From IMG/VR virus record IMGVR_UViG_3300045110_000141, positions 1 to 38,908 of that record: a stretch of DNA of 38,908 nucleotides; one strand, given 5' to 3'. Shown piece by piece: positions 1-38,908 of the stretch. Position 1 is the first letter of the stretch, and each line of letters starts with the position of its first letter. Source of the DNA: a virus. The notes beneath the pieces were generated by a model, which saw only the letters and a program-made list of their open reading frames with translations, searched no databases and was not told the origin of the DNA. The position numbers and the translations under genes were made by a program.

Positions 1-127
1 TGAGAGCATCCTGCGCACGCCACTGCGCGTCGTCTACGGCTACAGATGGATCAGGAATCTGGTTCTGCTCGCCTACGTCACTGAGCCTTATTCCGACAGT
101 GGGAATAATGGATTCCTGAGAACGTTG
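1..127. repeat. Terminal direct repeat, left copy
   Basis: Bases 1-127 are identical to bases 38782-38908. The tail-tip reading frame continues without interruption from the right end into base 128 and onward. The simplest reading is that the assembly is circular and this is the overlap. A length of exactly 127 is also a common maximum k-mer in short-read assemblers, so it is probably not a biological terminal repeat. Confidence 0.95.
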
Positions 128-1516
128 TGGGCTGTATGCGAAGGGCCGATTGTGGGGGCGGCGGCATCTTCTGACTCATGGGCGTCGGAAGGACCAGGTT
201 CGCCTTACGTTGCCGGTCCGGCTGTTACAATGACAACCAAGTTCTCGGGATTCACAATCAACAATATACAGCAAACCAATATGCACTCAGATTACGCGGG
301 CATCTGGGGAATCCCACGGCAGAGCGCCACAACCTTCACAACTAATGTCTTGAACTATCCGAATACTTCGGTCATGCGCATTGATTATGGGCGTGGCGAT
401 TTTCGCGACTTCAACACTGATAGTCTCCAATGCAATGCGATCATCAAAGGCAAGAAGGACGTTGCGGTCTACGCAACCGCAACGACGTCGCCAGACCTCG
501 TAGATCGCATGTACACAACCAACAGGGCGTGGTGCCTGCTCGACTTGTATACAAACAAACGCTATGGGCTTGGTATTGATATCTCGCGCTTTGTGATTCA
601 GGACTGGATTGATCTTGCTACCTACTGCAATACCTTCGTCAGCTCGATAGATGAGACTGGCGGAACGGTTTCAATCCCGCGCACCACCTTCAACGCCGAT
701 ATCACTGAGGGCAAATGGAGTGATCACCTGAATGACATCTGCCTCGCGGGCATGTTCACGCTGCCTTACTACCATCAAAGCAAGATCAGGATCGAGCCGC
801 TCGAGGTTACAACGCCAACTGGTGCCCCAGTCTTCTCTGACCAGGGCAGTGACGGCACGGTTCGCAATATCATCTTCGAGAACAATCAATCGACCCTGAA
901 GTATTCACGCGAGTCTGATTCGAAGATCCCCAACCAAATCAAAATCAACTTTGATGATACGAAGTATGACAACCAATCGAGGCCGCTGGTCCTCAATGAC
1001 GAGATTCAGCAGATGAAGGCAGGCGTCGCGGCGGGCGATAACACCTCAAGGCCGGTGACCAAGGAGTACAACGCCGTCGGCACGATGTATATGTCCGAGG
1101 CTTACCGGATGGCGAAGAGGATATTAGACCTTGGGCCGTTCGAGCAGGGCGGCATTGTCAATAACTTCAAGATCAAGTTCACAACCTGGTCGCTGCTCTC
1201 TGATGTGTTGGGCCTGCATCCCTATTCGATTATCCGCGTGGTCTCGCAGACGGTGAATCGATTCCAGGAAGCGCCCGGCTATCCTTACGAGTATTTCAGG
1301 ATTCTCAAGCTGACGCGCAAGGCCGATCTGAAGATGGACATCGAAGCGCAGCTCTTCCCGCGCCAGTACATCGCCAATAACACGAACTATCCGCCGGCAC
1401 CGGCAGTTGTGAATGATGGCGGGGCCGTGCTATCGGCGCCTGAAGACGTGCAGCCGACGGCTATTGCGACCGAACCAGGCATCCTGCATTTCACGTTGGT
1501 AACGATTCCGAGATAA
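2..1516 (+). CDS. Tail-tip/hub protein, C-terminal part (gene crosses the sequence join)
   Basis: This is the 3' portion of the gene that begins at 38003; no stop lies between base 2 and 1516, and the frame matches that of the right end. Joined, the protein is about 764 residues (302 codons from the right end, then 462 residues from base 128 to the stop). This part is rich in short beta-strand-like stretches with Tyr/Asn/Asp and has no signal peptide or membrane segment. Its place after the tape measure and distal tail genes and before the tailspike fits the baseplate hub or tail-tip protein of siphoviruses, which closes the tube and carries receptor-binding proteins. The family is inferred from position and from the N-terminal half. 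Confidence 0.7.
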   Translation, partial: ESILRTPLRVVYGYRWIRNLVLLAYVTEPYSDSGNNGFLRTLWAVCEGPIVGAAASSDSWASEGPGSPYVAGPAVTMTTKFSGFTINNIQQTNMHSDYAGIWGIPRQSATTFTTNVLNYPNTSVMRIDYGRGDFRDFNTDSLQCNAIIKGKKDVAVYATATTSPDLVDRMYTTNRAWCLLDLYTNKRYGLGIDISRFVIQDWIDLATYCNTFVSSIDETGGTVSIPRTTFNADITEGKWSDHLNDICLAGMFTLPYYHQSKIRIEPLEVTTPTGAPVFSDQGSDGTVRNIIFENNQSTLKYSRESDSKIPNQIKINFDDTKYDNQSRPLVLNDEIQQMKAGVAAGDNTSRPVTKEYNAVGTMYMSEAYRMAKRILDLGPFEQGGIVNNFKIKFTTWSLLSDVLGLHPYSIIRVVSQTVNRFQEAPGYPYEYFRILKLTRKADLKMDIEAQLFPRQYIANNTNYPPAPAVVNDGGAVLSAPEDVQPTAIATEPGILHFTLVTIPR

Positions 1517-1519
1517 GCG

Positions 1520-4500
1520 ATGGCCGACATAATCAATCCAAGCAGCACCGGGATGACGCACAACGCCGATGTTTATTGGCATTATTCCGGTGATCCTGTG
1601 CAGCGCTCGCAGCTACTTGGCACCTTCACGATTGGCGCGCCGCAGAAGGTGCTGCTGCCCATACCGGCGGATGCGGATATCGTCCTTCGCTGTGTGCCTC
1701 GGGGCGGTCGCGGACAGGGATTCATGGCCGGGCCGGGTGATGCAACGCCCCACACCATCAGCGCTCTCGGTGTTGGCACGGGCGGCGGCACAAGCAATTT
1801 CTATCAGGGACTTAGGGTAAATCACGGCTACAGCTACGGCACGACACCGACGCCACGGCCGATTCTCAACCTGCTGCAGTCATTCCAGGTCAAGGATGAT
1901 GCTGTATTCGGTGAGAGCGACCTGACTACCTTTGGCGTACCTACCGGGCAGTTAAACCTCAAGACGGACTTCAACGCTTCGGGTCAGATTGCCGTCACGA
2001 CTGCAACGTCCAGCACCGGCTCAGATATCATCCTTGCCACGACCCTTGAGCTTCAGCCAGGACAGGGCATCTATGTCGCTGGCGCCGGCGTCTCAGGTGC
2101 ACCGCTCATCACCACATGCCTTGCAGTATCCGCCGATGGCAAGACAATCACGCTCAACGCAGGGCCATTCACGACAGGCAGCTACCCAGTCGTCCAGGCG
2201 GATGACACTGCCGCTGTCCAGGCGTGGCTCAATGCCAAGGGCGACCTTGCCATGCCGCCAGGCTATTACCGGCTGACGTCTTCGATCACGATGCCGACGA
2301 CTTCAGAAGGCTTCAGCATCATCATTCACGGCTCTGGATGGGATCAGTCGCAGTTTGTTTTTCAGCATGGCGGCGATGGGTTCATCCCGACAAGTGATCT
2401 CCGCATTGACTCGGTTGTCTTCTGTGATCTCACAGTCGCGACAGGAACCATAGGCAATACATCGGGCACCATTGATGCGGCGAGCCGCGGCATCGGCATT
2501 CGCTGGACCTCGCCCGGCTACACAGGGATTTACGATAACTTCGTCATGCAGCGGTGCCGCGTCATAGGATGGGGCCGCTTTGGCTTGTGGTCGGATAACC
2601 TCGAGGTCTCCTGGATCTCGCAGTGCATCTTCCGTGAGAACAAGTCAGGCCACGTTGCCTTCGTCGGTCCGGATACCATCTCACCGAATAAGCAGCCGAA
2701 CGCCAATACGATTACGGATACAACATTCGATCAGGCGATATCGGCAGGGCCATCTGATGCGAAGCGCACCTTCTCAGGCTCGATGACGTCAGGCTCGCGC
2801 ACGCTTTCAGGCTCAGGATTTACCATAAATGACCGTGGCAAGTTCGTTATCGTTCACGGTGCGGCAACAATTGGCGGCGACCTCTACAGCTTCATCGATA
2901 CCTTCAATTCCAGCACGAGCGTGACACTTGCGCACCAGGCGCAGGCCACCACGACGAACACCGTAGAGCTCTTCCCGGTCAATGTCGCTTCGATCCTGCT
3001 CAATCGCGCCAATGACACGGTGGTTGATGGCTCGACCATCCAGGGCAACTTCGCCGATGCCGGCTCAGGAGCAACGAATGTTGCCAGCGATGTCAACGCC
3101 ATCAAGGCGTACAACTCGGCCAACTGCCGCTTTATAGGCATTCATGAAGAGGACAATGCGGGGCCAGGCGGTGCAGCAATCAGGATGGAAAACTGCATTG
3201 CCATGACGATCGAGAACTGGGGCGGCACATCAGCCGGGCCGCCGAACTTCGACAACGCCCACAGCGCAGACTTCCAGCTTATCAACTGCCATTGCATCAG
3301 GGTTGCGCAGTGCTACTTCAATGACCGTCCGCAATTCGTCATCGACTCGAGCTCATCGGAAATCGAGATCGATAACAGCCTAGTGACGGGCTACATCAAT
3401 CTCTGGCAGCAGGACAACTCGTGGGACAAGCTGAAGATTGGCTCGGGCGTGCGGCTCTACCAGGCAGCCGATCCGCGCACCAACCAGACGGCAGGCAATG
3501 AGTACTTGTACGATTCGCTCTTCGGGCGCGATCTGATGATCAATGGCAGATTCCTCGATGTTGTAAGCGGCAACTTCGAAGGCTGGACGTCAATCAATCC
3601 GACCTGGTGGTCAAATCCCTACTCATCGTTGACACGAGAGGGTTCATATATTCGCGTCGATGCAACGGCCATTGCCGCATCGACGGCGCCATCGATCATC
3701 CTCCATCAGGCAGTTGCAATACCCGACACGGCATTGCCGGGACTCTACACGCTTGGCTTTGACTGGTATCTCGAATCGCAGAACGGCGTCGAAACGACTG
3801 GCTATTACACCGAAGTACGCCTGCATCCCTCAAGCGGCATAGATGAGGTCTGCCAGTTCTCAACGAGGCGATTTAGCGTCGTTACCGGCATCTGGCAGCG
3901 CAATCAGATCAGATGCTTCCTGGGTTCAGGCACTTCGCGCACGATTGATGTGCAGATCAACGTCACGCCCGGCACCAACAACGTCAAGATCAGGTTCACC
4001 AATTTCAGGCTTGCAGCGGGCAAGCACGTCTTCGGCGCATACGAGCGGGCCGTCCATGATTTTGGCGGCAGGATGAGAGCACCGCTTGAGATGCTGCCGA
4101 TCTCGTCAACCACCTATCCCGCGCCGCCGACTGCCGGGCAGGTCACGTCGATGATCTCGCTCGTCAATATCGCAGGCGTTTTGAATGTCGGTAAGGCAGG
4201 CGTCTACTCACCGATCACAACGGGCAGCTCATCAGGTCACATCATCCAGGATGAGACCGTAGCGCTTGCCGCTGAGCCTGTGCTGAACTTCACCGGCTCA
4301 GGCATTCGAGCGGTCGATAACCCGATAGCAGGAAATCCACGCACCGATGTCTTCGTTGTTGCCGCAACGCCGACGCAGGAAGGCACCGTCTCAACAGCTG
4401 CGCAGAGCTTCGCGGGTACCAAGACATTCGGTGACGGCCTGGTTGCGCAGCTCCCGAGCGGTGCAGTCTCAGGCACTCATATTCAGGAATGGCGGATATC

Positions 4501-6244
4501 AAGCGGCGGATCTGTAATCGCCTGGCTCGATACTCAACCAATACTGCGCCTTGGCGCGCCAAGTGTAATTGACGGCTTCCTGGAGCTTGCATCCGGTGGC
4601 GGCGCATCCACCGTCAAGCTCGCAGCAGCAGTGACGCCCACCGCTGCGCAGACGCTCCGCTTCCCTGCCGCCTTTCCAACGGCAGGCAACGTCTTATCGG
4701 TTGCCGCCGCAAGTGCAGGGATCGTCACTCTGGCATGGTCAACAGCGTCAACCGGCCACACGATCATGGAAGAAGGCGGCGCACTTATTCAGCGCGGCAA
4801 TCTCAATTTTGTTGGCCAGGGAATCACTGCGGCTGATGTTGCCGGGAATACTCAAGTCACGCTGAATGCAGCGACGCAGACTACTGAAGGCATTGTTTCA
4901 ACGGTCGCTCAGAACTTCGGCGGCCTGAAGACGTTCTTCGCCGGTGCGATCATGCAGGGCACGGGCGTCTCTCAGCCGGTGCTGACAGTGCAGGGACAGG
5001 GCGCGTCAGGCTCAGTGCATATCCAGGAATGGAAGGATAGCGGCGGCGTCTTCTCGGTTGGCTACTTTACGCTTGACGCGCAGTTTCGCATCGGCAACCC
5101 AAACGCCTATACCGGATGGCTCGAGCTGTGCTCGCAGAGTTCGGGTAATACAACCAAGTTTGTATGTGCCACAACGCCAGCTGCATCACTTGTCTATGTA
5201 TGGCCTGCCAATACACCGGCGGCAACTCAGGTGCTTGGCGTCTCATCAATCGCAGGTTCAACCGTCACGATGGCATGGCAGACGGGCGGCAGCGGCTCAG
5301 GCGTTGGCGGCAATGGCACCGTCAACTATCTGGCGCGATGGTCGTCGGCGTCGATTCCCGGCACGCTGACGGATTCAGACATCGAGAATACCGGCACGAG
5401 GCCGAGCGGTAGTCTCATCTTTCATGCGGGCTTTCTGCTTGGGCACTCAGACGGCTTCACGAATATGGGCACGACGTCGAACCGCTTTGCGACATTCTAT
5501 TGTCGCGCGGTGAATATGTCGTCAGTGCTTGGTACAGGCGGGGCTGTCGCATCGGCAGGATGGCAGGACGCGGCAGTCGGAGAGGTGAATCGCTGGTGGC
5601 ATAACGGTGTAGGCACCGCGACCCAGACAGGCAACGGGCAGCGCTTGCAGTTGTATAGCTATCACGGCATTGAAATCAGAGGCAATCGGCGCTCAGGTAG
5701 CGCACCTGCGTTCACGACGATCTCCGGCACTGATTCATCGGGCGTCATCATCTTTCAGGAAATCAACGATGTGCCGCCGATCGTCATCAATTCGGCATTT
5801 ACGCTGACTAGCAGTCTGCTGGTCGTTCAGAACAACTTCACCACTAAACTTGCTATCACTGCGGCAGGCTCGATCTGGTCAGAAGGCGGCATTCGAAATG
5901 CCGTTGCACTCATTCAGCCGGCGGGCGGCACAAACGTCGATCTCACTAATTACTATGGCTACCACATCCTGATCCTCGACACGCTCAACGGCTCATTCAC
6001 CGTCACGCTCCCGCTGTTAACGGCCCTGAATGCGGGCATCCGATGGCGGCTGATATGCAATAGGCGTACAAGCACGCAAACCGTGACTGTCAAGTGCCAG
6101 GCCGGGAACGATATCAACGAGACGGGTGTGGGAACGACGAGCGGCTGGATACTGCGGCCCAACACGAATAATGCCCGTGATGCCATCGTCACCGGCGACT
6201 ACTACAACACCCAACAATGGTGGCTTGCGAACCTGATTGTTTAG
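1520..6244 (+). CDS. Tailspike / receptor-binding protein with beta-helix and internal repeats (1574 aa)
   Basis: The ATG lies 3 nt after the previous stop. Domains by eye: an attachment region (about 1-150); a pectate-lyase-like right-handed beta-helix (about 150-680) introduced by a module starting near TDFNASGQI and the typical DDTAAVQAWLNA segment; a jelly-roll or carbohydrate-binding-like stretch (about 680-870, NGRFLDVVSGNFEGW); two tandem repeats of about 175 residues (roughly 905-1078 and 1079-1254), both with HIQEW and TVSTAAQ/IVSTVAQ motifs; and a C-terminal beta domain. Such proteins bind and often degrade surface polysaccharide. The beta-helix entry module is shared with the protein at 21203-23581. 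No catalytic residues can be assigned by eye. Confidence 0.8.
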   Translation: MADIINPSSTGMTHNADVYWHYSGDPVQRSQLLGTFTIGAPQKVLLPIPADADIVLRCVPRGGRGQGFMAGPGDATPHTISALGVGTGGGTSNFYQGLRVNHGYSYGTTPTPRPILNLLQSFQVKDDAVFGESDLTTFGVPTGQLNLKTDFNASGQIAVTTATSSTGSDIILATTLELQPGQGIYVAGAGVSGAPLITTCLAVSADGKTITLNAGPFTTGSYPVVQADDTAAVQAWLNAKGDLAMPPGYYRLTSSITMPTTSEGFSIIIHGSGWDQSQFVFQHGGDGFIPTSDLRIDSVVFCDLTVATGTIGNTSGTIDAASRGIGIRWTSPGYTGIYDNFVMQRCRVIGWGRFGLWSDNLEVSWISQCIFRENKSGHVAFVGPDTISPNKQPNANTITDTTFDQAISAGPSDAKRTFSGSMTSGSRTLSGSGFTINDRGKFVIVHGAATIGGDLYSFIDTFNSSTSVTLAHQAQATTTNTVELFPVNVASILLNRANDTVVDGSTIQGNFADAGSGATNVASDVNAIKAYNSANCRFIGIHEEDNAGPGGAAIRMENCIAMTIENWGGTSAGPPNFDNAHSADFQLINCHCIRVAQCYFNDRPQFVIDSSSSEIEIDNSLVTGYINLWQQDNSWDKLKIGSGVRLYQAADPRTNQTAGNEYLYDSLFGRDLMINGRFLDVVSGNFEGWTSINPTWWSNPYSSLTREGSYIRVDATAIAASTAPSIILHQAVAIPDTALPGLYTLGFDWYLESQNGVETTGYYTEVRLHPSSGIDEVCQFSTRRFSVVTGIWQRNQIRCFLGSGTSRTIDVQINVTPGTNNVKIRFTNFRLAAGKHVFGAYERAVHDFGGRMRAPLEMLPISSTTYPAPPTAGQVTSMISLVNIAGVLNVGKAGVYSPITTGSSSGHIIQDETVALAAEPVLNFTGSGIRAVDNPIAGNPRTDVFVVAATPTQEGTVSTAAQSFAGTKTFGDGLVAQLPSGAVSGTHIQEWRISSGGSVIAWLDTQPILRLGAPSVIDGFLELASGGGASTVKLAAAVTPTAAQTLRFPAAFPTAGNVLSVAAASAGIVTLAWSTASTGHTIMEEGGALIQRGNLNFVGQGITAADVAGNTQVTLNAATQTTEGIVSTVAQNFGGLKTFFAGAIMQGTGVSQPVLTVQGQGASGSVHIQEWKDSGGVFSVGYFTLDAQFRIGNPNAYTGWLELCSQSSGNTTKFVCATTPAASLVYVWPANTPAATQVLGVSSIAGSTVTMAWQTGGSGSGVGGNGTVNYLARWSSASIPGTLTDSDIENTGTRPSGSLIFHAGFLLGHSDGFTNMGTTSNRFATFYCRAVNMSSVLGTGGAVASAGWQDAAVGEVNRWWHNGVGTATQTGNGQRLQLYSYHGIEIRGNRRSGSAPAFTTISGTDSSGVIIFQEINDVPPIVINSAFTLTSSLLVVQNNFTTKLAITAAGSIWSEGGIRNAVALIQPAGGTNVDLTNYYGYHILILDTLNGSFTVTLPLLTALNAGIRWRLICNRRTSTQTVTVKCQAGNDINETGVGTTSGWILRPNTNNARDAIVTGDYYNTQQWWLANLIV

Positions 6245-6251
6245 GAGACCT

Positions 6252-6566
6252 ATGGTGACTTTGGAAATGAAGATATTGATGCTGCGCAACGGCAAGCTGC
6301 TGGATTACAAGCAGGCACTCGCCGAACTTGTCAGGAGCGTAGTACCGCTCGATGCACAGGGCGTTCCCAAGCGTGGATTCTCAGAGCTGGACATGGATGA
6401 GGCGGAAGCGCTTGCTGAGAAGATCGAAGCCGCTAATGGCTCACTCGAGCTGACAGCGGAAGAGGCCGTGCATCTGGCCGGCAAGGTTGAACGCAACGAA
6501 TGGCCGTTTTCAGATCGAGCGTTCAGAGAGTTTGTTGCTGATGTGAAGGCGTTAAAGAGTCAATAG
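6252..6566 (+). CDS. Small tail-cassette protein of unknown function (104 aa)
   Basis: I chose ATG 6252 over an upstream TTG because AGGAG stands 4 nt before it. The protein opens with a short beta stretch (KILMLRNGKLLDYKQAL) and continues as charged helices (EAEALAEKIEAANGSLELTAEEA). There is no signal peptide, membrane segment or cysteine. It follows the tailspike by 8 nt and is probably the penultimate gene of the rightward late transcript. The composition resembles small soluble phage proteins encoded after tail fibres, but I recognise no family. Confidence 0.7.
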   Translation: MVTLEMKILMLRNGKLLDYKQALAELVRSVVPLDAQGVPKRGFSELDMDEAEALAEKIEAANGSLELTAEEAVHLAGKVERNEWPFSDRAFREFVADVKALKSQ

Positions 6567-6575
6567 GAGGTCGAT

Positions 6576-6719
6576 ATGGCATTCAGTTGGCATCTACTGT
6601 TCATCCTGGCGGCGTTCATCTGCTTCGTGCTTGCGGCTTTCAGCGTGCCCTCACCGCCGAGGATCAATCTCACGGCGGCGGGGCTTGCACTGCTGACTGC
6701 GGGCTTCTTCTTCACTTAA
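6576..6719 (+). CDS. Small two-helix membrane protein (47 aa)
   Basis: The ATG follows a TAGGAGG Shine-Dalgarno sequence at about 6 nt. The peptide has two hydrophobic segments (about residues 5-22, WHLLFILAAFICFVLAAF, and about 33-46, NLTAAGLALLTAGFFF) joined by a short SVPSPPR turn. It is the last gene of the rightward late unit, in the tail-fibre region. The size and two-segment shape would suit a holin or a small envelope protein, but there is no endolysin next to it, so the role is open. Its TAA overlaps the stop codon of the opposing gene. Confidence 0.65.
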   Translation: MAFSWHLLFILAAFICFVLAAFSVPSPPRINLTAAGLALLTAGFFFT

Positions 6720-7339
6720 TCGACTGTGAAATAGCTGCCTGAGGGTGCATATCCCAGGCCGTAAATTCCCACTTGTTTGATTCCGGCCGCTTTCAGGCGC
6801 GTCTCATTCTGGCTGACCCATCTACTGATTGCCGGCCCTTCGCTACCAAGACTCAATGTGAGATGGCTGAAATAGTTGTGGTAGCCATATAGATGTAGGC
6901 GCTTTCCCGAGCCCGCATACTTCACTTTGATCCAATTCATCTGAGGAAAAAGATCATCCAGAAATTTCTGGTAGTCCGCCTGGATATCCGCCAAACTGTT
7001 TCGGGCGAGCATCTCAGCATCATGTTTCTTGACTTCATTCAGAAATGCTACGGGGCTTGGCGTCGGGCTAGACCCTGTGCCGGTTACGGATTTGTCGCCG
7101 TAACTGGCCATTCCCAAAATAATGACTCCAGGAATCACGATGAGACACGTCACAACGAACGTATTGAAACCGCTCGACCGACGTACGGGGGGCGGTTGAA
7201 TGATGCTCACTTGTGGGCTGGGTTGTGCAACGCGAATCTGATTGTAAGGCTGAGGCCAGCTACCGAGCGGAACGGCCCGCTTAACAGTGATCGGATCGTC
7301 GCCCTGTGGTGTAATACTTAATGGATTCTCTCTTCCCAC
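6716..7339 (-). CDS. Single-pass membrane-anchored protein of the leftward operon (207 aa)
   Basis: It starts at a GTG (7339), with AAAGGA some 13 nt upstream. An N-terminal Pro/Gln-rich cytoplasmic stretch (1-55) is followed by one membrane helix (about 59-80, FVVTCLIVIPGVIILGMASY), a Ser/Thr/Pro linker and a C-terminal globular domain (about 97-207) with many aromatic and Gly residues (HLYGYHNYFSHLTLSLGSEG). That domain is predicted to be periplasmic or extracellular. It is the last gene of a five-gene leftward operon containing a superinfection-immunity gene, so a role at the lysogen envelope is likely. I recognise no family. Its stop overlaps that of the convergent 47-aa gene. Confidence 0.7.
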   Translation of the reverse strand: MGRENPLSITPQGDDPITVKRAVPLGSWPQPYNQIRVAQPSPQVSIIQPPPVRRSSGFNTFVVTCLIVIPGVIILGMASYGDKSVTGTGSSPTPSPVAFLNEVKKHDAEMLARNSLADIQADYQKFLDDLFPQMNWIKVKYAGSGKRLHLYGYHNYFSHLTLSLGSEGPAISRWVSQNETRLKAAGIKQVGIYGLGYAPSGSYFTVD

Positions 7340-7383
7340 GTTTCAATGATTTCCTTTCAAATGGGGATTAAATGGGGTGCTTG

Positions 7384-7644
7384 CTAATCCTTACTGGTGC
7401 AGGCCCATACCAGGGCGACGACCCAGCCGACGAATGTCCAGCCGAGAAACAGGTTGAGTACGAAGATTGCGCCCGCCTGCTTATGGCGCATTCCAACGAG
7501 TGCCGGGACGAAGTACATCAGGATGCTAATGATCATTAAGACCATGAGGATGGATATTCCGCCTGTGGCCACTGCGGCATCGATCGGTGAGGGCATCGGA
7601 GTCGGTGTCACCTTGAGGATGGGTTTGATCAATTCAAAAAGCAA
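7384..7644 (-). CDS. Superinfection immunity protein (Imm_superinfect family, 86 aa)
   Basis: The protein has two membrane helices: about 30-52 (ISILMVLMIISILMYFVPAL) and about 62-83. Between them is the motif HKQAGAIFVLNLFLGWTF, followed by GWVVALVWAC, which closely matches the superinfection-immunity family to which T4 Imm belongs. In that family the inner-membrane protein blocks DNA entry by a second phage. It starts at TTG 7644, preceded by AAAGGAA at 9 nt. Placement in a leftward operon opposite to the lytic genes fits expression in the lysogen. Related proteins also occur in bacterial chromosomes, so exclusion activity is inferred from family and context. Confidence 0.85.
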   Translation of the reverse strand: MLFELIKPILKVTPTPMPSPIDAAVATGGISILMVLMIISILMYFVPALVGMRHKQAGAIFVLNLFLGWTFVGWVVALVWACTSKD

Positions 7645-7661
7645 TTTCTACGGTTCCTTTG

Positions 7662-8015
7662 TTAGTTGATATTGGGGATGACGAGATTATTGACGGCCTT
7701 ATCAAGCTCGCGCTCGAAGGCATCGCGCTTCTCAGGATGGGCACAAAAATCCTCGTACGCCTGATCGACTACCGCCAGCCATTTAATAAACTGTTCGGTG
7801 ATGAATTGCAGCCGCTCCGGCTCACACGAAAGCGTAATCACATTTCCGGTTATCGATGGCCACTCTCCAAGCATTTCATAATGGCCAGTGGCGATAGTCC
7901 ACCAGGCACCAGGGGGCCTGTGATTGATGATGAAATCAAAGGATCCCTCCCACGGACGATTGGGCTTAAAGCTGGGCGGCGTGGCAGCTCGACGCACTGT
8001 ACAAAGCTTTGTCAT
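7662..8015 (-). CDS. Unknown soluble protein of the leftward operon (117 aa)
   Basis: I chose ATG 8015 because an AGGAAAAGAG Shine-Dalgarno sequence ends 3 nt before it; an upstream in-frame ATG at 8045 has no such site. The protein has a Trp/Pro-rich N-terminal half (RPWEGSFDFIINHRPPGAWW, near residues 19-38) and a helical acidic C-terminal half (FITEQFIKWLAVVDQAYEDF). There is no signal peptide or membrane segment. It lies 17 nt upstream of the superinfection-immunity start, so it is almost certainly co-transcribed with it. I recognise no family. Confidence 0.7.
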   Translation of the reverse strand: MTKLCTVRRAATPPSFKPNRPWEGSFDFIINHRPPGAWWTIATGHYEMLGEWPSITGNVITLSCEPERLQFITEQFIKWLAVVDQAYEDFCAHPEKRDAFERELDKAVNNLVIPNIN

Positions 8016-8031
8016 TTTCTCTTTTCCTGTT

Positions 8032-8274
8032 TTAAGGCCGCACAAGCGGTGGATGGGCTAGCTGGTTGATCTCAACGCGGATCGTCTCCAGCCGAGCGTC
8101 GAAGAGTTTCTCCAGATCCGTGAATCGTTGATCAATGCCTTTGAATTGCCGATCGACGCCGGTGAATCGCTGATCAATTGACTTCCACATAAAACCGAGG
8201 ATCGTAGCCAGGAGCGTTATTATTGCGATTCCAGTGCCGATGACTGCAAAGAGGATTTGAGCCGTTGGGGTCAT
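8032..8274 (-). CDS. Membrane-anchored coiled-coil protein (80 aa)
   Basis: An N-terminal membrane helix (about 7-30, ILFAVIGTGIAIITLLATIL) is followed by a heptad-patterned helix from about 32 to 72, with a repeated DQRF unit (IDQRFTGVDRQFKGIDQRF). This is a tail-anchored-like coiled coil on one face of the membrane. The start ATG overlaps the stop of the upstream HTH gene in an ATGA, which implies translational coupling. Similar short TM plus coiled-coil proteins occur beside phage holins and in bacterial operons, so a lysis role is not excluded, but the context is the leftward lysogeny-type operon. Confidence 0.7.
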   Translation of the reverse strand: MTPTAQILFAVIGTGIAIITLLATILGFMWKSIDQRFTGVDRQFKGIDQRFTDLEKLFDARLETIRVEINQLAHPPLVRP

Positions 8275-8462
8275 TTACCGTTGGTTTCCTTCCGTGGGCG
8301 CCCTGCTGTGCGGTGCTCGACTTTGGCAAGATCGGCTTCGCGAATTTGCAGGACAGGTCCGAACTTGCGAGCCGGCAGGCGGCCAGCTTGGATAAGTTGC
8401 TGCACTCGCGCCAGCGAAATGCCAAGCCTTTGAGCCGCCTCTTTCGTGGTGATATACGCCAT
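8271..8462 (-). CDS. Small HTH DNA-binding protein, excisionase/MerR-like fold (63 aa)
   Basis: The protein is a single winged-helix domain of the excisionase type: YITTKEAAQRLGISLARVQQ forms the helix-turn-helix (about 3-22), followed by LIQAGRLPARKFGPVLQIRE as wing and strand. The basic tail (RPRKETNGK) would contact DNA. An AAGGTAGG lies about 10 nt before ATG 8462. It is the first gene of the leftward operon and sits beside an imperfect operator-like inverted repeat at 8495-8519, so it may regulate its own promoter and the divergent one. It could instead be a directionality factor, but it is 2 kb from attP. Confidence 0.75.
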   Translation of the reverse strand: MAYITTKEAAQRLGISLARVQQLIQAGRLPARKFGPVLQIREADLAKVEHRTAGRPRKETNGK

Positions 8463-8470
8463 TGGCAGCC

Positions 8471-8499
8471 ATCCTACCTTATCAAATATATTTTTGCAA
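8471..8499 (-). promoter_or_regulatory. Candidate leftward promoter of the immunity operon
   Basis: On the minus strand TTGCAA (8494-8499) and TAGGAT (8471-8476) are 17 nt apart. The -10 box matches the consensus at only four of six positions and would place the start of transcription within a few bases of ATG 8462, giving an almost leaderless transcript. This is therefore a tentative call. Confidence 0.35.
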
Positions 8500-8519
8500 G
8501 TAGGGATTAAACCCTTGCA
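8495..8519. promoter_or_regulatory. Imperfect inverted repeat between divergent promoters, candidate operator
   Basis: TGCAAG-ta-GGG and CCC-TTGCA face each other across ATTAAA. One arm overlaps the leftward -35 box (8494-8499) and the other overlaps the rightward -35 box (8515-8520). A protein bound here would cover both promoters. Part of the symmetry is expected from two facing -35 boxes, but the GGG/CCC extension is not. Confidence 0.45.
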
Positions 8520-8543
8520 TTATTCTTTGTCGGCAAGTATAGT
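8515..8543 (+). promoter_or_regulatory. Rightward sigma70-like promoter
   Basis: TTGCAT (8515-8520) and TATAGT (8538-8543) are separated by exactly 17 nt, each box one or two bases from consensus. The first gene downstream begins at 8657, so the transcript would have a leader of about 105 nt. It would drive the short accessory genes from 8657 up to the terminator at 9604-9627. Confidence 0.7.
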
Positions 8544-8550
8544 TTCGGTG

Positions 8551-8656
8551 TCAGTCAGGAGTTGGCTGGCGATTGAAATCAAAAGGCCCGGAAGCGTGCT
8601 CAACCGCTAAGTAGTTCACGCAACCAGGCCCCCGTTTACCCCTTAAGGAGTCAACA
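8551..8656 (+). other. Structured 5' leader before the 8657 gene
   Basis: The untranslated stretch between the predicted start of transcription and ATG 8657 contains nested complementary segments: GGCC (about 8585-8588) with GGCC (8627-8630), and GCGTG (8594-8598) with CACGC (8617-8621), enclosing an 18-nt loop. It ends in a strong TTAAGGAGT Shine-Dalgarno sequence. I do not recognise a known riboswitch. It may be a simple structured leader. Confidence 0.3.
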
Positions 8657-8971
8657 ATGTCAACTTACTTCGCACCACCCACCGTCGTCAATCCCGAAAT
8701 CAACCGCGATGTTGATGAGATCATCGCCAAAAGCCAGGCTGCTGCCGCCGCAATGGATGCGGCTTACAAGGATCTTGCCGATCGGATGCAAGCCCTTATC
8801 GACAGGATGTACTCGGCGATCGACGAGATCGCCGATGCAGCCGGCGCCTGGCACTGCGAGTCGTGCGGGGCGTACACGGTTGAAGTCATTTCAGTGGCAA
8901 ACTATTCAGATGAGATGGGCTATGAGACCGCGAATCATTGCGCTCGCTGCCTGCCTGTGGGGGTGAACTAA
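8657..8971 (+). CDS. Coiled-coil protein with a C-terminal zinc-binding domain (104 aa)
   Basis: The ATG is 6 to 7 nt after AAGGAGT. Residues 15-62 form an Ala-rich amphipathic helix (DVDEIIAKSQAAAAAMDAAY) and the C-terminal third holds two cysteine pairs, CESC and CARC, spaced about 26 residues apart, a likely structural zinc ribbon. The gene heads a four-gene unit in which each gene overlaps the next. Such small zinc proteins are common early phage products that bind host proteins or nucleic acid; the function is unknown. Confidence 0.7.
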   Translation: MSTYFAPPTVVNPEINRDVDEIIAKSQAAAAAMDAAYKDLADRMQALIDRMYSAIDEIADAAGAWHCESCGAYTVEVISVANYSDEMGYETANHCARCLPVGVN

Positions 8972-9147
8972 TGAATACCAGTGAACTCACTCGCAGGGTC
9001 GAAGAAATGCTCCGTGAGAAGAATGAAGAGATTGCCGCACTCCGCAAGAAGGTCTATGACCAGTCGATGGAGATTGCGCAGTTGAAGGCCGCACTTAATT
9101 TTGCTCGGCTTGGGTTCAACAGGAAGATAGAAGAGGTGACGCGATGA
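8971..9147 (+). CDS. Small coiled-coil protein (58 aa)
   Basis: The start shares one base with the previous stop (TAATG), indicating coupled translation, so ATG 8971 is preferred over an upstream in-frame start. Nearly the whole peptide is a charged heptad-like helix (LTRRVEEMLREKNEEIAALR, then KKVYDQSMEIAQLKAALNFA). It has no cysteines and no membrane segment. A dimerising helix protein is likely; I recognise no family. Confidence 0.6.
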   Translation: MNTSELTRRVEEMLREKNEEIAALRKKVYDQSMEIAQLKAALNFARLGFNRKIEEVTR

Positions 9148-9347
9148 TGAGAAGACGAGACGAATTCATAGAGAGCGAGGCCGCCAGGCAGGTGCGGCTT
9201 CGCGAAGCTGAGTTGATGCGCGAGGCGGCAGCTGGGCAGCGGATATGCAGGCGCTGTGGCGCACCGCTTGATGACGCTGATGACGCAGTGTGCGACCAGT
9301 GCCAGTACAATGACCTCCAATCGCAGGAGGACGCCGATGCCTCGTAA
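9144..9347 (+). CDS. Small zinc-ribbon protein (67 aa)
   Basis: ATGA overlap with the preceding gene. A charged N-terminal helix (RRRDEFIESEAARQVRLREA) leads to the zinc ribbon RICRRCGAPLDDADDAVCDQ, whose CxxC pairs are 14 residues apart (C-RR-C and C-DQ-C). This resembles DksA/TraR-type zinc fingers on a small scale, but the length is too short to place it there with confidence. The 3' end overlaps the next gene by 11 nt. Confidence 0.65.
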   Translation: MMRRRDEFIESEAARQVRLREAELMREAAAGQRICRRCGAPLDDADDAVCDQCQYNDLQSQEDADAS

Positions 9348-9573
9348 TGCCGTCTTCGATCATCTCAGTGATAACGCGCGTCGTTTTGCAGAGTGCCATA
9401 GCAAGTGGTCGATGCAGTCCTTCCACATCGAGCTCTCGAATATGGCCAGGGCAGCGATTGACTCGATGACCGATTCAAAGCCGAAGCGTGATGCGCACTG
9501 GCAGGCGGTTGCGGCATTCAAACTCGCACGGGAGATTGAACGGCAGGCGATGGAGACGGGTGAGGTGGTATGA
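9337..9573 (+). CDS. Unknown helical protein (78 aa)
   Basis: I chose ATG 9337 over the longer open frame because AGGAGG (9325-9330) lies 6 nt before it. The protein is predicted to be all alpha (HLSDNARRFAECHSKWSMQS; AFKLAREIERQAMETGEVV). It has no recognisable motif. It is the last gene before a rho-independent terminator 30 nt downstream. Confidence 0.65.
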   Translation: MPRNAVFDHLSDNARRFAECHSKWSMQSFHIELSNMARAAIDSMTDSKPKRDAHWQAVAAFKLAREIERQAMETGEVV

Positions 9574-9603
9574 TCAGCGGTAGAACATACGTCACGATTG
9601 CAA

Positions 9604-9627
9604 GGCTCGCTTCGGCGGGCCCTTTTT
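9604..9627 (+). terminator. Rho-independent terminator
   Basis: GGCTCGC (9604-9610), loop TTCG, GCGGGCC (9615-9621), then C and TTTTT (9623-9627). All seven stem pairs form, one of them a G-U wobble, and the UUCG tetraloop is exceptionally stable. It closes the transcript that starts at about 8550. Confidence 0.85.
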
Positions 9628-9663
9628 GTGCTATAACGCCGCAGGCGAGACAAGGAGACGGCG

Positions 9664-9924
9664 ATGGCAAATGAATATATGAGGCCGGATTTTCATATCA
9701 ACCCTGATGACTATCCAGAAGATGTGGCGGCTGAAGCTGAAATCAGGGCAGATGAGCGTGAGCAATGCTGCAAGGATATTTGCGATTTTTGCGCCAGCGG
9801 AATCGCGGTAAGGCGCTCGCGTCACGGTGACTTGATCTGGTGGGAACATATCGAGACCGGTAATCCAGCCTGCCGGGCGTTGGATATCCGCGAAAGGGCG
9901 TGGAAGGAAAGCGAAAGCCGCTGA
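9664..9924 (+). CDS. Cysteine-rich small protein (86 aa)
   Basis: ATG 9664 is preceded by AAGGAG at about 6 nt. It follows the terminator, so it needs its own promoter; an extended -10 element (TGCTATAAC, 9629-9637) is present with no clear -35 box. The acidic N-terminus (FHINPDDYPEDVAAEAEIRA) is followed by a CCKDICDFC cluster, a conserved-looking WWEH and a final Cys in GNPACRALDIRERA. The Cys/His set (CxxC plus H and C) suggests a zinc site of a type common in phage accessory proteins. No function can be given. Confidence 0.65.
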   Translation: MANEYMRPDFHINPDDYPEDVAAEAEIRADEREQCCKDICDFCASGIAVRRSRHGDLIWWEHIETGNPACRALDIRERAWKESESR

Positions 9925-9942
9925 GGTCGCAACCCAGCGGCT
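9916..9942. terminator. Hairpin over the stop codon of the 9664 gene
   Basis: AGCCGCTG (9916-9923) and CAGCGGCT (9935-9942) are perfect 8-bp arms around an 11-nt loop. No T-tract follows on either strand, so termination would be weak or factor-dependent. It may instead protect the mRNA end. Confidence 0.4.
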
Positions 9943-10008
9943 CCGTCGGTCTATTGCCTGTAGGCGATACACCAAGTCAGGTCGGGCAGTATTCTAGCAG
10001 AGGGCCGA

Positions 10009-10242
10009 ATGAATCAACAAACCGAGATCAGGATTGACGAGACAGCTACAGACGTGCGGAGCGGCTTCAGGGAAGTCAATCAGCACCTTCGCAACATTGA
10101 AGCTCTGCTATCCCAGATCATTGAACGGCTGGACAGAAAACGCGGCGCTGCGATCCCGCCCGCATCCAATGTGATTATCACGCAATTGCCGAAGCCTATG
10201 ACCCCGCCCATACGTCTCGATTTGCCGCCTCACGCTGAATGA
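10009..10242 (+). CDS. Small coiled-coil protein with Pro-rich tail (77 aa)
   Basis: ATG 10009 follows a GAGGG at about 4 nt. Residues 14-45 form a coiled coil (VRSGFREVNQHLRNIEALLS, then QIIERLDRKR) and the C-terminus is Pro-rich (QLPKPMTPPIRLDLPPHAE). It is the last gene before the attP region. It resembles short oligomerising phage proteins, but I recognise no family. Confidence 0.6.
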   Translation: MNQQTEIRIDETATDVRSGFREVNQHLRNIEALLSQIIERLDRKRGAAIPPASNVIITQLPKPMTPPIRLDLPPHAE

Positions 10243-10254
10243 AAATCTGAAATT

Positions 10255-10275
10255 TGCGGATAATCCTGCGGATAA
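10255..10275 (+). repeat. Arm-type direct repeats, left pair
   Basis: TGCGGATAA occurs at 10255-10263 and 10267-10275, 12 bp apart and about 30 bp from the attP core. Four more copies lie on the other side of the core. This spacing and placement is typical of arm-type integrase binding sites, which the N-terminal domain of lambda-like integrases contacts. Confidence 0.7.
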
Positions 10276-10301
10276 AACCTGATATCGTTCCCGTAAGTAT
10301 A

Positions 10302-10346
10302 AGCCGGTGAATGGGTTCGAACCATCGACCTACTGATTACGAATCA
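10302..10346 (-). other. attP: attP core: 3' half of a tRNA-Thr(CGT) gene
   Basis: Read on the minus strand, this stretch folds as the 3' half of a tRNA: anticodon loop TTCGTAA (anticodon CGT), 3' anticodon stem TCAGT, variable loop AGGTC, T-arm GATGG-TTCGAAC-CCATT, acceptor strand CACCGGC and discriminator T. No D-arm or 5' acceptor strand (GCCGGTG) is present, so it is not a working tRNA. Phages that integrate into tRNA genes carry exactly such a fragment to rebuild the gene after insertion. It lies 260 bp from the end of the integrase gene. The exact boundary within the anticodon stem is uncertain. Intergenic stretch 10243-10607 is fully taken up by att-related elements. Confidence 0.85.
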
Positions 10347-10358
10347 ACTTGACTAGTG

Positions 10359-10367
10359 TGTCAGACA
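10359..10367. promoter_or_regulatory. TGTCAGACA palindrome in attP
   Basis: The 9-bp palindrome TGTC-A-GACA is identical to the one at 12608-12616, next to the promoter of the excisionase-like HTH gene; a TGTCCGACA variant is at 12587-12595. Its position 13 bp from the tRNA-derived core suggests binding of the same regulator or directionality factor at attP. Confidence 0.5.
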
Positions 10368-10407
10368 AACTCACCCAGTAGCTAACCCTACCAGAATCTC
10401 CATTTGC

Positions 10408-10421
10408 GTTCCACGTGAAAC
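10408..10421. promoter_or_regulatory. parS-like ParB binding site
   Basis: GTTCCACGTGAAAC matches the core of the widely conserved chromosomal parS consensus, GTTNCACGTGAAAC, at every specified base. A single copy occurs in the attP-integrase interval. No parA or parB gene is present in the phage, so if it is functional it would recruit the host ParB. Confidence 0.5.
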
Positions 10422-10430
10422 GTCCCAAAG

Positions 10431-10460
10431 TGGCTCATAATGTCTCACAGTGGCTCATTA
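10431..10460 (+). repeat. Three tandem 10-bp repeats in attP, candidate Xis sites
   Basis: TGGCTCATAA, TGTCTCACAG and TGGCTCATTA follow each other without gaps; the outer two share AGTGGCTCAT exactly, 20 bp apart. A 10-bp period puts each unit on the same face of the helix, as in cooperative excisionase filaments on attR/attP arms. Confidence 0.5.
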
Positions 10461-10471
10461 TTCCATGCGTT

Positions 10472-10491
10472 TGCGGATAATCTGCGGATAA
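10472..10491 (+). repeat. Arm-type direct repeats, right inner pair
   Basis: TGCGGATAA at 10472-10480 and 10483-10491, 11 bp apart, matches the left pair in sequence and orientation. Together with the left pair it flanks the tRNA-derived core, as expected of P and P' arms. Confidence 0.7.
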
Positions 10492-10502
10492 AGATTTACA
10501 GC

Positions 10503-10533
10503 AAAAGAGCGACTGACTAGGTATCAGTCGCTC
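10503..10533 (-). terminator. Terminator of the integrase transcript
   Basis: On the minus strand GAGCGACTGA and TCAGTCGCTC form a perfect 10-bp stem around a 7-nt loop (10507-10533), followed by TTTTGC (10503-10506 on the plus strand is AAAA). It lies about 75 nt past the integrase stop, in the right orientation to end the leftward transcript before the attP core. Confidence 0.75.
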
Positions 10534-10569
10534 CTATTCCAATGGATGAATTCGGGTGGCTATCCGGGC

Positions 10570-10595
10570 TTTATCCGCAGAATTCTGCGGATAAA
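10570..10595. repeat. 26-bp perfect palindrome made of two inverted arm-type sites
   Basis: TTATCCGCAGAA (10571-10582) is followed directly by its reverse complement TTCTGCGGATAA, and one further flanking base pair also matches. Each half contains the TGCGGATAA motif found four more times around attP. It stands 13 bp past the integrase stop codon. It could be an integrase dimer site and also fold as a hairpin in the int mRNA. Confidence 0.75.
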
Positions 10596-10607
10596 CTTTG
10601 AGGTGGG

Positions 10608-11765
10608 TTAATTGAGGTATCCTTCGGGCTCGTCCTTTTTGACAATTACGAGCTCTTCCTGCTCGTGGATCCGGTCCATTGTCTCGGCGATATGGCGGGC
10701 GGCAATGATGTCGGCGCGGATGTAGTGATCGATCAGGATGGCAGGATTGGCGTGTCCGGTGACCTTCCTGACGATTTCAGCCGGCAGCCCTGCCTGTACC
10801 ATACCCGTCGCGCCGCCGGCCCTTAGATCGTGAAACCTGAGGCCGCTGATCTCAGCCAGGCGGCAGGCGCTCGAAAAGGCGCGCTTGAAATCCCCATCAA
10901 TTCCAAAGACGCGGGTGTCAGGCTGCTTATCGCTGAGCTTCCACAGTTCATGCAGCTCGGCCTCGAGGCGCCTGGTCAACCCGATAGTCACCGCCTGCTC
11001 CGTTTTGGTAGACGTCTTTTTAATCCTGATAACACGATCTTTGAAATCTACATCAGCCCAGGTCAGGCGGATCAGGTTGCCTTTTCGAAGAGTGGTATCC
11101 AGGGCGGCAATGATGAGCGGCCGCAGATGCTCGCGTGGACCGCGGCAGTGCTCGATGAGCTTCTTCTGCTCGTCTGCAGTCAGGAGACGGTCACGCTTTG
11201 TTTCGTGTGCCGGTGATATCAGCTTGCGGAACATCTCCTGCGGTGGGCCGTCAAGCCATCGCTTCGATGCGGCGAAATAGAAGACCTGGCGCAGGACGGC
11301 GAGCTCGTAATTGACCGTGCGAATCGTCCGCTGCTGCTCCCGCCAGGTCGGGACCGTATATCGATGCTGCCTGAATTCTTCGATATCAGGGCGGGTTATC
11401 GACTGAATTGGACGATCACCAAAATATGGGATCAGTACGCGCTTCAGGATTCCCTTGGGCGTCTCGAGCTGCTTCTTACCGCCGACCTTGTGACCGTCAA
11501 CGATAACCACCGGCACCAGCTCCACGCGATCGTATTCAGCGGCGACCTCGGCGAAGGTGCGCGTGTAAATCTCAACTGCGCCGACGCCTGACTTCTTGAG
11601 CCTAGCTTCGAAGTCACGGACGAGTTCCTTGGCGGCAGTCCTGGTCTCGGCGCGCTTCCGCCATTCGCACCGCTTACCGACCGAGTCGTAATAAAAAACT
11701 CGAGCGTAGATATAACCTAGCTTGTGAACGGACACGCAGGATGAGCTGATTTTGCTACGGGGCAT
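10608..11765 (-). CDS. int: Tyrosine integrase (385 aa)
   Basis: Site-specific recombinase for integration at a tRNA-Thr gene. It has an N-terminal arm-binding domain (about 10-55), a SAM-like core-binding domain (about 70-175) and a catalytic domain (about 190-370). Catalytic residues are visible: R227 in DTTLRKGN, K254 in KTSTKTEQ, H312 and R315 in FHDLR, H338 in TGHAN and the nucleophile Y348 in DHYIRAD. Length is typical. The ATG overlaps the stop of the upstream ribbon-helix-helix gene (TAATG), so the two are translationally coupled, with AGGAGA upstream. attP and a set of arm-type repeats lie just downstream. Confidence 0.95.
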   Translation of the reverse strand: MPRSKISSSCVSVHKLGYIYARVFYYDSVGKRCEWRKRAETRTAAKELVRDFEARLKKSGVGAVEIYTRTFAEVAAEYDRVELVPVVIVDGHKVGGKKQLETPKGILKRVLIPYFGDRPIQSITRPDIEEFRQHRYTVPTWREQQRTIRTVNYELAVLRQVFYFAASKRWLDGPPQEMFRKLISPAHETKRDRLLTADEQKKLIEHCRGPREHLRPLIIAALDTTLRKGNLIRLTWADVDFKDRVIRIKKTSTKTEQAVTIGLTRRLEAELHELWKLSDKQPDTRVFGIDGDFKRAFSSACRLAEISGLRFHDLRAGGATGMVQAGLPAEIVRKVTGHANPAILIDHYIRADIIAARHIAETMDRIHEQEELVIVKKDEPEGYLN

Positions 11766-12142
11766 TAGTCTCCTGATTTAATTAGCCTGGGGAACTCGTA
11801 ATCCGTCTCTGTGAGTTCAAGCGGACTATCGGAATCGGGTCTGTTGTGATATCCGCCCGGCTCGTCGATGGGCGGGCCGGGCTCTGGTTCTTCATGGCGG
11901 CCACGGATGCGCTCGATCCGCTCACGCAGTTTCTGCCGCATCTCATCCGTGATCAGACCCGTATAGGTGAGACCGATATGCTCACGGATGACATCCGATC
12001 CGCTGACATACGGACGCCTGCGCTTAACGTCTGCGATGAGGTCAAGATAGGCGTCCCTCTCTTCCTTGCTGATGCGGATGCTGAATTTGGGTCCTTGAGG
12101 TTTTGATTTAACCGGCTTTCTAGCGGGCTTTCTACGTGTCAT
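11765..12142 (-). CDS. Ribbon-helix-helix-like DNA-binding protein coupled to integrase (125 aa)
   Basis: A basic N-terminus (MTRRKPARKPVKSKPQGPK) leads to KFSIRISKEERDAYLDLIAD and SGSDVIREHIGL, a strand plus two helices in the pattern of the MetJ/Arc/CopG fold, in which the beta strand reads the DNA major groove. The C-terminal 60 residues are acidic and probably disordered. The gene precedes int with overlapping stop and start, so it is made together with integrase; it may regulate int or act as a directionality factor. A GAAGAGA lies just before ATG 12142. It faces the 70-aa gene at 12332 across a shared control region. Confidence 0.65.
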   Translation of the reverse strand: MTRRKPARKPVKSKPQGPKFSIRISKEERDAYLDLIADVKRRRPYVSGSDVIREHIGLTYTGLITDEMRQKLRERIERIRGRHEEPEPGPPIDEPGGYHNRPDSDSPLELTETDYEFPRLIKSGD

Positions 12143-12205
12143 GTCTCTTCGATTGTCAAGTGTGAGTTTTCAAGGGGTCAACGATAGTGTGTCACGGTGT
12201 GCGAC

Positions 12206-12239
12206 AATGTATTACATTTGGCAAGTAGAAAAATACATT
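12206..12239. promoter_or_regulatory. Inverted repeat in the divergent int / 12332 control region
   Basis: AATGTATT (12206-12213) and AATACATT (12232-12239) are perfect 8-bp inverted arms separated by 18 nt, between two divergent ribbon-helix-helix genes and just upstream of the TTGACA box at 12247. Arm spacing of about 2.5 helical turns suits binding by a dimer of dimers. Confidence 0.45.
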
Positions 12240-12246
12240 AATCCTA

Positions 12247-12276
12247 TTGACAGGGATTTTTCGAAAGGCGTATGGT
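12247..12276 (+). promoter_or_regulatory. Promoter of the 12332 regulator gene
   Basis: A perfect TTGACA (12247-12252) and TATGGT (12271-12276) are 18 nt apart. Overlapping the -10 end is TGTATGACA (12276-12284), one base off the TGTCNGACA palindrome. The leader to ATG 12332 would be about 50 nt and contains the strong AAGGAGG. Confidence 0.6.
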
Positions 12277-12331
12277 GTATGACACTCACCCCACGCGGTT
12301 ATACAGACAGGGCACAAGGAGGTACACGACG

Positions 12332-12544
12332 ATGCCTCGGGGAAGTCCGCGAACCGAAAAGATCTGCTTTCGCACTCATACCGAACTGCTCGAACAGCTG
12401 AGGAGGGTGGCAGCCGTCCAGGAACGGCCAGTCTCCTGGCTGATCGTCCACTATATCAAAGCGGGCCTTGGCATTACGCCTACAATGCCAGGTAGCCCGC
12501 TGCCCCAGTCAGACAAGCGGGAATCCCGCAACTCACACTTCTAA
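12332..12544 (+). CDS. Small ribbon-helix-helix-like regulator (70 aa)
   Basis: I chose ATG 12332 because AAGGAGG (12318-12324) precedes it at 7 nt; the longer frame from 12272 would start inside the promoter. The segment EKICFRTHTELLEQLRRVAA, followed by RPVSWLIVHYIKAGL, gives a strand and two helices in the Arc/MetJ/CopG pattern; VSWLIVHYI corresponds to the second helix. The tail is Pro/Ser-rich. It is divergent from the integrase operon and probably a repressor in the lysis-lysogeny switch; no cI-like repressor is seen elsewhere. Confidence 0.65.
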   Translation: MPRGSPRTEKICFRTHTELLEQLRRVAAVQERPVSWLIVHYIKAGLGITPTMPGSPLPQSDKRESRNSHF

Positions 12545-12579
12545 CTGATCTTTTAATTTTTCTTTTACTGCCCCATTCC

Positions 12580-12608
12580 TTGCTAGTGTCCGACAATTGG
12601 CGTAAACT
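12580..12608 (+). promoter_or_regulatory. Promoter of the excisionase-like gene
   Basis: TTGCTA (12580-12585) and TAAACT (12603-12608), 17 nt apart. The -10 box is weak (four of six). One TGTCNGACA palindrome lies in the spacer and another directly follows the -10 box, so the promoter looks built for repression. Confidence 0.5.
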
Positions 12609-12616
12609 GTCAGACA
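12587..12616. promoter_or_regulatory. Paired TGTCNGACA operators
   Basis: TGTCCGACA (12587-12595) and TGTCAGACA (12608-12616) are 21 bp apart centre to centre, two turns of the helix, bracketing the -10 box. Each is a perfect palindrome around one central base. A third copy is at 10359-10367 in attP. Confidence 0.6.
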
Positions 12617-12627
12617 TATGGAGAGCC

Positions 12628-12840
12628 ATGGACAATCAGAAGATGACAGAGGCCGAATTCGCGAAGGCGGTAGGCGCCAGTCCCTCAACGGTGGGGCGTC
12701 TGCGGCGAGCTCGGAAGATCGATTATCACCGCTACGGGCGGATGGTCTATTACCTGCCCGAGGACATCGAGGCATGGCACAAGACGATGAAGCACGAGGC
12801 GATATGGCCGAAGAATCACGACCTCAGAAAAGCCTCGTGA
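12628..12840 (+). CDS. Excisionase-like helix-turn-helix protein (70 aa)
   Basis: I chose ATG 12628, 4 nt after GGAGAG, because an upstream start would lie inside the promoter. The helix-turn-helix is at about 5-24 (KMTEAEFAKAVGASPSTVGR), followed by a basic LRRARKIDYHRYGRMVYYLP wing and a last helix (EDIEAWHKTM). This layout is that of the small winged-helix excisionase/MerR-like domain. Its operators also occur in attP, so a role as recombination directionality factor, repressor, or both, is likely. The next gene overlaps it by 37 nt. Confidence 0.65.
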   Translation: MDNQKMTEAEFAKAVGASPSTVGRLRRARKIDYHRYGRMVYYLPEDIEAWHKTMKHEAIWPKNHDLRKAS

Positions 12841-13025
12841 GGCGCTGTGAGATCTGCGGCGTTCGTGGGGTCTATATCGAAGTCAGAGAGGTCTGGATCG
12901 ATGGGCAGTACTTTGGAACCTTCTGCGGGAAATGCGAGATGGATCGTGGGCGGCGACGTTCACGCTCTCGGAGTGAGGCTGAGAGTGGGCCTATCCCAAA
13001 ACGGCCAGGTGTGCGTCGCCTTTAG
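12804..13025 (+). CDS. Small zinc-finger protein (73 aa)
   Basis: The start is ATG 12804 after GAGGCGAT. Two CxxC pairs, CEIC and CGKC, are about 25 residues apart around a beta stretch (YIEVREVWIDGQYFGTFCG), the pattern of a zinc ribbon. The C-terminal third is very basic (RGRRRSRSRS), suggesting nucleic-acid binding. It overlaps the excisionase-like gene in another frame, so it probably depends on coupled translation. No family is recognised. Confidence 0.55.
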   Translation: MAEESRPQKSLVRRCEICGVRGVYIEVREVWIDGQYFGTFCGKCEMDRGRRRSRSRSEAESGPIPKRPGVRRL

Positions 13026-13036
13026 ACAAAAAGAAG

Positions 13037-13052
13037 GCCGGCGCGTGCCGGC
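13037..13052. other. GCCGGC hairpin between the zinc-finger and annealing-protein genes
   Basis: GCCGGC-GCGT-GCCGGC forms a short GC-only hairpin. On the minus strand it is followed by TTCTTTTTG and would read as a terminator for antisense transcripts; on the plus strand there is no T-tract. The plus-strand role, if any, is unclear. Confidence 0.35.
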
Positions 13053-13103
13053 TGGAATTGATCACAGTGTGAAATACAAATTGGATTGAACGGAGAGAAC
13101 ATA

Positions 13104-13892
13104 ATGGAAGTCGCAACGAAAATCAACGGATCTGCCCCTATGGATGACGCAATCATCGAAAGAGTTATCGCCGCCGGTGACCTCAAGCTGCTCAAGGCCG
13201 ACGAGCGGAATAGCTATTACCTCGCCATCTGCCGGTCACTCGGCTTGAACCCGCTGACGCGCCCTCTGGAATATATAACCCTCAGCGGCAAGCTCGTGCT
13301 GTATGCCAGGAAGGACTGCACGGAGCAGTTGCGCAAGCTGCATGGCGTGTCGATATACAAGCTCGAGACCAATGAGCGCGATGGTGTCTTCGAAGCCATG
13401 GCCTATGCGCGGATGAGTGGCACTGCGCCAGCCCGTGAAGATATCGACTTCGGCGCAACGTCCATCAAAGGTCTCCAGGGTGATGCCCTGGTGAATGCGA
13501 AGTTGAAAGCCATCACGAAGGCCAAGCGGCGGGTGACGCTATCGATCTGCGGCCTGGGATTCCTCGATGAGACGGAGATTGAGACGATACCGCAAGTACG
13601 CCACGAGCCTGCCCAGATCGAAGCCGGCACTCCTGACGACAATCTCATCACGCGTGATCAGCGCAAGCGAATGAACGACTTCATCGGCAACCTCAAGGTC
13701 AAGTTCGGGCTGACCAATGACGTGCTTGCGGCAAAGATGAATGACGTGACGGGTGCTGAGCGCAGTGCTGATCTGACGCAGGAGCAGGCTGACGAGATGA
13801 TCGGCATCTATGCCGCCTGGCTCAATCAGCTCGAGGAAGCGGAATACGAGAATGCGAAGGCGGCTGGCGAGAAGAAAGAGGTGCCCTTCTAA
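13104..13892 (+). CDS. RecT/Bet-like single-strand annealing protein (262 aa)
   Basis: ATG 13104 is preceded by CGGAGAG at 6 to 7 nt; the TTG 18 nt upstream is not needed. The N-terminal part carries YLAICRSLGLNPLTRPLEYI, which aligns by eye with the FIALLIVANQYGLNPWTKEI region of lambda Beta. The segment KLKAITKAKRRVTLSICGLG, followed by FLDETEIE, parallels Beta's HKAMIQCARLAFGF...DEAE. These are the core motifs of phage annealing proteins, which pair single strands during recombination-dependent replication. The C-terminal 80 residues are helical and may bind a partner. No exonuclease gene is recognised nearby. Confidence 0.65.
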   Translation: MEVATKINGSAPMDDAIIERVIAAGDLKLLKADERNSYYLAICRSLGLNPLTRPLEYITLSGKLVLYARKDCTEQLRKLHGVSIYKLETNERDGVFEAMAYARMSGTAPAREDIDFGATSIKGLQGDALVNAKLKAITKAKRRVTLSICGLGFLDETEIETIPQVRHEPAQIEAGTPDDNLITRDQRKRMNDFIGNLKVKFGLTNDVLAAKMNDVTGAERSADLTQEQADEMIGIYAAWLNQLEEAEYENAKAAGEKKEVPF

Positions 13893-14312
13893 ATGAACCT
13901 CCCCGAAGAAATCGAAAACACTTTTCTCGAGCTCGCGTCATTCGACGAACGGATCAAAGGGAAGCGATCCAGGGTACGCGCCCTCGAGCTCGAGAAAACT
14001 CTTGAAGTGACGACGCTCCAGGACGGCAATGGCAAGCTGCTTTTGACGAACGATAAACAGCGTGAAGGCGCCATCGCCAAGGCGCTTGCTGAGTGCGAGG
14101 AATACTGCGAACTGGCAACGGAGCTCGGCAACCTCGAGCAGGACAAGCTGAAGCTGACGGCACGGCTTGAGCGCCTTCGGATGGAGTTTCGCGTCGAGAT
14201 GCTCGAGGCGGAACAGCGCAATCATCTGGCGGCGCTCAAGGTTGCCGATGCCATCTATAGCGCACGCTTCAATGCACCGCCAAGGGACGTTGAGATTGTT
14301 TTGCCATTCTGA
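13893..14312 (+). CDS. Coiled-coil protein beside the annealing protein (139 aa)
   Basis: The ATG follows the previous TAA directly, so translation is coupled. The chain is almost entirely heptad-rich helix: FDERIKGKRSRVRALELEKT, then NLEQDKLKLTARLERLRMEF and EMLEAEQRNHLAALKVADAI. It ends in a short strand (RDVEIVLPF). It has no cysteines or nuclease motif. Proteins of this look commonly accompany phage recombinases, but this one has no assigned function. Confidence 0.65.
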   Translation: MNLPEEIENTFLELASFDERIKGKRSRVRALELEKTLEVTTLQDGNGKLLLTNDKQREGAIAKALAECEEYCELATELGNLEQDKLKLTARLERLRMEFRVEMLEAEQRNHLAALKVADAIYSARFNAPPRDVEIVLPF

Positions 14313-14569
14313 TGATCAGGCCAGATTCACATCTCAGGAAGCTGATTGCTGAGGCGTCGCCGGAGCAGAACGCCAGGGCGATGGTCAAGGCGAAGGACTT
14401 CGTGCGCATCTGCAAGCGGCTTGGCGTCGAGACAACCGAGCTGCCGCGGGTATTGAAAGAGGCGCTTGAGATGGAAATTAGCGGTGAAGCTGATGGCATT
14501 GATGTAGGTAAAACGCAGGACGATTACTTCACCAGGCGCAGCTATGGGCGCAATTACACCGAGCCATGA
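14312..14569 (+). CDS. Unknown small helical protein (85 aa)
   Basis: It starts in a TGATG overlap with the upstream stop and ends in an ATGA overlap with the HNH gene. A basic helical N-terminal half (SHLRKLIAEASPEQNARAMV, VKAKDFVRICKRLGV) is followed by an acidic stretch and a Tyr-rich end (YFTRRSYGRNYTEP). I recognise no motif. It belongs to the early replication operon. Confidence 0.6.
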   Translation: MIRPDSHLRKLIAEASPEQNARAMVKAKDFVRICKRLGVETTELPRVLKEALEMEISGEADGIDVGKTQDDYFTRRSYGRNYTEP

Positions 14570-14799
14570 AGCGGTTCTCCGATGAATACGTGGCTTACAT
14601 CAATTCGCGTGAGTGGTATCGCCGCAGAGCTGGAAGGCTCGTTGCGGCCAATTTCTCATGCGAGCGGTGCGGGTGCGGGGAGGCGCTTCAGGTCCACCAT
14701 CTTACCTATAAGCGTCTCGGTCACGAAAGAAACGAAGATTTACTTGTGTTGTGTCGGTTTTGTCACCGAGAGGAACACGATGGCAAGGACGCTGCGTAA
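14566..14799 (+). CDS. HNH endonuclease, first of two (77 aa)
   Basis: Short HNH nuclease: after REWYRRRAGRL come FSCERCGCGEALQVHHLTYK and NEDLLVLCRFCHREEHDG. The two CxxC pairs (CERC and CRFC) hold a structural zinc, HH is the catalytic histidine pair, the N of NEDLL is the HNH asparagine and the final H is in REEH. Length is typical of the minimal fold. It lies in the replication operon rather than beside the terminase, where many phage HNH nucleases assist packaging, so a role in recombination or host DNA breakdown is possible. Confidence 0.85.
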   Translation: MKRFSDEYVAYINSREWYRRRAGRLVAANFSCERCGCGEALQVHHLTYKRLGHERNEDLLVLCRFCHREEHDGKDAA

Positions 14800-15004
14800 T
14801 GGACGCAAACGATGGGAACTGTTCTTGAAGTTCGATGGCCGCTGCGCCATCTGCGGAGAATTACTGGGTGGAAACTTTCAGATTGATCATCGAAGACCTT
14901 ACCGGATAGTGGGCTGTACCGATCTCGCGAATCTTCAGCCCACCCACCCGGAATGCAACCGGCGTAAAGGAGGCGCCGATCCATGGACGCCAACATCACA
15001 ATAG
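14780..15004 (+). CDS. HNH endonuclease, second of two (74 aa)
   Basis: ATG 14780 follows GAGAGGA at 5 to 6 nt and overlaps the first HNH gene by 20 nt in a different frame. Motifs: CAICGELLGGNFQIDHRRPY, then LANLQPTHPECNRRKGG, with CxxC, the catalytic DH, the Asn of LANLQP and CNRRKG. It is a distinct HNH subtype (IDHRRP/CNRRKG) and not a duplicate of the first. Its 3' end overlaps the helicase start by 22 nt. Confidence 0.85.
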   Translation: MARTLRNGRKRWELFLKFDGRCAICGELLGGNFQIDHRRPYRIVGCTDLANLQPTHPECNRRKGGADPWTPTSQ

Positions 15005-16929
15005 ATGACGTATTGCCCCATTTCAAGGCCAAAGCCTACCCCTGGCAATATGCAGGGGTTAATGACGCGATCGCGGCTTTAAAGAATGGGGAGTCGGAGT
15101 ACAGTTGGGGCGTACCTCCACGGTGCGGGAAGACCAACATGATTCGGGCTGCGGCCATGTATTTCAGGGCGGCCGGAATCGCTTCGTATGTTTTCCATAT
15201 TGTTCCCCAGACCTGGCTACGCGATCAGGCAACTGAAGAAAAGGATCTGCGGAAATTCGAGCAGCTCTTTCGGACCAAACCATTTTATGCTGATCAGATA
15301 GAGAAACTCCCGGAAGAATTCGAGCCCGACCCTCGGGCGCTGGTGGTAGCGACAACAATTCAGCTGTTTGTCGGTGACCGCAGGGGAGAAGAAAACGATC
15401 TTGAGAAGGTTGGCCATCGTGCGAATATGATTAAGCTGATCAAACAGGTACGCCAGGCCGGCAAGATCGTAGTCATTATGGCGGACGAGGCCCAATTCTG
15501 TGCACAGGCAAATGCAAGCGGGAAGACACTTGAAGCGTTCCGTAATGCCGGAGCGTTCGTGGTTACGATGAGCGGATCATGGTGCCGCTCCGATAATGAG
15601 CGCATCTTTGGCAGCATAACGGAGCGTGTCAAATCCGTAACCGTTTTTAAGCATAAGGTTAGTGAAGGCAGTGCGCCCAATAAGAGCCTGGTCAAAACGT
15701 TTGAAGATAAAGAAGGGGTTTTCAGCCACCGGCCGCAACTAGACATAGGCTTAAAGCGTGCCTGGCGTGAAGGAAAGCTGGCGAAGCTCGGCGTGGATTT
15801 CGTGGATCTCAGTGGCATTACGATAGAAGGCGAAAAGGTCACTGAAATCGACTTACGAACGATGACTGAGAACCAGGTCAGGCGGCATCTCTGGAAAATA
15901 GTACGCGACCCCAAAGTTATCAAAGAAGGGGTGCGCATGATGCTTGCCAAATTGAAACCGTACCGCCGGAAAAACAATCGGATACAGGCGATTATTTTTT
16001 GCGGCAATGACCGAGGTGAGGATCAATCAGATAACGATCATTGCAACAACGTTTTCAAAGAACTTTGCCGTCAGGCTCCTGACCTTGAACAGCAGACGAG
16101 GATTGTGACAGGCACAGATAAGAAGGCTCGGGAGAACATGCAAGCCTTCCGCGACGGCGATTTTAGTGTCCTGATCGTCAAGCAGATGGGGGGAGTCGGC
16201 CTCGATGTCCCCACTTTAAAAGTCTTATTGGATTTATCGACTGTGCGCACAGAGGCGGCGAGTATTCAACGATTACTCCGTGTGGCTACAAAAGGTGAGG
16301 ATGCGTGGGTAGGAGAAACGATTCTTGTGGGTGACGTTTTCTCGGTAAACAACTTTGCCACGATTATTACATCAAACGGCGGTGGCTATCAAACCAACGA
16401 GATCGAGGAAAGTAAGAAGATTGATGAATACGAGGTTGATAAGCGAGCCCATGAAAAAGAGTCTTTCTTTATTGAACAGGCCGAATTCGGATGGTCTACC
16501 GATAATGAAATGACCTCAATTCTGGAACTCGAAGAGCATGAAAAGATTGCCAGGCTCTTCGAGAAGCACCCGGAATGGCAAGGCCGTTACACATTCGCCG
16601 AGATCGCAAAAATCCTCAGGGCTGGCGAGACCACCGATTATGAAAGAGCCGAGGACGCGACTGGTGATCGAGATATCCGGCGGTCGAAAAAAGCCAAGCG
16701 GCTGGCCATCAACGATCTTATATTGAAGATTACTCAGTTTGATGCTCCGTACAAACAAGTGCCCGATGATGTTTATCGGGCTGCGCTGAAAAAGACTTGG
16801 CACCAGCTAAGATCAAGCTGCGGAATAAAGCAGGACATCGAGCTTAGCCAGATTCAAGACGAGCAGGATTTGAATCGGCTACTGGAAGCAGCAACGGTAT
16901 GGCTCAGGGAAAGGCGTAGCCATGGCTAG
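14983..16929 (+). CDS. SF2 DNA helicase (648 aa)
   Basis: A TAAAGGAGG lies 10 nt before ATG 14983. Motifs: a Q-motif-like YPWQ (20-23), Walker A GVPPRCGKT (43-51), motif II DEAQ (168-171) in IMADEAQFC, motif III SGS (197-199), motif V near KQMGGVGLDVP (400-410) and motif VI QRLLR (429-433). These define a superfamily 2 ATPase of the DEAD/DEAH-like (restriction-helicase) class. The C-terminal 190 residues are helical and unassigned. In this operon it probably opens origin or recombination DNA. It is not a DnaB-type replicative helicase. A link to the HNH genes just upstream is possible. Confidence 0.85.
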   Translation: MDANITIDDVLPHFKAKAYPWQYAGVNDAIAALKNGESEYSWGVPPRCGKTNMIRAAAMYFRAAGIASYVFHIVPQTWLRDQATEEKDLRKFEQLFRTKPFYADQIEKLPEEFEPDPRALVVATTIQLFVGDRRGEENDLEKVGHRANMIKLIKQVRQAGKIVVIMADEAQFCAQANASGKTLEAFRNAGAFVVTMSGSWCRSDNERIFGSITERVKSVTVFKHKVSEGSAPNKSLVKTFEDKEGVFSHRPQLDIGLKRAWREGKLAKLGVDFVDLSGITIEGEKVTEIDLRTMTENQVRRHLWKIVRDPKVIKEGVRMMLAKLKPYRRKNNRIQAIIFCGNDRGEDQSDNDHCNNVFKELCRQAPDLEQQTRIVTGTDKKARENMQAFRDGDFSVLIVKQMGGVGLDVPTLKVLLDLSTVRTEAASIQRLLRVATKGEDAWVGETILVGDVFSVNNFATIITSNGGGYQTNEIEESKKIDEYEVDKRAHEKESFFIEQAEFGWSTDNEMTSILELEEHEKIARLFEKHPEWQGRYTFAEIAKILRAGETTDYERAEDATGDRDIRRSKKAKRLAINDLILKITQFDAPYKQVPDDVYRAALKKTWHQLRSSCGIKQDIELSQIQDEQDLNRLLEAATVWLRERRSHG

Positions 16930-17530
16930 ACAATACCCTCTGGGCACTCCACGTGATTCCTTCGCGTCTGACTCCTGGGAATATGCGGCGATGACTGAAG
17001 AGGTTCTTGTTCATCGTTACCAATCGGTTAATTACTCGGTTGAGTCTTTTATAGAAATTCTGAATGAGGCGAAGGTGGCCGAAGTATACAAGCGATTGCC
17101 AGATCCAGAGCATCCCTATGACACCTGGGCGGCTTGGCTGCACGCCCATGGATGGTCGTCTGTTCTGGATGCCGTTCAGAAGAAGCAGTTATCGGTCCGC
17201 CAGATCGTTGCCGCCATTAAACCAGAAGAGGATCTTGCCGCATGGGGAGAACGCGGCGGAGGGCACAGCAGAGTTTACGATGTAAACTCTGCTGGTACGG
17301 GAAATGGCGTGGGCTATCTCACGAGGCGTATTAAACGCGATCGTCCTGAGATATTTACCCGAATGCAGGCTGGTGAATTCAAGAGCGTGCGCCAGGCGGC
17401 GATCGAAGCGGGAATCGTTCATCCGCCGACACCGCTTGATCTACTCAGGCGTGCCTGGGATAAAGCATCGACATCTGAACGTCACGAATTCCTGAACGAG
17501 GTCTCAGGATTTATAGGTGATATAGATTGA
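16922..17530 (+). CDS. ParB/HTH-like replication-region protein of unknown role (202 aa)
   Basis: It overlaps the helicase end by 8 nt. Helical N-terminal half (VESFIEILNEAKVAEVYKRL; YDTWAAWLHAHGW). After a Gly-rich linker comes VGYLTRRIKRDRPEIFTRMQ and KSVRQAAIEAGIV, a helix-turn-helix-like segment seen in various phage and plasmid DNA-binding proteins, then a terminal helix (LLRRAWDKASTSERHEFLNE). The linker is encoded by a striking 29-nt palindrome (17266-17294). DNA binding is likely; no specific function can be given. An internal Met at residue 24 is an alternative start. Confidence 0.6.
   Translation: MARQYPLGTPRDSFASDSWEYAAMTEEVLVHRYQSVNYSVESFIEILNEAKVAEVYKRLPDPEHPYDTWAAWLHAHGWSSVLDAVQKKQLSVRQIVAAIKPEEDLAAWGERGGGHSRVYDVNSAGTGNGVGYLTRRIKRDRPEIFTRMQAGEFKSVRQAAIEAGIVHPPTPLDLLRRAWDKASTSERHEFLNEVSGFIGDID
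17266..17294. repeat. Perfect 13-bp inverted repeat inside a coding region
   Basis: CAGCAGAGTTTAC (17266-17278), loop GAT, GTAAACTCTGCTG (17282-17294). The palindrome encodes SRVYDVNSAG, the Gly/Ser-rich linker of the 202-aa protein, so protein constraint there is low. No T-tract follows, so it is not a usual terminator. It may be an operator or a processed RNA hairpin. Confidence 0.8.
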
Positions 17531-17532
17531 AA

Positions 17533-17778
17533 ATGTCAGCACTAAAGGAACCGAAGGACAAACAGATGTACGGCCTGCTCATGAAAACGGAAAGCGGCTA
17601 TCTGCTTAAGGTATCGGCGATGGATATGGCCCAGTTTGAAGGTCCGACTGAAGAGGACTGTATCAGCCAGGCCAAAGCCGCCTACCTCGAATATTATTCC
17701 ACGCACCCTGAAGAGCAGGCACGCACCAAGCAGAAGGTTGTGTGGTGGGAAATCGAATTACCCGATGACGCAGATTAG
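17533..17778 (+). CDS. HicB-like small protein (81 aa)
   Basis: I chose ATG 17533 over the TTG two codons before it. The beta-alpha-beta layout (MYGLLMKTESGYLLKVSAMD; EGPTEEDCISQAKAAYLEYY; VVWWEIELPDDAD) resembles the degenerate RNase-H-like fold of HicB-type antitoxins, with the helix after a Gly-Pro-Thr turn. There is no HicA partner and no C-terminal DNA-binding domain, so the comparison is only structural and weak. It lies between the HTH-like gene and the replication initiator. Confidence 0.5.
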   Translation: MSALKEPKDKQMYGLLMKTESGYLLKVSAMDMAQFEGPTEEDCISQAKAAYLEYYSTHPEEQARTKQKVVWWEIELPDDAD

Positions 17779-17830
17779 CGTGACGCAAAACTGCGCGATT
17801 ATAGGCACTTAATAAATAAAGCAATGTCTA

Positions 17831-18598
17831 ATGCCGAGAATTCGGACGGTCAAACCCGATTTTTTCGCGAACGAAGATGTTGGCAAATTACCCGTTGAGG
17901 CTCGCTTACTCTTCATCGGGCTTTGGACCCTGGCGGATTGTGAAGGACGCTTGCAGGATCGTCCAATGCGGATTGCCGCTCAACTCTTCCCGTATGACTC
18001 CTGGCCAATTCCTAGCCTTTTGGACAATCTTGCGCAGGCGCACCTCATCGCCCGATACGAAGCTGAGGGCAAGAAGTGTATTCAAATCATCAACTTCCTG
18101 AAGCACCAAAGACCGCACCCTAAAGAAACAAACTTCGGATTACCGCCCTGCCGTGAAATTACAGGAAATTCCACGGCTTGCCGGGTGGACTCTCATGTAT
18201 TGACTATGGACTATGGACCTTTGGAGAGTGGAACTCTCTCCCCTACCCCTCTCCCTGCGGAAGAGGGCGGCACGAATCCACCTGAAGGCACCAAAGGCAC
18301 ACGAAAGACGAGCGAGAGAGAGTCAAAATCCCGCTTTTCCCTCAAGGAATGCGAGCAGTACGCCGCCTCGTTGAAAGGCATCAAGCAACCGAAGGCTTAC
18401 GGCAAAACCATCTGGCGCTCAGCCGAAGCCGATGACGAGATTGCCGATTTCCTTGGCAACTCTGGCAAGGCCATGAAAAAGCCGCCAGATAAGCCGGTCG
18501 ATGTGGCCGAGATACAGCGCATCGCGGCTGAGTTCGATAAGGCGGAGATGCACGATATCGCTGACCAGCTGCGTGCAAGCATCGCATCACCGAAATGA
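17831..18598 (+). CDS. Replication initiation / helicase-loader-like protein (255 aa)
   Basis: The N-terminal winged-helix domain (1-100) has the pattern MPRIRTVKPDFFANEDVGKL ... ARLLFIGLWTLADCEGRL ... IQIINFLKHQRPHPKE, typical of phage replisome-organiser proteins found with DnaD/DnaC-like partners. A low-complexity linker (about 125-165) leads to a C-terminal helical part (FSLKECEQYAASLKGIKQPK) similar in look to DnaD-type regions. In phages such proteins bind the origin and load the host helicase; no DnaB or polymerase is encoded here, so host enzymes are needed. There is no clear Shine-Dalgarno sequence before ATG 17831. The linker is encoded by a REP-like element. Confidence 0.7.
   Translation: MPRIRTVKPDFFANEDVGKLPVEARLLFIGLWTLADCEGRLQDRPMRIAAQLFPYDSWPIPSLLDNLAQAHLIARYEAEGKKCIQIINFLKHQRPHPKETNFGLPPCREITGNSTACRVDSHVLTMDYGPLESGTLSPTPLPAEEGGTNPPEGTKGTRKTSERESKSRFSLKECEQYAASLKGIKQPKAYGKTIWRSAEADDEIADFLGNSGKAMKKPPDKPVDVAEIQRIAAEFDKAEMHDIADQLRASIASPK
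18247..18267. repeat. REP-like palindrome in the linker of the replication gene
   Basis: CCCTCT (18247-18252) and AGAGGG (18262-18267) flank CCCTGCGGA. The sequence and its translation (LSPTPLPAEEGG) resemble the widespread bacterial CCCTCTCCCTGCGGGAGAGGG type of intergenic palindrome, whose in-frame insertion gives SPTPLPAGEG-like peptides. Confidence 0.5.
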
Positions 18599-18711
18599 AA
18601 CGCATCTACCGTCCATACCACGTTCATCACTGGCTCGATGTTATCGACTTCTGGGAAATCTTCTTCCTCGTGTTCGGCTTGCTGATCTATATCTCCTGGA
18701 GGTGGGTATGA
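18595..18711 (+). CDS. Small single-pass membrane protein (38 aa)
   Basis: ATGA overlaps with both the preceding and following genes support this short frame. The sequence begins MKRIYRPYHVHHWLDVIDFW and continues EIFFLVFGLLIYISWRWV, one membrane helix at about 20-36 with a basic, His-rich N-terminus that should face the cytoplasm. It could be a small lysis or envelope protein, or an Sfe-like exclusion peptide, but no family is recognised. Confidence 0.6.
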   Translation: MKRIYRPYHVHHWLDVIDFWEIFFLVFGLLIYISWRWV

Positions 18712-18965
18712 TCTGGATTGGCATCATCATCGGCATCTGTGCAGGCATGGTACTCACGACGCTGCTATACACGCCGCTTGTCGATAAGGTGAAGGCGCTC
18801 GAGTTGCGGATGATGCGCGATAAGGAACTCATCGATGAATTCGTCAAGACGCTGAGGTGCTATGAGACGCAGAATGATGCTCTGCGCAGTGACCTCGATA
18901 TGATGCAGAAGCTCATGCCGCCCGAGGTATACGCACGTTACTTCGATGCACCGTTCAACAACTGA
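18708..18965 (+). CDS. N-terminally anchored coiled-coil protein, possible spanin-like (85 aa)
   Basis: ATG 18708 overlaps the previous stop (ATGA), which decides the start. One N-terminal membrane helix (IWIGIIIGICAGMVLTTLLY, 2-21) is followed by a coiled coil (KVKALELRMMRDKELIDEFV and NDALRSDLDMMQKLM). The layout matches an inner-membrane spanin (Rz) in miniature, with a periplasmic coiled coil, but the length is short and no outer-membrane partner or endolysin is seen. It belongs to the end of the early operon. Confidence 0.6.
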   Translation: MIWIGIIIGICAGMVLTTLLYTPLVDKVKALELRMMRDKELIDEFVKTLRCYETQNDALRSDLDMMQKLMPPEVYARYFDAPFNN

Positions 18966-19171
18966 TGCCGTCACCATACGAATTAGCGACGCGATGGTTT
19001 GAGACTTGCGAGGAACTCGATCCTAGACTGGTCGCACTGGTTTTCGAAATGCAGCTTCCACTTCATCAACGCGCACTACGCAGCCTTTTACGTAAAGTGC
19101 CAATCGAGGAATTGCGCGCGGCTCTCGCTGAGCGTGAGAAATCGAATCCACCAGCGCCTCAAGCGGGCTGA
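18965..19171 (+). CDS. Unknown small protein (68 aa)
   Basis: It starts in a TGATG overlap with the previous stop. Helical, with many Leu and charged residues (LVALVFEMQLPLHQRALRSL; RKVPIEELRAALAEREKSNP) and a Pro-rich end. No motif is recognised. It is the last gene before the late promoter at 19240-19267; no clear terminator follows it. Confidence 0.55.
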   Translation: MPSPYELATRWFETCEELDPRLVALVFEMQLPLHQRALRSLLRKVPIEELRAALAEREKSNPPAPQAG

Positions 19172-19239
19172 CAACCGCCGGCGCAAAGTGGACGGGGAGC
19201 TGGCCGGACGGGGTGGTTTCGCCGGCTTCCCGTTAAAAC

Positions 19240-19267
19240 TTGCCAGAACCACAACATCTGGTATAAC
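19240..19267 (+). promoter_or_regulatory. Strong promoter for the tail-fibre cassette
   Basis: TTGCCA (19240-19245), 16-nt spacer, TATAAC (19262-19267), with an upstream TG (19259-19260) forming an extended -10 element. It is the best sigma70-like promoter in the late half and could drive the tail-fibre genes and, by read-through, the terminase and structural genes. Confidence 0.65.
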
Positions 19268-19311
19268 CTGCCCGCGTCAGCCCGCCTAACTTGCCTTCCC
19301 TGCTTACGCCC

Positions 19312-21198
19312 ATGTCAGCTCTCGCTCAGTGCGACGCCTTCGCATTCATCTACGATCAGGCCGGCGATCCTGCGCCTGACATACTCGTTGTCCTGAAGCG
19401 AGTCCTTGACGCGAGCGGCAACCCAATTCTGCTTAGCCCCAAAACTACAGTCACCGACTCAGCCGGTAGCTTTCACTTCACACTCCCCGAGCTTTCAACC
19501 GCTTTCATCTCCGCTCGCGCCACGGCTTTGTGGAACTGCCCCGAGGGCCGTGCATTCAAAGTCCCTCCTGGCCCCGCGGGTGAGCTCGTGCCCGACTTCT
19601 CGCTGCCCTCGAGCACGCTTGTTCAGCCACCGCTTGTCTACGTGGGTGATGTGCTTTCGATTCCCAAAGCATCGGAGACGCAGGATGGGTATCTGGCAGC
19701 CGCGGATTACGTCGCGTTCCTCGCGGCAGCAGGAGCAGATGTGGGCATCACTTCGATCACTGCCGGCACCGGCTTAACAGGCGGAACGATTACTGACACC
19801 GGAACGATTGCGCTGGCCACGATACCGGGCGTCGCAGGCACGTATCCGAATCCCTCGAGCATCACCGTCAACGCGCAGGGTCAGGTCATCGCCATCACGA
19901 GCGGCGCGCCCGATACCACGCCGCCAGTCATCAGCGGCGTCAACGTGGCAAGCCTTGCACCTACCGCAGCCAGCATTGCCTGGGTAACAAACGAGCCTGC
20001 TGATTCCCAGGTCGAATACGGAACGACGACGAGCTACGGTAGTTCAACGACGCTTGCACCAACGGCTGTCACAACTCACAGCGTCCCGCTTAGCGGCCTC
20101 ACCTCGAACACGCTTTATCACTTTCGCGTTAAGTCGCGTGATACCGCATCGAATCTCACCACCTCGAGCGACTTCACATTCACCACGCCAACCGCGCCCG
20201 ATACCACGCCGCCAGGGATCAGCGCCGTTATGGCAACCCTCGTTACTGAAACCGGCGTGACGATCACCTGGACGACGGATGAGGTAAGCGATTCTCAGGT
20301 CGAGTACGGGCCGACGACGGGCTATGGCACTTCGACGCCGCTTGATGGCGCGATGGTTACGAGCCACACCGTGCCGATCACGGGTCTGACCGGATCGACG
20401 CTATACCACTTCCGCGTCAAGTCGCATGACGCCTCTACGAATCTCGGCACATCGGTTGACTTCACGTTTACGACTCTCGCGCCGGGCAGCGATGTCAACC
20501 TGCTCGATCAGATCGTCTCTTACTGGAAAATGGACGTGCTCACGGCTGGCGTTACACCGGACGAGCTTGGCAATAACGACTTCACCCTCACGACGTTGGG
20601 CACAGGAACGGGTGCCCTGGCTACTAGCGGAATAGGCTTAGGCAATGAGATCGGGTTTGCCGGAGCAATCAACACCGGCACTGGTGCCACGCTCGCCTGT
20701 GCCGATAATCCGACGCAGCATTTCACGGACTCATTCTCGGTTGCCGGGTGGATCGCGGTTCACTTCAACGATGGCACCCAGATTCACACGGTACTTGCCA
20801 AGGGCGGGAGCACCGAGCCGCATCTCGCGTGGGATCTCTGGTTCAACGAATACATCAGTCAGTGGGAATTTGTCGTCTACACGGACGGCACGAATGCGAC
20901 CAGGGTGCCGGCGGCGAGCTCGATGGCGCCAGTCATTGGTACTCACTACTTCGTCTGTGGTGTGTATGACGCTACGGCAAACGAACTGCGGCTCTCGATA
21001 AATAACTCGACCCCCGTAGTAGCCGCCTTCTCAGGAACGGTGTTCAATTCTTCGTTGCAGTTGAATAGCGGCTACCCAGGCACGCTGCTTTCGAATTGCG
21101 CTGTCGATGAGATCGGGCTTTGGTCACGCGCACTCAATGCCGATGAGATCACCGCCCTCTATAACGGCGGCGCAGGCAAGACGCACCCATTCACTTGA
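19312..21198 (+). CDS. Tail fibre with two FN3 domains and a LamG-like domain (628 aa)
   Basis: I place the start at ATG 19312; TTG 19291 is possible, and neither has a Shine-Dalgarno sequence. The N-terminal part has a carboxypeptidase-like beta domain (about 5-95) and the segment VLSIPKASETQDGYLAAADY shared with the next gene. Two fibronectin type III-like repeats follow, each beginning PDTTPP and containing DSQVEYG and LYHFRVKS. The C-terminal third is a concanavalin A/LamG-like fold (IVSYWKMDVL ... VDEIGLWSRALNADEITALY). LamG and FN3 modules on tail fibres bind glycans, so this is a receptor-binding protein. It lies far from the rest of the tail genes. Confidence 0.8.
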   Translation: MSALAQCDAFAFIYDQAGDPAPDILVVLKRVLDASGNPILLSPKTTVTDSAGSFHFTLPELSTAFISARATALWNCPEGRAFKVPPGPAGELVPDFSLPSSTLVQPPLVYVGDVLSIPKASETQDGYLAAADYVAFLAAAGADVGITSITAGTGLTGGTITDTGTIALATIPGVAGTYPNPSSITVNAQGQVIAITSGAPDTTPPVISGVNVASLAPTAASIAWVTNEPADSQVEYGTTTSYGSSTTLAPTAVTTHSVPLSGLTSNTLYHFRVKSRDTASNLTTSSDFTFTTPTAPDTTPPGISAVMATLVTETGVTITWTTDEVSDSQVEYGPTTGYGTSTPLDGAMVTSHTVPITGLTGSTLYHFRVKSHDASTNLGTSVDFTFTTLAPGSDVNLLDQIVSYWKMDVLTAGVTPDELGNNDFTLTTLGTGTGALATSGIGLGNEIGFAGAINTGTGATLACADNPTQHFTDSFSVAGWIAVHFNDGTQIHTVLAKGGSTEPHLAWDLWFNEYISQWEFVVYTDGTNATRVPAASSMAPVIGTHYFVCGVYDATANELRLSINNSTPVVAAFSGTVFNSSLQLNSGYPGTLLSNCAVDEIGLWSRALNADEITALYNGGAGKTHPFT

Positions 21199-21202
21199 TG
21201 CA

Positions 21203-23581
21203 ATGGCAAACGCTATACAACCGCTTGTCTGGGATGGTCAGGTACTCGCAATTCCCAGGGCCTCGAGCACTCAGGATGGCTACCTATCGAAAGACACTTT
21301 CCTTCTCTTCTCTGGAGGCGCGGTAGTGCCTGTAACGAGCTTCAACACGCGCACTGGTGAGGTCGTTCTGCTCGAGGATGATGTGCTTGCCGCACTGGGT
21401 TACGTGCCCGCTCACCCTCTCGGTTACACGCCTATAAACAAAGCGGGCGACACGATGACGGGGCCGCTTACGCTTGCGGCTGATCCAGCAGCGGCGATGC
21501 ATGCCGCAACTCGTCAATACGTGCTTGCTCACGCTTCAGGCGGCGCAGCGACGATGCCCGGCACTTATCTCGCCTCTGATTTCAATGCATCAGGATCGAA
21601 GCTCAAGTTCACCGGGACGATCGCAGCCGGCTCGCTCAGCACGCTCACGCTCACCGCCGCCTCGGACTTCGTCGTCGGCCAGGGCATCTTCATCACGAAT
21701 GCGGGTGCATCGGGCGTGCCCCTCGTCACCAAAGTCGATGCCATCGATGCCACGCTCAAGATAATTACTCTGCATGCGGGCGCAAGCGCTCCCGTCTCGA
21801 GCGTGAATGTTCAGCACGACGATACTGACGCGATTCAAACGGCAATGAATACCGTTGTCGCTAATGGCGGTGGCAGGATCATCTGCGCGCCTGGCTTCTA
21901 CCGGCTCAACCGCGCACCTGGTATCAACCAGTCGATTCTCAATATTCCCTTCGTCCCGCCTGATGCGCAGGCATTCATCTGCCTCGCCATCGTGGCCTAC
22001 GCGCAGCCGATCGTCAGCGTCTTCACGACTCCCAACGATTACGGCGTCATCTTTCAGACTGATCGTACCGATGGCGGCAACTTCTCGATGATTGCAGCGG
22101 CGCTTTGGGACGGCGGCGGGACGGCGCTCTATACCGTCAGTAACATCTCGTTCTACACCGAAGGCATCGTTTGGCGAACGTATCCGAATCCGCAGATCAG
22201 TGCCGTCGATCTCGGCATGGTCTGCAACGTGATCGTCAAGCAGACGCTCATTGATTCAAATCAGGGGCTCTACCTGATGACGAGCCCGCCATCAGCAGGC
22301 ACTTTTGGCCTGCGCCTTCCACGCACTAACACGAGCGAAGGGCAGAACTACGTCGAGAACAGCTTCATTGCAGGCTACGGCACGGGCGTGTTTTTCTCCG
22401 AGCTGATGGTCGCGCAGATGCTTTCGGTTGATCGCTGCCTCGTCGGCCTTCAGTGCATCGGCGGCAATCACGCGAATGAGGGGCACGTCCTGATCGTCAA
22501 TTGTCCCACCGGCCTCAGCTTCTCAGGCGCTGCGCTCAATAGCATCTGTGATTTCTTTGTGGCGTTCGAGATCGACACCGGCAGCTCGTGGTTCTCACGG
22601 ATCGCAGCCCACGATATCTATGATCCTTCGAATCTCGCCATCGGCTGCTTCCGCGCTATTGCCGTCAGGAGTGATGCGGGAAATGTAATAGCTACCTCTA
22701 CGACCGGCCTTGGTAACTCCACGCTCTTCGATCTCGGGTCGAAGATCACAACCATGCCCGGAACCGTAACAACCGAGACGCTGAATGCCAACTCGCACGC
22801 CGTTGTTGCAGATATGCATATTGCCGGGAAACTGGTCAGCGCCGATGCCAATGACACGGGCGGGACGGGCTTCCAGATGCTGCACGTGCCTAATAGCAGT
22901 GGCACGCCAGGACTCGCAACGGGGCTTGTCTCCTACTGGAAGATGGACGAGGTATCGGGCCAGCGCCATGACGTGATGCTGCTCAATGATCTGAGCGTCA
23001 ATGGTGCCGACCTATCGGATACCGGAATACCTAACGGCAATCTCGCCGCCAAAGCCGCTGGTGGGACGTGGCTTCAGGGATCGGATTCAGTATCATTCGG
23101 CTTCTCAGGTGCATTCACCATTGCCGGCTGGATCTATCCGCACGTTGCTACGAATTCAATCGCCTGCATCCTCGCGAAATGGTCAGCCCCAGGGACGCGG
23201 CAATTCTTTTTGACCTACAACGGCTACAGCTCGGCGAGCACTCCCGGCTTTCAATTCGGTGTCAGCTCGAATGGGACGGCGGAGACGGACGTATCGGTGC
23301 CAATGACCGCGACGCCGGATACCTGGTACTTCGCCGTTGCCTGGTTTGACGGCACGGCAATCCATGTGCAGGTCAATGACGGCGCGCCCGCATCAACGCC
23401 GTTTACCGGTCCGGTATTCCATGGAAGCTCAACGCCGCTCTCGCTTCTCTACTCAGACGGCTCATTCAACGCGTTCACGGATGGGCGCGTCGATGAAGTC
23501 GGTATCTGGTCGCGCGTGCTGACTCCAGTTGAGCGCACGGCGCTGTATAACAGCGGCGGCGGCCTCTCATATCCATTCTGA
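21203..23581 (+). CDS. Tail fibre/tailspike with beta-helix and LamG-like domain (792 aa)
   Basis: ATG 21203 follows the previous stop by 4 nt; the longer frame overlaps the upstream gene. The N-terminus repeats the shared VLAIPRASSTQDGYLSKDTF module and a phage tail-fibre segment (LGYTPINKAGDTMTGPLTLA). A pectate-lyase-like beta-helix follows (about 145-570), entered through DFNASGSKLKF and DDTDAIQTAMNTVVANGGGR, homologous to the entry of the 1574-aa tailspike. It ends in a LamG-like domain (LVSYWKMDEVSGQ ... VDEVGIWSRVLTPVERTALY), like the preceding gene. It is probably a polysaccharide-binding, and perhaps cleaving, receptor-binding protein. Confidence 0.8.
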   Translation: MANAIQPLVWDGQVLAIPRASSTQDGYLSKDTFLLFSGGAVVPVTSFNTRTGEVVLLEDDVLAALGYVPAHPLGYTPINKAGDTMTGPLTLAADPAAAMHAATRQYVLAHASGGAATMPGTYLASDFNASGSKLKFTGTIAAGSLSTLTLTAASDFVVGQGIFITNAGASGVPLVTKVDAIDATLKIITLHAGASAPVSSVNVQHDDTDAIQTAMNTVVANGGGRIICAPGFYRLNRAPGINQSILNIPFVPPDAQAFICLAIVAYAQPIVSVFTTPNDYGVIFQTDRTDGGNFSMIAAALWDGGGTALYTVSNISFYTEGIVWRTYPNPQISAVDLGMVCNVIVKQTLIDSNQGLYLMTSPPSAGTFGLRLPRTNTSEGQNYVENSFIAGYGTGVFFSELMVAQMLSVDRCLVGLQCIGGNHANEGHVLIVNCPTGLSFSGAALNSICDFFVAFEIDTGSSWFSRIAAHDIYDPSNLAIGCFRAIAVRSDAGNVIATSTTGLGNSTLFDLGSKITTMPGTVTTETLNANSHAVVADMHIAGKLVSADANDTGGTGFQMLHVPNSSGTPGLATGLVSYWKMDEVSGQRHDVMLLNDLSVNGADLSDTGIPNGNLAAKAAGGTWLQGSDSVSFGFSGAFTIAGWIYPHVATNSIACILAKWSAPGTRQFFLTYNGYSSASTPGFQFGVSSNGTAETDVSVPMTATPDTWYFAVAWFDGTAIHVQVNDGAPASTPFTGPVFHGSSTPLSLLYSDGSFNAFTDGRVDEVGIWSRVLTPVERTALYNSGGGLSYPF

Positions 23582-23604
23582 CGAATAACAAGGAGTAACA
23601 AGTC

Positions 23605-24057
23605 ATGGCTGAAAATATGGAAAGCCTGCAGAAATCACTAAACACCATCCAGGCCGGCAATGCCGCAATTGCTGCTGACCTCGAGACCATCAGCCAGCGC
23701 CAGAAGGCTGTTGCCGACGGCCTCAAGCGTCTCGCCGCCAAAGGCAGCGCAGCAAAGAACGAACTCGATGACCTGGCCAAGCAGGCCGAAGAGGTTGCCA
23801 AGAGCGTTGCCGAGACTACGCAGAAGGCACAGCAGGCAGCGCATCCGCCGACGCCAGGACACGATCTGCCGAGCGGTGCCCATCCAGATCAAGGCTTACC
23901 GTCAGGTGGTGCGCATCCCGACCAGGGCTTGCCCGGCCAAGGTCACGTTAGCGGCCAGCCCGTGCCGGGCGGTGGTCATCCAAGTGGCCAGCCGCTACCA
24001 GGCGGCGAGCGTCCTGATCAGGGATTGCCAGGAACGCCTGAGCCGAAGAAGCGATGA
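23605..24057 (+). CDS. Coiled-coil protein with Gly/Pro/His-rich repeats (150 aa)
   Basis: ATG 23605 follows AAGGAG at about 11 nt. Residues 1-82 are a long Ala-rich coiled coil (LKRLAAKGSAAKNELDDLAK). The C-terminal half consists of about five imperfect decapeptide repeats (HPDQGLPSGG, HPDQGLPGQG, HVSGQPVPGG, HPSGQPLPGG, RPDQGLPGT). Such low-complexity repeats occur in virion surface or fibre-associated proteins. The gene follows the fibre genes and overlaps the next one in an ATGA. It could be an accessory fibre or a chaperone. No family is recognised. Confidence 0.65.
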   Translation: MAENMESLQKSLNTIQAGNAAIAADLETISQRQKAVADGLKRLAAKGSAAKNELDDLAKQAEEVAKSVAETTQKAQQAAHPPTPGHDLPSGAHPDQGLPSGGAHPDQGLPGQGHVSGQPVPGGGHPSGQPLPGGERPDQGLPGTPEPKKR

Positions 24058-24242
24058 ACGGTGCGCATCCATGGCTCGACTGGCTCAAAGTTCTGGTCAT
24101 CTTCGCAGCGGGCCTCGTCGTCGTCATGGTCCTTGTCAGGGCGCTCATCAGTTGGGCACACAGGGACGAGACGAAGAATGATCGACTCAAGGGCGGACCT
24201 CATAGAGACCCTGACAAACCGATTCCGCCAGGAGACCGTTGA
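24054..24242 (+). CDS. Single-pass membrane protein, holin-like candidate (62 aa)
   Basis: It starts in an ATGA overlap. One membrane helix (LKVLVIFAAGLVVVMVLVRA, about 11-30) is flanked by Trp residues, with a charged C-terminal tail (HRDETKNDRLKGGPHRDPDK). Holins with one segment exist (T4 T, some class III), but no endolysin gene is next to it, so the assignment is only a possibility. It sits between the fibre cassette and the terminase. Confidence 0.6.
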   Translation: MNGAHPWLDWLKVLVIFAAGLVVVMVLVRALISWAHRDETKNDRLKGGPHRDPDKPIPPGDR

Positions 24243-24375
24243 GGTGAGGCTAATCGGCGAGGATCTGATGACGACACGCAATGTGACTGAAGTGATTCTG
24301 ACGAGGATCGAGACGCACGCGACTAAGTTGGAAGTCTACACAGACATGCTGCGTGATCTGTTATCGAAGAAGTGA
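24178..24375 (+). CDS. Small protein overlapping the holin-like gene (65 aa)
   Basis: The frame is open from ATG 24178, inside the previous gene, to 24375. A helical, charged peptide results (DSRADLIETLTNRFRQETVE; EVILTRIETHATKLEVYTDM). An alternative start is GTG 24244, directly after the upstream stop and 8 nt past AGGAG, giving 43 residues; I cannot decide between them. The terminase small subunit begins 2 nt after its stop. Confidence 0.5.
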   Translation: MIDSRADLIETLTNRFRQETVEVRLIGEDLMTTRNVTEVILTRIETHATKLEVYTDMLRDLLSKK

Positions 24376-24376
24376 A

Positions 24377-24838
24377 ATGCCTTACCGGAAGCCGGTCGCA
24401 ATTGATCTCGCTGAAGTCCAGCGCCTTGCCGGTCTCGGCCTGAGTGAGAAGCAGATATACGAATCACTCGGCATTGGCATGCGGACCTTCTATCGCCGCA
24501 AAGCCGACGATGAAGCATTCCAGGAAGCGCTGAGAAAAGGTAAAGCCCGGACGATAGCAGAGGTTTCGAACTGGCTATATGAGCTTTGCAGAGAAAAGGA
24601 TGTTAGAGCAATCATCTGGTACGAAAAAACAAGGTCCGGTTTTTCCGACCATCTCACGCTCTCAGGCGATTCGGAAAACCCACTTATGGTCGCCACCAGA
24701 GATTCAATTGCCGGCTTTGCGCCCGGACCAGTGGGAGATAGCGCGCCATCCGGCACAGATTCAGGTCCTCGCAGCTGGGCGGCGCTGGGGCAAAACCGTC
24801 CTCGGCGCGGTGCTGGCAGTAACGGCAGCTCGAGATGA
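24377..24838 (+). CDS. terS: Terminase small subunit-like protein (153 aa)
   Basis: Starts at ATG 24377. The N-terminal 50 residues hold a helix-turn-helix (VQRLAGLGLSEKQIYESLGI, RTFYRRKADDEAFQEALRKG) of the kind found in TerS and homeodomain-like phage proteins, and RSGFSDHLTLSGDSENPLMV matches the usual TerS end region. TerS recognises packaging DNA and delivers it to TerL. The last 87 codons lie over the TerL frame, and the final 45 or so residues are low-complexity (Ser/Gly/Pro/Arg), as expected when one frame is constrained by another. Confidence 0.7.
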   Translation: MPYRKPVAIDLAEVQRLAGLGLSEKQIYESLGIGMRTFYRRKADDEAFQEALRKGKARTIAEVSNWLYELCREKDVRAIIWYEKTRSGFSDHLTLSGDSENPLMVATRDSIAGFAPGPVGDSAPSGTDSGPRSWAALGQNRPRRGAGSNGSSR

Positions 24839-25898
24839 CCTTCGGGTTGCATGGATTGTTCCCAATTACGGCAACGGCAGGCCACTCTGGCGCCAGGTGG
24901 AAAGAGCGCTGGCACCATTCAGAAAGTATGGCCTTACGATCAATCGTGCTGATCGAATTATTGAATTTCCACGCGGCGGTGGTATCACGATCTACTCCAT
25001 GGATAACCCCGATTCGATCCGCGGCGAGGCCTTTCATCTTGCCATCCTCGATGAGGCCGCAATGATTGCAGAAGCCGCATGGACCGATGCCATTCAACCG
25101 ACGCTTGCCGATTTCTCAGGCAAGGCGATCCTCATCAGCACGCCGAAGGGTCAGAACTGGTTCCATCGCGAATACCTGCGCGGCCTCGATCCCGCAAGCG
25201 AGACGCATAAGAGCTGGCGCGCACCGTCGAGCGCCAATCCCAATGAGCGTATTCAACGGGCGGCAATGCTCGCCAAGGACCTGGTATCAGACCAGACCTA
25301 TCGCCAGGAATGGCTGGCTGAGTTCATTGAGCACGAAGGGACGGTGTTTCGGAATATCGATGCCTGTCTCACAGCTTTGTCTGACGCAAAACCGTGTGAT
25401 CACGAGGGGCATAGGATCGTCGGCGGCCTCGACTGGGGCCAGATTCAGGATGCAACGGCACTTTCCATCCTGTGCGCTGATTGCCGCATCGAGGTCGCCC
25501 TTGATCGCTTCTTCCGCCTGCCGTGGCAGCAGCAGCGCGACCGCATCAAGGTAACCGCCGACCTGTGGAAGGCGGAGTTACTTGTCGAGATGAATTCCAT
25601 CGGCTCGCCGAATCTCGAGGCGCTGGTTACTGCCGGGCTCGACGTGCAGGGCTTCATGACCACCGCGGCGACGAAGCCGCAGATGATTCAATCGCTGGCA
25701 CTCGCATTCGAAAAGGCTGAGGCGCAGTGGCTGCCTGATCCCGTTGCCCGCGGTGAGCTCGAAGGCTACGAAGCGACGCTATCGACGCATACCGGCAGGC
25801 CGCAGTATTCAGCGCCATCGGGCTCGCACGATGACACGGTGATTGCGCGGGCGCTTGCACTACGGATGGCGCTAGTTGAGCCGTTGAGGTTGATATGA
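24579..25898 (+). CDS. terL: Terminase large subunit (439 aa if starting at 24579)
   Basis: Packaging motor with ATPase and nuclease domains. Walker A AAGRRWGKT (65-73), Walker B LAILDEA (154-160), coupling motif STPKG (187-191), nuclease D285 in GGLDWGQIQDATAL, E338 in EMNS and D418/D419 in SHDDTVIARAL. The motif set and length are typical. ATG 24579 has no Shine-Dalgarno sequence; ATG 24600 or TTG 24708 are alternatives, the last retaining the conserved LPALRPDQWEIARHP segment. Even with TTG 24708 it overlaps terS by about 130 nt in the +1 frame. The end overlaps the portal start (ATGA). Confidence 0.95.
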   Translation: MSFAEKRMLEQSSGTKKQGPVFPTISRSQAIRKTHLWSPPEIQLPALRPDQWEIARHPAQIQVLAAGRRWGKTVLGAVLAVTAARDDLRVAWIVPNYGNGRPLWRQVERALAPFRKYGLTINRADRIIEFPRGGGITIYSMDNPDSIRGEAFHLAILDEAAMIAEAAWTDAIQPTLADFSGKAILISTPKGQNWFHREYLRGLDPASETHKSWRAPSSANPNERIQRAAMLAKDLVSDQTYRQEWLAEFIEHEGTVFRNIDACLTALSDAKPCDHEGHRIVGGLDWGQIQDATALSILCADCRIEVALDRFFRLPWQQQRDRIKVTADLWKAELLVEMNSIGSPNLEALVTAGLDVQGFMTTAATKPQMIQSLALAFEKAEAQWLPDPVARGELEGYEATLSTHTGRPQYSAPSGSHDDTVIARALALRMALVEPLRLI

Positions 25899-27349
25899 AT
25901 CTCGTTACCAGAGTCAAAGAGGCAGCAGTGCAAGCCTGGAACGGCTTCATCGGCGGCTCAAGCGCAAGCTCAGGCCATCCATACGCTTCGGGCTTCTGGC
26001 CTGACTGGCCTGATCAATGCCCCTACGTTCCACTTAGCGGCTCTCCTGATCTGACACGCAGCTCGCTTGTCATGGCCTGCGTCAACTGGGCCGGCACCAC
26101 GATTCCAAGTGCTCCCATACAGGTGCAGCAGCAGAAGGACGTCAAGGTATGGGAGACGATACCGGACCATCCGCTCGTTGATCTGATTGCTGATCCCAAT
26201 CCCTTCTATTCAGGCATCACCTATTGGAAGGCGTTTGCTTACTGGTGGCTTGTCTACGGCAACGTCTTTTTCTACAAGGCTCGCAATGATCAGGGCGCCG
26301 TTGTCGAGCTATGGCTGCTTGATTCACGCGCCGTTATACCCGAATGGACGATACTGCCTGATACCCAGGACCGCACTATCTATTACCGCTATTCCGGTCA
26401 GGGCCTGCCATCAGAGATTCCATACGAAGACATCATTCATCTGCGCTACGGCGTTGATCCGAACCGGCCGCTACTTGGCCTCGCACCGGTGACGTCGCTG
26501 ATGTATGAGATTGCCGCTGATGCCGAGATCTCGAGCTACACGACGCAGATTATGAAGAACTTCGGCATACCGGCGTTTCTCGTTGCCCCAAAGCCGGTAT
26601 CCGATGGCATCTACAAGATGAGCGCGGCGGATATGGATAGCGATATCCAGAAGCGCACAAGCGGCGCACTTCGCGGGAAGCCCCTTGTCTTCAATAAGCC
26701 GATGGATATCACGGCCTTTGGCTTCTCGCCTGATCAAATGGCTGTCGAGAAGGTATCGCGCCGGCCTGAATCGAGAACGTGCGCCGTGCTTGGCGTGCCT
26801 GCAATCGTGCTTGGCTTCGAAGTCGGCCTCGAGCGCTCGATCTACTCGAACCTCAAGGCCGCACAGGAGCAGGCGTGGACTAACTTTGTCATCCCGACGC
26901 AGGATTACGTGACGGCTGTGCTCACCGATCAGCTGCTTTACGAGACGATCATCACCGATAAGGGAACGTGGCAGGGTGTCGAAAGCGATACGTATCGGGT
27001 GATCTTCGACAGATCGGGCGTGCAGGCGCTTCAGCCCGATCGCAATGAGCTATTCACGCGCGAGTCGCTCGCCTACAAGTCGGGCATCAAGAAGCGTAGT
27101 GAGGCACGCTCAGCCCTTGGGCTCGAGACTGATCCCGCAGACGACGTCTACTTTGTCGAGCCATTGCCGGCAGGGCAGACCCCTGGACTGTTTGGGGCAG
27201 CGCCTGGTGCCGCGGCGATGGCCACGCAGGATGCGGCGAAGAAGGAGCTCAACGGCTCACCGCTCAATCTCGATGAGATATCCGCCTGGTGGGACGAGAC
27301 GGCACCGCCTGAAGCCAGGGGGTTACTCGATGCCGAGCAGGTTGCCTGA
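25895..27349 (+). CDS. Portal protein, HK97 family (484 aa)
   Basis: Forms the dodecameric DNA gate at the head vertex. The family pattern is clear: SSLVMACVNWAGTTIPSAPI, HPLVDLIADPNPFYSGITYW, AYWWLVYGNVFFYKARNDQG, YEDIIHLRYGVDPNRPLLGL, SSYTTQIMKNFGIPAFLV, and the distal helix YSNLKAAQEQAWTNFVIP. Length is typical. It is translationally coupled to terL by ATGA. The C-terminal 50 residues are Ala-rich and poorly ordered. Confidence 0.92.
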   Translation: MNLVTRVKEAAVQAWNGFIGGSSASSGHPYASGFWPDWPDQCPYVPLSGSPDLTRSSLVMACVNWAGTTIPSAPIQVQQQKDVKVWETIPDHPLVDLIADPNPFYSGITYWKAFAYWWLVYGNVFFYKARNDQGAVVELWLLDSRAVIPEWTILPDTQDRTIYYRYSGQGLPSEIPYEDIIHLRYGVDPNRPLLGLAPVTSLMYEIAADAEISSYTTQIMKNFGIPAFLVAPKPVSDGIYKMSAADMDSDIQKRTSGALRGKPLVFNKPMDITAFGFSPDQMAVEKVSRRPESRTCAVLGVPAIVLGFEVGLERSIYSNLKAAQEQAWTNFVIPTQDYVTAVLTDQLLYETIITDKGTWQGVESDTYRVIFDRSGVQALQPDRNELFTRESLAYKSGIKKRSEARSALGLETDPADDVYFVEPLPAGQTPGLFGAAPGAAAMATQDAAKKELNGSPLNLDEISAWWDETAPPEARGLLDAEQVA

Positions 27350-27357
27350 AGGAATTT

Positions 27358-27552
27358 ATGGCTGATAACGCCTCACAAGTCATCGCCCTGTTCACAGACT
27401 TTCTGGATGCCTTTGGCCGAGCGAAACCAGCAGAGCGGCGCGCATTCCTCGATTTCATCAGCCCCCAATCACGCGATGACCTCATCCATCTGGCAGATGC
27501 ATTGCGCGAGAAAGCCGCTAAGGAAAGCAAGCCGAAAAGGAGAACGTCATGA
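27358..27552 (+). CDS. Small helical protein before the first capsid gene, possible scaffold (64 aa)
   Basis: ATG 27358 follows GAAGGA at about 4 nt; the end overlaps the capsid start (ATGA). The protein is all helical (VIALFTDFLDAFGRAKPAER; DDLIHLADALREKAAKE) with a basic end (SKPKRRTS). The capsid protein that follows has no N-terminal scaffold (delta) domain, and this gene sits where a separate scaffold would be. That role is inferred only from position and helix content. Confidence 0.55.
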   Translation: MADNASQVIALFTDFLDAFGRAKPAERRAFLDFISPQSRDDLIHLADALREKAAKESKPKRRTS

Positions 27553-28493
27553 CAGCAGCATACCGCAATCCTCTTGAACTAGAACCAGCTTGGCCGCCCC
27601 GCACGCTCGGCGAGCAGTTCGTTGCGAGCAAAGAGTACGTGGCCCGTGATCATCACCGGCTTGGCGACAGGTACTCAGTGAATCTCAACGTGCCGTTCAA
27701 CTGGAAGGCGGCGGGCGATCCGGTGACGATGGTCAGCAACGAGGGTGGCTACATCTCGACGCGCGGCCAGCTTCAGACCTTTCTCGATCTGATCACTGAA
27801 GTGCAGACAAACGCGACGACCATTAACATCACACGCGAAACGAGCTTTGGGCTGGCCGTGCCCGTGCTGACTGCTGATGTTAAAACCGCGCTTGCCCTGG
27901 ATTACGCGAGCGTCATCTTCGTCCCGGTTCAGACTATCGCCGCCTGGATCAAGGTGACAACACAGGCACTCGATGATTCGCGTCAGGCAGGCTACGACAT
28001 CACTAATCGCCTGCGAGTTGCTGTCATAAAGGGCGAAGAGGCGCAGGTCATCGCCGGCAATGGCACATCACCGAACCTATTCGGCATGCTCTCGCCGGCT
28101 GCGGGCATTGCAAGTGCGGCAAGTATCCAGGCGGGGCTTGCAGCTGTGCGAGGTGCCGGCTATACGCCAAATGCCATCCTGCTCAATCCTGCCAATGCGG
28201 CTTCCGCCATCACAGCGGCTGCGCCAAGCTACGCTTACGGCTACGATCCGTTCCGCGGTGTTGAGGTGCTTTACGGTGTCCCGGTCTATTACTCGAATGC
28301 CGTGCCTGCCAATACCGGCATTGTCGGTGATCTGGTTAACGGCTGCGTCATCTATCGCCGCCAGGAGGCGACTATCATCATCGGTCACGTCAATGACGAC
28401 ATCACGAAGAACCTCGTGACGATCGTTGGGGAAAGCCGGCTTGCGTTCTATGTTGTCCAGCCGCTTGCACTCAACAAAGTGACACTTACCTGA
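27549..28493 (+). CDS. HK97-fold major capsid protein without scaffold domain (314 aa)
   Basis: The sequence has HK97 capsid hallmarks: LGEQFVASKEYVAR (the start of the mature N-arm), KAAGDP, a beta stretch with TRETSFGLAVPVLTADVKTA, TTQALDDSRQAGYDITNRLR, the GNGTSPNLFGML motif, GYTPNAILLNP and the P-domain end DDITKNLVTIVGESRLAFYV. It begins directly at the mature N-arm, with no coiled-coil delta domain. A second, longer HK97-fold protein is at 29946-31217; QALDD, PNAI-NP and the C-terminal KN-TIV-E-R segments align in both. It may be the main or a minor shell protein, or a remnant of a second capsid cassette. Confidence 0.85.
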   Translation: MTAAYRNPLELEPAWPPRTLGEQFVASKEYVARDHHRLGDRYSVNLNVPFNWKAAGDPVTMVSNEGGYISTRGQLQTFLDLITEVQTNATTINITRETSFGLAVPVLTADVKTALALDYASVIFVPVQTIAAWIKVTTQALDDSRQAGYDITNRLRVAVIKGEEAQVIAGNGTSPNLFGMLSPAAGIASAASIQAGLAAVRGAGYTPNAILLNPANAASAITAAAPSYAYGYDPFRGVEVLYGVPVYYSNAVPANTGIVGDLVNGCVIYRRQEATIIIGHVNDDITKNLVTIVGESRLAFYVVQPLALNKVTLT

Positions 28494-29113
28494 TGGCTAA
28501 GTTCGCCTGGTCAAAATCACGGCGGCGTTTCATCGACAAGAGCACAGGGCGTGCCGTGCGGCAGGACACCCTGCGCCGCTGGATCAATGAGACGGTCGAT
28601 GGTGCAAGCCGCCGTACTGAGCGCCTGGCTGAACTGCTGAATGCCCGGACGATGACCAATCAGGCGTTCCAGGTCGCGATGGCTTCCGAGATCAGGGTAG
28701 GCGAAAGGGCCATGGCGGCAGCGGCCTATGGCGGGCTTGCTGCGATGACTGAATCAAGGTGGGCTCGAGTTGGACGCTTCGTTGGCAAGCAGCTTGGCTA
28801 TCTGATGCGGTTTGCAACCGAGCTTATCAGCGGGCAGGTCACGCCCGCTCAGGCGGTCAATCGCGCAGGTATGTACCAGGAATCGCTATATGCCTCTTAT
28901 TCGAATCACACAGTTTTGCGTGAGAGTGATTCGGGTCGTCAATATGTGAGGCGCGTGCTTGATCCCGGCGCTGAGCATTGCACGGATTGTCCCAAGCTCG
29001 CCGGCGTCTATCCGATCGAGCAGGTGCCGCCGATAGGCGCAAGTCAGTGCGGCTCGAGATGCAGATGCCAGATTGTTTTCGAAGATGGAATATCACAAGG
29101 CGCAGCAGCCTGA
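28493..29113 (+). CDS. Minor head protein, Mu F / SPP1 gp7-like (206 aa)
   Basis: It shares one base with the previous stop. The C-terminal motif set DPGAEHCTDCPKLAGVYPIE, then PPIGASQCGSRCRCQIVFED, is the cysteine-rich signature of the Mu gpF-like minor head proteins, which are injected or hold the portal region. The N-terminal two thirds are helical and basic, with RFIDKSTGRAVRQDTLRRWI near the start. Length is at the short end of the family. It lies downstream of a capsid gene, rather than next to the portal as in Mu. Confidence 0.75.
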   Translation: MAKFAWSKSRRRFIDKSTGRAVRQDTLRRWINETVDGASRRTERLAELLNARTMTNQAFQVAMASEIRVGERAMAAAAYGGLAAMTESRWARVGRFVGKQLGYLMRFATELISGQVTPAQAVNRAGMYQESLYASYSNHTVLRESDSGRQYVRRVLDPGAEHCTDCPKLAGVYPIEQVPPIGASQCGSRCRCQIVFEDGISQGAAA

Positions 29114-29270
29114 AACAGTGAGATGCTTCTGGTGCGGGCGTGAGCTCGCTGAAGTCCGTGGCGGCTCCCATCTGCGGGTCAGGTGCGGCGACTGTTCGCG
29201 CATGACGTACTACGAGAAGGACGCCCGCAAGCTGGACAAGCCACAAGATATTGTGGTAGTTAAAGCGTAA
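29085..29270 (+). CDS. Com-like zinc-ribbon protein (61 aa)
   Basis: I chose ATG 29085; the TTG four codons earlier is an alternative. VRCFWCGRELAEVRGGSHLR, followed by VRCGDCSRMTYYEK, gives two CxxC pairs 18 residues apart with the RC..C...LAE pattern of the Mu Com family. In Mu, Com activates translation of the mom DNA-modification gene. No modification gene is present nearby, so the target here is unknown. It overlaps the minor head gene by 29 nt and is the last gene before two hairpins. Confidence 0.7.
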   Translation: MEYHKAQQPETVRCFWCGRELAEVRGGSHLRVRCGDCSRMTYYEKDARKLDKPQDIVVVKA

Positions 29271-29294
29271 GAACCGTGTCTTAAAACGTGGCCG

Positions 29295-29313
29295 GAGACC
29301 TCTTAGCGGTCTC
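29295..29313 (+). other. Hairpin upstream of the capsid-cassette terminator
   Basis: GAGACC (29295-29300), loop TCTTAGC, GGTCTC (29308-29313). It stands 12 nt before the larger terminator-like hairpin and may act with it. Confidence 0.45.
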
Positions 29314-29325
29314 AATCGGAGATTG

Positions 29326-29368
29326 GCGCCGCAATCCTTTCCCAGGGATTGCGGCGCTTTCGCTTTTT
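29326..29368 (+). terminator. Strong terminator or attenuator directly before the protease start
   Basis: GCGCCGCAATCC (29326-29337), 8-nt loop, GGATTGCGGCGC (29346-29357): a perfect 12-bp stem. TTT-CGC-TTTTT (29358-29368) then runs right up to ATG 29369. It is the strongest intrinsic-terminator-like structure in the window, yet it lies inside the structural gene operon. It also removes any Shine-Dalgarno sequence from the protease start. Confidence 0.75.
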
Positions 29369-29932
29369 ATGCCCAACGAAAATCCAGACCAGATCGAATT
29401 CAAGGAATGCCAGGCCGAATTCAAGATCACCTCAGAGGCCGGGCCCGGCACGCTCGAGGGCTATGCCGCCGTCTTCGGCAACGTCGATCGTGACAATGAG
29501 GTCATCGTTCCAGGCGCCTTTGCGCGCACCATTCCCGACTTCAAAACGACCGGCTTTCTGTGCAACGGGCACAACTGGAAGGAAGAGCTTGGGACGATCA
29601 CGGATGCCAAAGAGGACGACCGCGGCCTGCATATCACGGCAGAATTTTATTCAACCCCCGATGCCCAACAGGTGCGTCAGCGCCTTTCCGAGAAGATTGC
29701 TCGAGGCCGATCAGCAGGCATGTCAATCGGCTACAGAGTCAAGCAATCGGAAAGGCGCAACGGCGCCCGTCACCTGATTGAACTCGACCTGATGGAAGTC
29801 TCGGTCGTCACCGTTCCCGCAAATCCTCAGGCGCGCGTGAGCGCCGTCAAGAGCTCAGACCCTGAACTTGAATCGAGGCGCGCTTCGGTGCGTCGCCTTT
29901 ACCTTCGTCAACTCGCCCGCAAAAGGGCTTGA
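29369..29932 (+). CDS. Prohead protease, HK97/U35 family (187 aa)
   Basis: Serine protease that cleaves scaffold domains during head maturation. The pattern TLEGYAAVFGNVDRDNEVIV-PGAF (27-51) is diagnostic. Catalytic candidates are H68 (NGHNW), S119 (AGMSIGY) and E143 (LMEVSVVTVPANPQA). I chose ATG 29369 from the family N-terminus; it lies just after a T-tract and has no Shine-Dalgarno sequence. It precedes a capsid protein with a removable-looking coiled-coil N-domain, its likely substrate. Confidence 0.9.
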   Translation: MPNENPDQIEFKECQAEFKITSEAGPGTLEGYAAVFGNVDRDNEVIVPGAFARTIPDFKTTGFLCNGHNWKEELGTITDAKEDDRGLHITAEFYSTPDAQQVRQRLSEKIARGRSAGMSIGYRVKQSERRNGARHLIELDLMEVSVVTVPANPQARVSAVKSSDPELESRRASVRRLYLRQLARKRA

Positions 29933-29945
29933 AAGGAGCAACTCT

Positions 29946-31217
29946 ATGCCGCTTGCAACCTCCACGGGCGAAAAGCTGAAGACTCTGCGCGATCAACTGA
30001 ATCAGCTTGCTCTGCTCGATACCCCATCCGCCGAAGATCTCGAAAAGGCCGTCAAGCTCAATGAAGAGATCGACGGCGTTGAAACCGAATACGTCAAGCT
30101 CAAGGGCGTCGATGATGCCAATGATGCCCGTAAGGCCGCCGATGAAGCCGAAAAGGCCAAGTCTCGCCAGCCCGTAATACGGCCAGGTATAGCCTCGTCG
30201 AATGGCCAGAACCTCGATGCCGAGCGTCAGGAGAAGGCGCTTATTGCGGGCAATAAGTCCTGGTCATCGAGCCTCATCGAATCGGCCATCTACAAGGCCG
30301 TTCACGAGCAGGGCCATCACAGCGGTACGGCCTACAGCGTGACGATCGATGACGCCATCGGCCTCAACGTCAAGGCTGCAGGCGACCCGATCACCACAAC
30401 GCAGTTCGGCACGCGGATGACGGACCTCGGCCTTTTGCCGCATGTCTTTCCGCCCGCAACAGTCCTTCCGCTCATCAATGTGGTCAATGTCGCTGCCGGT
30501 AGCATTCGCTACTACCAGGCAACGATGCCGCCAACTGGCGGACCTGACTGGACGGCTGAAGCCGCTCTGAAGCCTGAAATTCAATTGCGATGGGCGCCGG
30601 TTGATGCCCCGATCGAGACGCTTGCCGAGTGGACTGCAGTCACGCTTCAGGCACTCGATGATCTGCCGCAGCTTCGCTCAGTACTCGACTTCGATCTGAG
30701 ACGCGCACTGCTCAATAAGCTCGATGATTCCATTCTCAACGGTAACGGCACGACTCCGCAGATCCGCGGCCTTCTCAATTTCGCCGGCGTTCAGAGCGTC
30801 GCCTTTGTAGCGACGACTTCGCCCGCCGACATGATTGCGAAGGGTATTGCCGCTGTCAGCGCAACCGGCTACGGCGTCCCGAATGCCATCGTCATGAATC
30901 CCACCGATTGGTGGAATGTTCGAACGTCCAAGATCGGCACGCCGCCCGCATCGTTCTACCTTTGGGGCGCACCGACCGAGGCAGGCACACCGAATATCTA
31001 CGGCCTACCGGTTGTCTCCGATTCGCATATGGCTGCGGGCACGGCGCTTGTCGGTGACTTCAGCTATGCGACGTTCTACCAGCGCATGGGCGTGACCTTC
31101 ATCGTTGGTCTCAAGAACGACGATCTCATCAAGAACATCACGACAATCGTCTGTGAGATGCGCGGCACGCTTGCGGTAACACGACCTGGCGCATTCGCGA
31201 AAGTAGCACTTGTGTAA
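29946..31217 (+). CDS. HK97-fold major capsid protein with coiled-coil N-domain (423 aa)
   Basis: ATG 29946 follows AAAGGAG at about 7 nt. Residues 1-100 are a charged coiled coil (KLKTLRDQLNQLALLDTPSA; AVKLNEEIDGVETEYVKLKG), the delta/scaffold domain type. The HK97 fold follows: VKAAGDPITTTQFGTRMTDL, PIETLAEWTAVTLQALDDLP, NGNGTTPQIRGLL, GVPNAIVMNPTDWWNV, AGTALVGDF and VCEMRGTLAVTRPGAFAKVA at the end. The prohead protease directly upstream should remove the N-domain. This is the capsid gene expected from the usual HK97 order; the 27549 gene is the extra one. Confidence 0.92.
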   Translation: MPLATSTGEKLKTLRDQLNQLALLDTPSAEDLEKAVKLNEEIDGVETEYVKLKGVDDANDARKAADEAEKAKSRQPVIRPGIASSNGQNLDAERQEKALIAGNKSWSSSLIESAIYKAVHEQGHHSGTAYSVTIDDAIGLNVKAAGDPITTTQFGTRMTDLGLLPHVFPPATVLPLINVVNVAAGSIRYYQATMPPTGGPDWTAEAALKPEIQLRWAPVDAPIETLAEWTAVTLQALDDLPQLRSVLDFDLRRALLNKLDDSILNGNGTTPQIRGLLNFAGVQSVAFVATTSPADMIAKGIAAVSATGYGVPNAIVMNPTDWWNVRTSKIGTPPASFYLWGAPTEAGTPNIYGLPVVSDSHMAAGTALVGDFSYATFYQRMGVTFIVGLKNDDLIKNITTIVCEMRGTLAVTRPGAFAKVALV

Positions 31218-31226
31218 TGAGGGTGT

Positions 31227-31484
31227 ATGAAAGTTGTCGCTGATCAGAGCTGGTGCTTAACGGATAAAGGCGAGCGGGTTCCTGAAGGGCATCCGCTCGC
31301 CCGTTTTTTGCTCGTCTCGAAAGGCTGTGAGATCGAAGAGTCGCAGCTTGAGGGCTATCCGACGCTCGAAGAAGACGAGCAGGTGGAAGACGACGAGGAA
31401 GAAGACACGGGTGAAGAGACGCCGGAAGGTGAGCCCGTCAAGCGCCCACGTGGCCGGCCTCGCAAGATTCCAATAGATCAATGA
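31227..31484 (+). CDS. Acidic protein with an AT-hook-like motif (85 aa)
   Basis: ATG 31227 follows GAGGG, and the end overlaps the next gene (ATGA). A small N-terminal domain (WCLTDKGERVPEGHPLARFL) is followed by an acidic tract (LEEDEQVEDDEEEDTGEETP) and the basic KRPRGRPRK, which matches the AT-hook core (PRGRPRK) that binds the minor groove of AT-rich DNA. It directly follows the capsid gene. It may bind packaged DNA or help head completion. Confidence 0.65.
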   Translation: MKVVADQSWCLTDKGERVPEGHPLARFLLVSKGCEIEESQLEGYPTLEEDEQVEDDEEEDTGEETPEGEPVKRPRGRPRKIPIDQ

Positions 31485-31957
31485 CCGATTCAGAAGCCTT
31501 CCAGAAAGCAGTCGAGATCGTCGCTGTCCAGGCCTGCGCCTGCGATCCGCCTGAGCTCTCACAGGGCGAGCTCGAGGGTGTCGTCAAGGATGCGCAGATT
31601 GCATCCACCTGGCAGCCGGACACCGCCTACGGGCAGGGCGATCAGGTCGTTCCAACGATTCCTAACGGCCATCTCTACCAATGCACCGTTGCAGGGACAT
31701 CAGGCTCAACGGAGCCCGCGTGGAATCAATTCTTCGGGACGACGACCACCGATAACACGGTGACCTGGCTTGAAGCGGGCCTCGTGAAAGGCTACTTCGA
31801 TCTCGATCGGGCGACATCAAACGCATGGATGCTCAAGGCCGGGAAGGCCGCACCGCTGGTGCAGAACTCGAGTGCCGGTCAGTCGCTTGCCTCGCAGCAG
31901 CTCTTCACGCACTGCCGCCAGATGGCCCGCGACTGGGAGCCGACGGAGGTGTCATGA
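31481..31957 (+). CDS. Head-tail connector-like protein with a beta module (158 aa)
   Basis: ATGA overlap with the preceding gene. The helical N-terminus and the C-terminal helices (LASQQLFTHCRQMARDWEPT) fit head-completion adaptors that sit after the capsid gene. Between them, at about 42-105, is a beta module, STWQPDTAYGQGDQVVPTIP then NGHLYQCTVAGTSGSTEPAW, close to carbohydrate-binding modules found repeatedly in phage virion proteins. It appears to be an adaptor with an inserted surface domain. Confidence 0.6.
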   Translation: MTDSEAFQKAVEIVAVQACACDPPELSQGELEGVVKDAQIASTWQPDTAYGQGDQVVPTIPNGHLYQCTVAGTSGSTEPAWNQFFGTTTTDNTVTWLEAGLVKGYFDLDRATSNAWMLKAGKAAPLVQNSSAGQSLASQQLFTHCRQMARDWEPTEVS

Positions 31958-32015
31958 GTAACGGCCCATAACAAGTCGGGGCAGCAACGAGTGATTCGAT
32001 TCAATCCCTACACAA

Positions 32016-32411
32016 ATGACTGACTGGCGCACTGAACTCTACGCGGTAAACCTCGACTTCCGCCGTTACTCGCGCGGCATCCAGGGCAACCTGCGCCTCG
32101 AACGCATCGATGGTGCCGGATGGCTGACGCTCGCTGAAGTCAAAAAGGGCTGGTCTGCGGACTACATCGTCAACCAGGCATCGGGGCTTCCTGAAGTCCA
32201 GATCGAGATAGCCGATCAGGGCAACCTCGCAGGCGTCTTTTCGGCCAATAGCATTCAGGCCGTGGTGGTCGAAGGAGTCAGGTATGAGCGGCGTGATCAG
32301 GACCTGGTGCTTGGCGTTCCGAAGGTATGGCGGCTGAGATGTCAGCCGATAGGCGAGGAAGCCGTCGAAGCGGCATTCACCAGGCGCGCTAATCAGCATT
32401 GGAGTAACTAG
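32016..32411 (+). CDS. Putative head-tail joining protein (131 aa)
   Basis: No clear Shine-Dalgarno sequence before ATG 32016; 58 nt separate it from the previous gene. The protein is mainly beta (RLERIDGAGWLTLAEVKKGW; VVVEGVRYERRDQDLVLGVP) with a final helix (EEAVEAAFTRRANQHW). Position between the connector and tail-completion genes suggests a head-tail stopper or joining protein. The assignment rests on gene order. Confidence 0.5.
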   Translation: MTDWRTELYAVNLDFRRYSRGIQGNLRLERIDGAGWLTLAEVKKGWSADYIVNQASGLPEVQIEIADQGNLAGVFSANSIQAVVVEGVRYERRDQDLVLGVPKVWRLRCQPIGEEAVEAAFTRRANQHWSN

Positions 32412-32423
32412 CGGAGGTAGTCA

Positions 32424-32819
32424 ATGCCCTATCAAGCACGGGAATACTGGTACAAGGCGGATGGCTCGGTAGTCGATTCGAGCGATGCCGCACGAGGATA
32501 TATCGCCTTCCCATACGGCTCGCAAGTGCCGGCAGCGAAGGTGCCTGTTGCATATGTGCCCGCCGCGCCGACGCTCACCACGCTTACGCCGTCAACCGCC
32601 GCCATTGCGTCGTCCGGTCTCAAGGTGACGCTCACCGGCACTGGCTTCTCGGGGAACTGCGTGGTCACTGCGGGCGGCGTGGTTATGGATGGCGCTGCGT
32701 TCATATCGGCAACATCGATGCAGGCCAATATTCGAGGGGCAGCAGCAGGCGCCGTGCCGGTCGTCGTTCGCGATGACTATGGACAGGTGAGCGCAGCAGT
32801 CAACTTCACGTTTAGTTAA
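32424..32819 (+). CDS. Ig-like (IPT/TIG) virion protein (131 aa)
   Basis: ATG 32424 is preceded by GCGGAGG at 6 to 7 nt. The C-terminal 80 residues form an IPT/TIG-type Ig-like domain: PAAPTLTTLTPSTAAIASSG, then LKVTLTGTGFSGNCVVTAGG and VPVVVRDDYGQVSAAVNFTF. Such domains decorate phage heads or tails and bind carbohydrate weakly. The N-terminal part (YWYKADGSVVDSSDAARGYI) may anchor it. Confidence 0.7.
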   Translation: MPYQAREYWYKADGSVVDSSDAARGYIAFPYGSQVPAAKVPVAYVPAAPTLTTLTPSTAAIASSGLKVTLTGTGFSGNCVVTAGGVVMDGAAFISATSMQANIRGAAAGAVPVVVRDDYGQVSAAVNFTFS

Positions 32820-32826
32820 AGACCTC

Positions 32827-33312
32827 ATGGCAGTCGAAGTAACAGTCAGCATTGAAGGTGGTGATGAGCTTGCACGCGCATTCGGCCTGATGTCGGGTGC
32901 GGTCAACGACTGGCGTCCTTACTGGGCTGATGTCGCGGCGGTGTTCTACATCAGCGAATCAGCGCGCTTTTCATCGGGCGGGTTCGGTGCGTGGCCGCCG
33001 CTTTCTGACGGCTATGCCAGATGGAAGGCTAAGCATTATCCAGGCGCGCCAATCCTCGTGCGCACAGGCAGGCTCAGGGAATCGTTGACATCTCGGAGTG
33101 GCGCCGGTGCCGTCTATGAAGAGAGCCCGCTTGAGCTGACGCTTGGGACGTCTGTGCCCTATGCGACCTATCACCAGACGGGTACGAGCCACATGCCGGC
33201 ACGCCCGCCTGAAGGGCTTAACGATACCGACCTGCGCGTCATGCAGACCGTTGTGCTCGATCGATTCAAACGCTACGCCGAGCAATTAGGCTTCGACACA
33301 AAGATTGATTAA
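32827..33312 (+). CDS. Tail-completion protein, Mu gpG / HK97 gp10-like (161 aa)
   Basis: The pattern FGAWPPLSDGYARWKAKHYP, ILVRTGRLRESLTS, VPYATYHQTGTSHMPARPPE matches the virion morphogenesis family (Mu gpG / P2 gpS), with the typical TGRLRESL and YHQTGT...PARPP motifs. These proteins join or stabilise the tail end at the head. The gene ends directly before the next start. Confidence 0.8.
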   Translation: MAVEVTVSIEGGDELARAFGLMSGAVNDWRPYWADVAAVFYISESARFSSGGFGAWPPLSDGYARWKAKHYPGAPILVRTGRLRESLTSRSGAGAVYEESPLELTLGTSVPYATYHQTGTSHMPARPPEGLNDTDLRVMQTVVLDRFKRYAEQLGFDTKID

Positions 33313-33816
33313 ATGCCCTGGACGCCTGCCTACAACCTGGTATCGATCGAACGCCTTGCATCCAACCTGCTTGCCATCTTCAAGCGTGATCAGGTCGCGG
33401 CGCTCGAGTGGGCCGGCTCTGGCCTTCAGCCGTGGATGTACTTCGGCATTGCCCGCCGCGTCGATCAGCAGATCTTTCCGTCGTGCCTTGCGTTGCCGGT
33501 GCGGTTGCCGATGACGCAGTCGCCTGATGAGGCGGCGGTCGTGATGCGGCAGGAGATCACCATCGAGATCGCAAGTGTCTCGCCTGATCCTGAAAAGCTC
33601 GCACGTGAAATCCTGACACGCACGAGGGCCATCACGGCGATGGTGCTCTCTGCATCACCTATGGACATCTTCGAAGGCATCACAACTGGCGCATTCGGCG
33701 GGCTTGTCTGGGATATCCAGGAGATCGCCATCAACCAGTTTCCAAGGCAAAACGCGCAGGGGCAATACCTGAGCCTTTCGCAGTCACTCGCAGTCTTCAA
33801 TTACATCGAAACGTAA
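33313..33816 (+). CDS. Putative tail terminator protein (167 aa)
   Basis: The ATG follows the previous stop without a gap. Mixed alpha-beta chain: PWTPAYNLVSIERLASNLLA, PDEAAVVMRQEITIEIASVS, PDPEKLAREILTRTRAITAM. Position after the tail-completion gene and before the tube gene is where siphoviruses place the tail terminator (lambda gpU-like), which caps tube growth. No single motif proves it. Confidence 0.55.
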   Translation: MPWTPAYNLVSIERLASNLLAIFKRDQVAALEWAGSGLQPWMYFGIARRVDQQIFPSCLALPVRLPMTQSPDEAAVVMRQEITIEIASVSPDPEKLAREILTRTRAITAMVLSASPMDIFEGITTGAFGGLVWDIQEIAINQFPRQNAQGQYLSLSQSLAVFNYIET

Positions 33817-33828
33817 GGAGGCAATTCA

Positions 33829-34407
33829 ATGTCATCAGGCGCATACGATCCCATAAAACTCGTCGTCGGACCGGGCAAGATGTATTTCAACTGCGCACCC
33901 CCGGCAGACGGCGCATCGCTTTCAACAATTCTCGTAGCAGGCGTCCCGTCTGATGGGGTTCTTGTCGGCTACACGAAAACCGGGACCACCTATCATTCAG
34001 CAATGACGCTCACGGGCTATGAAGTCGATGAGGTGCGCTCACCCATCTTCTACAACCCGACACAGGAAACGGTATCGATTCAGGGAACGCTCGTGCAGAT
34101 TGCCGAGACGGCAACGCTGAGCGCGCTACTCCCGAACTACAACTTCAAGACGCCGGGTTCCTACCACGTTGGCGGCCTCGATGCCTGGCCAACCACGGCA
34201 TATCCGAGCGTGCTTGTTGTGGGCCACAACCGCGCGACGCCTGGAAAGATCGTTGCCGTAATGATCTATAAGGCGCTCAACACGCAGGAATTTGTCATGG
34301 CAATCACGCGCCAGAATCCTTCTGAGACTGCCTTCACCTTCAGCGGCAATGCCATCGGGACACGCGAGGTAGGCGACCAGCTCGGGCAGCTTTATCTGGA
34401 AGCCTGA
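33829..34407 (+). CDS. Major tail tube protein, copy 1 (192 aa)
   Basis: ATG 33829 follows AAGGAGG at about 6 nt, the strongest Shine-Dalgarno sequence among the tail genes, fitting an abundant product. The protein is all beta, with the layout of a tube protein: KLVVGPGKMYFNCAPPADGA, QETVSIQGTLVQIAETATLS, MIYKALNTQEFVMAITRQNP, DQLGQLYLEA. The next gene encodes a paralogue. Gene order before the chaperones and tape measure supports the call. Confidence 0.75.
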   Translation: MSSGAYDPIKLVVGPGKMYFNCAPPADGASLSTILVAGVPSDGVLVGYTKTGTTYHSAMTLTGYEVDEVRSPIFYNPTQETVSIQGTLVQIAETATLSALLPNYNFKTPGSYHVGGLDAWPTTAYPSVLVVGHNRATPGKIVAVMIYKALNTQEFVMAITRQNPSETAFTFSGNAIGTREVGDQLGQLYLEA

Positions 34408-34997
34408 TGTCCTCACCGACTGACTACAACGCAACCCAGGTGATCACCGGGCCGAATATCGGTCTCTGGTGGAATGTCACGCTGCCTGCGCCCAACGTCC
34501 CGCTTGTCCTTGATGCTAATGGATTCCCGCCTGATGGGCGGCCTATGGGCTATACCGATCACGGGCTCACCTTGACGATCGGATGGCAGGCGCCGCCTGA
34601 GGAAGCCTGGGACGCGCAGGAGCCCTACCGCGTTTATGCGGCAAATCAGATGTCTATGGAAGGCACGCTTGTTCAGATGTCCGATCTCGATAAAGTGCGG
34701 ATACTCGTGCCGCCTGCGATCATTGCGCCGTCAAATGATCTTGTGACCTTCGGCACTGCCGTCAAGGCGCAGCAGGGGCCAACGTCCGTTCTCATGGTGT
34801 TTCCGCATCAGGCTAACCCACTGAGCCCGAAATACGGCTACGCCCTGATCTATAAGGCCATCAATACAACGCCGTTCAGCTTCGCAGTCACCCGGCGGGA
34901 TATGACGAAGGTCAACTTTCGCTTCGATGCACGGCCCGTATTCTCGAGGCCGCCCACGGATCAAATCGGGCAATTCACAACAATGGTTCCACCATAG
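34407..34997 (+). CDS. Tail tube-like protein, copy 2 (196 aa)
   Basis: The ATG shares one base with the previous stop, so the two are made together. Aligned by eye with copy 1: QVITGPNIGLWWNVTLP with KLVVGPGKMYFNCAPP; MSMEGTLVQMSDLDKV with VSIQGTLVQIAETATL; ALIYKAINTTPFSFAVTRRD with VMIYKALNTQEFVMAITRQN; and DQIGQF with DQLGQL. Overall identity is low, so the duplication is old or the two genes came in separately. It may be a second tube subunit, a tube-end protein or a decorated variant. Confidence 0.7.
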   Translation: MSSPTDYNATQVITGPNIGLWWNVTLPAPNVPLVLDANGFPPDGRPMGYTDHGLTLTIGWQAPPEEAWDAQEPYRVYAANQMSMEGTLVQMSDLDKVRILVPPAIIAPSNDLVTFGTAVKAQQGPTSVLMVFPHQANPLSPKYGYALIYKAINTTPFSFAVTRRDMTKVNFRFDARPVFSRPPTDQIGQFTTMVPP

Positions 34998-35004
34998 GGG
35001 AGTT

Positions 35005-35499
35005 ATGAGCAGAGCAAAAGAATATCGCAGCCGCAAACGTGAGCGGTTAAGCAAACTAACAGTTGAGGCAACAGGCGAGACGTTTATTGTCCGCCGCGTT
35101 GCCATCGATGCCTGGATTATGGCCGGGCGCATACCGGAGACGCTTGCGCGCGAAGTGCTAAGTGCGTGGCAGCAAGTGCGGGATGCCGGAAGCTCAACCG
35201 AGAACATGTCTGTTGATCAGTTGATGTCGGGCCTGCACGTTGTTCGCGATCTCGTTTTATCCGCTTGTGTCTCGCCAAAGCTCGTTGCTGGTGATGTCGA
35301 AGCCGATCTCGATAAGGACGAGATTCATTTCAGTGAACTCGAAATGGAAGAACGCACGGCATTGATCAACTTCTGCATGACTGGTGCGGGTGCAACACCC
35401 ATCGAAAACACAAACGGCAACCTGACGGTGGAGGCCGTCTCCACCTTTCCTGAAGGCGGAGAACGGAGCGAACCTGTACCTGCTGGCCAAAACCGGTGA
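35005..35499 (+). CDS. Tail assembly chaperone, upstream frame (164 aa)
   Basis: ATG 35005 follows GGGAG at about 2 to 6 nt. Helical protein: SKLTVEATGETFIVRRVAID, AWIMAGRIPETLAREVLSAW, DKDEIHFSELEMEERTALIN. It sits between the tube and tape-measure genes, as lambda gpG does. The C-terminal 50 or so residues lie over a second open frame that carries a typical chaperone C-domain. Confidence 0.7.
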   Translation: MSRAKEYRSRKRERLSKLTVEATGETFIVRRVAIDAWIMAGRIPETLAREVLSAWQQVRDAGSSTENMSVDQLMSGLHVVRDLVLSACVSPKLVAGDVEADLDKDEIHFSELEMEERTALINFCMTGAGATPIENTNGNLTVEAVSTFPEGGERSEPVPAGQNR

Positions 35500-35662
35500 G
35501 CGGTTCGGGACGCGTCCATCAGAGCTGCTTTGCATTGAGCCTAATGATCCCCTTGCGCTGTCGGTTGATATTGCTGCTGATTTGCACTTGCGATTACTTG
35601 AGGCGAAAGAAGCTGAGCGGATCAATGAAGAAATGGAACGGATGAAGAATGGCCGTAGGTAG
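35426..35662 (+). CDS. Tail assembly chaperone, downstream frame (reached by frameshift)
   Basis: This frame is open from 35426 to TAG 35662 but contains no ATG, GTG or TTG at a useful place. Its product NLYLLAKTGERFGTRPSELL, then NDPLALSVDIAADLHLRLLE, has the FGTRPSELL motif of second tail chaperone proteins. It must be read by shifting +1 (or -2) from the upstream gene, giving a fused protein of about 218 residues. The end overlaps the tape-measure start by 14 nt. Confidence 0.7.
   Translation, partial: RWRPSPPFLKAENGANLYLLAKTGERFGTRPSELLCIEPNDPLALSVDIAADLHLRLLEAKEAERINEEMERMKNGRR
35443..35451 (+). promoter_or_regulatory. Candidate +1 frameshift site
   Basis: In the upstream frame the codons are ACC TTT CCT. 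A +1 slip of the Phe tRNA from UUU to UUC enters the downstream frame as CTG AAG GCG. It is inside the only overlap window, 35426-35499. A -2 slip would give the same frame, so the exact site is uncertain. Confidence 0.4.
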
Positions 35663-37517
35663 TAACAGCCTGGCGCTGCTATTCAAGATTGGCGTTGATG
35701 CGTCCGATGCTCAGAAGCAACTCACTGGCATCACTAAGCTCGCTACCGATATTGGTACCGCCTTTAAGCAGGGACTGAGCGAGGGTGCGACCAAGGGAGC
35801 CCAGGATTTCGAGAAGGCCACGACAGGGGCGCTTCAAAGAATTGGTACCCAGTTACAGCAGACTCGCAGCGGGCTTGAAAATCTCTTCCAAGGTGATGTG
35901 CTTGAGGGCACAACGCAGCTGGTCCGCCAGTTCGGCGTGCTTGCCGTTGGCCTTGGTGCCGTCGCAGTTGCCGGACTTGCTGTCAAGAAATCCATTGAAG
36001 GCATCATTGATGTCGCTGAGAAGGTTGGGACTGATTCAAAAGACGACTTCGAAGAACTGCAGAAGTCGATGGCGCGCGTTGGCGAGACCGTCACGCTGCT
36101 TGATCACGGGCTCTCCCAGGAATTGCTCAAATCAGCTGGCGATGTAAAAACCGCATTTGACGCGATGTTTGTTGAAATGCTTCGCGTTGAAGGACCAGCA
36201 CTCATCCTGCTTTTCAAGGAAGTAGTTAGGATCATTCGCGATGTTCTGACTCCTGCCGCCGATAGCTTTGCCGCACGTCAGGTTGAAGGGATCGTCCAGT
36301 TCATTGGTCTAGTGCGCGGCCTTCAGGCTATCCACAATTTGCCCACGGGCATTATGGGCACAGACTTTCGTGAGTGGGCCGGAATCGTTCAGGGATATGT
36401 CAAACAGACGCGCACGGAATTGGAATCTCTGCAGGCTAAGTTGAAGGGCGATATCGGAGACTTCGCGCCCCCCAAGGCTCCCCGCGTAACAGCCCTGAGG
36501 GCACAAATCGATGAGTTCCAAAAGGCGCTCGATGCGGCACAGAAGGACTACGATGCCTTCAAGAAGAAGCTTGATGACAGCCTCATCAGCTCGATGGAGG
36601 ATCTGAGCAAGCAGGTCAATCAACAGGTTCTTGACCAGCAGAAGGCGTTTGCCGATCGCAAGCAGCAATGGCTTGATTACGCTGAATTCATCCATAAGCA
36701 GACGAATGATATCGTCAAGGATATTGCACGCCAGGCGCAGCCGATTCCGGGCGGTGATACTGGCTTTCTGGGCTTACCTGATCCTGATGAAGTCCAGAGC
36801 AAGCTCGATGAGATCGATAAGCACTTCAACAGCTTCTTCGGGCAACTCTCAGACTCCATTCTCAACTCAGCAGACATCTTCTCTTCATTTACCGATATTG
36901 CGATCAAGGGACTTCAGGGTCTTACCGGTGCGCTCGAGACGACATTCCAGACCTTCATCCTGACCGGCCAGTTGGGTGCGCAGGCATTTAGAACGCTGAC
37001 AGCGGCCCTTCTCTCGCAGCTTGTGATTGAGGCGGTGCATCAAGTCTTCAAGATGCACGCCAAGGCTGCCGAAGAGGCAGCGGCAGCGCTCGCCGACGCT
37101 GCTGCTGGTGATTATGTTGGCGCTACCTTGCACGCAGCCGCATCTGCGCAATACGCCCACGCTGCTATCGCCTGGGGCATCGTCGGCGGCGGCGCGGCAG
37201 TCGCGGGTATCGCTATTGGTGCAACTGGTGGGCTCGGTGGCGGTGCCAAGTCAGCAGCAGCAGGGGGTGAATTCGGCGGTCCAACTCAAGCTCCGGGAAC
37301 AGTCACGATTAACCAGGGCGGCGGCGCAACGCTCGGCGTCCTCCTGAGCATCGATAACCATCTTTCGAACATCACTACAGCACCACCAGGCGACATCCTG
37401 CAACGAGGCGCAGATCAGAATCCCATGGCCGTCGGTCAGGCGAACAACGAGGCAGCGCGCCGTGACGGCACCGTTAGCCGTGAATTCCTGCAAATCAGCG
37501 GATTGAGGACTGCATAG
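35649..37517 (+). CDS. Tape measure protein (622 aa)
   Basis: It starts inside the chaperone frame (14-nt overlap). Long helical N-terminal part, with KIGVDASDAQKQLTGITKLA near the start, a hydrophobic segment (FGVLAVGLGAVAVAGLAVKK, about 98-117), coiled coils around 260-360, Ala-rich helices and a second hydrophobic, Gly-rich stretch (IAWGIVGGGAAVAGIAIGAT, about 503-522). This is the usual tape-measure layout. By the known rule of about 0.15 nm of tail per residue, the tail would be near 90 nm. No lysozyme or peptidase motif is visible. Confidence 0.88.
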   Translation: MAVGSNSLALLFKIGVDASDAQKQLTGITKLATDIGTAFKQGLSEGATKGAQDFEKATTGALQRIGTQLQQTRSGLENLFQGDVLEGTTQLVRQFGVLAVGLGAVAVAGLAVKKSIEGIIDVAEKVGTDSKDDFEELQKSMARVGETVTLLDHGLSQELLKSAGDVKTAFDAMFVEMLRVEGPALILLFKEVVRIIRDVLTPAADSFAARQVEGIVQFIGLVRGLQAIHNLPTGIMGTDFREWAGIVQGYVKQTRTELESLQAKLKGDIGDFAPPKAPRVTALRAQIDEFQKALDAAQKDYDAFKKKLDDSLISSMEDLSKQVNQQVLDQQKAFADRKQQWLDYAEFIHKQTNDIVKDIARQAQPIPGGDTGFLGLPDPDEVQSKLDEIDKHFNSFFGQLSDSILNSADIFSSFTDIAIKGLQGLTGALETTFQTFILTGQLGAQAFRTLTAALLSQLVIEAVHQVFKMHAKAAEEAAAALADAAAGDYVGATLHAAASAQYAHAAIAWGIVGGGAAVAGIAIGATGGLGGGAKSAAAGGEFGGPTQAPGTVTINQGGGATLGVLLSIDNHLSNITTAPPGDILQRGADQNPMAVGQANNEAARRDGTVSREFLQISGLRTA

Positions 37518-37519
37518 TT

Positions 37520-38002
37520 ATGTATGAGGTGCTGCAAGATCTGGGAACGGCGGGGATAAAGCGCGAGTTCGAATTCGAGACCGTGACCGCAGACTTCGGC
37601 GGCGGCTGGTATGCGGCAGCGGTCCTTGATGCCACGCCGATTCGCACCTGGACGCTTGGCTGGTCAGGCACATATCACGATCCATACGAGCAGCCGCAAC
37701 TCGTGCAGCCCCGCTATCAGGACGGCACGACGCTCGAGGACGTGCAGTCCCGCCTCAAGTACCTGCAGCGCTTCTTCGCAAGACGTATGACGAACGGCAA
37801 CGAGGCATTCTATATGGTCGATCCGGCTGAGCCTGGTGACCCCACGAATCCCACGTATTTCCTCGTGCGGATGGATGTCAATACGATCACCTTCTCGCAG
37901 TCAGGCTCAGAGAAGCAACGGTGGGACTTCAGCGTCAAGTGCCGCCTCTCCCGCGTGCCAGGCGTCCCGCAGACGATCACGCCAGGTATCCCATTCCCAT
38001 AA
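37520..38002 (+). CDS. Distal tail / minor tail protein (160 aa)
   Basis: ATG 37520 lies 2 nt after the tape-measure stop. Beta-rich: FEFETVTADFGGGWYAAAVL, RTWTLGWSGTYHDPYEQPQL, KQRWDFSVKCRLSRVPGVPQ. Position directly after the tape measure matches lambda gpM or the small Dit-like proteins that form the ring under the tape measure. The assignment rests on order and fold type. Confidence 0.65.
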   Translation: MYEVLQDLGTAGIKREFEFETVTADFGGGWYAAAVLDATPIRTWTLGWSGTYHDPYEQPQLVQPRYQDGTTLEDVQSRLKYLQRFFARRMTNGNEAFYMVDPAEPGDPTNPTYFLVRMDVNTITFSQSGSEKQRWDFSVKCRLSRVPGVPQTITPGIPFP

Positions 38003-38908
38003 ATGCCAACCACCGTTCCTCAAATCGCGGAGATACTGACACTGTTGCCGGCCGATGTGCGCGCCGTCCGCGTCTTCGAGATTCTGACTATCTACTGGCA
38101 GGGCGGCACACGCACCAGGCACTACTCGGATGGCCGGTGGGTTGATGACTTCCCGGCGCTAACGGGATTCGGCTTCGATGTCATCGACGCACGCTTCACC
38201 CGCAAGGACTGGTTCGTCGAGCTCCCGCGCACTACCGAGATATCCGATGATGTCGTCAAGCTCAAGATGTGGGATGCCGATGCAGTGCTCATCAGCGAGT
38301 TCCTGAACTCAGGTGAGGGCACGCGCTGCCGGGTGACGCAGTACTTCCCTGACTATGCTCTCGCGAATGAGATCTGGTGGGGATTCCTCAAGCAGCCGAA
38401 GGAAACTGAGGGGCTCTGGTTCAACATCGAAGCGGCATCCGGCCTGCGCTCACCGAACCTCATCGTCCCGCGGCGTGCCATCTATCCGGGATGTCAGGCA
38501 ACCTTCGGCGGCCTCGTCAATCCTGATACCGGCCTGCCGTACTTCGATACGCAGGCTAAGCTCAATCCTCCGAATAACGATTGTCCATATAACCTGCACA
38601 TTGGCGGGACAATCGGCAAGCTCAATCCGGGGACGGGCCTGCCGTTTACGAGCTGCCCGCGCAGAGTGCCGCAGGATTGCAAGGACCGGCTTCAGTCACC
38701 TTATGACAAGAGCTATGAGGCGTTTGATGTTGTCCTCGAGGATCAGGGTTTCGGACACAAGACGACACGTTCATTTGCCAATGAGAGCATCCTGCGCACG
38801 CCACTGCGCGTCGTCTACGGCTACAGATGGATCAGGAATCTGGTTCTGCTCGCCTACGTCACTGAGCCTTATTCCGACAGTGGGAATAATGGATTCCTGA
38901 GAACGTTG
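38003..38908 (+). CDS. Tail-tip/hub protein, N-terminal part (continues at base 128)
   Basis: The ATG follows the previous stop directly. The frame is open to the end of the window and continues at base 128, giving about 764 residues. The N-terminal 180 residues (VFEILTIYWQGGTRTRHYSD; VVKLKMWDADAVLISEFLNS; RAIYPGCQATFGG; NDCPYNLHIGG; TSCPRRVPQDCKDR) form a beta domain with a cysteine cluster like that of DUF2163/BR0599-type tail hub proteins of siphoviruses and gene transfer agents. The family call is by pattern and moderately sure. Confidence 0.7.
   Translation, partial: MPTTVPQIAEILTLLPADVRAVRVFEILTIYWQGGTRTRHYSDGRWVDDFPALTGFGFDVIDARFTRKDWFVELPRTTEISDDVVKLKMWDADAVLISEFLNSGEGTRCRVTQYFPDYALANEIWWGFLKQPKETEGLWFNIEAASGLRSPNLIVPRRAIYPGCQATFGGLVNPDTGLPYFDTQAKLNPPNNDCPYNLHIGGTIGKLNPGTGLPFTSCPRRVPQDCKDRLQSPYDKSYEAFDVVLEDQGFGHKTTRSFANESILRTPLRVVYGYRWIRNLVLLAYVTEPYSDSGNNGFLRTL
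38782..38908. repeat. Terminal direct repeat, right copy
   Basis: Identical over 127 bases to positions 1-127. See the left copy; it marks the join of a circular sequence and should be counted once, giving a genome of 38,781 bp. Confidence 0.95.

Follow-up and report, generated by a model that had tools for sequence, protein, structure and literature searches.

Whether one protein or two build the hexamers and pentamers of icosahedral viruses is an old question that has been studied mainly in T4, a prolate phage with a genome of well over 100 kb whose gp23 and gp24 are ~20% identical; phages of ~39 kb normally have one head-building HK97-type protein. In T4, the vertex protein gp24 loses 10 propeptide residues, compared with 65 for the hexamer protein gp23 (PMC9958956). 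In prohead I of HK97, a rigid helix-turn-strand made of residues 76-103 lies on the capsomer, and the scaffold upstream of residue 76 builds coiled-coil towers under each hexon (two lobes of three subunits each) and a single weakly connected density under each penton; 30 scaffold domains touch the portal, and cleavage takes place at K103/S104 (PMC10275583). Mixed shells of two HK97-fold proteins, one of them not self-assembling, are found in the Family 2B two-component encapsulin of Streptomyces lydicus (Enc1/Enc2) (PMC12407261).

The window analysed here spans an entire IMG/VR virus record (38,908 bases) and, judged by its gene content (integrase, helicase, replication initiator, tail fibre proteins, terminase, portal, protease, capsid, and connector), is a temperate tailed phage. 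Its head operon, in which we call the two capsid proteins MCP1 and MCP2, has the order terS - terL - portal - 64-aa ORF - MCP1 - MuF-like - 65-aa zinc-ribbon-like ORF - S78 protease - MCP2 - 85-aa ORF - decoration protein, with the following main features:

24579..25898, + strand: terminase large subunit (PF03237, 4.2e-10; PHROG 2, 2.4e-32)
25895..27349, + strand: portal protein (PF04860, 2.7e-45)
27358..27552, + strand: 64-aa ORF 5' of MCP1 (ORF list and comparison with relatives)
27549..28493, + strand: MCP1, second HK97-fold capsid protein, 314 aa, with a short scaffold tail (PF05065, 9.1e-18; PHROG 10, 3.5e-20; AlphaFold2 model)
27600..27707, + strand: MCP1 residues 18-53, scaffold-domain remnant (helix-turn-strand) up to the putative cleavage site FNWK|AAGDP, K53|A54 (model helices 20-26 and 28-31, strand 42-46)
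28493..29113, + strand: MuF-like minor head protein (PHROG 24776, 1.7e-35)
29288..29932, + strand: prohead serine protease, S78 (PF04586, 8.1e-28; PHROG 80, 1.9e-46)
29946..31217, + strand: MCP2, main HK97-type major capsid protein with a full scaffold (delta) domain, 423 aa (PF05065, 6.4e-33; PHROG 10, 2.2e-46)
31481..31957, + strand: probable head decoration protein with a CBM5/12-like domain (PHROG 20658, 3.3e-15)

MCP2 occupies the usual place 3' of the S78 protease, and MCP1 lies between the portal and the MuF-like gene, a name that reflects our reading of a C-terminal Cys motif. MCP1 is embedded in the head operon: its start codon shares an ATGA with the stop codon of the 64-aa ORF, and at its other end a TGATG joins its stop codon to the start codon of the MuF-like gene. 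Both capsid genes are intact, as an earlier, sequence-only reading had stated, and good ribosome-binding sites precede them (AAAAGGAG before 27549 and GAAAGGAG before 29946). The codon usage of MCP1 is as similar to that of MCP2 (0.589) as is that of the portal gene (0.599), and the window contains no direct repeat of the portal 3' end beside MCP1. The 64-aa ORF accompanies MCP1 in all relatives and has no family match in Pfam and PHROG profile searches.

The presence of two different HK97-fold capsid proteins in one genome, the central claim of that reading, is confirmed by the matches of both to PF05065 and PHROG 10 and by their mutual 34% identity over 308 aa (E 4e-36), far beyond chance. 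MCP1 scores 65.1 bits against PF05065, above the curated cut-off of 24.2, and a profile made from the MCP1 family only matches HK97 gp5 structures (6e-22). Its AlphaFold2 model (pLDDT 68.7, pTM 0.69) superposes on prohead I of D3 (Z 21.4, rmsd 2.6, 248 residues) and of HK97 (Z 21.1, rmsd 3.0, 243 residues), with predicted P-domain, A-domain, E-loop, and N-arm; encapsulin chains are also among its structural matches. Shallow alignments limit both AlphaFold2 models, and that of MCP2 has long N-terminal helices (residues 3-22 and 29-73) and is otherwise poor (mean pLDDT 49), for which reason we left it out of the fold comparison. The structure prediction against HK97 that had been suggested as a check therefore bore out MCP1 (Z ~21) and, for MCP2, reached no further than the scaffold helices. 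From profiles and its alignment match to HK97 structures, MCP2 can be assigned as an HK97-type major capsid protein, and it combines a PF05065 match with scaffold helices and a protease directly upstream, just as had been described. A non-HK97 fold in one of the proteins, which was to count against the whole idea, was found neither by model (MCP1) nor by profiles (MCP2), and the motifs quoted as common to the two (KAAGDP, QALDD, a GNGT-P...G-L loop, PNAI-NP, and a DD-x-x-KN-x-x-TIV-x-E-x-R end) are all present.

Residues 19-314 of the MCP1 model align to residues 76-382 of HK97 prohead I. MCP1 lacks the N-terminal coiled-coil scaffold arm, and with it a complete fused scaffold (delta) domain, and keeps the C-terminal helix-turn-strand of that domain; the original remark that it has no scaffold domain is thus right for the coiled coil and wrong for the helix-turn-strand. 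About 50 residues align before the N-arm in MCP1, versus 116-138 in MCP2-type proteins, and in the relative L003 the MCP1 N-terminus is ~47 residues longer. Read by eye from the motif, the putative cleavage sites FNWK|AAGDP of MCP1 and LNVK|AAGDP of MCP2 parallel HK97 FNK|SLGSD, with the computed alignment falling a few residues off the motif site (HK97 S104 on MCP1 N51). By the KAAGDP motif, the putative propeptide would comprise 53 residues in MCP1 versus 143 in MCP2, and more in the L003 MCP1. The HK97 cross-link triad K169, N356, and E363 (residue numbering verified against the deposited sequence) corresponds to K112, N288, and E295 in MCP1, kept in 7/7 sequences, and to K209, N397, and E404 in MCP2, kept in 20/20 MCP2-type proteins. 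These conserved residues suggest that MCP1 can be cross-linked; conservation of the triad is family-wide, so that in MCP1 it may be inherited and not used. The E-loop of MCP1 is poorly conserved with that of MCP2, and its A-domain is shorter (94 aa, versus 101-107 in seven comparators). Identity between MCP1 and MCP2 is 0.41 in the P-domain and 0.33 in the A-domain, with domain borders that we take to be approximately those of HK97; this domain-wise comparison reveals no excess A-domain divergence in MCP1 beyond the deletion and accommodates a vertex and a mixed-shell role alike.

Six further IMG/VR records encode MCP1 (L003, L004, L005, L006, L007, and L014), 75-96% identical to that of the window. 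Counting the window, six records have both capsid genes complete and intact, always in one order and with none decayed, so that related phages do keep the two together; L004 ends before MCP2, and L012 and L013, which have the MCP2 of this clade, begin downstream of MCP1. All seven clade records that span the portal-muF junction carry MCP1, directly between the portal and the muF region (in L007, an Ig-like gene separates it from the 64-aa ORF). It is absent from ~20 outgroup records whose portal, MuF, protease, or MCP2 is related, and the sister L030 (39,137 bases, MCP2 59% identical) has a single capsid match in the whole record and no MCP1. Separate contigs from several metagenomes carry both genes, which rules out an assembly artefact. 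Values of dN/dS relative to the window (0.065-0.174 for MCP1, 0.028-0.145 for MCP2, 0.032-0.105 for the portal, and 0.077-0.116 for terL) indicate that MCP1 is under purifying selection, like MCP2 and the portal. The same sister pairs (window/L003, L005/L006, and L007/L014) appear in the MCP1 and MCP2 trees. The muF gene 3' of MCP1 comes in two types, 36-39% identical between types and at least 72% within them, and each of the three pairs mixes both, so that muF must have been replaced at three or more points next to a persisting MCP1. The longest records measure 38.1-38.9 kb with MCP1 versus 39.1-42.2 kb without it; length is not higher with MCP1, which argues against a larger shell. In this clade, the gene in the tail-tube position is likewise doubled. 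As for the host, restrictive scans of genome contigs found no relative.

In phylogenetic trees, the MCP1 sequences group together as a single clade at the end of a long branch. This clade lies outside every MCP2-type protein of the group, although these are nearer to it than are the MCPs of HK97 or of actinophages. Within the limits that long branches set to the trees and AU tests, these tests reject an origin of MCP1 by recent copying of MCP2 inside the clade, whether this is set after the divergence of L030 (p 0.002) or L030 is included (p 0.010), and again for the C-terminal part alone (p 0.007). They do not reject a branching point of MCP1 slightly within the broader MCP2 family (p 0.078 and 0.224). 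The N-terminal motifs common to both proteins (KAAGDPI and, in the longer L003 MCP1, NLDxER) suggest an older duplication or N-terminal recombination; import is also a candidate origin. In L044, L046, and L049 the portal-muF site holds a DNA methyltransferase, and this junction, where L007 has its Ig-like gene, is a general cargo site.

It seems quite probable that MCP1 is a shell subunit in some position, taking vertex, mixed, and portal-proximal places together. Our more specific proposal, tentative and in our estimation just short of an even chance, is that it serves the shell as a dedicated second subunit, which would assemble together with MCP2 and have the five-fold vertices as its most likely place. 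We infer a pathway in which the two proteins would be made from one operon and MCP1 would co-assemble with MCP2 in the procapsid, borrowing the MCP2 scaffold arms. It would then be trimmed at K53|A54 by the same S78 protease and join the HK97-type cross-linked shell, sitting at the five-fold vertices while MCP2 forms the hexamers, a division of labour as between T4 gp24 and gp23. We favour the vertices because five subunits cannot make two coiled-coil trimers and because T4 gp24, the known precedent, also has the shorter propeptide; given the coiled-coil towers of HK97 hexons and the weak density under its pentons, a subunit without the coiled coil would suit a penton. The main rival is a randomly mixed shell, in which MCP1 would replace MCP2 at any position and in variable amount, tuning stability or surface. 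The two proteins do have the fold and the cross-link triad in common, and MCP1, without a scaffold arm of its own, would depend on its partner much as does Sl-Enc1, which forms no shells alone and enters Sl-Enc2 shells at 0-60% (PMC12407261). However, with only 34% identity and a shorter A-domain, MCP1 is less likely to interchange freely with MCP2 inside a capsomer, and the 2x3 towers of HK97 would be disrupted if randomly placed hexon subunits lacked the coiled coil. Sequence alone does not separate these two arrangements; we regard the random mixture as rather unlikely and prefer the vertices.

The place of the gene directly between portal and muF in all seven records might instead point to a portal-proximal subunit, for example in a capsid ring around the portal, but the use of this junction for other cargo, such as the methyltransferase of relatives, means that gene position says little, and in HK97 the portal contact is made by the coiled coils that MCP1 lacks (PMC10275583), which leaves such a ring very unlikely. 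A capsid-derived role outside the shell lattice, as assembly regulator, internal protein, or separate particle, recalls the encapsulins, HK97-fold proteins that form separate compartments and whose chains are among the structural matches of MCP1; it is unlikely for a protein that retains the cross-link triad, E-loop, and N-arm and whose gene overlaps its head-operon neighbours at both ends. Finally, the sequence-only reading had offered an exchange of head cassettes caught midway, to which a passive remnant may be added. Import would be consistent with the branching of MCP1 outside the whole MCP2 clade and with its location in a cargo site, yet every record has an intact MCP1, even where identity falls to 75%, its dN/dS is low, its sister pairs are identical to those of MCP2, and it has outlasted three exchanges of the adjacent muF, so that this explanation is contradicted and we reject it as highly improbable. 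A dedicated vertex subunit remains our preferred, tentative reading.

Possibly, though we would put it somewhat below evens, a lineage of small (~39 kb) HK97-type phages took up an MCP belonging to a different branch of the family, which lost its coiled-coil scaffold and became an obligate partner of MCP2, at the vertices or in a mixed shell, with cross-links tying both proteins into one chainmail. If true, hexon/penton specialisation would have arisen a second time, independently, in a phage so small that one MCP normally suffices. A small HK97-type phage in which one shell protein bears a scaffold arm and the other lacks it, together with a one-MCP sister of the same size, would make the question of one versus two proteins testable in the best understood capsid system, and would also reveal whether HK97 cross-linking can span two different proteins.

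Compared with described systems, the locus agrees with HK97 gp5 and its relatives (PHROG 10, PF05065) in the fold, the protease-MCP order, the scaffold fused to MCP2, and the triad K169/N356/E363, but HK97-type phages carry one MCP and here there are two. In INPHARED, the 972 records matched by MCP2 and the 98 matched by MCP1 have exactly one matching place each, counts that leave aside second capsid proteins of greater divergence (T4 gp24, for example), and a full-text search of openly licensed literature found no siphophage with two HK97 MCPs. The Family 2B encapsulin is a cellular compartment without portal, protease, or DNA packaging, whereas the genes around MCP1 are those of a phage head, among them terminase, portal, and protease. 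In T4, too, one phage has two HK97-fold shell proteins, paralogous and encoded in the same genome; the minor one there has the shorter propeptide, as MCP1 would if it is cleaved at its putative site. At the vertices, MCP1 would be gp24-like in role, a likeness that we draw without any claim of descent. T4 relies on separate scaffold proteins, in contrast with the scaffold-fused HK97-type MCP of this 39-kb phage. Two HK97-fold shell proteins per phage are already known from T4; what appears new is the variant found here, HK97-type and scaffold-fused, with the cross-link triad in both proteins and a genome of 39 kb.

In the clade carrying MCP1, the second HK97-fold capsid protein, which lacks the coiled-coil scaffold arm, both the shell gene and the gene at the tail-tube position seem to be doubled. 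The features considered here are, by position in the window or in the related IMG/VR record named:

27358-27552, 64-aa ORF preceding MCP1 (relative at 5164-5388 of L030, a sister record without MCP1)
28493-29113, MuF-like gene, of two types among clade records
31481-31957, protein resembling head decoration proteins and bearing a CBM5/12 (chitin-binding-type) domain
33829-34407 and 34407-34997, adjacent paralogue pair at the tail-tube position
L003 7812-8894, MCP1 with an N-terminus extended by about 47 residues
L007 about 875-1670, IPT/TIG Ig-like gene just upstream of MCP1

The two paralogues share 28% identity in pairwise comparison, and family searches yielded no match giving them a name; their position suggests that they encode tail-tube proteins. 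Record comparison recovered both in the clade members L006, L012, and L013, and a single gene at this position in each of L030 and L022, which lack MCP1.

The N-terminal extension of the L003 MCP1 includes an NLDFER stretch resembling the scaffold tail of MCP2, the main major capsid protein, and this longer form possibly represents an intermediate stage of scaffold loss.

The junction of portal and muF is a cargo site. In three other relatives (L044, L046, and L049), these genes flank a zinc-ribbon ORF and a DNA methyltransferase that carries the motif DPPYG. Ahead of the Ig-like gene of L007, which is related to window 32424-32819, the 3′ end of portal recurs as a 30-nt copy with 93% identity. 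The L030 relative of the 64-aa ORF is located elsewhere, directly 3′ of the fibre gene. We also observed that the L044 methyltransferase has the portal C-terminus (QGILDAEQVR) repeated at its own end.

The two MuF-like types are only about 37% identical to each other (window, L003, L005, and L014 compared). Portal and MCP2 are 99% identical between the window and L003; such close sister phages differ by exchange of the MuF-like gene type.
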